DNA of 43,427 nucleotides, from positions 1 through 43,427 of the forward strand of contig JAGHAQ010000061.1 in assembly GCA_021161425.1 (NCBI GenBank). The letters are read 5' to 3'. Shown here in pieces: positions 1 to 43,427 of this stretch. How positions within the stretch are numbered: position 1 is the first letter of the stretch; each line of letters begins with the position of its first letter. This DNA comes from Candidatus Tharpella sp. (GTDB lineage: Bacteria > Desulfobacterota > Anaeroferrophillalia > Anaeroferrophillales > Tharpellaceae). The notes under the pieces are model-generated. The model made no database searches. It saw only the letters and a list, made by a program, of their open reading frames with translations, and had not been told where the DNA came from. The translations under genes and the position numbers were made by a program.

Positions 1-26
1 CAGATTCTAGAAGGGTCTTAATAAAT

Positions 27-793
27 ATGCAACTTATCGATTCACATTGCCACTTGAATTTAAGTGCCTTTAACAACGATGTTGATGCTGCGGTTCAGCG
101 GGCTCAGGCTGCCGGGGTTGAGAAGATGATAGTTATCGGAACCAATATGGCTGATTCAATCAAAGCTATTGAACTGGCCCATCAATATCCGAGCATTTAT
201 GCAACAATCGGTATTCATCCCCATGACAGTAAAAATGCGGATGAGGTTGGATATGAACGTTTTAAGGCGTTGTCTGACGACCCCAAAGTCGTGGCGTATG
301 GGGAGATTGGCCTCGATTTTTACCGTGATCATTCCCCCAAACCGGTTCAGCGGCGCGAATTTGCCCGACAACTGAATTTAGCCGGGAGTTGGGTTTGCCG
401 GTGGTGATCCATGATCGAGATGCCCATCAAGAGGTATATGATATAATCTGTTCTGAAGAGGGGTACCGGCATGGCGGTGTTATTCACTGTTTTTCAGCAG
501 ATTATAACTGGGCTAGGCGTTTTGTCGATTTAGGATTTGTTATCTCGTTGCCGGGAACTATCACCTTTCCTAAAAGTTATATGCAAAAGGAGGTTGCCGA
601 AAAGTTGAGTCTTGATGATCTTTTGGTTGAAACTGATGCCCCTTTTTTGACTCCGATACCATATCGGGGTAAGCGTAATGAGCCGGCCTATGTCGGATTT
701 GTTGCTGAGGCGATCGCCAAAATACGTAAACTCGACCCCGATGAAGTTGCAGCGGTTACCAGTGCGAACAGCAAGCGAGTCTTTAATCTCTAA
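27..793 (+). pseudogene. tatD: TatD family metal-dependent hydrolase, interrupted by a 1-base frameshift
   Basis: TatD-family enzymes are metal-dependent DNases/hydrolases with a TIM-barrel fold. The first part (27-407) carries the N-terminal HxH metal motif (His7, His9), the GIHPH segment near residues 62-66 and GEIGLD near 92-97. It then runs into an unrelated tail. The rest of the family (VVIHDRDAH, GGVIHCFS, the LVETDAPFLTP metal/active-site segment) continues in the next frame to 793. Adding one C to the CC at 382-383 restores the usual reading LARELGLPVVIH and gives one 255-residue protein, the normal length. The start at 27 follows a purine-rich GAAGGG. A single missing base in a short C run could be a real mutation or a sequencing/assembly error, and the otherwise intact sequence favours an error or a very recent mutation. 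lolA follows 15 bases later. Confidence 0.85.
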
Positions 794-808
794 ATCGGAT
801 AAAATATT

Positions 809-1549
809 ATGATTAAAAATTTTTGCAGATCAATTTCTTGCTCTTTTTTATGGGTTTTCGGGCTGAGTCTTTTGATCATGGTTTCAGCTGTCGTGGTTGA
901 AGCAGTCGAAAAAAAGAGTGGTCCTGTTGCTGAAACAGCGCCGGCGGCAAAAATAGAAAAAATTGACAGCGAAAGCATTTTGGCGAAGATCAGGTGGCAA
1001 TACCGCAAAGAAGAAGCCTTTAATGGTCGCTTTACTCAGAAAACAACCTACACTGACAGCAACGAGACCACTTTAAGTATGGGCCTGATATGGATTCAGG
1101 GGCCGGACAAGATGCGCTGGGAATACCAGATACCGGAAAAGCAGATTTTAATCTCGGATGGCAAAACCCTCTGGTACTATACCCCGGACTTAAACCAGGT
1201 TATGACCGGTTCGGTAAAAGAGATCAAGGAAGCCCGGATTATCATCAACCTGCTTTCCGAACTCAAAGCGCAACCCAAGAAATTTGATCTTGTCGTCAGC
1301 GAGAAGAACGAAAGGATTGAGGTTGAACTCTCTCCCTTGGCAGGTGACCAGGCACCCCCTTTCCAGAATCTCAAGATGATTTTTTCAGAATCATCACTTA
1401 CTCTCATTGAGACCCGGATGGTTGACCTGTTTGCGAATGAGATTGTGATTACGTACAAGTGGCAAAGCGGTCCAGATAAGGCTTTGCCGCTCTCTCATTT
1501 CACATTTGTTCCGCCTGCAGGTTGTGACATTATGCCGTTAGGGCAATAG
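809..1549 (+). CDS. lolA: Outer-membrane lipoprotein carrier LolA
   Basis: A 246-residue exported protein. LolA is the periplasmic chaperone that takes lipoproteins from the inner-membrane LolCDE complex to the outer membrane. The N terminus is basic and then hydrophobic (residues about 8-30), like a signal peptide, followed by a linker rich in Ala, Glu and Lys. The mature part has the LolA pattern: FNGRFTQKT near residue 72, then SMGLIWIQGPDKMRWEY, IPEKQILISDGKTLWYY and QVMTGS, matching the strands of the family's open beta-barrel. Length is slightly above the family norm because of the long linker. The upstream Shine-Dalgarno sequence is weak. The gene sits 15 bases after tatD and may share its transcript. 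A T run follows the stop, but without a convincing stem. Confidence 0.85.
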   Translation: MIKNFCRSISCSFLWVFGLSLLIMVSAVVVEAVEKKSGPVAETAPAAKIEKIDSESILAKIRWQYRKEEAFNGRFTQKTTYTDSNETTLSMGLIWIQGPDKMRWEYQIPEKQILISDGKTLWYYTPDLNQVMTGSVKEIKEARIIINLLSELKAQPKKFDLVVSEKNERIEVELSPLAGDQAPPFQNLKMIFSESSLTLIETRMVDLFANEIVITYKWQSGPDKALPLSHFTFVPPAGCDIMPLGQ

Positions 1550-1631
1550 TCTTTTTTTTGTTTGTTAATGACAGGTTGACTTTTGCCTGTTTAATTGCTT
1601 AATTGAAATTTTATACAAATGGTTTATTGTT

Positions 1632-1647
1632 GCAACTATTTAGTTGC
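1632..1647. other. Short palindrome upstream of hflK
   Basis: GCAACTA-TT-TAGTTGC is a perfect 7-bp inverted repeat with a 2-base centre, 46 bases before the hflK start. It could be a protein operator or a small RNA hairpin in the hflK-hflC leader. No consensus known to me matches it. Confidence 0.3.
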
Positions 1648-1693
1648 GGCTCGAACTGTTAAGCTCCATAACTGATAATTGTAAGGAGATGAG

Positions 1694-2788
1694 ATGCCCT
1701 GGGAATATAATGGCGACGAAAATGACAGCAAAAAACAACCGGCTGACATTGAGGAGATCATTAAAAAGGTCTTTAAACGGGCTGAAAAGGGGTTCTCCGG
1801 TGGCTTGCCGGGCGGACCACTTGTGTTGATTATGATACTTCTGGTGGGTTGGTTGGCGACCGGGTTCTATATTGTCGGCCCGGATGAACTCGGTGTTGTT
1901 AAACGTTTTGGTGAAGCGGTTTATACGACTAAATCCGGCCCCCACTGGCACCTGCCGAAACCGATAGAGACGGTTTTAAAACCTAAAGTCACTCAGGTGA
2001 AACGCTTGGAGATCGGCTTTCGCTCACTCTCTACCGGTCCCCCGGCCCGTTATCAGTTGGTACCGCGCGAATCGATGATGCTGACTGGTGATGAAAATAT
2101 TGTCAACGCCCAGTTCATTGTTCAATATCGGATCAGTGATCCGATCGCCTATCTTTTTAATATCAATAACCAGACTGAAACTGTAAGGGTTGCGACGGAA
2201 GCCGCGATGCGTGAGGTGATCGGTAAAAATGACATTGATATTGTTCTGACTACCGGTAAAAACAAGGTTCAACAGGATTGTGAAAAACGCCTGCAGGATG
2301 TTCTTGATAGCTATAAAGCCGGTGTCGACATTGTTGCCGTCCAGCTCCAGGATGTGCATCCTCCCAAAGAGGTAATTCAGTCATTTCAAGATGTTGCCAG
2401 TGCTAAAGAGAATAAAATCCGCTTGATCAACGATGCTCAAGGGTACAGCAATGATATCCTGCCTAAAGCCAAGGGTAGAGCTGAAAAGATGACCAATCAA
2501 GCCCTGGCCTACAAGGCGGAACTGGTTAACCAGGCGACCGGTGAAGCGGATCGTTTTCTGGCCAATTTAATGGCCTACAAGATGGCTCCGCAAATTACCC
2601 GTAAACGGATGCAACTGGAGATGATGGAAGGTGTTTTAGGCGGTATTGACAAAGTCATTATCGATCCCAAGGTAAGCCGTTCTTTGTTACCATTGCTACC
2701 GCTTGAAGCCCGTCCGAACCTTAACCGTAGTATAATAGAGTCGGCCCAGACCGGGTCACAATCTCAGGTCGGGAGGGTTGGACGATGA
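1694..2788 (+). CDS. hflK: HflK, SPFH-domain membrane protein
   Basis: A 364-residue partner of HflC. In proteobacteria HflK and HflC form a large inner-membrane cage around the FtsH protease and limit its action on membrane proteins. A soluble N-terminal stretch with a Gly/Pro-rich segment is followed by one membrane anchor (residues about 42-61) and the start of the SPFH domain (VGPDELGVVKRFGEAV). Further on are the typical FIVQYRISDP and TEAAMREVIGK segments, then an Ala/Glu/Lys-rich coiled-coil region. The start has a clear AAGGAG six bases upstream. The stop overlaps the hflC start as ATGA, so the two genes are translationally coupled. Confidence 0.95.
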   Translation: MPWEYNGDENDSKKQPADIEEIIKKVFKRAEKGFSGGLPGGPLVLIMILLVGWLATGFYIVGPDELGVVKRFGEAVYTTKSGPHWHLPKPIETVLKPKVTQVKRLEIGFRSLSTGPPARYQLVPRESMMLTGDENIVNAQFIVQYRISDPIAYLFNINNQTETVRVATEAAMREVIGKNDIDIVLTTGKNKVQQDCEKRLQDVLDSYKAGVDIVAVQLQDVHPPKEVIQSFQDVASAKENKIRLINDAQGYSNDILPKAKGRAEKMTNQALAYKAELVNQATGEADRFLANLMAYKMAPQITRKRMQLEMMEGVLGGIDKVIIDPKVSRSLLPLLPLEARPNLNRSIIESAQTGSQSQVGRVGR

Positions 2789-3630
2789 AAATTGCAAAGT
2801 TAGGATTAATTGTTTTGGTGATTGCCGTAGTTTTTATCTACAACGGGCTTTTTATCGTTGATCAAACCCAGCAGGCGATGATTCTGCAGCTCGGTAAACC
2901 GGTCAAGGTAGTCAAGGATCCGGGACTTAAATTCAAGATTCCTTTCCTGCAGCAGGTGAGTTTTTTTGATCGCAGGCTGCTACACTACGATGCGGCGCCA
3001 GCCGAGATCATCACCAGTGATAAGAAAAATCTGGTTATCGACAACTACTCGAAATGGAGAATTACCGATCCTCTTAAATTTTATCAATCAGTGCGCACCG
3101 AATCCGGTGCTCAGTCACGGCTCGATGATATTATCTATTCACAGCTCCGGGTTGAATTGGGTCGGGAGACGCTTATTGATATTGTCTCCAAGGTGCGTGA
3201 AGAGATCATGCATAAGGTAACCGTCCAGAGTAACGATGCGGCGAAGGCTTATGGTATTGAGGTTCTCGATGTTCGGATCAAGGCCGCCGATCTGCCGCGC
3301 GAGAATGAAAAACATGTCTTTACCCGCATGCAGGCTGAACGACAGCGTCAGGCCAAACGTTATCGTTCGGAAGGTGAAGAAGTGGCCATCAAGACCCGCT
3401 CTCAAGCTGACAAGGAGCGCACCATAATCATCTCTGAAGCTTACAAGAAATCAGAACAGATCAAAGGTGAAGGGGAGCAGGCGGCGATTAAAATCTCTGC
3501 TGATGCTTATGGTCAGGATCCCGATTTTTACGATTTCTACCGCTCTTTACAAGCCTATAGTAAATCGTTGGGGGAACGCACGACCGTCGTCATGGATCGT
3601 GATGGTGAGTTCCTGCGCCATTTCAAATAA
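2785..3630 (+). CDS. hflC: HflC, SPFH-domain membrane protein
   Basis: A 281-residue second subunit of the HflK-HflC complex. An N-terminal membrane anchor (residues about 5-24) leads into the SPFH core (VDQTQQAMILQLGKPV near residue 26). The family markers DVRIKAADLP and FTRMQAERQRQAKRYRSEGEE are clear, followed by a charged coiled coil. The end retains the conserved DPDFYDFYRSLQAY segment. It overlaps hflK by four bases. ribF follows after 22 bases and may be on the same transcript. Confidence 0.95.
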   Translation: MKIAKLGLIVLVIAVVFIYNGLFIVDQTQQAMILQLGKPVKVVKDPGLKFKIPFLQQVSFFDRRLLHYDAAPAEIITSDKKNLVIDNYSKWRITDPLKFYQSVRTESGAQSRLDDIIYSQLRVELGRETLIDIVSKVREEIMHKVTVQSNDAAKAYGIEVLDVRIKAADLPRENEKHVFTRMQAERQRQAKRYRSEGEEVAIKTRSQADKERTIIISEAYKKSEQIKGEGEQAAIKISADAYGQDPDFYDFYRSLQAYSKSLGERTTVVMDRDGEFLRHFK

Positions 3631-3652
3631 TTAAAGGTTATCTTGAAATACC

Positions 3653-4579
3653 GTGCAGATATATAATAATTTTCGTGAATATTGCTTTCCACCTCAGAGT
3701 CAGGTGGTAGCGATTGGCAACTTTGACGGTGTCCATCTTGGACACCGTTCTCTTTTCGCCCTGGCGACTGCCAGGGCCAGAGAGCTCGGCCTGCAGGCTG
3801 CGGCTTTAACCTTTCGCCCACACCCTTTAAAACTCCTCTTTCCTGAACGCCGGATTTTTTTGATCACTTCCTACGAACGAAAAGCTGATTTGATCGCATC
3901 CTGCGGTATCGACAATCTGGTGATTGCTCCTTTTGATCACCAGTTTGCCGATCTTACGGCCAATGATTTTGTTGAGAATGTTCTGGTCAGGCACCTCGGG
4001 GCTGCCGTGGTCATCGTTGGTGACAACTACACCTTCGGTCGTAACCGCGAAGGTTCGCTTTCCCGGTTGCAGGAACTGGGCCGAGCTCACGGTTTTAAGG
4101 TCGAGGTGGCGCCTCCCTGTCGAGTTGATGGAGAATTGGTCAGTAGCACCAAGATCCGGGAAGCAATAATGCGGGGTGAGATTGAACGGGCCTCTCGTTT
4201 TCTAGGTCGTCCTTGCGCGATAGTTGGTCGGGTAGGGCGCGGTAAAGGGCGCGGTCGGGGTATCGGTTTTCCGACTGCCAACCTGGTTTCCGAGGTTGAA
4301 CTTTACCCCTGTGAAGGAGTTTATGCCGTCTGGGTCGAATATCAAAATGAGCGTTATATGGGGGTCGTCAATATCGGTTACAATCCTACTTTTGCTGACA
4401 CCGGCCTAACCGTTGAGGTTCATATCTTTGACTTTGATCAAGATCTTTATGGTCAGGATTTAAAAATTATCTTTGTTGAATATCTGCGCAAAGAAAAAAC
4501 CTGTTCCGGAATCGAAGAGCTGCGGCAATTGATTGCAACTGATGTTGAGAGGGCTCGACAAATTTTGCTGGCTTCATGA
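3653..4579 (+). CDS. ribF: Bifunctional riboflavin kinase / FAD synthetase
   Basis: A 308-residue enzyme that phosphorylates riboflavin to FMN and then adenylates FMN to FAD. The N-terminal nucleotidyltransferase domain shows GNFDGVHLGH near residue 23 and the STKIREAI segment. The C-terminal flavokinase domain shows GRGRGIGFPTANL, VYAVWVEY and MGVVNIGYNPTF. Length is normal. The start is GTG at 3653, chosen because it begins the conserved N-terminal strand and no ATG lies nearby. It stands between hflC and the rpsB leader. Confidence 0.95.
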   Translation: MQIYNNFREYCFPPQSQVVAIGNFDGVHLGHRSLFALATARARELGLQAAALTFRPHPLKLLFPERRIFLITSYERKADLIASCGIDNLVIAPFDHQFADLTANDFVENVLVRHLGAAVVIVGDNYTFGRNREGSLSRLQELGRAHGFKVEVAPPCRVDGELVSSTKIREAIMRGEIERASRFLGRPCAIVGRVGRGKGRGRGIGFPTANLVSEVELYPCEGVYAVWVEYQNERYMGVVNIGYNPTFADTGLTVEVHIFDFDQDLYGQDLKIIFVEYLRKEKTCSGIEELRQLIATDVERARQILLAS

Positions 4580-4745
4580 AAACCCCTCTCCCTTCGGTAT
4601 GTTGGAAAAATTGTTATTCTCGTACAGCCATCTTATGAATAATTACTCTTGGGGTGCTCGCTGCTAAGCATCAGCTTTTACTGTCTACCATTTCTGAATT
4701 TTTACATATACATCAAATTATAATCCCATAGAAAACTGGTACGGA

Positions 4746-4795
4746 GACCACACGAGAACTCTCTTTTCCCCTTGCAAAGTGAGCTTTCTTGTGGT
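4746..4795. repeat. Degenerate ACCACA...TGTGGT palindrome, copy 1
   Basis: Left arm ACCACACGAGAA (4747-4758) pairs with right arm TTCTTGTGGT (4786-4795) apart from a two-base bulge. It resembles the perfect palindrome at 5804-5848 and the element at 40069-40131. Dispersed intergenic sequences built from ACCACAGAGA-like words are, to my knowledge, common in deltaproteobacterial genomes. Confidence 0.45.
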
Positions 4796-4888
4796 AACTA
4801 GGCCGCGTTCAAATTCACACGTTTTCTTGTTTTGACTTAAGAGCTGACCGGGTTTCAGATCTGGATTGTCAGGATTTCAAGTCAAAAG

Positions 4889-4927
4889 ACAGATACCGCG
4901 GTGCCGGGTGGTCCGGTTGGTATCTGT
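4889..4927 (+). promoter_or_regulatory. Folded rpsB leader hairpin, possible S2 autoregulatory site
   Basis: ACAGATACC (4889-4897) and GGTATCTGT (4919-4927) form a perfect 9-bp stem. The 21-base loop contains a smaller CCGG/CCGG stem (4904-4907 with 4913-4916). It ends 52 bases before the rpsB start. Ribosomal protein S2 is known to control rpsB-tsf mRNA in proteobacteria through the leader, so this is a candidate site. I cannot match it to a specific known structure by eye. Confidence 0.45.
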
Positions 4928-4979
4928 TTAAGGAGAGAGCGGAGGTTAAACCAACATCTTTTATGTATGGAGAAACAAA

Positions 4980-5792
4980 ATGGCAATGGTAACAATGCGA
5001 CAATTGCTGGAGTCCGGGGTTCATTTCGGGCACCAGACCAAGCGCTGGAACCCCAAAATGAAAAAATATATTTTTGGGGCACGTAACGGGATCTATATTA
5101 TTGATCTCCAGAAAACCATCAAACTCTATCGGACAGCCTATAAAGCTATCGTCGACACTGTGGCCGAAGGCGGAGATGTTCTTTTTGTTGGGACTAAAAA
5201 ACAGGCCCAGGAGAGCATCAAGGAAGCGGCTGTAAATAGTGGTATGTACTGGGTCAACAATCGTTGGCTTGGCGGTATGATGACAAATTTTAATACGATC
5301 AAAAAAAGTATCAACCGGTTGCGTAAACTGGAGACCATGAAAGAGGACGGAACCTACGATCTGTTGCCGAAAAAAGAGGTTCTTAAGCTGGAGAAAAAGA
5401 GAGAAAAGCTTGAAAAGAACCTTGGCGGGGTCAAAAACATGAAGAAAGCCCCGGCTTGTATCTTTGTTATTGACACCAAACGTGAGACGATTGCGGTGGC
5501 CGAAGCCAAAAAACTGGGTATTCCGGTAGTCGCAATTGTTGATACCAACTGTGACCCTGACTCAATTGACTATGTGATTCCTGGTAACGATGATGCCATT
5601 CGCGCCATCAAACTTTTTTGCACGAGTATTTCCGAGGCTTGTATCGAAGGCCGGGCCTTGCGTGATGAGCGGCTTATGGCGCGTGAAGAAGAGGTCGAAG
5701 TTGTGGTTGATGATGGCAAAATGCCGATCGTCGAAAGAGTTGGCGAAGGTGAAAGTGACGTCGCCACACCGGCAGAAGAAGTCAAAGCTTAA
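4980..5792 (+). CDS. rpsB: 30S ribosomal protein S2
   Basis: A 270-residue small-subunit protein. Strong family markers include [20 protein letters not shown] at the N terminus, [15 protein letters not shown], the [12 protein letters not shown] segment, and [13 protein letters not shown] followed by [11 protein letters not shown]. The C terminus has an acidic extension after the conserved core. It heads the conserved block rpsB-tsf-pyrH-frr. A 17-bp perfect hairpin separates it from tsf. Confidence 0.98.
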
Positions 5793-5803
5793 TTTAGTTG
5801 CAA

Positions 5804-5848
5804 TATAATTACCACAGAGACCACAGGGTGTTCTCTGTGGTAATTATA
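5804..5848. repeat. Perfect 17-bp inverted repeat between rpsB and tsf
   Basis: TATAATTACCACAGAGA (5804-5820) and its exact reverse complement (5832-5848) surround an 11-base loop. There is no T run after it, so it is not a standard terminator. In an rpsB-tsf transcript it could act as an attenuator, a processing site or an RNA stability element. The ACCACAGAGA word links it to the copies at 4746 and 40069. Confidence 0.8.
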
Positions 5849-5883
5849 AAATTTGATAAAACCTGTTCAATGGAGATTATATA

Positions 5884-6534
5884 ATGGCTCAGATTTCAGC
5901 GGCAATGGTCAAGGAGCTTCGCGAGAAGACCGGCGCCGGAATTATGGATTGCAAGGGCGCTTTAAAAGAGAAAGATGGCAGCCTCGAAGAGGCCTTGGTT
6001 TATCTGCGCGAGAAAGGACTGGCTTCAGCTTCTAAAAAAGGTGGCCGCATTACTTCAGAAGGGGTGGTGGCTTCATATATTCACGCTGGTGGAAAAATTG
6101 GGGTCATGGTTGAAGTCAATTGCGAGACCGACTTTGTTGCCAGGACCGATGCTTTTGTTGAATTTGTCAAAGATATCGCCATGCATATTGCGGCCGCAGC
6201 ACCGGTCGCTTTGGCGCGCGAAGATGTTGCTCCCGAAGTTGTTGAGAGTGAGCGCAGTATTTTTCGGACTCAGGCCTTAGATAGCGGTAAACCGGAGAAA
6301 ATCGTAGACAAGATCATCAACGGCAAGATTGAAAAATTCTTCAAAGAGAATTGTTTGATGGAGCAGGCCTTCGTTAAAGATACTGATCTTTCGATTGAAG
6401 AGTGCATTAAACAGATGATTACCAAAACCGGTGAAAATATAAGTATTAGACGTTACACTCGGTATGTTATGGGTGAAGGGCTGGAAAAAAGAAGTTGTGA
6501 CTTGGCCCAGGAAGTAGCTGATCAACTTAAATAA
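5884..6534 (+). CDS. tsf: Translation elongation factor Ts
   Basis: A 216-residue guanine-nucleotide exchange factor for EF-Tu. The N-terminal domain shows [16 protein letters not shown], and the core shows the characteristic [11 protein letters not shown] segment. It is shorter than the roughly 280-residue E. coli protein but matches the compact form found in many other bacteria. The start has GGAG eight bases upstream. The stop overlaps the pyrH start as TAATG. Confidence 0.97.
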
Positions 6535-7307
6535 TGTCAACCTGTATTGAGAATAGCTCATTGTCTAAATTGTCTCCTGAAACCTCCGTGGCGCCGAAAT
6601 TGGCCTTTCGAAGAGTTTTGCTGAAACTTTCCGGCGAAGCTCTGATGGGGGCCGGTGAATATGGTATTGAACCCTCGGTGATTTCAGGTTTTGCAGAAGA
6701 AATTGTTGAGATCCATAAGCTTGGTCTGCAAACTGCGATTGTCATCGGCGGCGGTAATATTTTTCGCGGCATAACCGCATCCGCCAAAGGCATGGATCGC
6801 TCCACGGCTGACTACATGGGAATGTTGGCCACGGTTATCAACGGTCTGGCTTTACAGGATGCAATTGAGCGTCTTGGCGTGCAGGTTAGGGTGATGACGG
6901 CGATCTCGATGCATGAGGTCGCAGAGCCCTATATTCGGCGTCGGGCAGTGCGTCATCTTGAGCAAGGTCGGATTGTCATTTTCGTTGCTGGAACCGGTAA
7001 CCCTTTCTTCTCAACCGATACGGCGGCAGCCTTAAGGGCGATGGAGATTCAGGCCGATATAATTCTCAAGGCGACCAAGGTTAACGGTATCTATGACAGT
7101 GACCCGGTTACTAACCCTAAGGCCAGGCGTTTTGATCAGCTCAGCTATCTTGATGTCCTGCAAAGAGGCTTGAAAGTTATGGATGCGGCGGCAATCTCTG
7201 TCTGTATGGATAATAATCTGCCCATTCTCGTTTTCAATCTGACCGAACATGGCAATATCAAACGCGCCGTCTGCGGTGATGAAATCGGAACCCGTGTAGG
7301 CAATTAA
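6534..7307 (+). CDS. pyrH: UMP kinase
   Basis: A 257-residue hexameric kinase that phosphorylates UMP to UDP, from the amino-acid kinase fold. It shows [13 protein letters not shown] near residues 27-39, [12 protein letters not shown], a [16 protein letters not shown] segment, [16 protein letters not shown] and [14 protein letters not shown]. The start overlapping the tsf stop adds about 20 non-conserved N-terminal residues compared with usual family members. It is kept because of the TAATG coupling, although a slightly later start is possible. Confidence 0.95.
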
Positions 7308-7342
7308 TTTTATTTGCGGCACCGTCAAAAGAGGAGTTAGAG

Positions 7343-7912
7343 ATGAGCCTGGAGATGGTTACAGAAGTTACTGACGAATGTAAAACCGGTATGCAGAAAG
7401 CGATAGAAGCCTTGAGACGTGATTTAGGCCGAGTTCGAACCGGCAGAGCTTCTCTCTCCCTGCTGGACGGAATAAAAATTGACTATTTTGGTACCCTGAC
7501 ACCTTTAAATCAGGTTGCTTCACTGGCTATTCCGGAAAGTCGTATGATCTCCATACAGCCTTGGGACAATTCTATAATCCCGCTCATAGAAAAAGCCATC
7601 AATAAGTCGGACTTGGGTATCAATCCCAGCAATGATGGCAAACAAATCCGTCTGGCAATTCCCAGACCTACCGAAGAGCGCCGTAAGGAGCTCGTTAAAG
7701 TTGTAAAAAAAATTGGCGAAACCAGCAAGATTTCATTGCGTTCAAATCGTCGTGATGGTATCGAGATGCTCAAATCTTTGGAAAAGGATAAAGATATCAC
7801 TGAAGACGAAAACAAAAAAGGTCAGACTGAAATGCAGAAACTGACCGACGAATTTGTCAAGCAGGTTGATAATGTAATTGCTGACAAAGAGAAAGAAGTG
7901 ATGTCTATTTAG
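7343..7912 (+). CDS. frr: Ribosome recycling factor
   Basis: A 189-residue factor that with EF-G splits the post-termination ribosome. It shows the family segments LRRDLGRVRTGRAS, LLDGIKIDYFGTLTPLNQVA, SIQPWDNSIIPLIEKAI, the DLGINPSNDGKQIRLAIP core and LTEERRKELVKVVKK-like RPTEERRKELVKVVKKIGE. Length is normal. A clear GAGGAG lies upstream of ATG. It is the last gene of the rpsB-tsf-pyrH-frr block. Confidence 0.97.
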   Translation: MSLEMVTEVTDECKTGMQKAIEALRRDLGRVRTGRASLSLLDGIKIDYFGTLTPLNQVASLAIPESRMISIQPWDNSIIPLIEKAINKSDLGINPSNDGKQIRLAIPRPTEERRKELVKVVKKIGETSKISLRSNRRDGIEMLKSLEKDKDITEDENKKGQTEMQKLTDEFVKQVDNVIADKEKEVMSI

Positions 7913-8053
7913 GGCTTTTAGCGTAGAACTTGATGCGTTGGTTTAAGTTAACCGGCCGCTTATTTTTAGGATGGCGGCCAAATAAAAACCCGCAATTGAA
8001 ACAGTAATTGAATAGAGCTGATTTAATTGCGGAACCTTAAAATGGAGGAAAGA
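7913..8053 (+). other. frr-ferredoxin spacer with two small hairpins
   Basis: GGCCGC (7954-7959) pairs with GCGGCC (7974-7979), and CCGCAATT (7990-7997) pairs with AATTGCGG (8025-8032). The second stem stops 21 bases before the ferredoxin ATG. Neither is followed by a T run on the + strand. They may mark the end of the frr transcript or a structured ferredoxin leader. Confidence 0.35.
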
Positions 8054-8221
8054 ATGTACGTAATTACTGAAGAATGTGTAGCTTGTGGTACTTGTGCGGA
8101 AGAGTGTCCTGAAGATGCTATCAGTGAAGCTGGTGATGTCTACGTAATCGACCAGGAAAAATGTGTCGAGTGCGGTGCTTGTGTTGAAGTGTGCCCGACT
8201 GATGCTATCGAAGAAAAGTAA
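8054..8221 (+). CDS. 2[4Fe-4S] ferredoxin
   Basis: A 55-residue small electron carrier. It has two classic CxxCxxCxxxCP motifs: Cys8, 11, 14, 18 and Cys37, 40, 43, 47, each followed by a D-A-I turn, which makes it a clostridial-type dicluster ferredoxin. The ATG at 8054 is chosen over an in-frame upstream start at 8027 because GGAGGAAAGA lies just before it and the family begins with the same MYVITEECVACG pattern. It is flanked by hairpins upstream and a strong terminator downstream, so it is probably a one-gene transcript. Likely partners are anaerobic oxidoreductases elsewhere in the genome. Confidence 0.96.
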   Translation: MYVITEECVACGTCAEECPEDAISEAGDVYVIDQEKCVECGACVEVCPTDAIEEK

Positions 8222-8248
8222 TAGTTTTTTCATTAATTGCATAAAAAA

Positions 8249-8275
8249 GGGCTGCCATCATGGCAGCCCTTTTTT
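8249..8275 (+). terminator. Strong intrinsic terminator after the ferredoxin gene
   Basis: GGGCTGCCA (8249-8257) and TGGCAGCCC (8261-8269) form a perfect 9-bp GC-rich stem with a 3-base loop, followed directly by six T residues. An A run in front could extend the pairing. It lies 27 bases after the ferredoxin stop. Confidence 0.95.
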
Positions 8276-8343
8276 ATGCCTTTTTCTGTCTTCATTATGA
8301 CTACAACATTTAAGTTGACTTTTCCTTACGGTAAACGTAAATA

Positions 8344-8373
8344 TTGTCACCGTTGTTAAGGGTGTAGTAAAAT
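8344..8373 (+). promoter_or_regulatory. Candidate sigma-70-type promoter for tatA/B-tatC
   Basis: TTGTCA (8344-8349), an 18-base spacer and TAAAAT (8368-8373) lie 20 bases before the tatA/B start. It follows the ferredoxin terminator, so a new promoter is expected here. A second -35-like TTGACT at 8315 has a poorer -10. Confidence 0.45.
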
Positions 8374-8392
8374 GTATATTTTAAGGTGAAAG

Positions 8393-8728
8393 ATGTTTGG
8401 TTTAGGACTTACGGAAATAGTTGTTATCCTGGTTGTTGCTCTACTTGTTGTCGGCCCCAAGAAACTACCGGAACTGGCTAAAACTTTGGGGCGCGGCCTG
8501 GCTGAATTCCGAAAAACGGCGGATGATTTTAAAACGAGTGTCTACCAAGATGAAGAGACCTCTACAAGTGACCGGCATAAAAGTGAAGAGCAGCGTCAAA
8601 TTAGTAAGATTCAGTATGCGGAAGACCCTCCGGCTCCTGCAAACAGCGAGCCCACGAAAAATCAAGGAATCGAAGCCAAACTTGCCGAGACAAGTGGTGA
8701 GAGCGATAGTGTAGAAGCCGGATCATGA
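8393..8728 (+). CDS. Twin-arginine translocase TatA/TatB-family subunit
   Basis: A 111-residue protein with one N-terminal membrane helix (residues about 3-20) followed by the hinge [20 protein letters not shown] and an amphipathic helix. The polar C-terminal tail is rich in Glu, Ser and Lys. TatA and TatB both have this plan. The VGPKKLP hinge and the DDFKTSV continuation look TatB-like, whereas TatA usually has FGxKKLP, so I leave the symbol open. Tat exports folded proteins with twin-arginine signals. Its stop overlaps tatC (ATGA). AAGGTG precedes the start. No second TatA gene is present in the window. Confidence 0.9.
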
Positions 8729-9510
8729 GTTTGAGTGAAACTGAAAACCCTGAGAAACAAGATCCTAAGAAAGAAGATCATGAGATGCATCTCACCGATC
8801 ATCTAGAGGAACTTCGAAAGCGTTTGATTTTTGCTTTTATTGCAATTGCAGTTTTTACGGTTGTTGCTTATCTCTTTTCTGAAGAGCTCTTTCGTTTGCT
8901 CATGGCTCCACTGCTTGGGGTTATGCCGGCTGAAAGCGGCTTAATTTTTACCAGTCTGACTGAAACATTTTTTACCTATCTCAAGATCTCACTCTTGGCC
9001 GGTTTTTTCGCTGCATCTCCGGTTGTCATCTACCAAATCTGGAGATTCTCGGCCCCTGGACTCTACGCCAATGAAAAACGTTATGTTTTTCCCTTTGTTT
9101 TCTTTGCCAGTATATTCTTTGTTGGCGGGGCGATGTTTGGTTATTTTGTCGTTTTTCCTTTTGGTTTTAAATTCTTTATGGGATTTGCTACTGACTTCAT
9201 TACGCCAATGCCAACCGTAAAAGAGTACTTCTCTTTTTCTGTGCGTCTACTGTTTGCCTTCGGGGTTGTCTTTGAACTCCCGGTGGTGACTGCTTTTCTG
9301 GCCTCGATCGGGTTGGTCAACGCCCGAACTCTATCTGAAAAGCGAAAATTTGCAATTCTGGGATCGTTTGTGGTAGCGGCGGTTTTAACACCGCCTGATG
9401 TTGTCAGTCAGTTGATGATGGCCGGGCCCATTATAATACTCTACGAAATGAGTATTATTGTTGCCCGCATCTGTGGCCGCAAAAAAGCGGAGAACGTTGA
9501 GGAAGGTTGA
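8725..9510 (+). CDS. tatC: Sec-independent protein translocase TatC
   Basis: A 261-residue polytopic membrane protein that recognises twin-arginine signals. The N-terminal cytoplasmic segment [15 protein letters not shown] is a TatC signature. About six hydrophobic helices follow, with the conserved [18 protein letters not shown] loop, [11 protein letters not shown] and [18 protein letters not shown] near the end. A charged extension of about 20 residues precedes the conserved start. It is coupled to the TatA/B gene by a 4-base overlap, and the yciO-like gene follows 11 bases later. Confidence 0.97.
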
Positions 9511-9521
9511 TTCTTTAGACT

Positions 9522-10118
9522 ATGAATATTCTTCAACTTTATAATGGTCTGCCCAAAACCCGTCAGCTCCGGCAGTTACTGACGGGTTTGAATAATGGGG
9601 ATCTGGCGATAATTCCGACTGATACCAACTATGCCGCTGTCTGTTCTTTAGGCAGTAAAAAGGGGATCAATCGCCTTTATGCTCTGAAAACCGGTCGTCA
9701 TGAGAAAAAAATTACTCTTTTGTGTGCCGATTTAAAAGACATTAGTCTCTATGCCAATGTCAGCAATCCTGCATATCGTTTGATGAAAAGTCTGATTCCC
9801 GGTCCTTATACTTTTATCCTGCCGGCCTCCCGATTGGTCCCTAAAATGGTACTTACCAAACGTCGTACTGTCGGTATCAGATCCCCGGATCAGGCTGCCT
9901 GTTTGACGATTCCGGCTGAGCTTGGTACCGCTTTGCTGGCTGTCAGTGTCAAGGATTTCTCAAGCCAAGGGGACTCGGTATTCTCTTTGGAAAGTGCCTT
10001 TCAAAATGAAGTCAGTTACCTTTTCGATGCCGGGAGCATCGATTCGGAATCATCAACGATTGTTGATCTGACGGGCAGTGAGTATGAGGTAATTCGACAG
10101 GGTAAAGGAAAAATCTGA
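9522..10118 (+). CDS. Sua5/YciO/YrdC-family protein, YciO-like
   Basis: A 198-residue protein with a YrdC fold. Family members bind double-stranded RNA or nucleotides, and the TsaC/Sua5 branch makes threonylcarbamoyl-AMP for tRNA t6A. Seen here: GDLAIIPTDTNYAAVC near residue 30, RLYALKTGRHEKKITLLCADL, SLIPGPYTFILPAS and RRTVGIRSPD. The stretch after YALK reads like YciO rather than the KxR-plus-GRP pattern of TsaC, so a t6A role is uncertain. It follows tatC by 11 bases and probably shares its transcript. Confidence 0.85.
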   Translation: MNILQLYNGLPKTRQLRQLLTGLNNGDLAIIPTDTNYAAVCSLGSKKGINRLYALKTGRHEKKITLLCADLKDISLYANVSNPAYRLMKSLIPGPYTFILPASRLVPKMVLTKRRTVGIRSPDQAACLTIPAELGTALLAVSVKDFSSQGDSVFSLESAFQNEVSYLFDAGSIDSESSTIVDLTGSEYEVIRQGKGKI

Positions 10119-10203
10119 AAAAAACGTGAAAAGGTTGACGAAAGCCGGGATGATTTGCTAAGAAGGTTTTGTCCCTTCAATATTTAACAAGGATATATCG
10201 ATT

Positions 10204-11247
10204 ATGAACAGACTGATTAAAACATTGATGGTTCTTGTTCTCATTTTTGGGGTGGCTGCCTTGATTGCGGCAAGTTACTATTTTGCCCCTGTGATAAAAG
10301 CCAATCAGCGGGGCGTCGTGATGACGGGTGATGCAGACCAGGGAGAAAATTTAATCGTCCTGGCTCCGGGGAAACATTATTGGTTTATCTCAGGATATAA
10401 TCCGATCACCACAACCCTGACTTGTATTGAGATAAACGAAAAAGAGCTTTCTTTGTCGGATTCTGCTAGTGGAGAAAATTCAGGGCTATTGCTGACAAGT
10501 AAAGATGGCGATGAGGTTAAGGCTGATTTTACGGTTTGGTATAGAGTGATTCCGGCTCAAGCCGGATTGCGCCTGGCTGCCTTAGGTGATGGTGATGTTG
10601 ATAAAATAGTTACCGAAATCGTTAAGGCAACGGCTCGGGAAAAAGCTGCATACCATGATGCCGGAACCTTTTATGACGGTAAGGTGCAAGCCGAATATGT
10701 TGAATCAATCAAAAAAGATGTTAACCAACAGTTAGCAGCTCGTGGACTGGAATTGACTGTTTTCAAATGTAATAAACTCCATTTTTCAGCCGCATTGCTG
10801 AAAAAAATTGAAGAGATTAAAAAAGCTGAAGCAATAATTGAAGTCAATAAGGTCAAGGTGAAAGCTGCGGTGGTAGCTGCTCAGGAGATGGAGGAGGCAG
10901 CCAAAGGCCGAAAGCGAGCTGCATTGCAGGAGGCCCAGGCCCGCAAAGAGAGCGTGATTATGGCCTCAGAAGCCCAGGTGATTGCGGCGAAAAATTGGGT
11001 GGCGGCGGAAAAAATTAAAGCTGAAGTGTTGCTGGTACGAAGCCAGGCAAAAGCTGAAGCGATGCAGGTTGAAGCTGCAGCAAAAGTCTTTTCCGGTCCG
11101 GAAGGCGAGCGTTTCCTGCGTTATCGAATCGCCGACTCACTGGCTGAAGCATGGTCGCAGCGTAACAATATGAATGCAGCTTCCGGCGGATTGGGTCTGG
11201 ATGGTATGGCTACAGGTATCACATCTCTTTCTGCCCCCGCAAAGTGA
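10204..11247 (+). CDS. Stand-alone SPFH/Band-7 membrane protein
   Basis: A 347-residue protein with an N-terminal membrane anchor (residues about 7-28), then an SPFH-like domain that starts at IKANQRGVVMTGD and includes DEVKADFTVWYRV, as in stomatin/prohibitin proteins. From about residue 205 it is a long Ala/Glu/Lys-rich coiled coil, and the end is Gly/Ser-rich. It differs from the HflK and HflC encoded earlier in the window and lacks their C-terminal signatures. Its partner is unknown. SPFH proteins usually form membrane-bound rings or scaffold microdomains. AAGGAT precedes the ATG. It lies after yciO and faces the convergent zinc-ribbon gene. Confidence 0.85.
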   Translation: MNRLIKTLMVLVLIFGVAALIAASYYFAPVIKANQRGVVMTGDADQGENLIVLAPGKHYWFISGYNPITTTLTCIEINEKELSLSDSASGENSGLLLTSKDGDEVKADFTVWYRVIPAQAGLRLAALGDGDVDKIVTEIVKATAREKAAYHDAGTFYDGKVQAEYVESIKKDVNQQLAARGLELTVFKCNKLHFSAALLKKIEEIKKAEAIIEVNKVKVKAAVVAAQEMEEAAKGRKRAALQEAQARKESVIMASEAQVIAAKNWVAAEKIKAEVLLVRSQAKAEAMQVEAAAKVFSGPEGERFLRYRIADSLAEAWSQRNNMNAASGGLGLDGMATGITSLSAPAK

Positions 11248-11327
11248 AGGTTCATTAAGCAAATAGTAAAGCGGCAGCAATTGAAAAAAGGTAAAAATGG
11301 GGGGCGGATTTATGGATCTTCCCCTTA

Positions 11328-12077
11328 TTATTTTTTTGAATTACCGTTTCCTCCAAGGTCTGCTAGAATCTGATCCAGACTCTCTTCATCCTCCATATCA
11401 AGCTCCAACTCAATCATATCTTTATCAGTAGTATCGGATGGAACGCTGAGACTGATATCATTTTCAAGATCATTCGTCGAGAACTCAAAAGGGATATCGT
11501 TTTCCAGCGGCTCACCGCCGGTTACCGGTTGATCATCCTTGTCCTCATCTGCAAACAAAACAAATTCATCTTCTTTGCTCTTCTCTTCTTCGGGAGACTC
11601 TTCAGTTCTGTCACTATCGGTGTTGAAAGAGGGATTCAATTCCAAACCTTCAACTCCACTGCTGGATTCCAGTTCAATATTTGGTAAGATTTCTTTGTTC
11701 TCTGGGCGGGGATACAACTCATCCATATTGCCAAGGGTTTCAAGTTCTGAGCTGAGTCCAGAAGAGATATCTTCAGACAAAGCTTCACTGCGTTGTTCCT
11801 CTTGGGTTGGAAGCGCAGAGGAAATCGGTTGTGAGTCGTCGGTCAGCGGAGAAAAATCGGTTTCAGGAAAATATGGAGCTGCGCCCGGCGGCGTTTCTTG
11901 AGCTTTATCTACTTCAGGTCCTCCAGCCTCTAAACCTCCATGTTCTAAGCCGGCAAAGAGGGTTGGCTCGTTTATTTTCAGATTGAGAGCTTTGCGACTG
12001 TCATCGAGAAGTTCGCCACATTTTTTGCACGCTCTAAGATAGTCAAAACTGGTATAGCCACATTTAGGACACTTCAC
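11328..12077 (-). CDS. Acidic protein with N-terminal zinc ribbon, function unknown
   Basis: A 249-residue soluble protein. Two Cys pairs, CPKCG at the very start and CKKCG about 15 residues later, form a zinc ribbon. A short conserved-looking stretch (ALNLKINEPTLFAG) follows, and the remaining roughly 200 residues are low-complexity and very rich in Glu, Asp and Ser. The C terminus ends with a more ordered ELDMEDEESLDQILADLG. I chose GTG at 12077 because GGGAGG lies five bases before it and it puts the zinc ribbon at the start. An in-frame TTG at 12101 would add eight residues. There is no membrane segment or signal. It is downstream of rsmE on the same strand (136 bases away). Function is not recognised, though a protein- or nucleic-acid-binding adaptor is possible. 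Confidence 0.8.
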   Translation of the reverse strand: MKCPKCGYTSFDYLRACKKCGELLDDSRKALNLKINEPTLFAGLEHGGLEAGGPEVDKAQETPPGAAPYFPETDFSPLTDDSQPISSALPTQEEQRSEALSEDISSGLSSELETLGNMDELYPRPENKEILPNIELESSSGVEGLELNPSFNTDSDRTEESPEEEKSKEDEFVLFADEDKDDQPVTGGEPLENDIPFEFSTNDLENDISLSVPSDTTDKDMIELELDMEDEESLDQILADLGGNGNSKK

Positions 12078-12213
12078 AAGAACCTCCCGATCCGGTCTCA
12101 AAACACAAAAAAACCATGAATGAATGGCAAAGTAAAAGCTTCATATTCGAGAAAACCACAAGGGCACTTCCTTGTCGGCGCTCAACAAAGAAAGTGGAGT
12201 TTTTTCGAAGCCC

Positions 12214-12957
12214 TCACAGATTACCCTTTATAAATTGTACCAAAGTAAGGGCGGAGACGACAGCGGTTTCAAGGCGCATAATGCGCTTGCCCAAACTGGA
12301 TATTATATAGTTGTGTGAACGTAGAAAATCTATCTCATTTTCGCTAAAACCACCTTCGGGGCCCAAAAGCAGTTTCACTGCGGCATCTTTATTCAAGTTC
12401 CACTTTTTGACCGGCAAGGCGTCAAGGGCCCGGGGGTGGAAAACGATCCTGTCAACAAGTAAAATCTTCTCTTTACGGGCTTCTTCCAAATCTACAAAAT
12501 CTATTGGCTTATCAATCTTGAGTAGGTATGGATTGCCGGATTGTTTAAGACTGGCAACTGCAATGCGTTGCCAATGTCGGTGCTTTCTGTCAATTTTTTC
12601 TTCAGAACTGATATTTACGACAGTTCTGGAAGTCATTAAAGGTGTAAACTTAGTAACTCCGAGCTCAACTGCTTTCTGGATAATACCATCCAGCTTACCA
12701 CTTTTTGGTAGAGCAACCATAAGCTGTAAAGGTAACGGTTTGGGGTAAGTCACATCTTCAGTAATTTCAACCTGTAGCACTTTTTTAAGGTTGTCAATCG
12801 TCGTAATTTTGCCCCGATAGTATTTCCCCCGACCATCAAGAAAATCGATGTGACTACCGATTCGTCGACGCAAGACTTTTATCTGGTGCCGAAATTCATC
12901 TCCTTCAAAAAAAGCCTTAAGCCCATCTATAGATTCTGTATAAGCGAACTTCGACAT
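12214..12957 (-). CDS. rsmE: 16S rRNA m3U1498 methyltransferase RsmE
   Basis: A 247-residue SPOUT-class methyltransferase that methylates U1498 of 16S rRNA. An N-terminal PUA-like part (EFRHQIKVLRRRIGSHIDFLDG) leads into the knotted domain, with LPKSGKLDGIIQKAVELGVT, LLLGPEGGFSENEIDFL and SLGKRIMRLETAVVSAL forming the S-adenosylmethionine site. Length is normal. A poor spacer-fit TTGACA lies upstream at 12998-13003 on this strand. It is 116 bases downstream of rimO and probably part of the same minus-strand group. Confidence 0.95.
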   Translation of the reverse strand: MSKFAYTESIDGLKAFFEGDEFRHQIKVLRRRIGSHIDFLDGRGKYYRGKITTIDNLKKVLQVEITEDVTYPKPLPLQLMVALPKSGKLDGIIQKAVELGVTKFTPLMTSRTVVNISSEEKIDRKHRHWQRIAVASLKQSGNPYLLKIDKPIDFVDLEEARKEKILLVDRIVFHPRALDALPVKKWNLNKDAAVKLLLGPEGGFSENEIDFLRSHNYIISSLGKRIMRLETAVVSALTLVQFIKGNL

Positions 12958-13073
12958 TATAATTATAAGCTATTTTCGTACCAGGGTAAATTCAGGTTGT
13001 CAATTCCAGAAAAAACAATTTTTGACCAGTTCACACCCTGCAATAACATAAAATAAAGATGGATTAGTAACAG

Positions 13074-14411
13074 CTACTTGATTCGGGCAAAAAGGTCAAA
13101 TTCATGGCAGTCTTGAATCTCTACATCTACAATTGTGCCTGGTTCAGCGTTACCTTCAGTAATATAGGTCAAACCATCAATTTCTGGCGCTTGAAAAGTG
13201 GTTCTTCCCTGGAGAAGAAGATCACTTTCCTGACTGAGTCCTTCGATCAAGACTTTTCTTGTACGACCAACCTCTGCCCGTAAACGTTTTTCAGTGATAC
13301 CCTGTTGGATATCTAGTATAGTTTGTAAACGTTCCCCTTTCAAGGCTTCAGGAACCTGTTGTGGAAATCGGGCGGCCCGACTCCCTTCCTCCGGCCAGTA
13401 AGAAAAGACGCCTAGGTAGTCAAAAAGACCTTCCGCAACAAAATCAAGTAACTCTTTGAAATCTTTCTCGCTTTCCCCAGGGAATCCAACAATAACTGTA
13501 CTGCGCAAGAAAAGACCAGGGATCTTTGTTTTCATAGACTCAAGGGTTTGACGAATGTCTTTGCCTCGGTCATGACGGCCCATGGCAGTTAAGATGGGGT
13601 CACTGATATGTTGAATTGGGATATCTATATAGTTGCAAATCATGCTCTCTTGGGCCATCACCTCAACCAACTCCGTGGTTATCCGGTGGGGATAGGCATA
13701 GAGTAGTCGTAACCAACCAAGTGCAGGTATTTGGCATAAGGCTTTGAGCAGGTCAGTAAGTTGAGGTTTTTCGGCAAGATCGTTACCGTAGGCGGTGATG
13801 TCCTGAGCGACAAGGTTGATCTCCTGCACTCCGGCGGTCACCATCTGTCGGGCTTGAGAAATAAGGGTTCCAAGTGATACGCTCTGTTGCGGTCCTTTGA
13901 TGACCGGAATCATGCAATATGAACAACGATTATTACAACCTTCTGCAATTTTAAGATAACTATAGGCTAAAGGTGGTGTGATTTGTTGTGGAACAGCGTG
14001 GAGTTTATTGTAGTTCGGGATGCTGATTTCACAAATAGTGCTGCCAGGGCGGTGGCTTGCCATAAACTTTTTGATGGCGGCTGGTATTTTATGAAAGTCC
14101 GACGTTCCAAAAAGCAAGTCAATCTCGGGAATTTCTTGAGAAAGTGATGCCCCATACCTTTGCGGTAGGCATCCTGTAACTACCAGAAGACGGCAAGCGC
14201 CATCCTCCTTGAAACTGGCCAGATGTAAAATAGTGTTGACGGCTTCTTCAACCGCTGGCTGGATGAAGGCACAAGTATTAACAATGATTATCTCAGCATC
14301 ATCAGGTTCGGCGAGGAGCTGGAAATCTGCTTTGAGAAGGAGGTAGATGAGTTTTTCGGCATCTACTTCATTTTTAGGGCAACCCAGATTAATGACGGCG
14401 GTTTTCAACAT
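13074..14411 (-). CDS. rimO: Ribosomal protein S12 methylthiotransferase RimO
   Basis: A 445-residue radical-SAM enzyme that adds a methylthio group to an Asp of ribosomal protein S12. The N-terminal UPF0004 domain has the auxiliary-cluster cysteines Cys11, Cys47 and Cys81. The radical-SAM motif CNNRCSYC gives Cys159, Cys163 and Cys166. The C-terminal TRAM region ends in DCHEFDLFARIK. YSYLKIAEGCNNRCSYC and VGFPGESEKDF separate it from MiaB. The ATG follows AAGG by eight bases, and this Shine-Dalgarno sequence lies at the edge of a long hairpin (14421-14453). ilvE is directly upstream. Confidence 0.96.
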   Translation of the reverse strand: MLKTAVINLGCPKNEVDAEKLIYLLLKADFQLLAEPDDAEIIIVNTCAFIQPAVEEAVNTILHLASFKEDGACRLLVVTGCLPQRYGASLSQEIPEIDLLFGTSDFHKIPAAIKKFMASHRPGSTICEISIPNYNKLHAVPQQITPPLAYSYLKIAEGCNNRCSYCMIPVIKGPQQSVSLGTLISQARQMVTAGVQEINLVAQDITAYGNDLAEKPQLTDLLKALCQIPALGWLRLLYAYPHRITTELVEVMAQESMICNYIDIPIQHISDPILTAMGRHDRGKDIRQTLESMKTKIPGLFLRSTVIVGFPGESEKDFKELLDFVAEGLFDYLGVFSYWPEEGSRAARFPQQVPEALKGERLQTILDIQQGITEKRLRAEVGRTRKVLIEGLSQESDLLLQGRTTFQAPEIDGLTYITEGNAEPGTIVDVEIQDCHEFDLFARIK

Positions 14412-14420
14412 AAAGTAGAC

Positions 14421-14453
14421 CTTCGGCTACGAATCCGGGATTCGTAGCCGAAG
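14421..14453 (-). promoter_or_regulatory. Long perfect hairpin between ilvE and rimO
   Basis: CTTCGGCTACGAAT (14421-14434) and ATTCGTAGCCGAAG (14440-14453) are exact reverse complements around CCGGG. The stem reaches 16 bp if the central CC/GG pairs. Transcribed on the minus strand, its 3' arm ends in GAAG, and the next base completes the AAGG that serves as the rimO Shine-Dalgarno sequence. No T run follows. It may repress rimO translation, act as a processing site, or be a mobile palindrome. Confidence 0.75.
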
Positions 14454-14471
14454 TTTAGTGATTGGGTCTGT

Positions 14472-15545
14472 TTACGAGACTTTAACGATATCAATCCAGT
14501 TATTGACATCAGCTTGTGTGCCATATTGAATCCCGGTTATTTCGTCGAAAAGTTTTTGTGAAAGCTCTCCAACCTTGCCATTGTTGATAATTGAGTCCTT
14601 ATCCTGGTAATGGATGGAGCCCACCGGTGAAATGACAGCCGCAGTTCCCGTACCGAACATCTCCTGCAAACGGCCGTCATTGCCGGCCTGCATGACTTCA
14701 TCAATGCTAATCTGTTTTTCAACAATCGGAATATTCCAGTCTTTAAGGATCTTAATAGTTGAATCCCGAGTCATTCCGGGTAGAATACTGCCATTTAATG
14801 GGGGAGTGATGACCTCGCCGTCGATCTTCACCATGATATTCATAGTTCCGACCTCTTCCAGCCATTTTAATTCGAGGGCGTCAAGCCAGAGAACCTGGGT
14901 AAAACCCTTTTTCTGGGCTTTTACGGCCGCCAGCAGACTGGCGGCATAGTTGCCAGGGGTTTTAATTTCGCCAATGCCGCCGCGAACGGCCCGCACATAC
15001 TCATCTTCAACCATGATTTTTACCGGGTTAAAACCTTCAGCATAATAGGCTCCAACCGGCGAAAGTATTATCATTAATTTATAGGTGTGCGAAGGACGGA
15101 CACCAAGAAATTGATCGGTTGCGAAGATAAAAGGTCGGATATAAAGGGCAGTTCCGTGAGCTGAGGGCACCCATGCGTTGTCAATCTCAAGCAGTTTTTT
15201 TAAACCTGAGAAGAGCTCTTCAACATCCACTTCAGGGATACAGACTCTCCTGGCTGAATCATTAAAACGCCGAAAATGATCACGGGCGCGGAAAAGGTTG
15301 ATGTTGCCGTCGTCGGCACGAAATGCTTTCATGCCCTCGAAGATCGCCTGACCATAGTGGAGAGCCATCATTGAAGGGTCGATCTGAAAGGGTCCGTAGG
15401 ACTCAATACGGGTACCATGCCAACCCTTTTCCAGATTGTAGTCCATGACCAGCATATGATCACTGAAATGAACCCCGAAACCGAGCTCTTCAGTAGCCGG
15501 AATGCTTTTGCGATTTTCACTTAATTTGATAGCTATGTCCGCCAT
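14472..15545 (-). CDS. ilvE: Branched-chain amino-acid aminotransferase
   Basis: A 357-residue PLP enzyme (fold type IV) that makes Leu, Ile and Val from their 2-oxo acids. It shows GWHGTRIESYGPFQIDPS, ALHYGQAIFEGMKAFR, the PLP lysine Lys195 in GEIKTPGNYAASL, and MFGTGTAAVISPVG. The pattern matches the longer, eukaryote-like ilvE form (YbgE type). It complements the citramalate route to isoleucine started by cimA at 17296. A cooT-like gene lies 45 bases upstream on the same strand. Confidence 0.95.
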   Translation of the reverse strand: MADIAIKLSENRKSIPATEELGFGVHFSDHMLVMDYNLEKGWHGTRIESYGPFQIDPSMMALHYGQAIFEGMKAFRADDGNINLFRARDHFRRFNDSARRVCIPEVDVEELFSGLKKLLEIDNAWVPSAHGTALYIRPFIFATDQFLGVRPSHTYKLMIILSPVGAYYAEGFNPVKIMVEDEYVRAVRGGIGEIKTPGNYAASLLAAVKAQKKGFTQVLWLDALELKWLEEVGTMNIMVKIDGEVITPPLNGSILPGMTRDSTIKILKDWNIPIVEKQISIDEVMQAGNDGRLQEMFGTGTAAVISPVGSIHYQDKDSIINNGKVGELSQKLFDEITGIQYGTQADVNNWIDIVKVS

Positions 15546-15590
15546 TTTCTAATCCTTCTTCCTTCATTTATGTTTATAAAATTAAAAAAT

Positions 15591-15794
15591 CTATTGATCA
15601 GTTAATTCGGTCATAACGATCCGGTGTTTAAGTAAGTCCATCTCTTTAATAGTTGCCTGGACTGTTAGGCGATCACCGAAAAGTCCTACTAGTTCAACCC
15701 CGCCCTCTTCAAGAGGGGTTATAAACGAGACATCTTCCATGAGAAGTTTTTCGCCGCCCGCCTGGTCAAGCAGGTATGCATTTGATTGACACAT
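15591..15794 (-). CDS. CooT-family small protein
   Basis: A 67-residue protein beginning MCQSNAYL, with a conserved Cys2 and the fold-typical spread VSFITPLEEGGVELVGLFGD. In Rhodospirillum rubrum CooT binds nickel through Cys2 and helps carbon-monoxide dehydrogenase maturation, and the wider family is of unclear role. No CO dehydrogenase gene lies in this window, so a nickel role here is only a family-based guess. GGAG is present eight bases before the ATG, and a -10-like TATAAT sits at 15816-15821 on this strand. It is probably the first gene of the group leading into ilvE. Confidence 0.8.
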   Translation of the reverse strand: MCQSNAYLLDQAGGEKLLMEDVSFITPLEEGGVELVGLFGDRLTVQATIKEMDLLKHRIVMTELTDQ

Positions 15795-15815
15795 AATATC
15801 AACTCCATTTCTGTT

Positions 15816-15821
15816 ATTATA
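15816..15821 (-). promoter_or_regulatory. Candidate -10 box for the cooT-ilvE transcript
   Basis: Perfect TATAAT on the minus strand, 21 bases before the cooT start. No good -35 lies at the usual distance, so the call is weak. Confidence 0.35.
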
Positions 15822-15939
15822 CTGGTTTATACTGCGTCATTAAGAACTACAAAATTTTCTTTATCACAAGGGGTTACATTAGTGCAAGCCTTGAGGAGCA
15901 ACAATCATTAAAAATTTATTAATGCTCTAAGGTTTGAAG

Positions 15940-15968
15940 TTGACAGTACCTCAATAATCAAATAAAAC
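15940..15968 (+). promoter_or_regulatory. Candidate sigma-70 promoter for lysC
   Basis: TTGACA (15940-15945), a 17-base spacer and TAAAAC (15963-15968) stand 63 bases before the lysC start. This is a good match to the vegetative consensus, in the divergent cooT/lysC spacer. I see no lysine riboswitch or leader peptide. Confidence 0.6.
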
Positions 15969-16031
15969 GTTGACGACAGCTTTAATTTACAACAACATCA
16001 ACAGATATGCTAGGGGATAAGGTTTTTAACG

Positions 16032-17264
16032 ATGGAATTAGTTGTTCAAAAATATGGAGGAACCTCAGTCGGTTCGATTGAACGGATCAAGAATGTAGCC
16101 CGGCGGGTGGTGGCCACCAAAAAACGCGGCAATAAGGTTGTTGTTGTCCTCTCAGCCATGTCCGGCGAGACCGATCGCCTGATTAATATGGCCAATGAAA
16201 TAGACCCTGTGCATAATCGTCGTGAGCATGACGTGTTGGTCTCTTCCGGCGAACAGGTTTCCATCTCACTGTTAACGATGGCTATTGAAACTCTGGGAGA
16301 AAAAGCGATCTCTTATCTGGGTTCTCAGATTACTATCAGAACCGACAGTGATCATAGCCGAGCCCGGATTATAGATATTGATGGCAGCCGGATCAAAAAT
16401 GCTCTGGATAAAGATTTAATTGTTGTTGTTGCCGGTTTTCAGGGAGTTGATGCGGACGGCAATATTACAACGTTGGGCCGGGGCGGCTCGGATACCAGTG
16501 CCGTAGCCATCGCTGCAGCTTTGTCGGCAGAAGTCTGTGAGATCTATACTGATGTGGACGGTATCTATACAACCGATCCTAATGTCTGTAACCAAGCCCG
16601 CAAACTGGATCGGATATCTTATGATGAAATGCTCGAAATGGCCAGTCTTGGGGCCAAGGTTTTACAGATTCGTTCAGTTGAATTCGCCCAAAAACATGGC
16701 ATGCCGATTCACGTTCGTTCGAGTTTTTCTGATAATCAAGGGACCATTGTCTGTAAGGAGGAAGAGGGTATGGAAAAAGCCATCGTTTCCGGTGTCGCAT
16801 ATAACAAAAATGAAGCTAAAATTACAATTTGCGGAATTCCTGATCGACCCGGGATCGCGGCTTCTATCTTTTCCGCTATCGCGGTCCAAGGAATTGTCGT
16901 TGATATGATTATCCAGAATATCTCGGCTGAAGGACTGACCGACTTGACATTTACCATACCAAAGCTCGACTACGATCTCGCCCTTACGTCACTGCAGGAG
17001 ATCAACCAGGAGATTGGCGCCCGGGATATTAATGGTGATAAAAATATTGCCAAAGTTTCAATTGTCGGGATCGGCATGCGTACCCATGCCAATGTCGCCG
17101 GCCGTATGTTTGCAGCCCTGGCTCGGGAAAATATCAATATTCTGATGATCAGCACCTCAGAAATCAAGGTCTCCTGCGTAATTGTTGAAAAATATACTGA
17201 ACTGGCGGTACGGGTTTTACATCAGGAGTTTGAATTAGCGGAAGAAATCAAAAACGAAGGCTGA
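16032..17264 (+). CDS. lysC: Aspartate kinase
   Basis: A 410-residue kinase that makes aspartyl-phosphate, the entry to Lys, Thr and Met synthesis. The catalytic domain shows KYGGTSVGS at residues 7-15, VVVVLSAMSGETDRL, TTLGRGGSDTSAVA and EIYTDVDGIYTTDP. Two C-terminal ACT domains (from about residue 265) with PGIAASIFSAIA and INILMISTSEIKVS are the usual sites of feedback control by Lys or Thr. Length is normal for the monofunctional class. GGGGATAAGG lies upstream. cimA follows after 31 bases, a pairing that fits the Thr/Ile branch. thrC is elsewhere in the window. Confidence 0.97.
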   Translation: MELVVQKYGGTSVGSIERIKNVARRVVATKKRGNKVVVVLSAMSGETDRLINMANEIDPVHNRREHDVLVSSGEQVSISLLTMAIETLGEKAISYLGSQITIRTDSDHSRARIIDIDGSRIKNALDKDLIVVVAGFQGVDADGNITTLGRGGSDTSAVAIAAALSAEVCEIYTDVDGIYTTDPNVCNQARKLDRISYDEMLEMASLGAKVLQIRSVEFAQKHGMPIHVRSSFSDNQGTIVCKEEEGMEKAIVSGVAYNKNEAKITICGIPDRPGIAASIFSAIAVQGIVVDMIIQNISAEGLTDLTFTIPKLDYDLALTSLQEINQEIGARDINGDKNIAKVSIVGIGMRTHANVAGRMFAALARENINILMISTSEIKVSCVIVEKYTELAVRVLHQEFELAEEIKNEG

Positions 17265-17295
17265 TGATAATCAGGGAACCTGTGTGGCGGTATAA

Positions 17296-18900
17296 ATGAT
17301 AAAAATATATGACACAACCCTTCGGGACGGAACTCAGGCTGAAGATATTTCACTGTTGGCTGATGACAAGGTTCGGATTGCCCGGCGCCTGGATGCTTTT
17401 GGCATCCACTATATCGAAGGAGGTTGGCCGGGCTCAAACCCCAAAGATTTCAGTTTTTTCAATAAGATTAAAAAGGTTGATCTGAAATATGCTAAGGTGA
17501 CAGCTTTCGGCAGCACCAGAAAACTGGAGAACCAGGCTGAACATGATCCCAACCTCAAGGCAATTGTTGAATCCGGTGTCCGGGTGGCCACTATCTTCGG
17601 CAAATCCTGGGATTTCCATGTCCTTAATGCTCTCCATATTACTTTGCCTGAAAACCTTCTCGTCATTGAAGACTCACTGGCTTTTTTAAACCGGCACATG
17701 GAGGAGGTCTTCTATGATGCCGAACATTTTTTCGATGGTTTTAAAAATAATCGCGATTACGCCCTTGATACCCTGAAAGCAGCACGACAGGGAGGGGCTA
17801 AATGCTTGATTCTCTGTGATACCAATGGCGGTACCTTGCCCGATGAGTTGATCGCAATTATAGATATCGTCCGGCAGGAATTGGGAGATGAGACACCTTT
17901 AGGCATCCACGCACACAACGATTCCGAAACTGCCGTTGCCAGTTCTCTGCTGGCAGTACGCCACGGCATTACTCAGGTTCAGGGAACTATAAACGGCTTC
18001 GGTGAACGTTGCGGCAATGCCAACCTGACCTCTATCATTCCCAATCTGCAGATTAAGATGGGCTATAACGTGATCAACCCGGAAAATTTAAGCAAGCTAG
18101 CTTCACTATCACGTTATGTTGATGAGATCGCCAACAAGCGTCACAGTCGTCACCTGCCTTTTGTCGGCCGTAGTGCCTTCGCCCATAAAGGCGGTATCCA
18201 TGTCAGTGCCGTTCAAAAAGATCCTCAAACCTACGAACACATAGACCCGAAAACGGTTGGTAACAAACGCCGGGTTTTGATCTCTGATCTTTCCGGTCGC
18301 AGCAATATCATCTATAAAGCCAAAGAGTATGACCTTGATTTAGGTTCCAAAGAGGAGACCGATGAGATCTTGAAACGAATCAAGGATCTTGAAGAGAAAG
18401 GTTTTCAATTCGAAGGTGCGGAGGCCTCCTTTGAACTTCTGGTTAAAAAAACGACCGGTACCTATAAACCGATCTTCACCTTCAAGGGGTTTAGGGTTAT
18501 GGTTAATAAATTCAGGCATGACCGTCCGCCCTTGACCGAAGCAACCGTAATGATTGAGGTCGGCGGTGTCATTGAACATACGGCTTCGGTCGGAGAGGGT
18601 CCGGTTGATGCTCTGAATCGAGCCTTAAGGAAAGCTCTGGAAAAGTTTTATCCGGATCTAAAAAAGGTCACACTGGAAGACTATAAGGTCAGAATACTTT
18701 CATCCGACAAAGGTACCAGCTCGGTTACCAGGGTCTTGATCGAATCAAAGGATGATCAGGGCAACAAATGGGGAACTGTCGGGGTTTCAAGCAATATCAT
18801 TGAAGCCAGTTGGCAAGCCTTAATCGATGGGATTGAATATAAATATATGCGGAAAGGAGGCGAAGATGCGACAACGCACAGCCATCCTGACTATCAGTGA
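17296..18900 (+). CDS. cimA: (R)-citramalate synthase
   Basis: A 534-residue enzyme condensing pyruvate with acetyl-CoA to citramalate, which gives 2-oxobutyrate for isoleucine without threonine deaminase. The HMGL-like barrel begins YDTTLRDGTQAEDISL, with the metal His pair in LGIHAHNDSETAVA and NGFGERCGNANL. The C-terminal LeuA-type dimer domain contains HTASVGEGPVDALNRALRK, the normal site of end-product control. The FGIHYIEGGWPGSNPKD segment marks the CimA (cimA_Nterm/TIGR00977-type) branch rather than LeuA. Its last 35 bases overlap the next gene. Confidence 0.95.
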   Translation: MIKIYDTTLRDGTQAEDISLLADDKVRIARRLDAFGIHYIEGGWPGSNPKDFSFFNKIKKVDLKYAKVTAFGSTRKLENQAEHDPNLKAIVESGVRVATIFGKSWDFHVLNALHITLPENLLVIEDSLAFLNRHMEEVFYDAEHFFDGFKNNRDYALDTLKAARQGGAKCLILCDTNGGTLPDELIAIIDIVRQELGDETPLGIHAHNDSETAVASSLLAVRHGITQVQGTINGFGERCGNANLTSIIPNLQIKMGYNVINPENLSKLASLSRYVDEIANKRHSRHLPFVGRSAFAHKGGIHVSAVQKDPQTYEHIDPKTVGNKRRVLISDLSGRSNIIYKAKEYDLDLGSKEETDEILKRIKDLEEKGFQFEGAEASFELLVKKTTGTYKPIFTFKGFRVMVNKFRHDRPPLTEATVMIEVGGVIEHTASVGEGPVDALNRALRKALEKFYPDLKKVTLEDYKVRILSSDKGTSSVTRVLIESKDDQGNKWGTVGVSSNIIEASWQALIDGIEYKYMRKGGEDATTHSHPDYQ

Positions 18901-19360
18901 TCGTGGTTCCCGAGGTGAGCGCCAGGACTTAAGCGGGCCGGCTCTAAGAGAGAGGTTAGGGGAGGCTGGAGCTTTTATCGTAGTCGATGAAAAGATTGTC
19001 AGTGATGAACCTGACGAAATAAAAGCCGCTCTCACTAAGTGGTGTGACAGTGGGAGTATTGCCCTGATTCTGACCACCGGCGGCACCGGTTTTTCACCCC
19101 GCGATCTGGCCCCGGAAGCTACTATGGCGGTGGTTGAACGTCCGGCACCAGGCTTTGCTGAAGCGATGCGCCTTGAGAGTCTTAAAATCACCCCTCATGC
19201 CATGATCTCACGAGCGGTTGCCGGCATTCGCGGCACCACCCTGATTATCAATTTCCCCGGCAGTCCGAAAGCTGCCCGGGAATGTCTCGAGGTAATTTTG
19301 CCGGCCTTGCCCCATGCCTTGGAAAAACTGGCCGGCGACCCTTCTGATTGTGGTTCATGA
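18866..19360 (+). CDS. MogA/MoaB-family molybdopterin adenylyltransferase-like protein
   Basis: A 164-residue protein of the MoCF_biosynth fold. Members adenylate molybdopterin (MogA) or are close relatives of less certain role (MoaB). It shows TAILTISDRGSRGER near the N terminus, ALILTTGGTGFSPRDLAPEAT as the binding loop, and TTLIINFPGSPKAARE. The ATG at 18866 is chosen because AGGAGG lies five bases ahead and the protein then starts at the conserved strand. A start 39 bases earlier has no Shine-Dalgarno sequence. It overlaps the cimA end by 35 bases and the rimI start by four. Confidence 0.92.
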   Translation: MRQRTAILTISDRGSRGERQDLSGPALRERLGEAGAFIVVDEKIVSDEPDEIKAALTKWCDSGSIALILTTGGTGFSPRDLAPEATMAVVERPAPGFAEAMRLESLKITPHAMISRAVAGIRGTTLIINFPGSPKAARECLEVILPALPHALEKLAGDPSDCGS

Positions 19361-19821
19361 AGGTACTGGGAAACCCTTTGTTTATCTTTACTCACGCCAC
19401 CATAGAAGATCTTCCCGAGATTGTTGCAATAGAACAGGCATCTTTCAGCAAACCCTGGAGTGAAGAAAGCCTTTTCAGCGAACTTTCGAGCCTGCTCTCC
19501 AGCACTATCATCGTAAAATCCTCCTGCAAAGCAATTGTTTACGGTTATAACTGTTGCAAAATAATCCCTCCTGAAGCTGATCTCTTAAGGATTGCAGTCA
19601 GACCCAAAAGGCGGCGGTGTGGAGTCGACCGGGCCTTGCTCGATGAGATGTTCAGGTTTCTGCGTCTGCAGCAGGTGGCAACGATCTATCTCGAAGTCTC
19701 CGAAGTAAATCGATCCGCTATTGCCCTTTATGAAAAATCGGGATTTGTAGTTGTCGTAAATCGTCCGGGATATTATGACGATGGCGCTACCGCTGCGCTG
19801 CTTTTAAGGCGAGATCTATAG
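19357..19821 (+). CDS. rimI: Ribosomal-protein alanine N-acetyltransferase (RimI-like)
   Basis: A 154-residue GNAT acetyltransferase. RimI acetylates the N terminus of ribosomal protein S18. It shows ATIEDLPEIVAIEQASFSKPWSEESL at the start of the fold, LLRIAVRPKRRRCG at the acetyl-CoA site, and the IYLEVSEVNRSAIALYEKSGF end segment. The acetyl-CoA loop reads RRRCGVD where RxxGxG/A is usual, a small departure at the last Gly/Ala. The ATG at 19357 overlaps the upstream stop as ATGA and is preferred to a GTG nine bases earlier. It is convergent with the cytochrome gene. Confidence 0.85.
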   Translation: MKVLGNPLFIFTHATIEDLPEIVAIEQASFSKPWSEESLFSELSSLLSSTIIVKSSCKAIVYGYNCCKIIPPEADLLRIAVRPKRRRCGVDRALLDEMFRFLRLQQVATIYLEVSEVNRSAIALYEKSGFVVVVNRPGYYDDGATAALLLRRDL

Positions 19822-19857
19822 TTTTTGGGTTGGCAGAAAAGGTAAACCCGTTTAAGC

Positions 19858-20325
19858 TCACTCTTCCCGATGACAGGAGGTGCAAGGGGTTGTCGGGCCG
19901 CTTGGCTTGTTCTCTTCTGCTAAATTTCTGTGGCAACGTTTACATAAAGCCCGGTGGGATACCTTGATAATATTCGGAACCCCGCCCTTCTCGTTGTCGG
20001 GATGACAGGTTCCACACTCTTTAATGTCTCTGGACATCTCCCAGTTTTCATGGCACTTTTTGCAGTCCATACTCAAATGTTCAATATGGCGAAAAATTGG
20101 GTGACAGGAAGAACATTTTTCTATTTCACTGTCGCCATCCCAAGCGTGGTGGCACAATTCACAATCATAGCTTTCGTGTTTGGAGTGAGTGAATATAGAA
20201 GGTTTCCGGTTGGTGGTTGGGTCAGCTTTGGTTACTAAAATGACTCCAGACGGGGCATCGTTGGCGACGGCTGTTAAAGATCCCAGCAGAAAAAAGAGCA
20301 CTAGGGCTATTGACGTCAGCTTCAT
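19858..20325 (-). CDS. Small periplasmic six-haem cytochrome c (class III-like)
   Basis: A 155-residue exported protein with a clear signal peptide (residues 1 to about 21, ending SLTAVA). It has six CxxCH haem sites at Cys55, 71, 88, 104, 128 and 148. Exactly six other histidines occur: His47, 50, 60, 80, 83 and 124. That number fits bis-His ligation of all six haems. The repeat pattern resembles class III cytochromes (c3 has four haems and c7 three), so this looks like an enlarged or doubled c7-type module. Its likely job is periplasmic electron transfer in anaerobic respiration. GGAGGG precedes the ATG. It stands alone between rimI and pyrK. Confidence 0.92.
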   Translation of the reverse strand: MKLTSIALVLFFLLGSLTAVANDAPSGVILVTKADPTTNRKPSIFTHSKHESYDCELCHHAWDGDSEIEKCSSCHPIFRHIEHLSMDCKKCHENWEMSRDIKECGTCHPDNEKGGVPNIIKVSHRALCKRCHRNLAEENKPSGPTTPCTSCHREE

Positions 20326-20568
20326 TTGTTCCCTCCATCATATAACTGATTAATATGCAAGTATTTTTTTGTAAAAGTAAATTTGTGAAAAAACTAATAT
20401 GGTGATATTAACATTTAGATGGTTATTTGTCTAATGATTTACTTGCAGGGTGTCAATATTACTTGACGGTTGGGCTTCCTCCTTAGAACGCAAAAAACAT
20501 TTCGATCTTTTGTCTAAAATGTCATTATGAATAAATCGAATTGACAGCAATAATTTTATTCTTGCATC

Positions 20569-20724
20569 ATGGATAAATATCTACATATAAGGACAAATAA
20601 TTTAATTTACAAGGTATATCAGGCCGAAATAGTTTGGGTTAGGCGCAACTCGGATGGGAAAATGACATTTGGTCTTAAATTTATCGATGGCGAAAACAAG
20701 GTGTTGGACATTGTATCTTTTTAA
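20569..20724 (+). CDS. PilZ-like 51-residue mini-ORF, possible gene remnant
   Basis: ATG at 20569 opens a 51-residue frame. The middle reads AEIVWVRRNSDGKMTFGLKF, which has the look of the last two strands of a PilZ domain (the W, the turn and the GLxF end). The first half of PilZ, with RxxxR and the D/NxSxxG loop, is missing, and the frame has a stop 18 bases upstream of the ATG. It may be the broken 3' end of a PilZ gene, or a real small protein. Its last 14 bases overlap the proposed pyrK start. No strong Shine-Dalgarno sequence is visible. Confidence 0.45.
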   Translation: MDKYLHIRTNNLIYKVYQAEIVWVRRNSDGKMTFGLKFIDGENKVLDIVSF

Positions 20725-21529
20725 TACGGAAGTAATCTACAAACAAAAATTGTCTCAAGACATCTATCGCTTACGTCTTAGGGCGACAAAAGATTTCTGC
20801 CGGGCGGCAGCACCGGGCAAGTTTGTCATGCTCGGTACCGACGACAGTTTCTTCGATCCATTATTGCGACGGCCCTTTGGTATCTGTCGCTGGGGAGAAA
20901 ACTGGTTTGAGGTTATTATCAAGGTCGTTGGCAAGGGGAGTTGTCAGTTAAGCGGACTTGAGAAAGGGGCCTCGGTGGCCGTTCACGGCCCTTTGGGAAA
21001 TGGTTATCCGAAAGATGAACTGGAGAGTGAGCAAAAGTCTCTCTTTTTAGTCGCCGGAGGTATGGGCATCGCGTCTATCGCCTCACACCTCTTTTCTGCT
21101 CTTGACTGCAATCAATCTTTAACTGGAACCTTTTTGCTTTACGGGGCCGCAAGCTATTCAGAGTTGATTTTGCTTGACGAACTGACGGCTGCCTCCGCCC
21201 TTGGATTAAAGATGCAGACGATTACCGATGATGGTAGTTGCGGTTGTCAAGGATTGGTGACTCAACTGCTGACTAACGAATTGCAAAAACATCCACAGAG
21301 CCAGGTTTTTGCATGTGGACCTGAGCCCATGCTGAGAAGTGTTCAAAAGATTTTGCAAAAGGCCGAATGTGACGGTTTCTTAAGTCTTGAAAACCGTATG
21401 GCTTGTGGTTTTGGTGTCTGTTTAGGGTGCGTACAGACGGTGCTCTCTAAAAATAGTGAAACTGGCGTGGAAATGGCAAAAGTCTGTACTCAGGGGCCGG
21501 TCTTTCCGGCCCAACAGGTAGTTTTCTGA
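20711..21529 (+). CDS. pyrK: Dihydroorotate dehydrogenase electron-transfer subunit PyrK
   Basis: A 272-residue FAD and [2Fe-2S] protein that passes electrons from PyrD to NAD. It has a ferredoxin-reductase-like N-terminal domain (QDIYRLRL, PGKFVMLG, DPLLRRPFGI), an NAD-binding part (LFLVAGGMGIASIASHL, VFACGPEPMLRSV) and the C-terminal cluster cysteines in RMACGFGVCLGCV plus the later KVCTQGPVF. I place the start at TTG 20711 because AAGGTG is seven bases upstream and the family begins here. In-frame ATG 20687 and TTG 20669 would add residues with no match. It overlaps the PilZ-like ORF and is coupled to pyrD. Confidence 0.93.
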   Translation: MYLFNTEVIYKQKLSQDIYRLRLRATKDFCRAAAPGKFVMLGTDDSFFDPLLRRPFGICRWGENWFEVIIKVVGKGSCQLSGLEKGASVAVHGPLGNGYPKDELESEQKSLFLVAGGMGIASIASHLFSALDCNQSLTGTFLLYGAASYSELILLDELTAASALGLKMQTITDDGSCGCQGLVTQLLTNELQKHPQSQVFACGPEPMLRSVQKILQKAECDGFLSLENRMACGFGVCLGCVQTVLSKNSETGVEMAKVCTQGPVFPAQQVVF

Positions 21530-22443
21530 TGGTTGATCTCAAGGTTCAAATTGCTCCGGGAGTGGTTTTGAAAAACCCGGTGTTAACGGCTTCCGGAACC
21601 TTTGGTTATGGCCGCGAATATGCTCCCTATTTCGACATATCTAAACTTGGAGCAATAATAAGCAAAGGTTTGTCCCTGCAACCTAAAACCGGCAACCCGG
21701 GCGTCAGAATCACCGAAACCGCCTGCGGTATGCTCAATGCTATCGGTTTGGAAAATATTGGTGTGGAACGTTTCCTGGCTGACGAGCTGCCGATTTTACA
21801 AGAATTGAGAGCGACTGTAATCGTCAACATCTTTGGCAATAATCAGGATGAATATGCGGCTCTGGCCGCGAAACTGGATGGAGTTGCCGGGATTGCCGCA
21901 CTTGAAATCAATATCTCCTGTCCCAATGTTAAAGCCGGCGGCATTCAGTTCGGAACCGATCCTCGAGCTGCTGCGAAACTGGTAGCTGCCGTTCGCAAAA
22001 AAACCTCATCGCCCTTGATCACCAAACTCTCTCCCAATGTCAGCGACATTGTCGCGGTCGCCAAAGCGGTGGAGGAGGCCGGGAGTGATTCCCTTTCCCT
22101 GATCAACACCCTGCTTGGCATGGCCGTTGATCTCGACCGGAAACGACCGGTTTTAGGAAATGTTACAGGTGGTCTTTCGGGACCGGCTATCAAACCAATA
22201 GCCCTGTGCATGGTCTACCAGGTAGCCCGGGCGGTGTCGATTCCGGTCATCGGAATCGGCGGTATCGTAAGCGTTCGTGATGCACTGGAGTTTCTGCTGG
22301 CCGGGGCAACCGCTATCGAGGTAGGTACGGCAAGCTTCATCAATCCACGAACCGCCGGAGAAATCGTTACAGGGATTGAAAACTACCTAGACGATAAAGG
22401 GTATAACCGAGTAACCGATTTTATCGGTTCACTGGCAATATAA
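21529..22443 (+). CDS. pyrD: Dihydroorotate dehydrogenase, class 1B
   Basis: A 304-residue FMN enzyme that oxidises dihydroorotate to orotate in pyrimidine synthesis. It shows NPVLTASGTFGYGREY, GLENIGVERFL, the catalytic cysteine in NISCPNVKAGG, and GGLSGPAIKPIALCMVY followed by GIGGIVSVRDALEFLLAGA. Class 1B enzymes pair with PyrK, which lies directly upstream with TGATG overlap. The class 1B Cys, not Ser, is the catalytic base. A 43-residue zinc-ribbon ORF starts three bases after its stop. Confidence 0.97.
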   Translation: MVDLKVQIAPGVVLKNPVLTASGTFGYGREYAPYFDISKLGAIISKGLSLQPKTGNPGVRITETACGMLNAIGLENIGVERFLADELPILQELRATVIVNIFGNNQDEYAALAAKLDGVAGIAALEINISCPNVKAGGIQFGTDPRAAAKLVAAVRKKTSSPLITKLSPNVSDIVAVAKAVEEAGSDSLSLINTLLGMAVDLDRKRPVLGNVTGGLSGPAIKPIALCMVYQVARAVSIPVIGIGGIVSVRDALEFLLAGATAIEVGTASFINPRTAGEIVTGIENYLDDKGYNRVTDFIGSLAI

Positions 22444-22446
22444 ACC

Positions 22447-22578
22447 TTGACTGAAAAAGCAACAGAAATTACCCAGCAATTCAAAAAAAAGATCAGCCAC
22501 CGACCCTGCCCGGAATGTGGTGCCAGCAACCATGATGACGATGCTGAACATTGTAAATATTGTGGCGTCAATTTATGA
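22447..22578 (+). CDS. 43-residue zinc-ribbon protein
   Basis: Starting at TTG 22447, three bases after the pyrD stop, this short frame has an N-terminal basic half (ITQQFKKKISHRP) and two Cys pairs: CPECG at residues 21-25 and CKYCG at 36-40. That is a complete zinc-ribbon pattern with a normal spacing. The tight spacing after pyrD suggests translational coupling. No independent Shine-Dalgarno sequence is clear. It is convergent with the YajD-like gene. Function is unknown. The intact motif is the main reason to believe it. Confidence 0.65.
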   Translation: MTEKATEITQQFKKKISHRPCPECGASNHDDDAEHCKYCGVNL

Positions 22579-22604
22579 TCAGAACCATCTTGACGTATCA
22601 CTAG

Positions 22605-22988
22605 TTACACCTTGTTTTTTTGTAGCAATTTATCGAGAGCGGCAAATGGCTGGTGGGTGGAGGAGGGTTTCTTCTGATGGCTTGGTGTCGTTTTGCCGGG
22701 TGTCACTTCCTCCGGGTATTTCGTGTGTTCGTAGTCATGACAGTAGAGGCACAATAACTCCCAGTTGCTACCGTCCGGCGGGTTGTTGTCATGGTTATGA
22801 TCCTTGTGATGGACGGTGAGTTCGCGAAGTTTTTTGCCGCTGAATTCACGCCCACACCGGGCACAGATCCACGGATACATTTTGAGTGCCCGCTCCCGAT
22901 AGGTCAGTGAACGTAGCTCTTTATCGCGCCGCAACTCGGCCATGGCACATTCCAGCTTATTTCGCTCATCAGGTGTTTTTTGTGTCAT
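22605..22988 (-). CDS. YajD-like HNH nuclease family protein
   Basis: A 127-residue protein whose centre is an HNH module: a zinc ribbon CARCG and CLYCH surrounding the LTVHHKDHNHDNN core, where the first His pair and the later Asn/His give the beta-beta-alpha-metal site. This matches YajD proteins, predicted HNH nucleases whose physiological substrate is not established. The N terminus is charged and helical (MAELRRDKELRSLTYRERAL). It lies 47 bases downstream of the PilZ gene on the same strand and is convergent with the pyrK-pyrD group. Confidence 0.88.
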   Translation of the reverse strand: MTQKTPDERNKLECAMAELRRDKELRSLTYRERALKMYPWICARCGREFSGKKLRELTVHHKDHNHDNNPPDGSNWELLCLYCHDYEHTKYPEEVTPGKTTPSHQKKPSSTHQPFAALDKLLQKNKV

Positions 22989-23035
22989 ATTGCCTGTGAA
23001 AGTCGGGGTAAAGGGTTTTGACGCTATGACATTGA

Positions 23036-23443
23036 TTAGCGATCTTTTCGATGTGCTTCATAGCGATTTAGGTAGGCAACGATATCATTTTTGGTGGCTT
23101 TGTGAGGGAATTTGAACTCAACTGCCAAAATGTAACGCCTCTCAAAGGTTGATTCACAATCTCCGATCTCCTCGCGAATTACCCGGGCCATAAAATCTCC
23201 GGGCAACACTTCTTCGGAAGGTTTTTCCCTTTTTTCAAGGGGTTGGAATTCGGCCAGAAGTAAGGTCCCGGGTTGGAGCAGGGGGCAGTTTGTGGCAAAA
23301 TACATTCCTCCACCTCCCAAGTTAAGAGTCCGACCGGAGTAGGGACCGATAACCTCTTTTCCCTTGATTATCGAAAAGGAGAAGGGAAGTTGAATGTTGC
23401 AACGATAAAAGTCGCGCTGATTGTCTTTCTCTTTAGATCTCAT
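23036..23443 (-). CDS. PilZ-domain protein, probable c-di-GMP binding
   Basis: A 135-residue protein covering essentially one PilZ domain. PilZ binds cyclic di-GMP through an N-terminal RxxxR, seen here as RDFYR (residues 10-14), and a D/NxSxxG loop, seen here as NLGGGG with Gly in place of Ser. The later FMARVIREE and YILAVEFKF strands complete the barrel. The ATG at 23443 is preferred because it puts RxxxR near the N terminus. GTG at 23473 in the same frame would add ten residues. A small TCCGGC/GCCGGA hairpin (23454-23468) lies just upstream. It follows lapB on the same strand. Confidence 0.85.
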   Translation of the reverse strand: MRSKEKDNQRDFYRCNIQLPFSFSIIKGKEVIGPYSGRTLNLGGGGMYFATNCPLLQPGTLLLAEFQPLEKREKPSEEVLPGDFMARVIREEIGDCESTFERRYILAVEFKFPHKATKNDIVAYLNRYEAHRKDR

Positions 23444-23575
23444 ACAACTCAGATCCGGCAGAGCCGGAATCACAACAGGGGTTGGCAGCCATTAAAAAAG
23501 CTCTACAAATTTTACTTACGGAACACCCGCAAATACTTAAATCATCCGTATTGTTTAACCCTTTTGAGTAAATGA

Positions 23576-24802
23576 CTAACGTACTGTAACAGAGTCCCAA
23601 GTGGAGCAGCGAGGACATTTCCAAGCCATTTCATCAAGCAGATAACCGCACTTTCGGCAGCGATAGGATTTCTCGAAACGCAATTGAGTGGAAAAAAAAT
23701 TGCGCACCACTGAATTATAGAGTTCTCCACCAATCCCAATTGAAGTGCTAATTTTGTCTATCAGTTTACTGGCCAGGGAAAAAACTTCGGCATCTCCACT
23801 TTTTTCTTTCATAACCTGTTCAAGACAGCTACCAGCCTCTTCCAACCCTCCGGATTTGATCAGCCAACCTATATAGGCGAGGTTGAACTTTCTGTTTTCG
23901 CTATACTCTTTGAGATGACGGGAGAAGAACTCTTTTTCAATCTTATTTTTTTGTTCTTCAGGCAAGCCGGAGAAGCGACTTATCACCAAAGTAACAAAAT
24001 CGGGATTCAGGATAAAGGCTCTTTCCCAAGCGTCCAGGGCCTCTAGTATTTGATTTTCATTCTTTAAAAAATCTCCATAGTGGAGCCAGGCATCAATGCA
24101 GCCATCATCAAGTTCTAAGGCCTGTAGAAAAAATTTAAGGGCCTTCTCCTTGTTTCCTGTGGCCTCCGCAGCTTTGGCCACCTCTGTGGTCAAGTGGGCA
24201 ATGAGGTTGAGTTCATTTTTAGTGGATGGCGATGATTTATGCAGGGTGAGGGCTTTCCCCCACTCCCGCAAGTTTACGTAGAGGGAGGATAGTTCCTTGC
24301 GGGCGGCAGTATTTTCAGGATCTCGGACCAATAACTCTTCAAAAGTTCGACAGGCACGATCGAGTAAACCGGCACGTTTATAGTCGAGGCCTATCTCGAA
24401 AAAAGTTTGACGGCGCACTTCGTCTGGGAGGTTGGGGCGCAAGAGAATGTCCCGATGCACCCGAATGGCCCGCTCCATTTCACCGGAGTTGCGAAAAAGC
24501 TGCCCTAAAGCCAGATAAATTTCGGCTGTCGTCGTATTAATGCGGGCTACTTTGACAAATTCGGCAACCGCTTTGTCGGTTTCATTGGCAAGCACATAAG
24601 AAAGCCCCTTGAAATAGGTCCGTAAAATAGTCGACTCTTCAGCCGGCAGTTTGTCCTCCTCGATTATTTGAGATGTGTCCCCACCCTCCGGCTGTCCGAA
24701 AAAACGGCGACAGAACGCGAAGATTTTCTTTCTTCGCCAAAAAAGAAGAAAGAAAACGGGTAGAGATAGCAGTGCTACAAGGAGCAAGTAAGGTAAAGGC
24801 AT
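23576..24802 (-). CDS. lapB: LapB-like TPR protein with C-terminal zinc ribbon
   Basis: A 408-residue protein. An N-terminal membrane anchor (residues about 4-22) is followed by a long set of tetratricopeptide repeats, for example AEIYLALGQLFRNSGEMERA and FFEIGLDYKRAGLLDRA. It ends in a rubredoxin-like metal site with CRKCG and CPRCSTW. This is the plan of LapB/YciM, which in E. coli controls LpxC degradation by FtsH and so lipopolysaccharide levels. It lies next to a LapA-like gene, as in E. coli. The HflKC cage that also acts on FtsH is encoded at the start of the window. Confidence 0.9.
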   Translation of the reverse strand: MPLPYLLLVALLSLPVFFLLFWRRKKIFAFCRRFFGQPEGGDTSQIIEEDKLPAEESTILRTYFKGLSYVLANETDKAVAEFVKVARINTTTAEIYLALGQLFRNSGEMERAIRVHRDILLRPNLPDEVRRQTFFEIGLDYKRAGLLDRACRTFEELLVRDPENTAARKELSSLYVNLREWGKALTLHKSSPSTKNELNLIAHLTTEVAKAAEATGNKEKALKFFLQALELDDGCIDAWLHYGDFLKNENQILEALDAWERAFILNPDFVTLVISRFSGLPEEQKNKIEKEFFSRHLKEYSENRKFNLAYIGWLIKSGGLEEAGSCLEQVMKEKSGDAEVFSLASKLIDKISTSIGIGGELYNSVVRNFFSTQLRFEKSYRCRKCGYLLDEMAWKCPRCSTWDSVTVR

Positions 24803-24840
24803 GCAGGACGCTATAAACTGATTTCGGATTTTCGACCGGC

Positions 24841-25221
24841 TCAGACAGTTTTGTCAGAACTGTCGTTGGCGTTCGTCGGGGAAATAACAGTAGACGGTTC
24901 AATTGCAACATTGGTCTCGGTGAGCGGCTGATTACGGAATTTTGCCAGTTCACTTTCAAGCTCACTAATACTTTTTTTCTGTTTTTTAAGCAGCCGACGG
25001 TTTTTAAAAATGATTACTATATCAAAAAGAGCAACCGTGACTACACCAAGAAAGAGCGCAGAGAAAACAATCATATAGAGAGGGGGTGATTTATGCAGAA
25101 CGTATTCACCAATTCCATATTTCAATTCTACGGCTACCGATAAAGCGGCACTGTTTTGAAAGATAAAAACCAGAACCAACAACAGAAAAACCAAAATTAC
25201 AGCAATTTTCAAGTAGCGCAT
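24841..25221 (-). CDS. lapA: LapA-domain (DUF1049) membrane protein
   Basis: A 126-residue protein with two hydrophobic helices (residues about 5-26 and 48-72) and the conserved FIFQNSAALSVAVELKYG stretch between them. A charged coiled coil (RRLLKKQKKSISELESELAKF) and a polar tail follow. LapA is the small partner of LapB in lipopolysaccharide assembly. GAGAGGAC precedes the ATG. It sits 32 bases after the HIT gene stop and 38 bases before lapB on the same strand. Confidence 0.85.
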   Translation of the reverse strand: MRYLKIAVILVFLLLVLVFIFQNSAALSVAVELKYGIGEYVLHKSPPLYMIVFSALFLGVVTVALFDIVIIFKNRRLLKKQKKSISELESELAKFRNQPLTETNVAIEPSTVISPTNANDSSDKTV

Positions 25222-25253
25222 CTGTAAGTCCTCTCAACAGACTAAAAAGTTAA

Positions 25254-25751
25254 TCAACTGCTAAAAAAAGGTTTCAGCATTTCATACGATGAATCAAGGT
25301 GTTGAGGCAATACCATGGTGTCGGCAATGACCGGCATGAAATTATGATCTCCGTGCCAACGGGGAACAATATGGAAATGGAGATGAGCCGCAATTCCGGC
25401 TCCCGCAGCAGCCCCCATATTAAGCCCGGCATTAATGCCGGGCGGATGTAGTGCTTTCTGCAGGGCTTTAATTGATTTTTTTAAGAGTAGCATCAAGTCG
25501 ATATAGGACTCGACCTCAAGCTCATCAAGATCGGCAACATGCGAAGAGGGCAGTACAAGTAGATGACAGCTACTATAGGGGTAACGATTTAAAAGGACAT
25601 AGCTATGCTGAGTCCGTTCCAATATGAGGTTGTCACGATCATTTTTTTCTTCCTGAAGGCGACAAAAAAGACATCCCGTCTTTCTTTCTTCAGGCATCTC
25701 TTCGAGAATGTAGTCAATCCTCCAGGGAGCCCAGAGAGTCGATTGTGACAT
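25254..25751 (-). CDS. HIT-family nucleotide hydrolase/phosphorylase
   Basis: A 165-residue protein with the histidine-triad motif HLHFHIVPRW, the nucleotide phosphate-binding site. The N-terminal WAPWRIDYI and CLFCRLQEE segments, with a zinc-type Cys pair, match the branch often called AP4A hydrolase/phosphorylase-like HIT proteins. The N-N-ILERTQHSYVLLNRYPYSS stretch is typical. The exact nucleotide substrate cannot be told from sequence. It is the likely first gene of the HIT-lapA-lapB-pilZ-yajD group and is divergent from the DUF2148 gene. Confidence 0.92.
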   Translation of the reverse strand: MSQSTLWAPWRIDYILEEMPEERKTGCLFCRLQEEKNDRDNLILERTQHSYVLLNRYPYSSCHLLVLPSSHVADLDELEVESYIDLMLLLKKSIKALQKALHPPGINAGLNMGAAAGAGIAAHLHFHIVPRWHGDHNFMPVIADTMVLPQHLDSSYEMLKPFFSS

Positions 25752-25816
25752 CTTCTATCGACCTTTCTATAGTCAGTAACAAATATGAATCCGGTTAAAA
25801 AAACGCCGACACTTGC

Positions 25817-25864
25817 AATAATGATCATTAACGATTATCATGTTTACTGTCTCTTTGCTACAAT
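25817..25864. promoter_or_regulatory. Fur-like AT-rich site and extended -10 before the DUF2148 gene
   Basis: An AT-rich block at 25817-25841, beginning AATAATGAT and ending ATTATCAT, matches the first half of the Fur consensus well and carries ATGAT/ATCAT inverted halves. Seventeen bases later is TGCTACAAT, an extended -10 (TACAAT at 25859-25864). A metal-sensing repressor bound here would block this promoter. The match to the full 19-base Fur box is only partial. Confidence 0.35.
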
Positions 25865-25914
25865 TTTCTTATTGATGGCAGATAAAAATTTCACCTTAGT
25901 TACGAGGAAGAAAA

Positions 25915-26445
25915 ATGATTACATTTGACAAAGATATGGAGAAGGAGGCTGTTCTGGAGGTTGCACGCCTGATGGCCGCCGCTGCGCGTACTGCTCCTAA
26001 AGGGAAGGGGTCAGATACGATTGTCACGGCTCTATTGACAGCTGACGAGAAAGACCGAGTTGCCAAAAGAATGGAAAAGATAGCTGAAGAAGAAGATATT
26101 CCTTTCTTTCAGCGGGATGCCAACAATATCTACCAAGTACCTGCTGTCCTGGTGATCGGCACAAGTTTCAAACCTCTTGGAGTACCCCACTGCGGAGATT
26201 GCGGCTATGCCGACTGTCAAGCCTGTTCCCAGGAAGGGGAGGGGCGTTGCAACTTTAACGTTATTGATCTCGGGATTGCCTTAGGCAGCGCCGTCTCGGT
26301 TGCAGCATTTCATCGTATTGATAACCGGGTAATGTTCTCCTGCGGCAAAGCGGTTCTTGAACTGGGTATGATGCCGGCTGACGTAAAGATGGCATATGCT
26401 ATCCCTCTTTCGATAACGAGTAAAAGTCCTTTTTTCGATCGTTGA
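25915..26445 (+). CDS. DUF2148 ferredoxin-domain protein
   Basis: A 176-residue protein of a family described as ferredoxin-domain proteins. It has a Cys-rich centre: HCGDCGYADCQACSQ, then GRCNFNVIDLGIALGSAV, and a later FSCGKA. Spacing fits an iron-sulfur cluster similar to that in the Fe-S (4Fe-4S) domain of acetyl-CoA synthase and related proteins. The N-terminal half is helical (AVLEVARLMAAAARTAPKG). Biochemical role is unknown. The start follows GAGGAAG. It is monocistronic, divergent from the HIT gene and convergent with recJ. Confidence 0.88.
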   Translation: MITFDKDMEKEAVLEVARLMAAAARTAPKGKGSDTIVTALLTADEKDRVAKRMEKIAEEEDIPFFQRDANNIYQVPAVLVIGTSFKPLGVPHCGDCGYADCQACSQEGEGRCNFNVIDLGIALGSAVSVAAFHRIDNRVMFSCGKAVLELGMMPADVKMAYAIPLSITSKSPFFDR

Positions 26446-26452
26446 TGGCAAG

Positions 26453-26578
26453 GTGAAAAGCCCGAAGTTGTCATGTCGGATCCCGCTCCGTGAGGGAATG
26501 ATATTTTAAAAGAATCTTGGAGCTTTTCACTGTGCCTTGAGCGGCATTCAAGAAGTACTCTTGGGGTGCTCAGGGCAC
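26453..26578. other. Structured spacer between convergent DUF2148 gene and recJ
   Basis: GTGAAAAGC (26453-26461) and GCTTTTCAC (26522-26530) are exact reverse complements. Next to it GTGCCTTGAG (26532-26541) pairs with CTCAGGGCAC (26569-26578) with one G-U, and an inner CAAGA/TCTTG stem lies in its loop. The last element covers the recJ stop, so the recJ C terminus (SGQC-like end PEHPKSTS) is encoded inside it. It may be a bidirectional terminator or a palindromic repeat. Bases 26556-26571 recur exactly at 4644-4659. Confidence 0.5.
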
Positions 26579-28311
26579 TGGCCGGGGCGGAAATCGACTA
26601 GGTTGATGCGAATTTCCGATTTTCCCTGCCAGATATTTTCCTCAGGTGTAAAGGCAAGATCAAGATTTTCACCAGCCTGTGGGCAGGTGCCGATGAAATT
26701 GAAAGCGATGCCCGGCAAACGAGTATTTTTATTATCTGCAAAAATAAATTTCATATGCCGTTTTCCGCTCTGACCGATCGCTGTAGCCTTAACTAATTGC
26801 ATTGATGGCAGGATAAAGGCCGGTTCCGGATTGCCCTGACCAAGAGGTTGCAACAGCTCCAACTCTTTGAGTAATTTATGGTTAACCTCATTGGGTTTGA
26901 GAATACCATCAAGTAGAATATCTGAAAGCTTCGCCTGCAAGGGTTCGGAGCTAGAGATAAAATCTTCGATCTGTATACGTAGAGTCGCGATATTTTCTTC
27001 CGCAACAGTCAATCCGACGGCCTGCTCATGGCCGCCGAACCGGATCAATTGCGACTGGCAATGTTCCAGGATCTTAACCAGATTTAGACCCGGGACACTG
27101 CGTCCCGAGCCTCTCCCAACTCCGTTTTCCAAAGCAATCAGAATTGCCGGTTTACCATAGCTTTCAGCTATCCGGGATGAAACAATACCGACGACTCCCG
27201 GATGCCAGTTTTCCGAAGCCAGAAGAACAACTTTGGCCGAAATCAGACTTTCATCCTTGGAGATAAGCTCATCAACTTCATTCTTGATATCTTTTTCAAT
27301 CTGTCGGCGACGTTCATTGCATTCTTCAAGATATTGAGCATGTCTTGTGGCTACGGCTTGATCTTTTGTTAAAAAAAGTTCAACCGCAGTTCCGGCGTCT
27401 GCGATACGGCCAACGGCATTTACTCGTGGAGCCAAGCGAAAAGCTAGATCACGAGCTTTTATCAGTTGACCTCGCTGGAAATGGCATAAAGCAATCAGAG
27501 CCCGAAGCCCACGACGATAGGACTTGTTAATCTCTGCGAGACCAAAGCTAACGAAAATACGGTTCACGCCGGTTAAAGGCATCACATCCGCAACCGTCCC
27601 CAAAGCGACTAAATCGAGATATTGGAGCAGGTTTACATCCTTAGTCAAGCCGGTTTGGCGTAAACGTTTCCGCAAGGCCATCATCAGATTAAAAGCAACT
27701 CCGACACCGGCCAACACCTTATCCGGATAGCAACAATCTTCAAGATGAGGGTTGATAATGGCAAAGGCCGGAGGAATTTTCTCAGGGATTTGATGATGGT
27801 CGGTAACAATTATATCAAGCCCTATAGAATTTGCCGCAACAATCTCTTCGTAATCGGAGATTCCGCAGTCAACCGTGACAGCCAGATCGGCGCCGGATAA
27901 TTTTGCCTTTTTCACGCTCTCCAAATTAAGCCCATACCCGTCCGTAAGTCGTGAGGGTATCGAGTAATCTGCTTGAAAACCGGTTCGTCTCAGATAGTCG
28001 ACTAAAATTGCGGTAGCCGAGATACCATCCATATCATAGTCACCAAAGACAAAAATCTTCTCTTGACGTCGAAAAGCCTGAACCAGGCGGTCAACCGCCT
28101 TCTCCATGCCGGCCATCAAAAAAGGATCTGGAAGATTGTGTAATGACGGATAGAGGAAATCATGGGCACTTTGTGGATTATCAAATCCCCTGTTAATCAG
28201 GATTGAAGCCAGCCGAAAAGAGATGCCAAGCTCCGCGCAAAGAGCCTTAAGTAACTCAGGTTGAGGTTCTTTGATCTTCCACATTCTGGATTGATTATTT
28301 GTTACGGTCAT
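26548..28311 (-). CDS. recJ: Single-stranded-DNA-specific exonuclease RecJ
   Basis: A 587-residue 5'-3' exonuclease for repair and recombination. DHH-family motifs are present: VFGDYDMDGISATAIL, VTVDCGISDYEEI, VTDHHQIP and the downstream DHHA1 segment VGRGSGRSVPGLNLVKIL and FGGHEQAVGLTV. The C-terminal OB-like part ends shortly after INLVDFRPGQ. The ATG at 28311 is used because it overlaps the EamA stop as ATGA. An in-frame start at 28389 would lie inside EamA and adds nothing conserved. The final residues come from the structured spacer described separately. Confidence 0.95.
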   Translation of the reverse strand: MTVTNNQSRMWKIKEPQPELLKALCAELGISFRLASILINRGFDNPQSAHDFLYPSLHNLPDPFLMAGMEKAVDRLVQAFRRQEKIFVFGDYDMDGISATAILVDYLRRTGFQADYSIPSRLTDGYGLNLESVKKAKLSGADLAVTVDCGISDYEEIVAANSIGLDIIVTDHHQIPEKIPPAFAIINPHLEDCCYPDKVLAGVGVAFNLMMALRKRLRQTGLTKDVNLLQYLDLVALGTVADVMPLTGVNRIFVSFGLAEINKSYRRGLRALIALCHFQRGQLIKARDLAFRLAPRVNAVGRIADAGTAVELFLTKDQAVATRHAQYLEECNERRRQIEKDIKNEVDELISKDESLISAKVVLLASENWHPGVVGIVSSRIAESYGKPAILIALENGVGRGSGRSVPGLNLVKILEHCQSQLIRFGGHEQAVGLTVAEENIATLRIQIEDFISSSEPLQAKLSDILLDGILKPNEVNHKLLKELELLQPLGQGNPEPAFILPSMQLVKATAIGQSGKRHMKFIFADNKNTRLPGIAFNFIGTCPQAGENLDLAFTPEENIWQGKSEIRINLVDFRPGQCPEHPKSTS

Positions 28312-29180
28312 ATCTGTGTTTTCTTCCTTAGGCCGGTAATCAGAGCACCGGAAAAAAGTATTAACGCACCACCCAGCCAGGTTGCCCATGAAGGAGCTTC
28401 ATGGGCCAGCAGAAGCCCCAGAAAAACTGCTGACAAAGGCTCAAGGTAACCGATAACAGCAGCATGTTGGGCTTTGATATGTTTTAATCCTGAAAGGTAG
28501 AGCAGGGGAGCCAGAGAGCAGTGAGTGATACCAAGACCGATCAATAAAAGCCAGGACGAGGTCGGCATTGCAAACAGAGGGTTGAGTGTAAAAAAAGGTG
28601 ACAAAATAATGAGGATAAAAAAACCTTGCCAAAACACCAGGGAAAGGGGTTTGATTAGGGTGGTCAAACGTTTCGCAAAAACAAGCGTGAAAGCGTAGGC
28701 TAAGCCTGAAGCAATTCCATACAGAGATCCTGTCGCATCAGTCGCAGAGAGGTTGAAATGCCAGTCCGGCGCAAGGATAGCCGCAAGGCCAAACAAAGCG
28801 ATAATGAGCGGCACCAATAGACGCGTTTCGAATTTTTCCGACAGCAAAAAAGGGGCTAGAAGCGCAACAAAGAGCGGGGCAGTATAGTGGGTAAAAACAG
28901 AGATAGCAATCGATGTTCGATTGAAAGCGGCAAAGTAGAAATAATTGTTGAGCAGTAGACTCAAGGCGAGAAGAGTGAGAAGTGGGTAGTGTCGACGAAT
29001 GCCGGTAAGATTTTGCTTGAGTGATCCGGTACTGTAGAAAGAGATGATAAGAATTGGCGGCAGGGAAAAAAGAGTCGTAAAAAATACAATATGGAGCGAA
29101 TTAAGCTGTAGCTCTTTAACTGCGACCCCCCAAGAGCTCCATAATAAAAGAGCGCCGGCAACTTTGCAGTAGTTATTCAG
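28308..29180 (-). CDS. EamA/DMT-family transporter with apparent CTG start
   Basis: A 290-residue membrane protein with about ten hydrophobic helices in two EamA repeats. The N-terminal repeat begins VAGALLLWSSWGVAVKEL, and the second includes FAKRLTTLIKPLSLVFWQG and YLEPLSAVFLGLLLAHE. Substrate is unknown; relatives export amino acids or metabolites. The frame back to the preceding stop has no ATG, GTG or TTG ahead of the first helix. The best start is CTG at 29180, five bases after GAGG and seven bases after the coaD stop. Starting at the next TTG (28964) would lose the first 72 residues. It overlaps recJ by four bases. Confidence 0.85.
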   Translation of the reverse strand: MNNYCKVAGALLLWSSWGVAVKELQLNSLHIVFFTTLFSLPPILIISFYSTGSLKQNLTGIRRHYPLLTLLALSLLLNNYFYFAAFNRTSIAISVFTHYTAPLFVALLAPFLLSEKFETRLLVPLIIALFGLAAILAPDWHFNLSATDATGSLYGIASGLAYAFTLVFAKRLTTLIKPLSLVFWQGFFILIILSPFFTLNPLFAMPTSSWLLLIGLGITHCSLAPLLYLSGLKHIKAQHAAVIGYLEPLSAVFLGLLLAHEAPSWATWLGGALILFSGALITGLRKKTQI

Positions 29181-29187
29181 GGGAGCC

Positions 29188-29703
29188 TCATTGGCAGGAG
29201 TATTTTATTTTAATTTCTTTTTCGACCAGAGGATGCACAAGGTCTGAAACATCGCCGCCCAAAGAGGCAAGTTCTTTAACTATTCGTGAACTGACATAGG
29301 TATAGAGAGCGCTGGAAGTCATGAAAAAAGTCTCAATTCCAGGGGCCAGTTTACGGTTCATTAAGGCCATCTGAAATTCATATTCAAAATCTGAAACCGC
29401 CCTGAGTCCACGAATAATAACATGGGCATCTCTGTTAACAAGGTAATTGATCAAAAGCCCCTTAAAGGTTTCAATTTTAACCTGAGGATTTTGGGCAAAT
29501 ACATTCTTAATCATATCGATTCTCTCATCCACGGTAAAGAGAGGGGTCTTTTCCTGGTTACAGGCTACCGCAACAATAACTTCGTCAAAAACGGCGGCAC
29601 TTCTTTCGATCAAGTCAATATGACCAACCGTTACCGGATCAAATGAACCCGGGAATACGGCGACTGAATTCTGGTGTGGGGTTTTATCTAAAAATTGTGA
29701 CAA
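29188..29703 (-). CDS. coaD: Phosphopantetheine adenylyltransferase
   Basis: A 171-residue enzyme of coenzyme A synthesis that joins ATP and 4'-phosphopantetheine. It shows [19 protein letters not shown], the nucleotidyltransferase TxGH-type motif, [20 protein letters not shown] and the [19 protein letters not shown] ending that carries the conserved ISSRxVRE-type motif. The TTG at 29703 is chosen because GGAGAG lies four bases before it and the normal family length results. An upstream ATG at 29802 would overlap rsmD and has no family match. It forms a common pair with rsmD. Confidence 0.94.
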
Positions 29704-29732
29704 GGGGCTCTCCAACAGTTTTATTAGCAAAA

Positions 29733-30284
29733 TTACAAATTGTAAAAAGTAAGCATGGAGTGACCATACTTTTTCTGCTTCGAGATCGACATTTCCCGGC
29801 ATTCAGGAAGGGTGACATTATGTCGATGTTCCAACACAGCGACTGCATCAAAAGCTAAAATGTTTGATGTGCAGGCCATGTCTATGGCATTTACACCTAA
29901 CTCAGGGAAAGCATAAGGCGGATCTAGAAAAACTATATCAAAGCGTATCCCAGAAGAAGAGAATTGTGACAAAGCCTGTGAGACACTCATATGAAAAATA
30001 TTGTCGACACAAGGGAGATCCAATAAATTAAAATTTGCTTTTATAAGGTTACAACTTTTAATGTCTGAATCAACGCAATATGCAGCTTGGGCGCTACGGC
30101 TCAAGGCCTCAAGAGCCATAATGCCGCTACCCGAAAACAGGTCGGCTATTATTTTCCCGGAACAGTGGCCAGGTCCCAATATTGAAAAAAGTGCCTCGCG
30201 AACCATAGACTTGCTGGGTCGAATGGCCGGGTTTTTTACAGGGTTGACTTTTCTTCCCTTAAAGATACCGCCGGTAATCCGCAT
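29733..30284 (-). CDS. rsmD: 16S rRNA guanine-966 N2-methyltransferase RsmD
   Basis: A 183-residue S-adenosylmethionine methyltransferase acting on G966 of 16S rRNA in the 30S subunit. It shows [13 protein letters not shown] at the start, [15 protein letters not shown], the cofactor loop [16 protein letters not shown] and the catalytic FLDPPY. Length is normal. coaD begins 29 bases after its stop on the same strand, the usual arrangement. A terminator-like hairpin at 30309-30348 separates it from the PxxKW-like gene. Confidence 0.95.
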
Positions 30285-30308
30285 ACACTATTAATAAGGG
30301 TGTAAAAT

Positions 30309-30348
30309 TTATAAGGCAAGAAAATACAAGATTCTTCTTGCCTTATAA
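30309..30348 (-). terminator. Hairpin after the PxxKW-like gene
   Basis: TTATAAGGCAAGAA (30309-30322) and TTCTTGCCTTATAA (30335-30348) form a perfect 14-bp stem with a 12-base loop. On the minus strand it is followed by AATTTTACA, a short weak T-rich run. It lies 34 bases past the PxxKW-like stop and ahead of rsmD, so a terminator is the simplest reading. Confidence 0.6.
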
Positions 30349-30382
30349 GATGAAAATCGGACCGAAAAACAAATAGAAATTG

Positions 30383-30664
30383 TTAACTGCGAATACCTTT
30401 TTTCGAGGCTTTCAATGGGTTGATCTTCTTCTTGATCTGTTCGACGTCACGTTTGATGTGGGTTGCCATTGTACAGGTGCCGTTAAGCCATCTTTTTTCC
30501 GGGTCTGGAAAGCATATACAATAACTTTTTTCATCCACAACAGTTATTTTTGCACAACCTTCGCATTTATCAATAATCGGTTTGCAACTGCCGCCGGCAA
30601 AAGAACAGCCGTTGGCTTTCATTAAAAAACATTCATTTCCTTTTCTTACAGTCTGGCAAATCAT
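30383..30664 (-). CDS. PxxKW-family-like cysteine-rich protein
   Basis: A 93-residue protein with nine cysteines (positions 3, 12, 20, 27, 34, 37, 49, 51 and 64) and a basic C terminus (KRDVEQIKKKINPLKASKKG). It matches the deltaproteobacterial family named for a PxxKW motif; here the site reads PEKRW, with Arg for Lys. The Cys spacing suggests a metal or Fe-S binding module, but no function is established for the family. GGAGGA precedes the ATG. The deoxynucleoside kinase is upstream on the same strand, 132 bases away. Confidence 0.85.
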   Translation of the reverse strand: MICQTVRKGNECFLMKANGCSFAGGSCKPIIDKCEGCAKITVVDEKSYCICFPDPEKRWLNGTCTMATHIKRDVEQIKKKINPLKASKKGIRS

Positions 30665-30796
30665 GTGCTAAATCCTCCAATGGGGTATGATAATTTGCGG
30701 GAACCCCTACTGGATGAAGGGTAAATTGTCAAGTTAAAAAAGGGTGGGCATGTTGACTGAACGATAAAGATTAAGGCTGATGGAGACCACAAGTCA

Positions 30797-31405
30797 TCAA
30801 ATATACCTTTCTAGGGCTTCAAGAATATCGGCACGGTCAATCAGGTTGGAAGCAAAATCTAATTGTTCAGTATCAATAATAATGACTTCAGAGAGGTCGT
30901 AATCGGCTATCCAGTTGACGTAAAGTCGATTCAGGCGCTTCAAGTAAACATTGGTAATATGCTTTTCATGAGGAGCGGAACGAGTTTGCAGCCGTTTTAT
31001 AGAAGCCCCGACAGAAGAGTGAAGATAGATGAGAAGGTCGGGAGTCGGCAAAATTGGAAGAAGGATTTGGTAAAAATTGTAATAGGTTTTAAAATCAGTT
31101 TCACTCATCTTGCCGGACTGGTAAAGGTTGCGGGCAAAAATTTCAGCATCTTCATATATTGTCCGGTTTTGAATTACTGAATGGAAAGTCGCGGAGAGTT
31201 TTTGGAAATGCTGAAATTTTTTAGCAAGTGTAAAGATCTGGGAATGAAATGACCAGCGCGACATGTCTTCATAAAAATCTTCAAGATAAGGATTTTCATC
31301 AGAAATGTTTCGTAATGGAACCAGAGGATAGTTGGCGCAAAGAAACTCAATGAGCCGGGATTTTCCGGATCCGATGTTACCGGCAACGGCGATATTTTTT
31401 TTCAT
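30797..31405 (-). CDS. Deoxynucleoside kinase family protein
   Basis: A 202-residue P-loop kinase. The Walker A motif is GNIGSGKS (residues 9-16). Then come the substrate-binding W and Q region in SRWSFHSQIFTLAKKF, a DRT-like site reading NRTIYEDAEIFA, and a lid rich in Arg (KRLQTRSAPHEKHI). This is the deoxyadenosine/deoxyguanosine kinase-like family that salvages deoxynucleosides. The usual DRS/DRT appears as NRT, a small change. Which base it prefers is unclear. The start is an ATG with weak upstream purines. A 334-base spacer lies behind it. Confidence 0.85.
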   Translation of the reverse strand: MKKNIAVAGNIGSGKSRLIEFLCANYPLVPLRNISDENPYLEDFYEDMSRWSFHSQIFTLAKKFQHFQKLSATFHSVIQNRTIYEDAEIFARNLYQSGKMSETDFKTYYNFYQILLPILPTPDLLIYLHSSVGASIKRLQTRSAPHEKHITNVYLKRLNRLYVNWIADYDLSEVIIIDTEQLDFASNLIDRADILEALERYI

Positions 31406-31739
31406 AATTTAGTTCGCAACAAAAATCATGAATATTTTGGAGCTACGAAATGGCCGAAACTCAAAATGAAATACATCATTTGACACTAAGTTTAGTTGTA
31501 AGAGTTTCCGTAGTTATTTTGTTATGACCTTTTGATGGTAGCAGGAGGATTTTACGATGTCCAGCACTAAATCGTGCTGAATTCGGAAGAGGTGGCAATG
31601 GTTCTTTTTCCTATTTCAAAGTTAACATAATACATCTTATCAGAAGTTATCAGTGAAGGGTTTTTTCGGGATGAAATAAATATCTGGGGCGTTTGTTTGT
31701 GTTAGAAAATAAAAAAGTCTTTTAATTCAAGCGCTTTAA
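31406..31739. other. 334-base spacer between GH57 and the deoxynucleoside kinase gene
   Basis: No gene is supported. On the + strand AGGAGG sits eight bases before an ATG that opens only seven codons (31556-31579), and the region has a CAGCAC/GTGCTG hairpin (31563-31580) and a tandem TTATCAG pair near 31638. On the minus strand a 22-codon frame (31567-31635) begins MYYVNFEIGKR. Short open patches in several frames suggest a decayed gene or an intergenic repeat. A TTGACA at 31480 (+) has no matching -10. Confidence 0.4.
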
Positions 31740-33995
31740 CTAGACATACCACATGCGTTCTTCAAATTCCTGGCTCGGAACTGTAAGGTGCAAATAGCCG
31801 CTGGCAGGAATGCGTTGAACCTCATGTCCATATTGTTTTATGGTGATTGAAAAATTAAGGTCGTCGTCCGCCTCAAGCCTGATCGATCGAAATGGGATTT
31901 CCAGCTCAAAGATAGAATCGATTGCAAAACGCATCTCTTCCCCATTTTGCAAGCCCTCCTCAATGCGAGCCTGTTTTTGGTTGTCAAAATTATCATAGAT
32001 CATAATCAGGCGTTTAGCATCATAAAGATAGCAAGTTTCACAGTCGACTTTCTCCTGGCGGCCGTCGACAATGTTTATAGCGAGGTTATAGCCATCTTCA
32101 ATTAGAAATTTACGTTCAACGTCAACGCGCAGGAAGAAATTTTCCAAATTGAAGCCATAAAATACGCCTTTTACCAGATATTCCGACCGGTGCATGGCCC
32201 CGCCCAATTGGGCAATATCGTAAAAAGCAGCAGCCTGCCATTCATAGTAACTGCTTACGTCGCCATCGATTTTTGGGTTTATGAAGGTGTAGATTTCGGT
32301 CTTTGGGTGTAAGGTTTTGTCGGCCTGTATGATTGGTTTGTGCAGGTATTCCGGCACTTTTTCACCCAAGCAGCGATATACGGTCATGAGGTGTTGCCGG
32401 AAAAGCTCATCGAATTCGGCATCATTTTCCGAGCTGTGATCATCTCCATACCACCAGCACCAGTCGCTACCTTCTGCAATATAAATGTGTTCCCACGCTT
32501 TGTTAATGTTTTCCTTTAACTGTATATCGGAATTTTTCTGTTCGCTGTACTGTTGTTCAAATAGTACCAGAGCACGGCGGGCCTGTCCTAGATATTCCCA
32601 GGCAAGATTATCTTCCTGGTGTCCTATCCAGATTCTGAAGTTGCGATTAATCCATGAACCCGGGAAAATCCGTTTAATTAAGGGAGCGGGCTCTTTACGT
32701 CCGGAAAGATAGTCACTTATGGTCGTCGCTTCAATCTCCGGGCTATCATTTAAGCGTCCGTAAAGCTCCCGCAGAAAAGGAGCACCATCCTCAGGATAGT
32801 GTTCCCAAGCATTTTCACCGTCTAAAATGATGGCTACGGCCCTATCTTCGACATGATTCCCCATGGCCTGTTTGATTTCCATCAGGCGTCGCATAAAATC
32901 ATCCGCTGCCTGTTGTTCATTCCAGCGCGAATAGACGAAGCCGATGAGATCAGAGAGCAGATGATCACGAAAAATAACATCAACCCCACAACTCCCCTCT
33001 TCGACCCGATAAGAGCGATACCATGAGGCCGGATCTTTAACGAGTTCGCTCTGGTTGCGTTCAGCATCTCGACCAATAGAGTTGGCCAAAATACCTTCGT
33101 CGGTCGCAATCCATTTAATGCCGGCCTGTTGAAAATAAGGTATGATTTCCTGACAAACCGAACCCTCAGAAGGCCACATTCCGGCCGGCCGGCTGCCAAA
33201 ATATAACTCATGGCGTTCTACTGCTTTATTAATCTGAATGGCAACATCTTCGGGATGAGAAAATCTAAGGTTCGGCAAAGGGTCATGCGGCTGTGATATG
33301 GTCGCCAAATTGGTATCGTAAAGTAGAGGCAGTATGGGGTGGTAATAGGGAGAGGTTGAGAGCTCAATCCGGCCGCTCTCTTGGCGGCTACGGTAGGCGG
33401 GAATAATTTTACCAAGAATCTGCTGCTGTATCTCTATGAGGGCCTGTTTGTCAGCTTCCGTAAAATTTCGATCGCGACTGATTAAGCTTGCTAAAAGCTC
33501 GTGACTTTTGCGAAAAGACGGATCAATCCAGACCAGGTTATACCAGACTTGCAGGTCAAGAAAATCTTGCTGCGAAAAATAACGCTGAACCTCATAAAGT
33601 GAGCTTAATGCCGGATGAAACCCACGTAGCTTGAGAAGTTCCCAATAGCGCGGATAGGGTTTGACCATATTATCCCAATGCGCGTGAAAAAACGAGCTCA
33701 GCAAAATAACCCGTTCTTCAACCGTCAAAGAATCGGCTTTTTTCAAGGAGAGATCAAGGGCTTGGTCGCTTAAACTGCCATCAACATAACCTTGCAACTG
33801 ATCCAGCAGGGAGGGTACGAGATTAAAGTTCTGTCGGACATTGGGAAAATCATCCAGGATTGTTACCATGTCAAGATAATCTTTGACACCATGCAGGCGC
33901 ACCCAGGGCATCATGGCGAGTCGGGCTTCAGCATCCCGATAATCGGGTTGATGCATGTGCCAGAGGAAAATTACCTTTAGTGGTTGAGAGCTCAT
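31740..33995 (-). CDS. Glycoside hydrolase family 57 protein
   Basis: A 751-residue protein. GH57 enzymes act on alpha-glucans such as starch or glycogen (amylases, 4-alpha-glucanotransferases, branching enzymes). It opens with FLWHMHQPDYRD (His13 and His15), has the nucleophile candidate Glu277 in GMWPSEGSVCQE and TDEG at about 299-301, then FIYSRWNEQQAADDF-type and ILDGENAWEHYPEDG segments, the latter holding the probable acid/base Asp. A beta-rich C-terminal domain follows. No signal peptide, so it is probably cytoplasmic and used for storage glucan. It lies ten bases downstream of rluB. Confidence 0.93.
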   Translation of the reverse strand: MSSQPLKVIFLWHMHQPDYRDAEARLAMMPWVRLHGVKDYLDMVTILDDFPNVRQNFNLVPSLLDQLQGYVDGSLSDQALDLSLKKADSLTVEERVILLSSFFHAHWDNMVKPYPRYWELLKLRGFHPALSSLYEVQRYFSQQDFLDLQVWYNLVWIDPSFRKSHELLASLISRDRNFTEADKQALIEIQQQILGKIIPAYRSRQESGRIELSTSPYYHPILPLLYDTNLATISQPHDPLPNLRFSHPEDVAIQINKAVERHELYFGSRPAGMWPSEGSVCQEIIPYFQQAGIKWIATDEGILANSIGRDAERNQSELVKDPASWYRSYRVEEGSCGVDVIFRDHLLSDLIGFVYSRWNEQQAADDFMRRLMEIKQAMGNHVEDRAVAIILDGENAWEHYPEDGAPFLRELYGRLNDSPEIEATTISDYLSGRKEPAPLIKRIFPGSWINRNFRIWIGHQEDNLAWEYLGQARRALVLFEQQYSEQKNSDIQLKENINKAWEHIYIAEGSDWCWWYGDDHSSENDAEFDELFRQHLMTVYRCLGEKVPEYLHKPIIQADKTLHPKTEIYTFINPKIDGDVSSYYEWQAAAFYDIAQLGGAMHRSEYLVKGVFYGFNLENFFLRVDVERKFLIEDGYNLAINIVDGRQEKVDCETCYLYDAKRLIMIYDNFDNQKQARIEEGLQNGEEMRFAIDSIFELEIPFRSIRLEADDDLNFSITIKQYGHEVQRIPASGYLHLTVPSQEFEERMWYV

Positions 33996-34005
33996 CTTTG
34001 ACGCC

Positions 34006-34767
34006 CTAATTTTTACAGGGATTTTCCCCTTCTGTCATCTTACGTAAACGTTTCACTTCAGCCGCTTGTAACCAGCGCCATGAACCTTTTTGCACCCCAT
34101 CAAGGGTAAGGAAAGCGAGCCTGGTTCTCCTTAAAGTGATGACCGAAAAACCCAAAGCCATCATCATTCGGCGAACCTGGCGGTTGCGGCCTTCACGAAT
34201 CACCATCAGGAGTTCACTTTGCCGGCTGTGACTGTGCTTGATCTCCGCCTTGAGAGGCTGGGCCGGACCATCTTCGAGCTCAACCCCATCTTTTAAGGCT
34301 GCAAGATCACTCTTGTCAAAATGTCCGGCGACAGTTATCTGATACTCTTTTTCAAATTTATAACGAGGGTGCATCAGCTGGTTGGCAAGTTCTCCGTCAT
34401 TGGTACAGAGCAACAAGCCCGATGTGTTGATATCAAGACGACCGACCGGGAAAAGCCGCTCTTTGAGGTCTGCGTAAAGGTCTTTGACCAGAGACCGGTT
34501 CTGAGGGTCGTCCATGGTGGTCACATAACCGATCGGTTTATGCAGGAGAAGTGTCTTTTTTGTAACGCGATAATTTAAGGCCAATTTCTTCCCGTCGATC
34601 ATAACCTGATCGGTTAACGGATCAATCTTGACTCCTTGTCGGGCCACAACTTCTCCATTGACGATCACTCGACCTTGAGAAATCATGGTTTCAGCCCGCC
34701 GTCTTGAGGTCACCCCGCAATCGGCAATATATTTTTGTAAACGAATTTGTTCTTTTATCTGAACCAT
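34006..34767 (-). CDS. rluB: 23S rRNA pseudouridine synthase, RluB-like
   Basis: A 253-residue enzyme of the RsuA/RluB/RluE/RluF family, which makes pseudouridine in rRNA. An N-terminal S4 domain (RLQKYIADCGVTSRRRAETMI) is followed by the catalytic site VGRLDINTSGLLLCTND, with the catalytic Asp in RLD, and EGRNRQVRRMMMALG near the end. Length and pattern fit RluB (23S U2605) or its close relatives, so the exact target is probable rather than proven. It is six bases after trpS and ten bases before GH57 on the same strand. Confidence 0.92.
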   Translation of the reverse strand: MVQIKEQIRLQKYIADCGVTSRRRAETMISQGRVIVNGEVVARQGVKIDPLTDQVMIDGKKLALNYRVTKKTLLLHKPIGYVTTMDDPQNRSLVKDLYADLKERLFPVGRLDINTSGLLLCTNDGELANQLMHPRYKFEKEYQITVAGHFDKSDLAALKDGVELEDGPAQPLKAEIKHSHSRQSELLMVIREGRNRQVRRMMMALGFSVITLRRTRLAFLTLDGVQKGSWRWLQAAEVKRLRKMTEGENPCKN

Positions 34768-34773
34768 CTTGTA

Positions 34774-35766
34774 TTAGCTCAGTTTGACAGCCGCTCTTAC
34801 TTTTATCATGGTTTCTTGCGCTATCGTTTGGGCCCTTTCGGTACCGTCAGTGATAATCTCATCAAGCAACTGCGGGTGTTCTCGGTAGTAGCATTGCTTC
34901 TCGTGAACTGGGGCCAGACCGGTTATCAGGTTGCGCAAAAGAATTTTTTTGCAATCAACACAGCCAATCTCGGCCTTGGGACAAGCGGCACAGATTTCAT
35001 CCACCTCTTCCGCTTTTGAATAGAGCGGATGTAGGGGGAAGAGGTTGCATTTTTCTGGATCGCCGGGATCTTTGCGGCGGGCCCGCTGAACATCAGTCAC
35101 CATTGAAGCGACTTTTTTCTTTAAGGTTTCTTTGTCATCAGAGAGATAAATAGCATTATTGTAGCTTTTGCTCATTTTGCGGCCATCAAGACCGGTCACT
35201 TTTGAGAGTTCAGTCAGGATCGGTTCAGGCACCGGAAAGATTTCACCGTAAAGGTGGTTGAAGCGGCGCGTGATCTCTCGGGTGAGCTCGACATGGGGAA
35301 GCTGGTCAACCCCGATCGGTACTAAGTTAGCCATATAAATGATAATATCAGCGGCTTGCAGAACCGGATAACCGAGAAAGCCATAGGTTGCCTGTTCATC
35401 CCCCTGCCCTTCCGTCTGGGAGTCCTTGTAAGTCGGATTGCGTAAAAGCCAGGGCAGAGGTGTAATCATCGAAAGCAGAAGATGAAGTTCGGCATGCTCC
35501 TTGATATGTGACTGGATAAAAAGGGTCGTCTTCTCCGGGTCGATACCGACGCTCAACCAGTCAATAAAAATATCCATGGTACTCTCTTTGACGATTGCCG
35601 GATCTTGGTATTCACTTGTCAAGGCGTGCCAGTCAGCGGCAAAAAAGTAACAATCATAATCATCTTGCAGCTTGAGCCAGTTGGTTAGAACCCCGTGGTA
35701 ATGTCCGAGATGGAGTTTACCCGTTGTCCGCATGCCTGAAACAACCCTCTTTTTTGCGACTGCCAT
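34774..35766 (-). CDS. trpS: Tryptophan-tRNA ligase
   Basis: A 330-residue class I aminoacyl-tRNA synthetase. The HIGH-type motif is HLGH (residues 19-22), and KMSKS appears in LDGRKMSKSYNNAIYL. It also shows GYPVLQAADIIIYMANLVPIG and the DQLPHVELTREI segment. The ATG at 35766 is used because GAGG precedes it by six bases. A start 12 bases earlier adds MRFF only. A late CAACPKAEIGCVDCKK stretch with four Cys suggests a metal site, seen in some TrpS variants. It is the first gene of the trpS-rluB-GH57 group. A palindromic AACACTT/AAGTGTT (35781-35795) sits just upstream. Confidence 0.95.
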   Translation of the reverse strand: MAVAKKRVVSGMRTTGKLHLGHYHGVLTNWLKLQDDYDCYFFAADWHALTSEYQDPAIVKESTMDIFIDWLSVGIDPEKTTLFIQSHIKEHAELHLLLSMITPLPWLLRNPTYKDSQTEGQGDEQATYGFLGYPVLQAADIIIYMANLVPIGVDQLPHVELTREITRRFNHLYGEIFPVPEPILTELSKVTGLDGRKMSKSYNNAIYLSDDKETLKKKVASMVTDVQRARRKDPGDPEKCNLFPLHPLYSKAEEVDEICAACPKAEIGCVDCKKILLRNLITGLAPVHEKQCYYREHPQLLDEIITDGTERAQTIAQETMIKVRAAVKLS

Positions 35767-35780
35767 AAAAAACCTCATGT

Positions 35781-35795
35781 AACACTTTAAGTGTT
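35781..35795. other. Short palindrome in the trpS leader
   Basis: AACACTT-T-AAGTGTT, a perfect 7-bp inverted repeat, lies 15 bases upstream of the trpS ATG. A TATAAT (35824-35829, minus strand) upstream of it could be the -10 of a trpS promoter, so the palindrome would be near the transcript start. Role unknown; no T-box or tryptophan leader peptide is visible. Confidence 0.3.
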
Positions 35796-35867
35796 GTCGT
35801 TAAATTTCTATATTTAAGGGATAATTATAAGGATGGTTAAGAAAAAAGGCTTTCCCTCAGGCTGCCA

Positions 35868-36515
35868 TCAAAAAGAGATAGCTCCGTAAAGAAGTAGTCC
35901 GGTTAATGCCGAAAGTAAGGGAAAGAGAAAAAAGCTCAAGCTGTCACTGAGCACCAGAATAAGCAGTAGAATAGCTCCATAAGAGTCGATTTTCTCAAGG
36001 TAGCCGGCCGGCCGTTGCGGCAGAATGCCGGCCAGGATGCGACCGCCATCTAAAGGTGGGATCGGAATTAAATTGATAAGGCCCAGAGAAAGATTAATCA
36101 CAACTCCAGCAACTATCATCTGTTGAAACGGCACTATGAACCAGGCTCCCCCAGATTCCATATTTCCGCCAGTCAGGGAGTTAATAAGATGATAGAGCAA
36201 AGCACAAAACAGGGCCAACAGAAAATTAGCCAGAGGGCCGGCCAGTGCTATCCACATAAGATCCCGACGCGGTGAAGTAAGGTTGTCAGAGTTAATCGAT
36301 ATCGGTCGAGCCCAGCCGAAAGCCTGAGTTATAAAAAAAACCAGGGTTCCGATTGGATCAAGATGATAAAAAGGATTCAACGTCAAACGCCCCATCGTCC
36401 GGGGTGTGGGATCACCCAGGCGGTCAGCCATTAGTCCATGGGCATACTCATGAACAGTCAGACCGAAAAGAATCGGGACGGCATAAATTATAATCTTCTG
36501 GATTATCATCTCCAT
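35868..36515 (-). CDS. Site-2-protease-family (M50) membrane metalloprotease
   Basis: A 215-residue polytopic protein. The zinc motif HEYAH (His22, Glu23, His26) lies in the first helix and the second metal-binding segment is PPLDGGRILAGILP. About five hydrophobic helices are present. This is the compact rhomboid-like M50 form found widely in bacteria, without PDZ domain. Its substrate is unknown; intramembrane cleavage of a regulatory membrane protein is the family role. It is upstream of trpS by 101 bases and downstream of the fprA terminator. Confidence 0.9.
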   Translation of the reverse strand: MEMIIQKIIIYAVPILFGLTVHEYAHGLMADRLGDPTPRTMGRLTLNPFYHLDPIGTLVFFITQAFGWARPISINSDNLTSPRRDLMWIALAGPLANFLLALFCALLYHLINSLTGGNMESGGAWFIVPFQQMIVAGVVINLSLGLINLIPIPPLDGGRILAGILPQRPAGYLEKIDSYGAILLLILVLSDSLSFFLFPLLSALTGLLLYGAISF

Positions 36516-36591
36516 AGCACCGCCTTATAACAATAAAGAACCCCACAGTCAATATTGATATATGTACAGACCGAAACATCTTTCTTTTTAC

Positions 36592-36632
36592 AAAAAAAAG
36601 GCCCCTATCAGGCAAAAAATGACAGGGACCTT
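36592..36632 (-). terminator. Strong intrinsic terminator after the flavodiiron gene
   Basis: On the minus strand AAGGTCCCTGTCA (36620-36632) pairs fully with TGATAGGGGCCTT (36598-36610), 13 bp with two G-U pairs, over a 9-base loop. Eight T residues follow directly. It lies 25 bases after the fprA-like stop. Confidence 0.92.
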
Positions 36633-36657
36633 GTTAAAATGATCTATCAGGATAAGA

Positions 36658-37896
36658 TCAGGTTTGCGGGATGAAACAGGTATCTTTCATCTTGGCAGTT
36701 AAATTGTCCGCCATCAGCTCAAGTTCTTTTTTTACTTCGGCATCGGGGGCTCCGTGACCGACAACCTGAGGCGGAATGATCTGGGACTTCATGGCTTCCA
36801 GATAACTGTTGATTTTTGGCGTGATATTAACGTTCCAGCTGTTTTGGTTAAAGGTTGCCACCGGATAGCCGTTCTTCTTTTTGCTTTTAAAAAGCATCAG
36901 AAAGTATTCGAGGCGGGGATAGATATTGGCATCATAGGTCGGAGCTCCGAAAACAATCCCTCCGGCATTAAGCATCTCGCCTAAAACCTGTCCCGGTTCG
37001 GCCAGGGCAGCATCGAAATATTTGACTTCAAGACCGTTATTTTCAAGACGATGCTTGACGATAGCCCCCATCTCGTGAGTACTGCCCCACATCGAACCGA
37101 CAATCATAACAACCTTGTCACCTTTATTGTTTTTGGCCCATTCCTGATAACGACTGATAATTGACATTGGATTACTGCGATAGACCGGACCATGTGAAGG
37201 ACAGAGAATATTGATGCCCATACCGCCCTTAACCCATTTATCGATCGCTTTGACAACGTGGCCTAAATACGAAGCAACAATGGTTCCCAGGTAACGTTTT
37301 GATTCGGGCCAGTAGGTTTCAAGATCAATCTCATCATCAAACAGTCCCTTATCAACCGCACCAAAACCACCAAAGGCATCACAGGGAAAAAGAATTTTAT
37401 CCTCTTCCAGATAGGTAAACATGGTGTCGGGCCAATGGAGCCAAGGGTAGTTGAGAAAGCGCAAGGTGCGACCACCCAGATCGATGGAGTCGCCATCTTT
37501 GACCGCCTCAACCCGCTCTCCTTCTCCATAAAATTGCTCAAGAAAAGTCTTGCCTTTGGCTGTCGCAATGACTTTTGCCTGGGGACAACTCTTGTAGATA
37601 ATCGGGATAATACCGGAATGATCCGGTTCAAGGTGATTATGAATAATATAATCGATCTCACTTAAAGGAAGAATCTCTTCGACCTTTTTGATAAAGGGTT
37701 CGGCAAAACCATTACGAGAGAGTTCGATCAGGGCGGTTTTCTCTTTTCCCCGAACCAGATAGGCGTTATAGCTCATGCCATCAGGCAGAGCCCACATCCC
37801 TTCAAAGAGTGGATTAACGTGATCGTTGACACCAACCCACCAAACCCCGTCAATAATCTTTACCGCTTTTGTTGTGTCGCTCTTCACTGTATCCAT
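36658..37896 (-). CDS. FprA-type flavodiiron protein (A-type flavoprotein)
   Basis: A 412-residue protein. The N-terminal beta-lactamase-like domain holds the diiron ligands in HNHLEPDHSG (HxExD) and later CDAFGGFG and CPSHGPVYR. The C-terminal flavodoxin domain binds FMN through IVGSMWGSTHEMG. Flavodiiron proteins reduce oxygen to water or nitric oxide to nitrous oxide and protect anaerobes; rubredoxin usually supplies electrons, but no rubredoxin gene is in this window. The ATG at 37896 follows GGAGG by five bases. A very good promoter lies at 37956-37984 and a strong terminator after the stop, so it is an independently controlled single gene. Confidence 0.95.
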   Translation of the reverse strand: MDTVKSDTTKAVKIIDGVWWVGVNDHVNPLFEGMWALPDGMSYNAYLVRGKEKTALIELSRNGFAEPFIKKVEEILPLSEIDYIIHNHLEPDHSGIIPIIYKSCPQAKVIATAKGKTFLEQFYGEGERVEAVKDGDSIDLGGRTLRFLNYPWLHWPDTMFTYLEEDKILFPCDAFGGFGAVDKGLFDDEIDLETYWPESKRYLGTIVASYLGHVVKAIDKWVKGGMGINILCPSHGPVYRSNPMSIISRYQEWAKNNKGDKVVMIVGSMWGSTHEMGAIVKHRLENNGLEVKYFDAALAEPGQVLGEMLNAGGIVFGAPTYDANIYPRLEYFLMLFKSKKKNGYPVATFNQNSWNVNITPKINSYLEAMKSQIIPPQVVGHGAPDAEVKKELELMADNLTAKMKDTCFIPQT

Positions 37897-37955
37897 AGAA
37901 TCCTCCAAACCGTAGCAAAGAAATAAGCAAATAAGAAAACAATAAATTTTATAAG

Positions 37956-37984
37956 ACTATACAGCTAAAAGAAGATAAAGTCAA
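37956..37984 (-). promoter_or_regulatory. Sigma-70-type promoter for the flavodiiron gene
   Basis: Minus-strand TTGACT (37979-37984), a 17-base spacer and TATAGT (37956-37961), 59 bases before the fprA-like ATG. This is close to the consensus in both boxes. No obvious operator surrounds it. Confidence 0.65.
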
Positions 37985-38021
37985 TACAGTTTATCTGTTT
38001 GTCTTCTTCAGAAAATACACG

Positions 38022-38876
38022 CTACAAACGACCGGCTTCCTTATCAAGAAAAAGAGCCCCTTTACGAACTTTTGTATAATAGGTCACCATCCCCTTGGCA
38101 TCGGCTTCAAGAGCGACCAGATCATTAACTCGCTTTCTTTCAATCTCGCTTAAAGGGCGATAAAATTCGAGGTGCCAGATCATATGCTCAACCGTATTTG
38201 CCAAGGTGTCGTGGCGTTTCCACACTGGATGCAGGTAGGTGATCTCCGGAGAGTAGCCGAGAGCGTTAAGATAGTTGAAAATAGTAGTTACATCCATTGC
38301 ATCCCATTGGTAATCTTCTTCGTAAATCAACTGGTAACAGCGTTGGAAAAGAGGGTTATCCCGAACCCCGGCCCAGTAGATCAAAGCCATATAGCGATTA
38401 CTCATAGCTAACAATTGATCGACGCTGTCGAGTTCATTCAAGATTGGACTCATCGACACAAAAACCGTATCATATTGCCTGGGTATCTGAAAATCATAAA
38501 AATCCTGACACTCAATAGTCAGGTTATCGACATTTTTCTCATCCTGTCGCAACCTTACTTGTTCTATCATCTTGTTCGAGACATCAACTGCAGTTACCTG
38601 TCGGCAAAGTTCGGCAAAAGTGAAACAGTGGGTACCAGGGCCGCATGCCATATCAACAACATCTAAATTCGGCCCCAGCATCTCGCGTTGCAGCAGACCT
38701 TCCTTGATCCACTCCTGTTCGGCAACGAAAGCTTCATCCTCTTCAAAAGTATGATAATGTTTTGCCATTTGATCCCACTTCTTGCCGGTGGCAACTTTTT
38801 TGCGAGCCAGGGATCGTTTGCGTGAGAGAACATAATCACGCCAGAATTGAGGGGTTAAATCAGTATGAGAATTCAA
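38022..38876 (-). CDS. Class I SAM-dependent methyltransferase
   Basis: A 284-residue protein. The cofactor site is LDVVDMACGPGTHCFTFAEL, followed by VTAVDVSNKMIEQVRLRQ, LTIECQDFYDF and the YDTVFVSMSPILNEL motif IV region. The fold is class I; substrate is not recognisable. The C-terminal half is helical and charged. The TTG at 38876, with GGAG just upstream, is a plausible start; an upstream ATG at 38936 would add 20 residues with no clear Shine-Dalgarno sequence. It is 113 bases upstream of the fprA-like gene and divergent from hemE. Confidence 0.85.
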   Translation of the reverse strand: MNSHTDLTPQFWRDYVLSRKRSLARKKVATGKKWDQMAKHYHTFEEDEAFVAEQEWIKEGLLQREMLGPNLDVVDMACGPGTHCFTFAELCRQVTAVDVSNKMIEQVRLRQDEKNVDNLTIECQDFYDFQIPRQYDTVFVSMSPILNELDSVDQLLAMSNRYMALIYWAGVRDNPLFQRCYQLIYEEDYQWDAMDVTTIFNYLNALGYSPEITYLHPVWKRHDTLANTVEHMIWHLEFYRPLSEIERKRVNDLVALEADAKGMVTYYTKVRKGALFLDKEAGRL

Positions 38877-38953
38877 CAGTCTCCACCTCCGGCAGTGGTG
38901 TGTAAAGGTGACAATTTTCTTGAATGATATGGTCAATTATGTTAGTTGTGTAC

Positions 38954-38965
38954 TTGCTTAAGCAA
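38954..38965. other. Palindrome in the hemE promoter region
   Basis: TTGCTTAAGCAA is a perfect 12-base palindrome, with GTTGTG (38945-38950) and CACAAC (38966-38971) flanking it as a further, offset inverted pair. It lies 50 bases before the hemE start and also upstream of the divergent methyltransferase, so an operator for a dimeric regulator is possible. Confidence 0.4.
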
Positions 38966-39015
38966 CACAACAGCCAAGCGAAATTTATATAAGCTTTTAT
39001 AGGAGTTATGACAAG

Positions 39016-40050
39016 ATGAAAAATGATTATCGCTTTTTACGAGCCTGCCGCCGCCAGGATGTAGACTGCACCCCAGTCTGGATGATGCGTCAGGCGGGTC
39101 GTTATCTGCCCGAGTATCGGGCCTTGAGAAAAAAACACTCCTTCTGGGAGATGTGCAAGACCCCGGAACTGGCGGTTGAGGTTACCTTGCAGCCTTTACA
39201 GCGTATGGAGATTGATGCAGCCATCCTCTTTTCCGATATTTTGGTTCCTCTCGAAGCGATGGGTTCAGCCATCGAATTTCATGAAGGACAGGGACCGGTT
39301 GTGGATAGGCCGATTCGTTCAGCCGCAGACCTTGAAACACTCCATGTTATAGATGCTGAAGAAGCGGTGCCTTTTGTCATGGACGCAATTCGTATCCTGC
39401 GCCGCGAACTCGAAGGCAAAGTTCCTTTGATCGGTTTCTCCGGTGCCCCTTTTACTCTGGCCAGCTACCTGGTTGAAGGCGGAGGCTCAAAACAGTACCT
39501 GCATGTCAAAACCTTGATGTACGCCAATCCTGAAGTTTACCATAAATTGATGGATATGATCAGTGAAACCGTCATCTCCTACCTGAAAGCCCAGATCGAG
39601 GCCGGCGCCCAGATCGTACAGCTTTTTGATAGCTGGGTCGGCTGTCTCGGACCTCTTGACTATCAGGAGTATGTCTTTCCTTATAACCGTAAAATCTTTG
39701 ACGCTCTTGATGCTTATGATGTCCCCAAAATCCATTTTGCCAATCAGGCTTCTACCCTTCTACCGCAGGTAGTAGCTGCCGGTGGCGATATTATCGGCCT
39801 CGATTGGCGCCAAGATCTTAAAAAAGCTTGGGACATAATTGGTCCTGAACACGGCGTTCAGGGTAATTTTGAGCCGGTTGCCCTCTTTGCCCCAATCCCG
39901 GAGATTAGAAAACGGGTAAAGAGAATCATCGAGCAGGCTGAAAATCGTAATGGTCATATTTTCAATCTCGGTCACGGCATCTTGCCGACCACCCCGATCG
40001 ACCATGCCAAAGCGATGATCGATGCGGTTCATGAATTCTCGGCCCGATAA
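39016..40050 (+). CDS. hemE: Uroporphyrinogen decarboxylase
   Basis: A 344-residue enzyme that decarboxylates uroporphyrinogen III to coproporphyrinogen III in haem synthesis. It shows PVWMMRQAGRYLPEYRALR, IDAAILFSDILVPLEAMG, LIGFSGAPFTLASYLVEGGGS, QLFDSWVGCLGP and GNFEPVALFAP. The family Arg and Asp residues of the active site are in these segments. Length is normal. It fits a genome that makes multihaem cytochromes. A weak purine run precedes the ATG. thrC follows after a 111-base spacer that contains a hairpin repeat. Confidence 0.96.
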   Translation: MKNDYRFLRACRRQDVDCTPVWMMRQAGRYLPEYRALRKKHSFWEMCKTPELAVEVTLQPLQRMEIDAAILFSDILVPLEAMGSAIEFHEGQGPVVDRPIRSAADLETLHVIDAEEAVPFVMDAIRILRRELEGKVPLIGFSGAPFTLASYLVEGGGSKQYLHVKTLMYANPEVYHKLMDMISETVISYLKAQIEAGAQIVQLFDSWVGCLGPLDYQEYVFPYNRKIFDALDAYDVPKIHFANQASTLLPQVVAAGGDIIGLDWRQDLKKAWDIIGPEHGVQGNFEPVALFAPIPEIRKRVKRIIEQAENRNGHIFNLGHGILPTTPIDHAKAMIDAVHEFSAR

Positions 40051-40068
40051 GTAAAGAATATTTCTACA

Positions 40069-40131
40069 ACAAAGAGCATGAAGTTCTGTAAAAAAACCTT
40101 CGTGCTCTTTGTGCTTTTCGTGGTTACAGAG
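40069..40131. repeat. Hairpin repeat between hemE and thrC, copy 3 of the palindrome family
   Basis: ACAAAGAGCATGAAG (40069-40083) pairs with CTTCGTGCTCTTTGT (40098-40112) along 15 positions with one mismatch that can form G-U. The tail GTGCTTTTCGTGGTTACAGAG (21 bases, positions 40111-40131; only the first and last words matter: TCGTGG and TTACAGAG) carries the ACCACG/CTGTAA words seen reversed in the other copies. No T run follows, so it is not a standard terminator. Confidence 0.6.
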
Positions 40132-40161
40132 CTTATTGATTAATATTGGAATTTCAGTCTT

Positions 40162-41562
40162 ATGAAATATATCAGTACTCGAGGTGGGATCGACCCCATT
40201 TCGTTCAATCAGGCGGTAATGATGGGATTGGCCAGTGATGGCGGTCTGCTTTTGCCGGAGACCATCCCCTCTTTCTCTTCCTCCGAGATCGAAGAGTTGG
40301 CAGAACTCCCCTACACTCAGTTGGCGATGGCTATCTTCTCCCGCTTTATCGGTGATGATATCCCGCCGACAGATTTACTTAGGCTCATTGAGGCCAGCTA
40401 CGCAACCTTTTCCAACAAAGCCGTAGTCCCTCTGGAAAAGGTCGGAGATCTCTATATCCAGGAACTTTTCCATGGACCGACTTATGCTTTCAAGGATGTT
40501 GCCCTGCAATTTCTCGGCAACCTTTTTGAATACCTGCTGGTTCGCGAAAAGAGGTCGCTGAACATTATTGGAGCTACTTCCGGTGATACCGGTAGTGCCG
40601 CAATCCATGGGGTTCGCGGCAAAGAAAATATCAATATTTTTATTCTCTATCCGCATGGCAAGGTCAGTCCCATACAAGAAAAACAGATGACCTCGGTGCT
40701 TGATGACAACGTTTTCAATCTGGCGGTAGAGGGGAATTTTGATGACGGACAACGAGTTGTCAAGGAACTCTTCGCCGACCTCGATTTCAAGCATGACTAC
40801 CAATTAGGGGCCGTAAATTCGATTAACTGGGCCCGTATCATGGCCCAGATTGTCTACTATTTCAGTGCTTACAGCCAACTTCCGGTTGTCGCCCGCAAAA
40901 ATTTTACCGTCGTCGTACCAACCGGCAACTTCGGCAATATCTTTGCCGGCTGGATGGCAAAGGAGATGGGTTTGCCGATCAAACGGTTGGTTCTCGCTAC
41001 CAATGCCAATGATATCCTGTATCGTTTCATCAATACCGGTACCTACAGTCTCGGCGAAGTCAAGCCAACCTTAAGTCCTTCGATGGATATTCAGCTGGCC
41101 AGCAACTTTGAACGCTACCTCTACTATCTTAATGACCGCAATCCACAACAGTTAAAAGGGATGCTTGCTCAATTTGCTGATTCCGGCAAACTTGTCATCA
41201 GCTCAAACCTTTTTGCGAAAATGACAAATAATTTTGCCAGTGTCCGGGTTGATGATCAGACTATCCTGACAACCATTAAAGATGTCTGGCAAAAAACCGG
41301 TTATATTTTAGATCCGCACACCGCTACCGGCGTCAAAGCCGCCTATGAATATCGGCTTCAAAATCAGACCAACACAGCCATGATCTGCTTAGCTACGGCC
41401 CATCCGGCAAAATTCCCCGATGCCGTCGAACAAGCGATCGGGACTCCCCCCACGGCTCCGCCGGCGATTACAGCATTGGCAAACCTGCCCTGCCGTTTCG
41501 ACATGATTGCGGCAGACACAGCGGCGGTGAAAGCCTATGTAATAGAGAAATTAGCTACCTGA
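40162..41562 (+). CDS. thrC: Threonine synthase
   Basis: A 466-residue PLP enzyme converting O-phosphohomoserine to threonine. It shows the N-terminal KYISTRGGIDPISFNQAVM, the PLP lysine Lys111 in HGPTYAFKDVALQFLG, NIIGATSGDTGSAAIHG, PTGNFGNIFAGWMAKEMG and DPHTATGVKAA. This is the longer bacterial/yeast-type branch (type II). The start at 40162 follows an AT-rich stretch with little Shine-Dalgarno sequence. It is convergent with the ubiB-family gene with only 12 bases between. Together with lysC and cimA it covers the threonine and isoleucine branches. Confidence 0.96.
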   Translation: MKYISTRGGIDPISFNQAVMMGLASDGGLLLPETIPSFSSSEIEELAELPYTQLAMAIFSRFIGDDIPPTDLLRLIEASYATFSNKAVVPLEKVGDLYIQELFHGPTYAFKDVALQFLGNLFEYLLVREKRSLNIIGATSGDTGSAAIHGVRGKENINIFILYPHGKVSPIQEKQMTSVLDDNVFNLAVEGNFDDGQRVVKELFADLDFKHDYQLGAVNSINWARIMAQIVYYFSAYSQLPVVARKNFTVVVPTGNFGNIFAGWMAKEMGLPIKRLVLATNANDILYRFINTGTYSLGEVKPTLSPSMDIQLASNFERYLYYLNDRNPQQLKGMLAQFADSGKLVISSNLFAKMTNNFASVRVDDQTILTTIKDVWQKTGYILDPHTATGVKAAYEYRLQNQTNTAMICLATAHPAKFPDAVEQAIGTPPTAPPAITALANLPCRFDMIAADTAAVKAYVIEKLAT

Positions 41563-41574
41563 GTGGGCACCAGC

Positions 41575-43269
41575 CTACATCTTCCCTGACCTCAGAATTG
41601 CAATTGCCAGCCAGGTACCCAGGCCTCCCGCCAGAACGTAGCCGATAATCCCCAGTAAGGGATAACCAAAAACCTTGAAACCGTTATCAGCCGACATTAT
41701 CAGTGATGAGGCAATGATGATGGCTGATACCACCATCGTGAAAGAGATCCGGTTGGCGATTCGGTCAAGATTTTTACTGAAGAGCTCGAGGCCTAAATGC
41801 TCAAATTCAAAACGCAGGTGGCCACGGCTTAACTTCTTGAGGATGTCCCGGGTCGCACCTGGAACAATTTCAAGCAGAGAGGAGAGCTCTCGTAACTGAG
41901 AGCTGACAATCTTTTGCAGATATTCTGGCGAAAAACGCTTCTCCTCCAACTTTTGCACCAGTGGGGCTGTGTGATTAAAAAAATCAAACGAGGGATCAAG
42001 CTTGCGGGCGGTTGCTTCAACCGAGATGAGAACACGCAACAACAACATGAAGTCCGGCAAGAAACGAATCTGATGAAAACTTATGATACGCATAAAATCT
42101 TGAACCAGATTCTGCAAACGAAGGTCTTTTAAGGCGACCCCGACATAGCGGTCCAGAAGATCAAAAAGGTCAGCTCTTAATTCTCTTAAATTTACCTTCT
42201 CTTCATCTACAACTCCGATCTTAAACAGCACTCGCAGCAAACCTTGTACATCCTGCTTAAGCACGGAAAGCAGTAGATCGAGAAGAGCTGTTGCGAGTTC
42301 ATCATCAAGCCGACCGACAATACCGAAATCGATGGGCACTATAACGTTGCCGGGCAGGGCAAAAAGGTTGCCGGGATGAGGATCGCCATGAAAAAGACGG
42401 AATTCAAGAATCTGTCGCAAGATAAAATCGGCACCATGAGCCGCCAGCAGAGCGGGATTGTAATCTATTTCCTTGCTCTTTTGCAATTCATCAATCTTGA
42501 TGCCGTCTATCCATTCAAGGGTTAATACCTTACTGCTACTCTGAGCCCAGTAGACGGTGGGAATATGGACGGTCGGATCTTTGGCGAAATTTTTGGCAAA
42601 GCGGTCAATATTGCGCCCTTCGACATGAAAGTCGAGTTCAAGACGAATGTTTTTGGCAAATTCCCGAACCAGCAGAGTCGGTTGATAGGGCTCCATCTCA
42701 CTTATATGTTTGGTCGCCAGCTCCGCCAGCGTGAACATTATATCGATATCGGTGGCAATCAACTCCTCGATTTCCGGACGTTGCACTTTAACTGCAACCT
42801 CAGTTCCATCCGAAAGTCGGGCACGGTGAACCTGAGAAATAGAAGCGGCAGCAACCGGCTCTTGAGAAAACTCTGAGAAAGCCTCCTCCAGAGGGATCTC
42901 CATTGAGGTCTCGATCTGTTTTTTGACTTCGAAAAAGGGAAAACCGGGAACCTTGTCTTGGAGTTTACGCAATTCGAGAAGAATATCCGAAGGTACCAGG
43001 TCAGGCCGGGTTGAAAGTAGCTGTCCCAGTTTCACAAAGGTGGGTCCCAACTCTTCAAGGGCCAGTCGTAACCGCTCCCCTTTGGAAAAACGGATCAGGT
43101 CATCGTGTTTGAGACGCTGTAAGGTGATCAGACTTTTGCCCAAAGCCAGATAATAATCGAGGTTGAGCTGTTCTAAAAGACCGCCAAACCCATATTTGAC
43201 AAAGACAGAGACAATCTGGCGGTAGCGCCGAATATTGCGATAGGTACGGTCTATGTGAAATATATCCAT
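41575..43269 (-). CDS. UbiB/ABC1/AarF-family kinase-like protein
   Basis: A 564-residue member of the UbiB family of atypical protein-kinase-like proteins. It shows the KxGQ motif in TFVKLGQLLSTRPDL (Lys80), the Ala-rich loop AAASISQVHRARL, the lysine Lys161 in AVKVQRPEI, HGDPHPGNLFAL and PIDFGIVGRLDD. Two hydrophobic helices close the C terminus. UbiB supports ubiquinone synthesis; relatives also occur in organisms that make menaquinone. Here the quinone is unknown, so the role is a family inference. It is the last gene of the window. Purines before the ATG are weak (AGAG). Confidence 0.93.
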   Translation of the reverse strand: MDIFHIDRTYRNIRRYRQIVSVFVKYGFGGLLEQLNLDYYLALGKSLITLQRLKHDDLIRFSKGERLRLALEELGPTFVKLGQLLSTRPDLVPSDILLELRKLQDKVPGFPFFEVKKQIETSMEIPLEEAFSEFSQEPVAAASISQVHRARLSDGTEVAVKVQRPEIEELIATDIDIMFTLAELATKHISEMEPYQPTLLVREFAKNIRLELDFHVEGRNIDRFAKNFAKDPTVHIPTVYWAQSSSKVLTLEWIDGIKIDELQKSKEIDYNPALLAAHGADFILRQILEFRLFHGDPHPGNLFALPGNVIVPIDFGIVGRLDDELATALLDLLLSVLKQDVQGLLRVLFKIGVVDEEKVNLRELRADLFDLLDRYVGVALKDLRLQNLVQDFMRIISFHQIRFLPDFMLLLRVLISVEATARKLDPSFDFFNHTAPLVQKLEEKRFSPEYLQKIVSSQLRELSSLLEIVPGATRDILKKLSRGHLRFEFEHLGLELFSKNLDRIANRISFTMVVSAIIIASSLIMSADNGFKVFGYPLLGIIGYVLAGGLGTWLAIAILRSGKM

Positions 43270-43427
43270 AAAGTGTGGGCTCTGGAGAAGTTTTTTAGTT
43301 ATTTAGGCAAATTGTAATAAAGTTTTGCGCAAAATGGTCGAAACTAATTGATGAATACCTGAACATCTACGAGTTATTTTCTTGACGGCAGGAATATAAC
43401 TTATTATAATCAAAAGCTGAATTTATA

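Follow-up and report, generated by a model that had tools for sequence, protein, structure and literature searches.

What kind of cytochrome carries six haem-binding motifs in 155 residues, how did it come by them, and what might it serve? These questions are raised by a reverse-strand gene (positions 19858 to 20325) in a 43,427-nucleotide stretch of DNA from Candidatus Tharpella sp., the whole of which we call the window. The open reading frame call, a Pfam match and conservation all identify this coding sequence as that of a six-haem c3-type cytochrome. Its CxxCH motifs start at residues 55, 71, 88, 104, 128 and 148, and the histidines outside them number exactly six (47, 50, 60, 80, 83 and 124). 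Residues 1–21 (20263 to 20325, reverse strand) read as an apparent Sec signal peptide, co-linear with that of tetrahaem c3. If cleavage follows residue 21, a site judged by eye from the sequence, the mature protein has 134 residues; it has no membrane anchor beyond the signal peptide. An earlier note on this DNA had counted six CxxCH motifs in about 134 mature residues, along with six more histidines, and our counts agree. Six motifs in one frame are not a chance occurrence: when 60 windows were simulated with the dinucleotide transitions of the original, frame segments of at least 60 residues held at most one CxxCH each. Upstream of the gene we saw five sigma-70-like sites, against 2.4 expected.

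The gene is real and conserved. All six CxxCH motifs are kept in each of the nine distinct six-haem sequences that we compared, as are His50, His60, His80, His83 and His124, while His47 is kept in eight. The dN/dS ratio against the closest relative (L044) is 0.12, and the remaining finite values run from 0.06 to 0.13 with synonymous sites saturated or nearly so. The exception at His47, which has Leu there, is a copy without a recognisable signal peptide (L048, positions 113–580); it may be decayed or misassembled.

We asked to which family the protein belongs. The best Pfam match was PF02085 (Cytochrom_CIII), at 77.5 bits over a cut-off of 22.9, and the top PDB matches were likewise c3. PF14522 (Cytochrome_C7) reached 27.2 bits over a cut-off of 24.8, in two stretches, and NCBIfam gave only sub-cut-off matches, TmcA first. 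The profile comparison proposed in the earlier note thus came out for c3, with c7 far behind and NapC/NrfH absent, and this does not favour the extended c7-like fold suggested there. The source genome also encodes a tetrahaem c3, and every one of the order's 22 genomes has c3-type matches. Haem motifs are spaced 16,17,16,24,20 in the six-haem protein and 16,23,19 in the c3 of the order, so that 17 + 16 = 33 residues have been added. Aligned by hhalign, the six-haem set (A1) and 21 tetrahaem c3 proteins gave one full-length, co-linear alignment (probability 99.8) that ran from the signal peptide to the last haem, its sole gap falling at residues ~75–108; the tetrahaem reference comprised the 21 of 37 four-haem frames with the spacing 16,23,19, the other 16 being left out. 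Apart from the 33-residue module, the protein follows the c3 order His-His-CxxCHH-CxxCH-His-CxxCH-CxxCH. Since all nine sequences have six CxxCH motifs, we take the protein for a variant of the c3 family and not a tetrahaem c3. By these alignments, the protein belongs to the class III cytochromes c3 and has been enlarged by one internal dihaem module. AlphaFold returned low-confidence models, with pLDDT 38.8 for the full-length protein (7-sequence alignment A2) and 34.3 for the mature part (8-sequence alignment A3).

The protein can be divided into three parts, all on the reverse strand. Module M1 (residues 47–75; 20101 to 20187), with His47, His50, CxxCH55, His60 and CxxCH71, corresponds to the N-terminal half of c3 by profile alignment and excision scores. 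The extra module (residues 76–108; 20002 to 20100), whose M2 core at residues 80–108 contains His80, His83, CxxCH88 and CxxCH104, is marked out as the sole gap in the alignment to tetrahaem c3, by spacing and by excision scores. The C-terminal half of c3 (residues 124–152; 19870 to 19956) has His124, CxxCH128 and CxxCH148, as supported by Pfam, excision and profile alignment. Residues 47–75 can be aligned with residues 80–108 at an offset of 33 with no gap needed; counting ties, no other self-offset does better in six of eight sequences only. The mean score of M2 was 84.2 against M1 and 66.6 against tetrahaem N-terminal halves, while M1 scored 91.9 against the latter. Both modules, like most c3 of the order, have a Trp three residues past the His of the first CxxCH, and three of the nine sequences have a two-residue insertion between His80 and His83.

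Because M2 is most like the module that precedes it, tandem duplication is its likely origin: half of a c3 (M1) would have been copied in place to give M2, which would then have lost the second His of its CxxCHH. When the fixed ligand positions are discounted, M1 and M2 agree at only 4 of 21 residues (permutation p 0.13 for identity, 0.0046 by BLOSUM score), so that duplication is likely rather than proven, and M2 may instead derive from another c3 copy. The history could also be read the other way round, with M2 and the C-terminal half as the ancestral c3 core and M1 as the added piece, either through the reverse duplication or as a dihaem module placed in front. M2 does adjoin the C-terminal half directly, and the best c3 stretch in Pfam's match is residues 78–152. 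However, excision of M2 left a remainder scoring 87–103 bits against the tetrahaem HMM and gave a better fit than excision of M1 in nine of nine sequences, the CxxCHH is kept by M1 and not by M2, and the leader and M1 together are co-linear with tetrahaem c3. We therefore consider this reversed order unlikely; given duplication, the question of which copy is ancestral is partly one of wording.

Duplication of M1 with loss of one histidine would bear on how the haems could be ligated. The spare histidines are distributed as three in M1, two in M2 and one in the C-terminal half. The residue after the first CxxCH of M2 is Glu, Lys or Gly in all nine sequences and never His; the copying therefore added two haems together with two histidines, and it is because M2 lacks this second His that six haems face exactly six spare histidines. 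The conserved positions support the earlier description of a compact multihaem cytochrome whose histidine supply is balanced for putative bis-His ligation. The count of exactly six holds for the window protein but is no rule for the family: among seven complete sequences three have six spare histidines and four have seven or eight, and with one or two additional histidines in these four the strict count is limited to some members. The axial ligand pairing scheme of c3 provides a template for the six-haem protein. By this analogy His47 would pair with haem 1, His60 with haem 2, His80 with haem 3 and His124 with haem 6, and His50 and His83 would be shared by haems 4 and 5, in either order.

The source genome is a MAG of only 63% completeness (1.6 Mb), and we looked for relatives elsewhere. 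Full-length relatives occur in 8 of the 22 genomes of the order, the source genome included: in 7 of 13 genomes of the genus, in the single genome of another genus and in neither of the two of a third genus in the family, with none in the six genomes of the order's other family. The class-wide search covered these same 22 genomes. Three genomes of the same family (G005, G011 and G015) lack the gene although they are 90–94% complete, so the distribution is patchy. In a phylum sample, a first look at the best 10 candidates per genome, and hence one that may miss weak relatives, gave a full-length match in at least 7 of 395 genomes, all seven within Tharpellaceae. Other matches in that sample typically span about half of the profile, and the 15 partial matches examined (L070, L138–L151) all have four CxxCH motifs. 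A single-protein scan of the genome contig and viral contig sets gave no match. The alignment-based scan of the genome contig set gave seven loci, on MAG contigs labelled Thermodesulfobacteriota, Deltaproteobacteria and similar, among which L047 (labelled Desulfocapsa sp.) is an additional sequence; no six-haem relative was found among viral contigs by that scan, or among plasmids. In these searches the six-haem form was thus confined to a single family, within a small class lacking detected dsrA.

We also compared the protein with known multihaem cytochromes. The earlier note had also offered a fused pair, and two joined c7-like or c3-like domains would indeed bring six haems as two c7, with PF14522 weakly over its cut-off in two stretches. 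Yet there is only one C-terminal His-CxxCH-CxxCH half, the alignment shows one inserted dihaem module and not two joined domains, a single 33-residue insertion explains the entire length, and 3oue, a natural unit of two c7 in the PDB, was matched only at E 0.67; we find a fusion scarcely credible. The GSU1996 bi-domain represented by 3oue is likewise a c7/c3-type polypeptide with six haems, but it is described as consisting of two complete three-haem c7 domains, ~21 kDa in all, with an axial Met in each (PMC10138318), whereas the six-haem c3 is predicted to be a single domain of ~15 kDa with an all-His supply. It is very improbable, too, that the protein is a subunit of a known complex, whether QrcA, TmcA or a quinol oxidase subunit of NapC/NrfH type. 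QrcA is, according to PMC8076601, a six-haem protein of similar length from the same phylum, but its haem spacing (21,52–56,34–50,13–45 in 10 of 10 examined) is unlike that of the six-haem c3, and its model (NF041781) scored 11.4 bits against a cut-off of 180. TmcA (NF045722), an acidic tetrahaem type II c3, resembles the six-haem form in its low charge and is the closest NCBIfam model, but its 34 bits fall far below the cut-off of 114, and the six-haem form has two haems more and no tmc genes alongside it in the loci examined. NapC/NrfH was absent among the seven Pfam matches up to E 10, the protein has no membrane anchor, and no Mo- or NrfD-like genes, nor tmc genes, lie beside it in the loci examined. 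The HmcA and nine-haem cytochrome models matched weakly, at 25.6 and 21.1 bits against curated cut-offs of 400 and 640. Both 16-haem HmcA and nine-haem NhcA are built of c3-type units and repeat whole domains, whereas the six-haem form appears to repeat half a domain inside one c3. Its nearest kin remains tetrahaem c3 (TpIc3 and relatives, PF02085), with which it shares the signal peptide, the leader and the His/CxxCH order in both halves, and from which it differs by two more haems from one insertion and by being near-neutral to acidic instead of basic.

The gene neighbourhood offered no fixed partner across the nine loci. In the window the cytochrome gene lies tail to tail with rimI (19348 to 19821, forward strand), followed on that side by a molybdopterin-adenylyltransferase-like gene and citramalate synthase, and head to head with a pyrK-like gene for a dihydroorotate dehydrogenase electron-transfer subunit (20669 to 21529, forward strand), with pyrD on the same side. 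We regard rimI and the pyrK-like gene as neighbours only and claim no common role, and the earlier remark that no respiratory genes are adjacent is right for both sides of the gene in the window. The 3' neighbour is rimI in six of the nine loci (window, L044, L045, L046, L050 and L035), a CZB chemoreceptor in two (L047 and L048) and a contig end in one (L049). The 5' neighbour is pyrK in three (window, L045 and L035), an HdrA-like gene in two (L046 and L049), FtsH in one (L047) and a contig end in three. In L049 the HdrA-like gene, which encodes a protein of 1500 residues with two flavin domains, is followed by FlpD, HdrC/B-like and Flx-like genes, an Hdr/Flx-type operon (positions 127–9519, reverse strand) head to head with the six-haem gene. 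Hdr-type complexes are cytoplasmic, and for this reason, and because the arrangement occurs in just two of the six loci with a readable 5' neighbour, we set this partner aside. The chemoreceptor was rejected as a partner as well, adjoining the gene in L047 and L048 only.

Charge gave an indication of role. Counted as K+R–D–E, haem propionates excluded, net charge is –1 to –11 in all eight six-haem proteins and +7 to +20 in all 21 tetrahaem c3, whose mature start was approximated as 35 residues ahead of the first CxxCH. Within the six-haem form, the C-terminal half carries a positive charge (+1 to +6 in 8 of 8). From the contrast between this near-neutral to acidic form and its strongly basic paralogues, and from the cellular setting, we infer a periplasmic relay working beside them. 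Six closely packed, presumably low-potential haems would carry and store electrons; the negative M1–M2 end could dock on the cell's own tetrahaem c3, which is strongly basic, and the positive C-terminal half could meet the next partner. Electrons would thereby be relayed between the c3 pool and an acceptor in the membrane or outer membrane. In Desulfovibrio, according to PMC6303296, basic TpIc3 hands electrons to the Qrc complex. In none of the order's 22 genomes did QrcA or DsrA score over cut-off; we therefore found no classical sulfate-reduction route there and propose a relay to another acceptor. NiFe hydrogenase is over cut-off in 14 of the 22 genomes but in only four of the eight carriers of the six-haem gene, and two of the four negative carriers are incomplete (63 and 70%); its presence does not track the gene, and we rejected it as a partner.

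Taken as a whole, a six-haem periplasmic carrier of the c3 family, with M2 inserted by duplication and with the pairing and relay role suggested above, is probably the best explanation. We hold more tentatively a specific version in which haem wires would lengthen in a plus-two step: a c3 half copied in place, one His lost, ligands exchanged between modules, with His50 or His83 extending into the module next to its own so that both new haems are paired, and the resulting polar carrier, one continuous run of six haems, bridging the basic c3 pool to a further acceptor in a lineage without detected dsrA.

The current view is that large multihaem cytochromes grow through module repetition, mostly of whole domains. 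The gap-free half-c3 insertion suggests that haem chains may also lengthen by an inserted segment, each haem still being supplied with two histidines. With the tetrahaem parent in the same genomes, the two forms make a clean before-and-after pair, suited to measuring how two more haems affect potential, charge and choice of partner. Our searches of the open PubMed Central literature turned up no c3 that has six haems through an internal module. We expect that such proteins are annotated plainly as ‘cytochrome c3 family’, a label that conceals the six-haem form.

The order holds other cytochromes of note. Although c3-type cytochromes occur in all its genomes, dsrA is over cut-off in none of the 22. 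Proteins of ~300 residues with 12 CxxCH motifs (L092–L096, with weaker QrcA matches besides) are distantly QrcA-like, under the cut-off, and may be the cytochrome that works on the quinone side in these bacteria. A c3-like family with five CxxCH motifs, ~175–194 residues and constant spacing 17,15,39,13 (L110–L113, L115 and L117) recurs in several genomes. A second tetrahaem c3 group (L100–L108), spaced 28,20,19 or 28,20,20, is nearer to TmcA (79–93 bits, cut-off 114) than the 16,23,19 group. Neighbouring pairs of tetrahaem c3 genes were seen in the genus (G011 C312, G006 C31, G004 C102, G008 C160, G010 C537 and G012 C121). Finally, in the phylum sample, three species of one genus have c3-like matches that are each interrupted by a single in-frame stop (G288 C1, G396 C1 and G227 C97).
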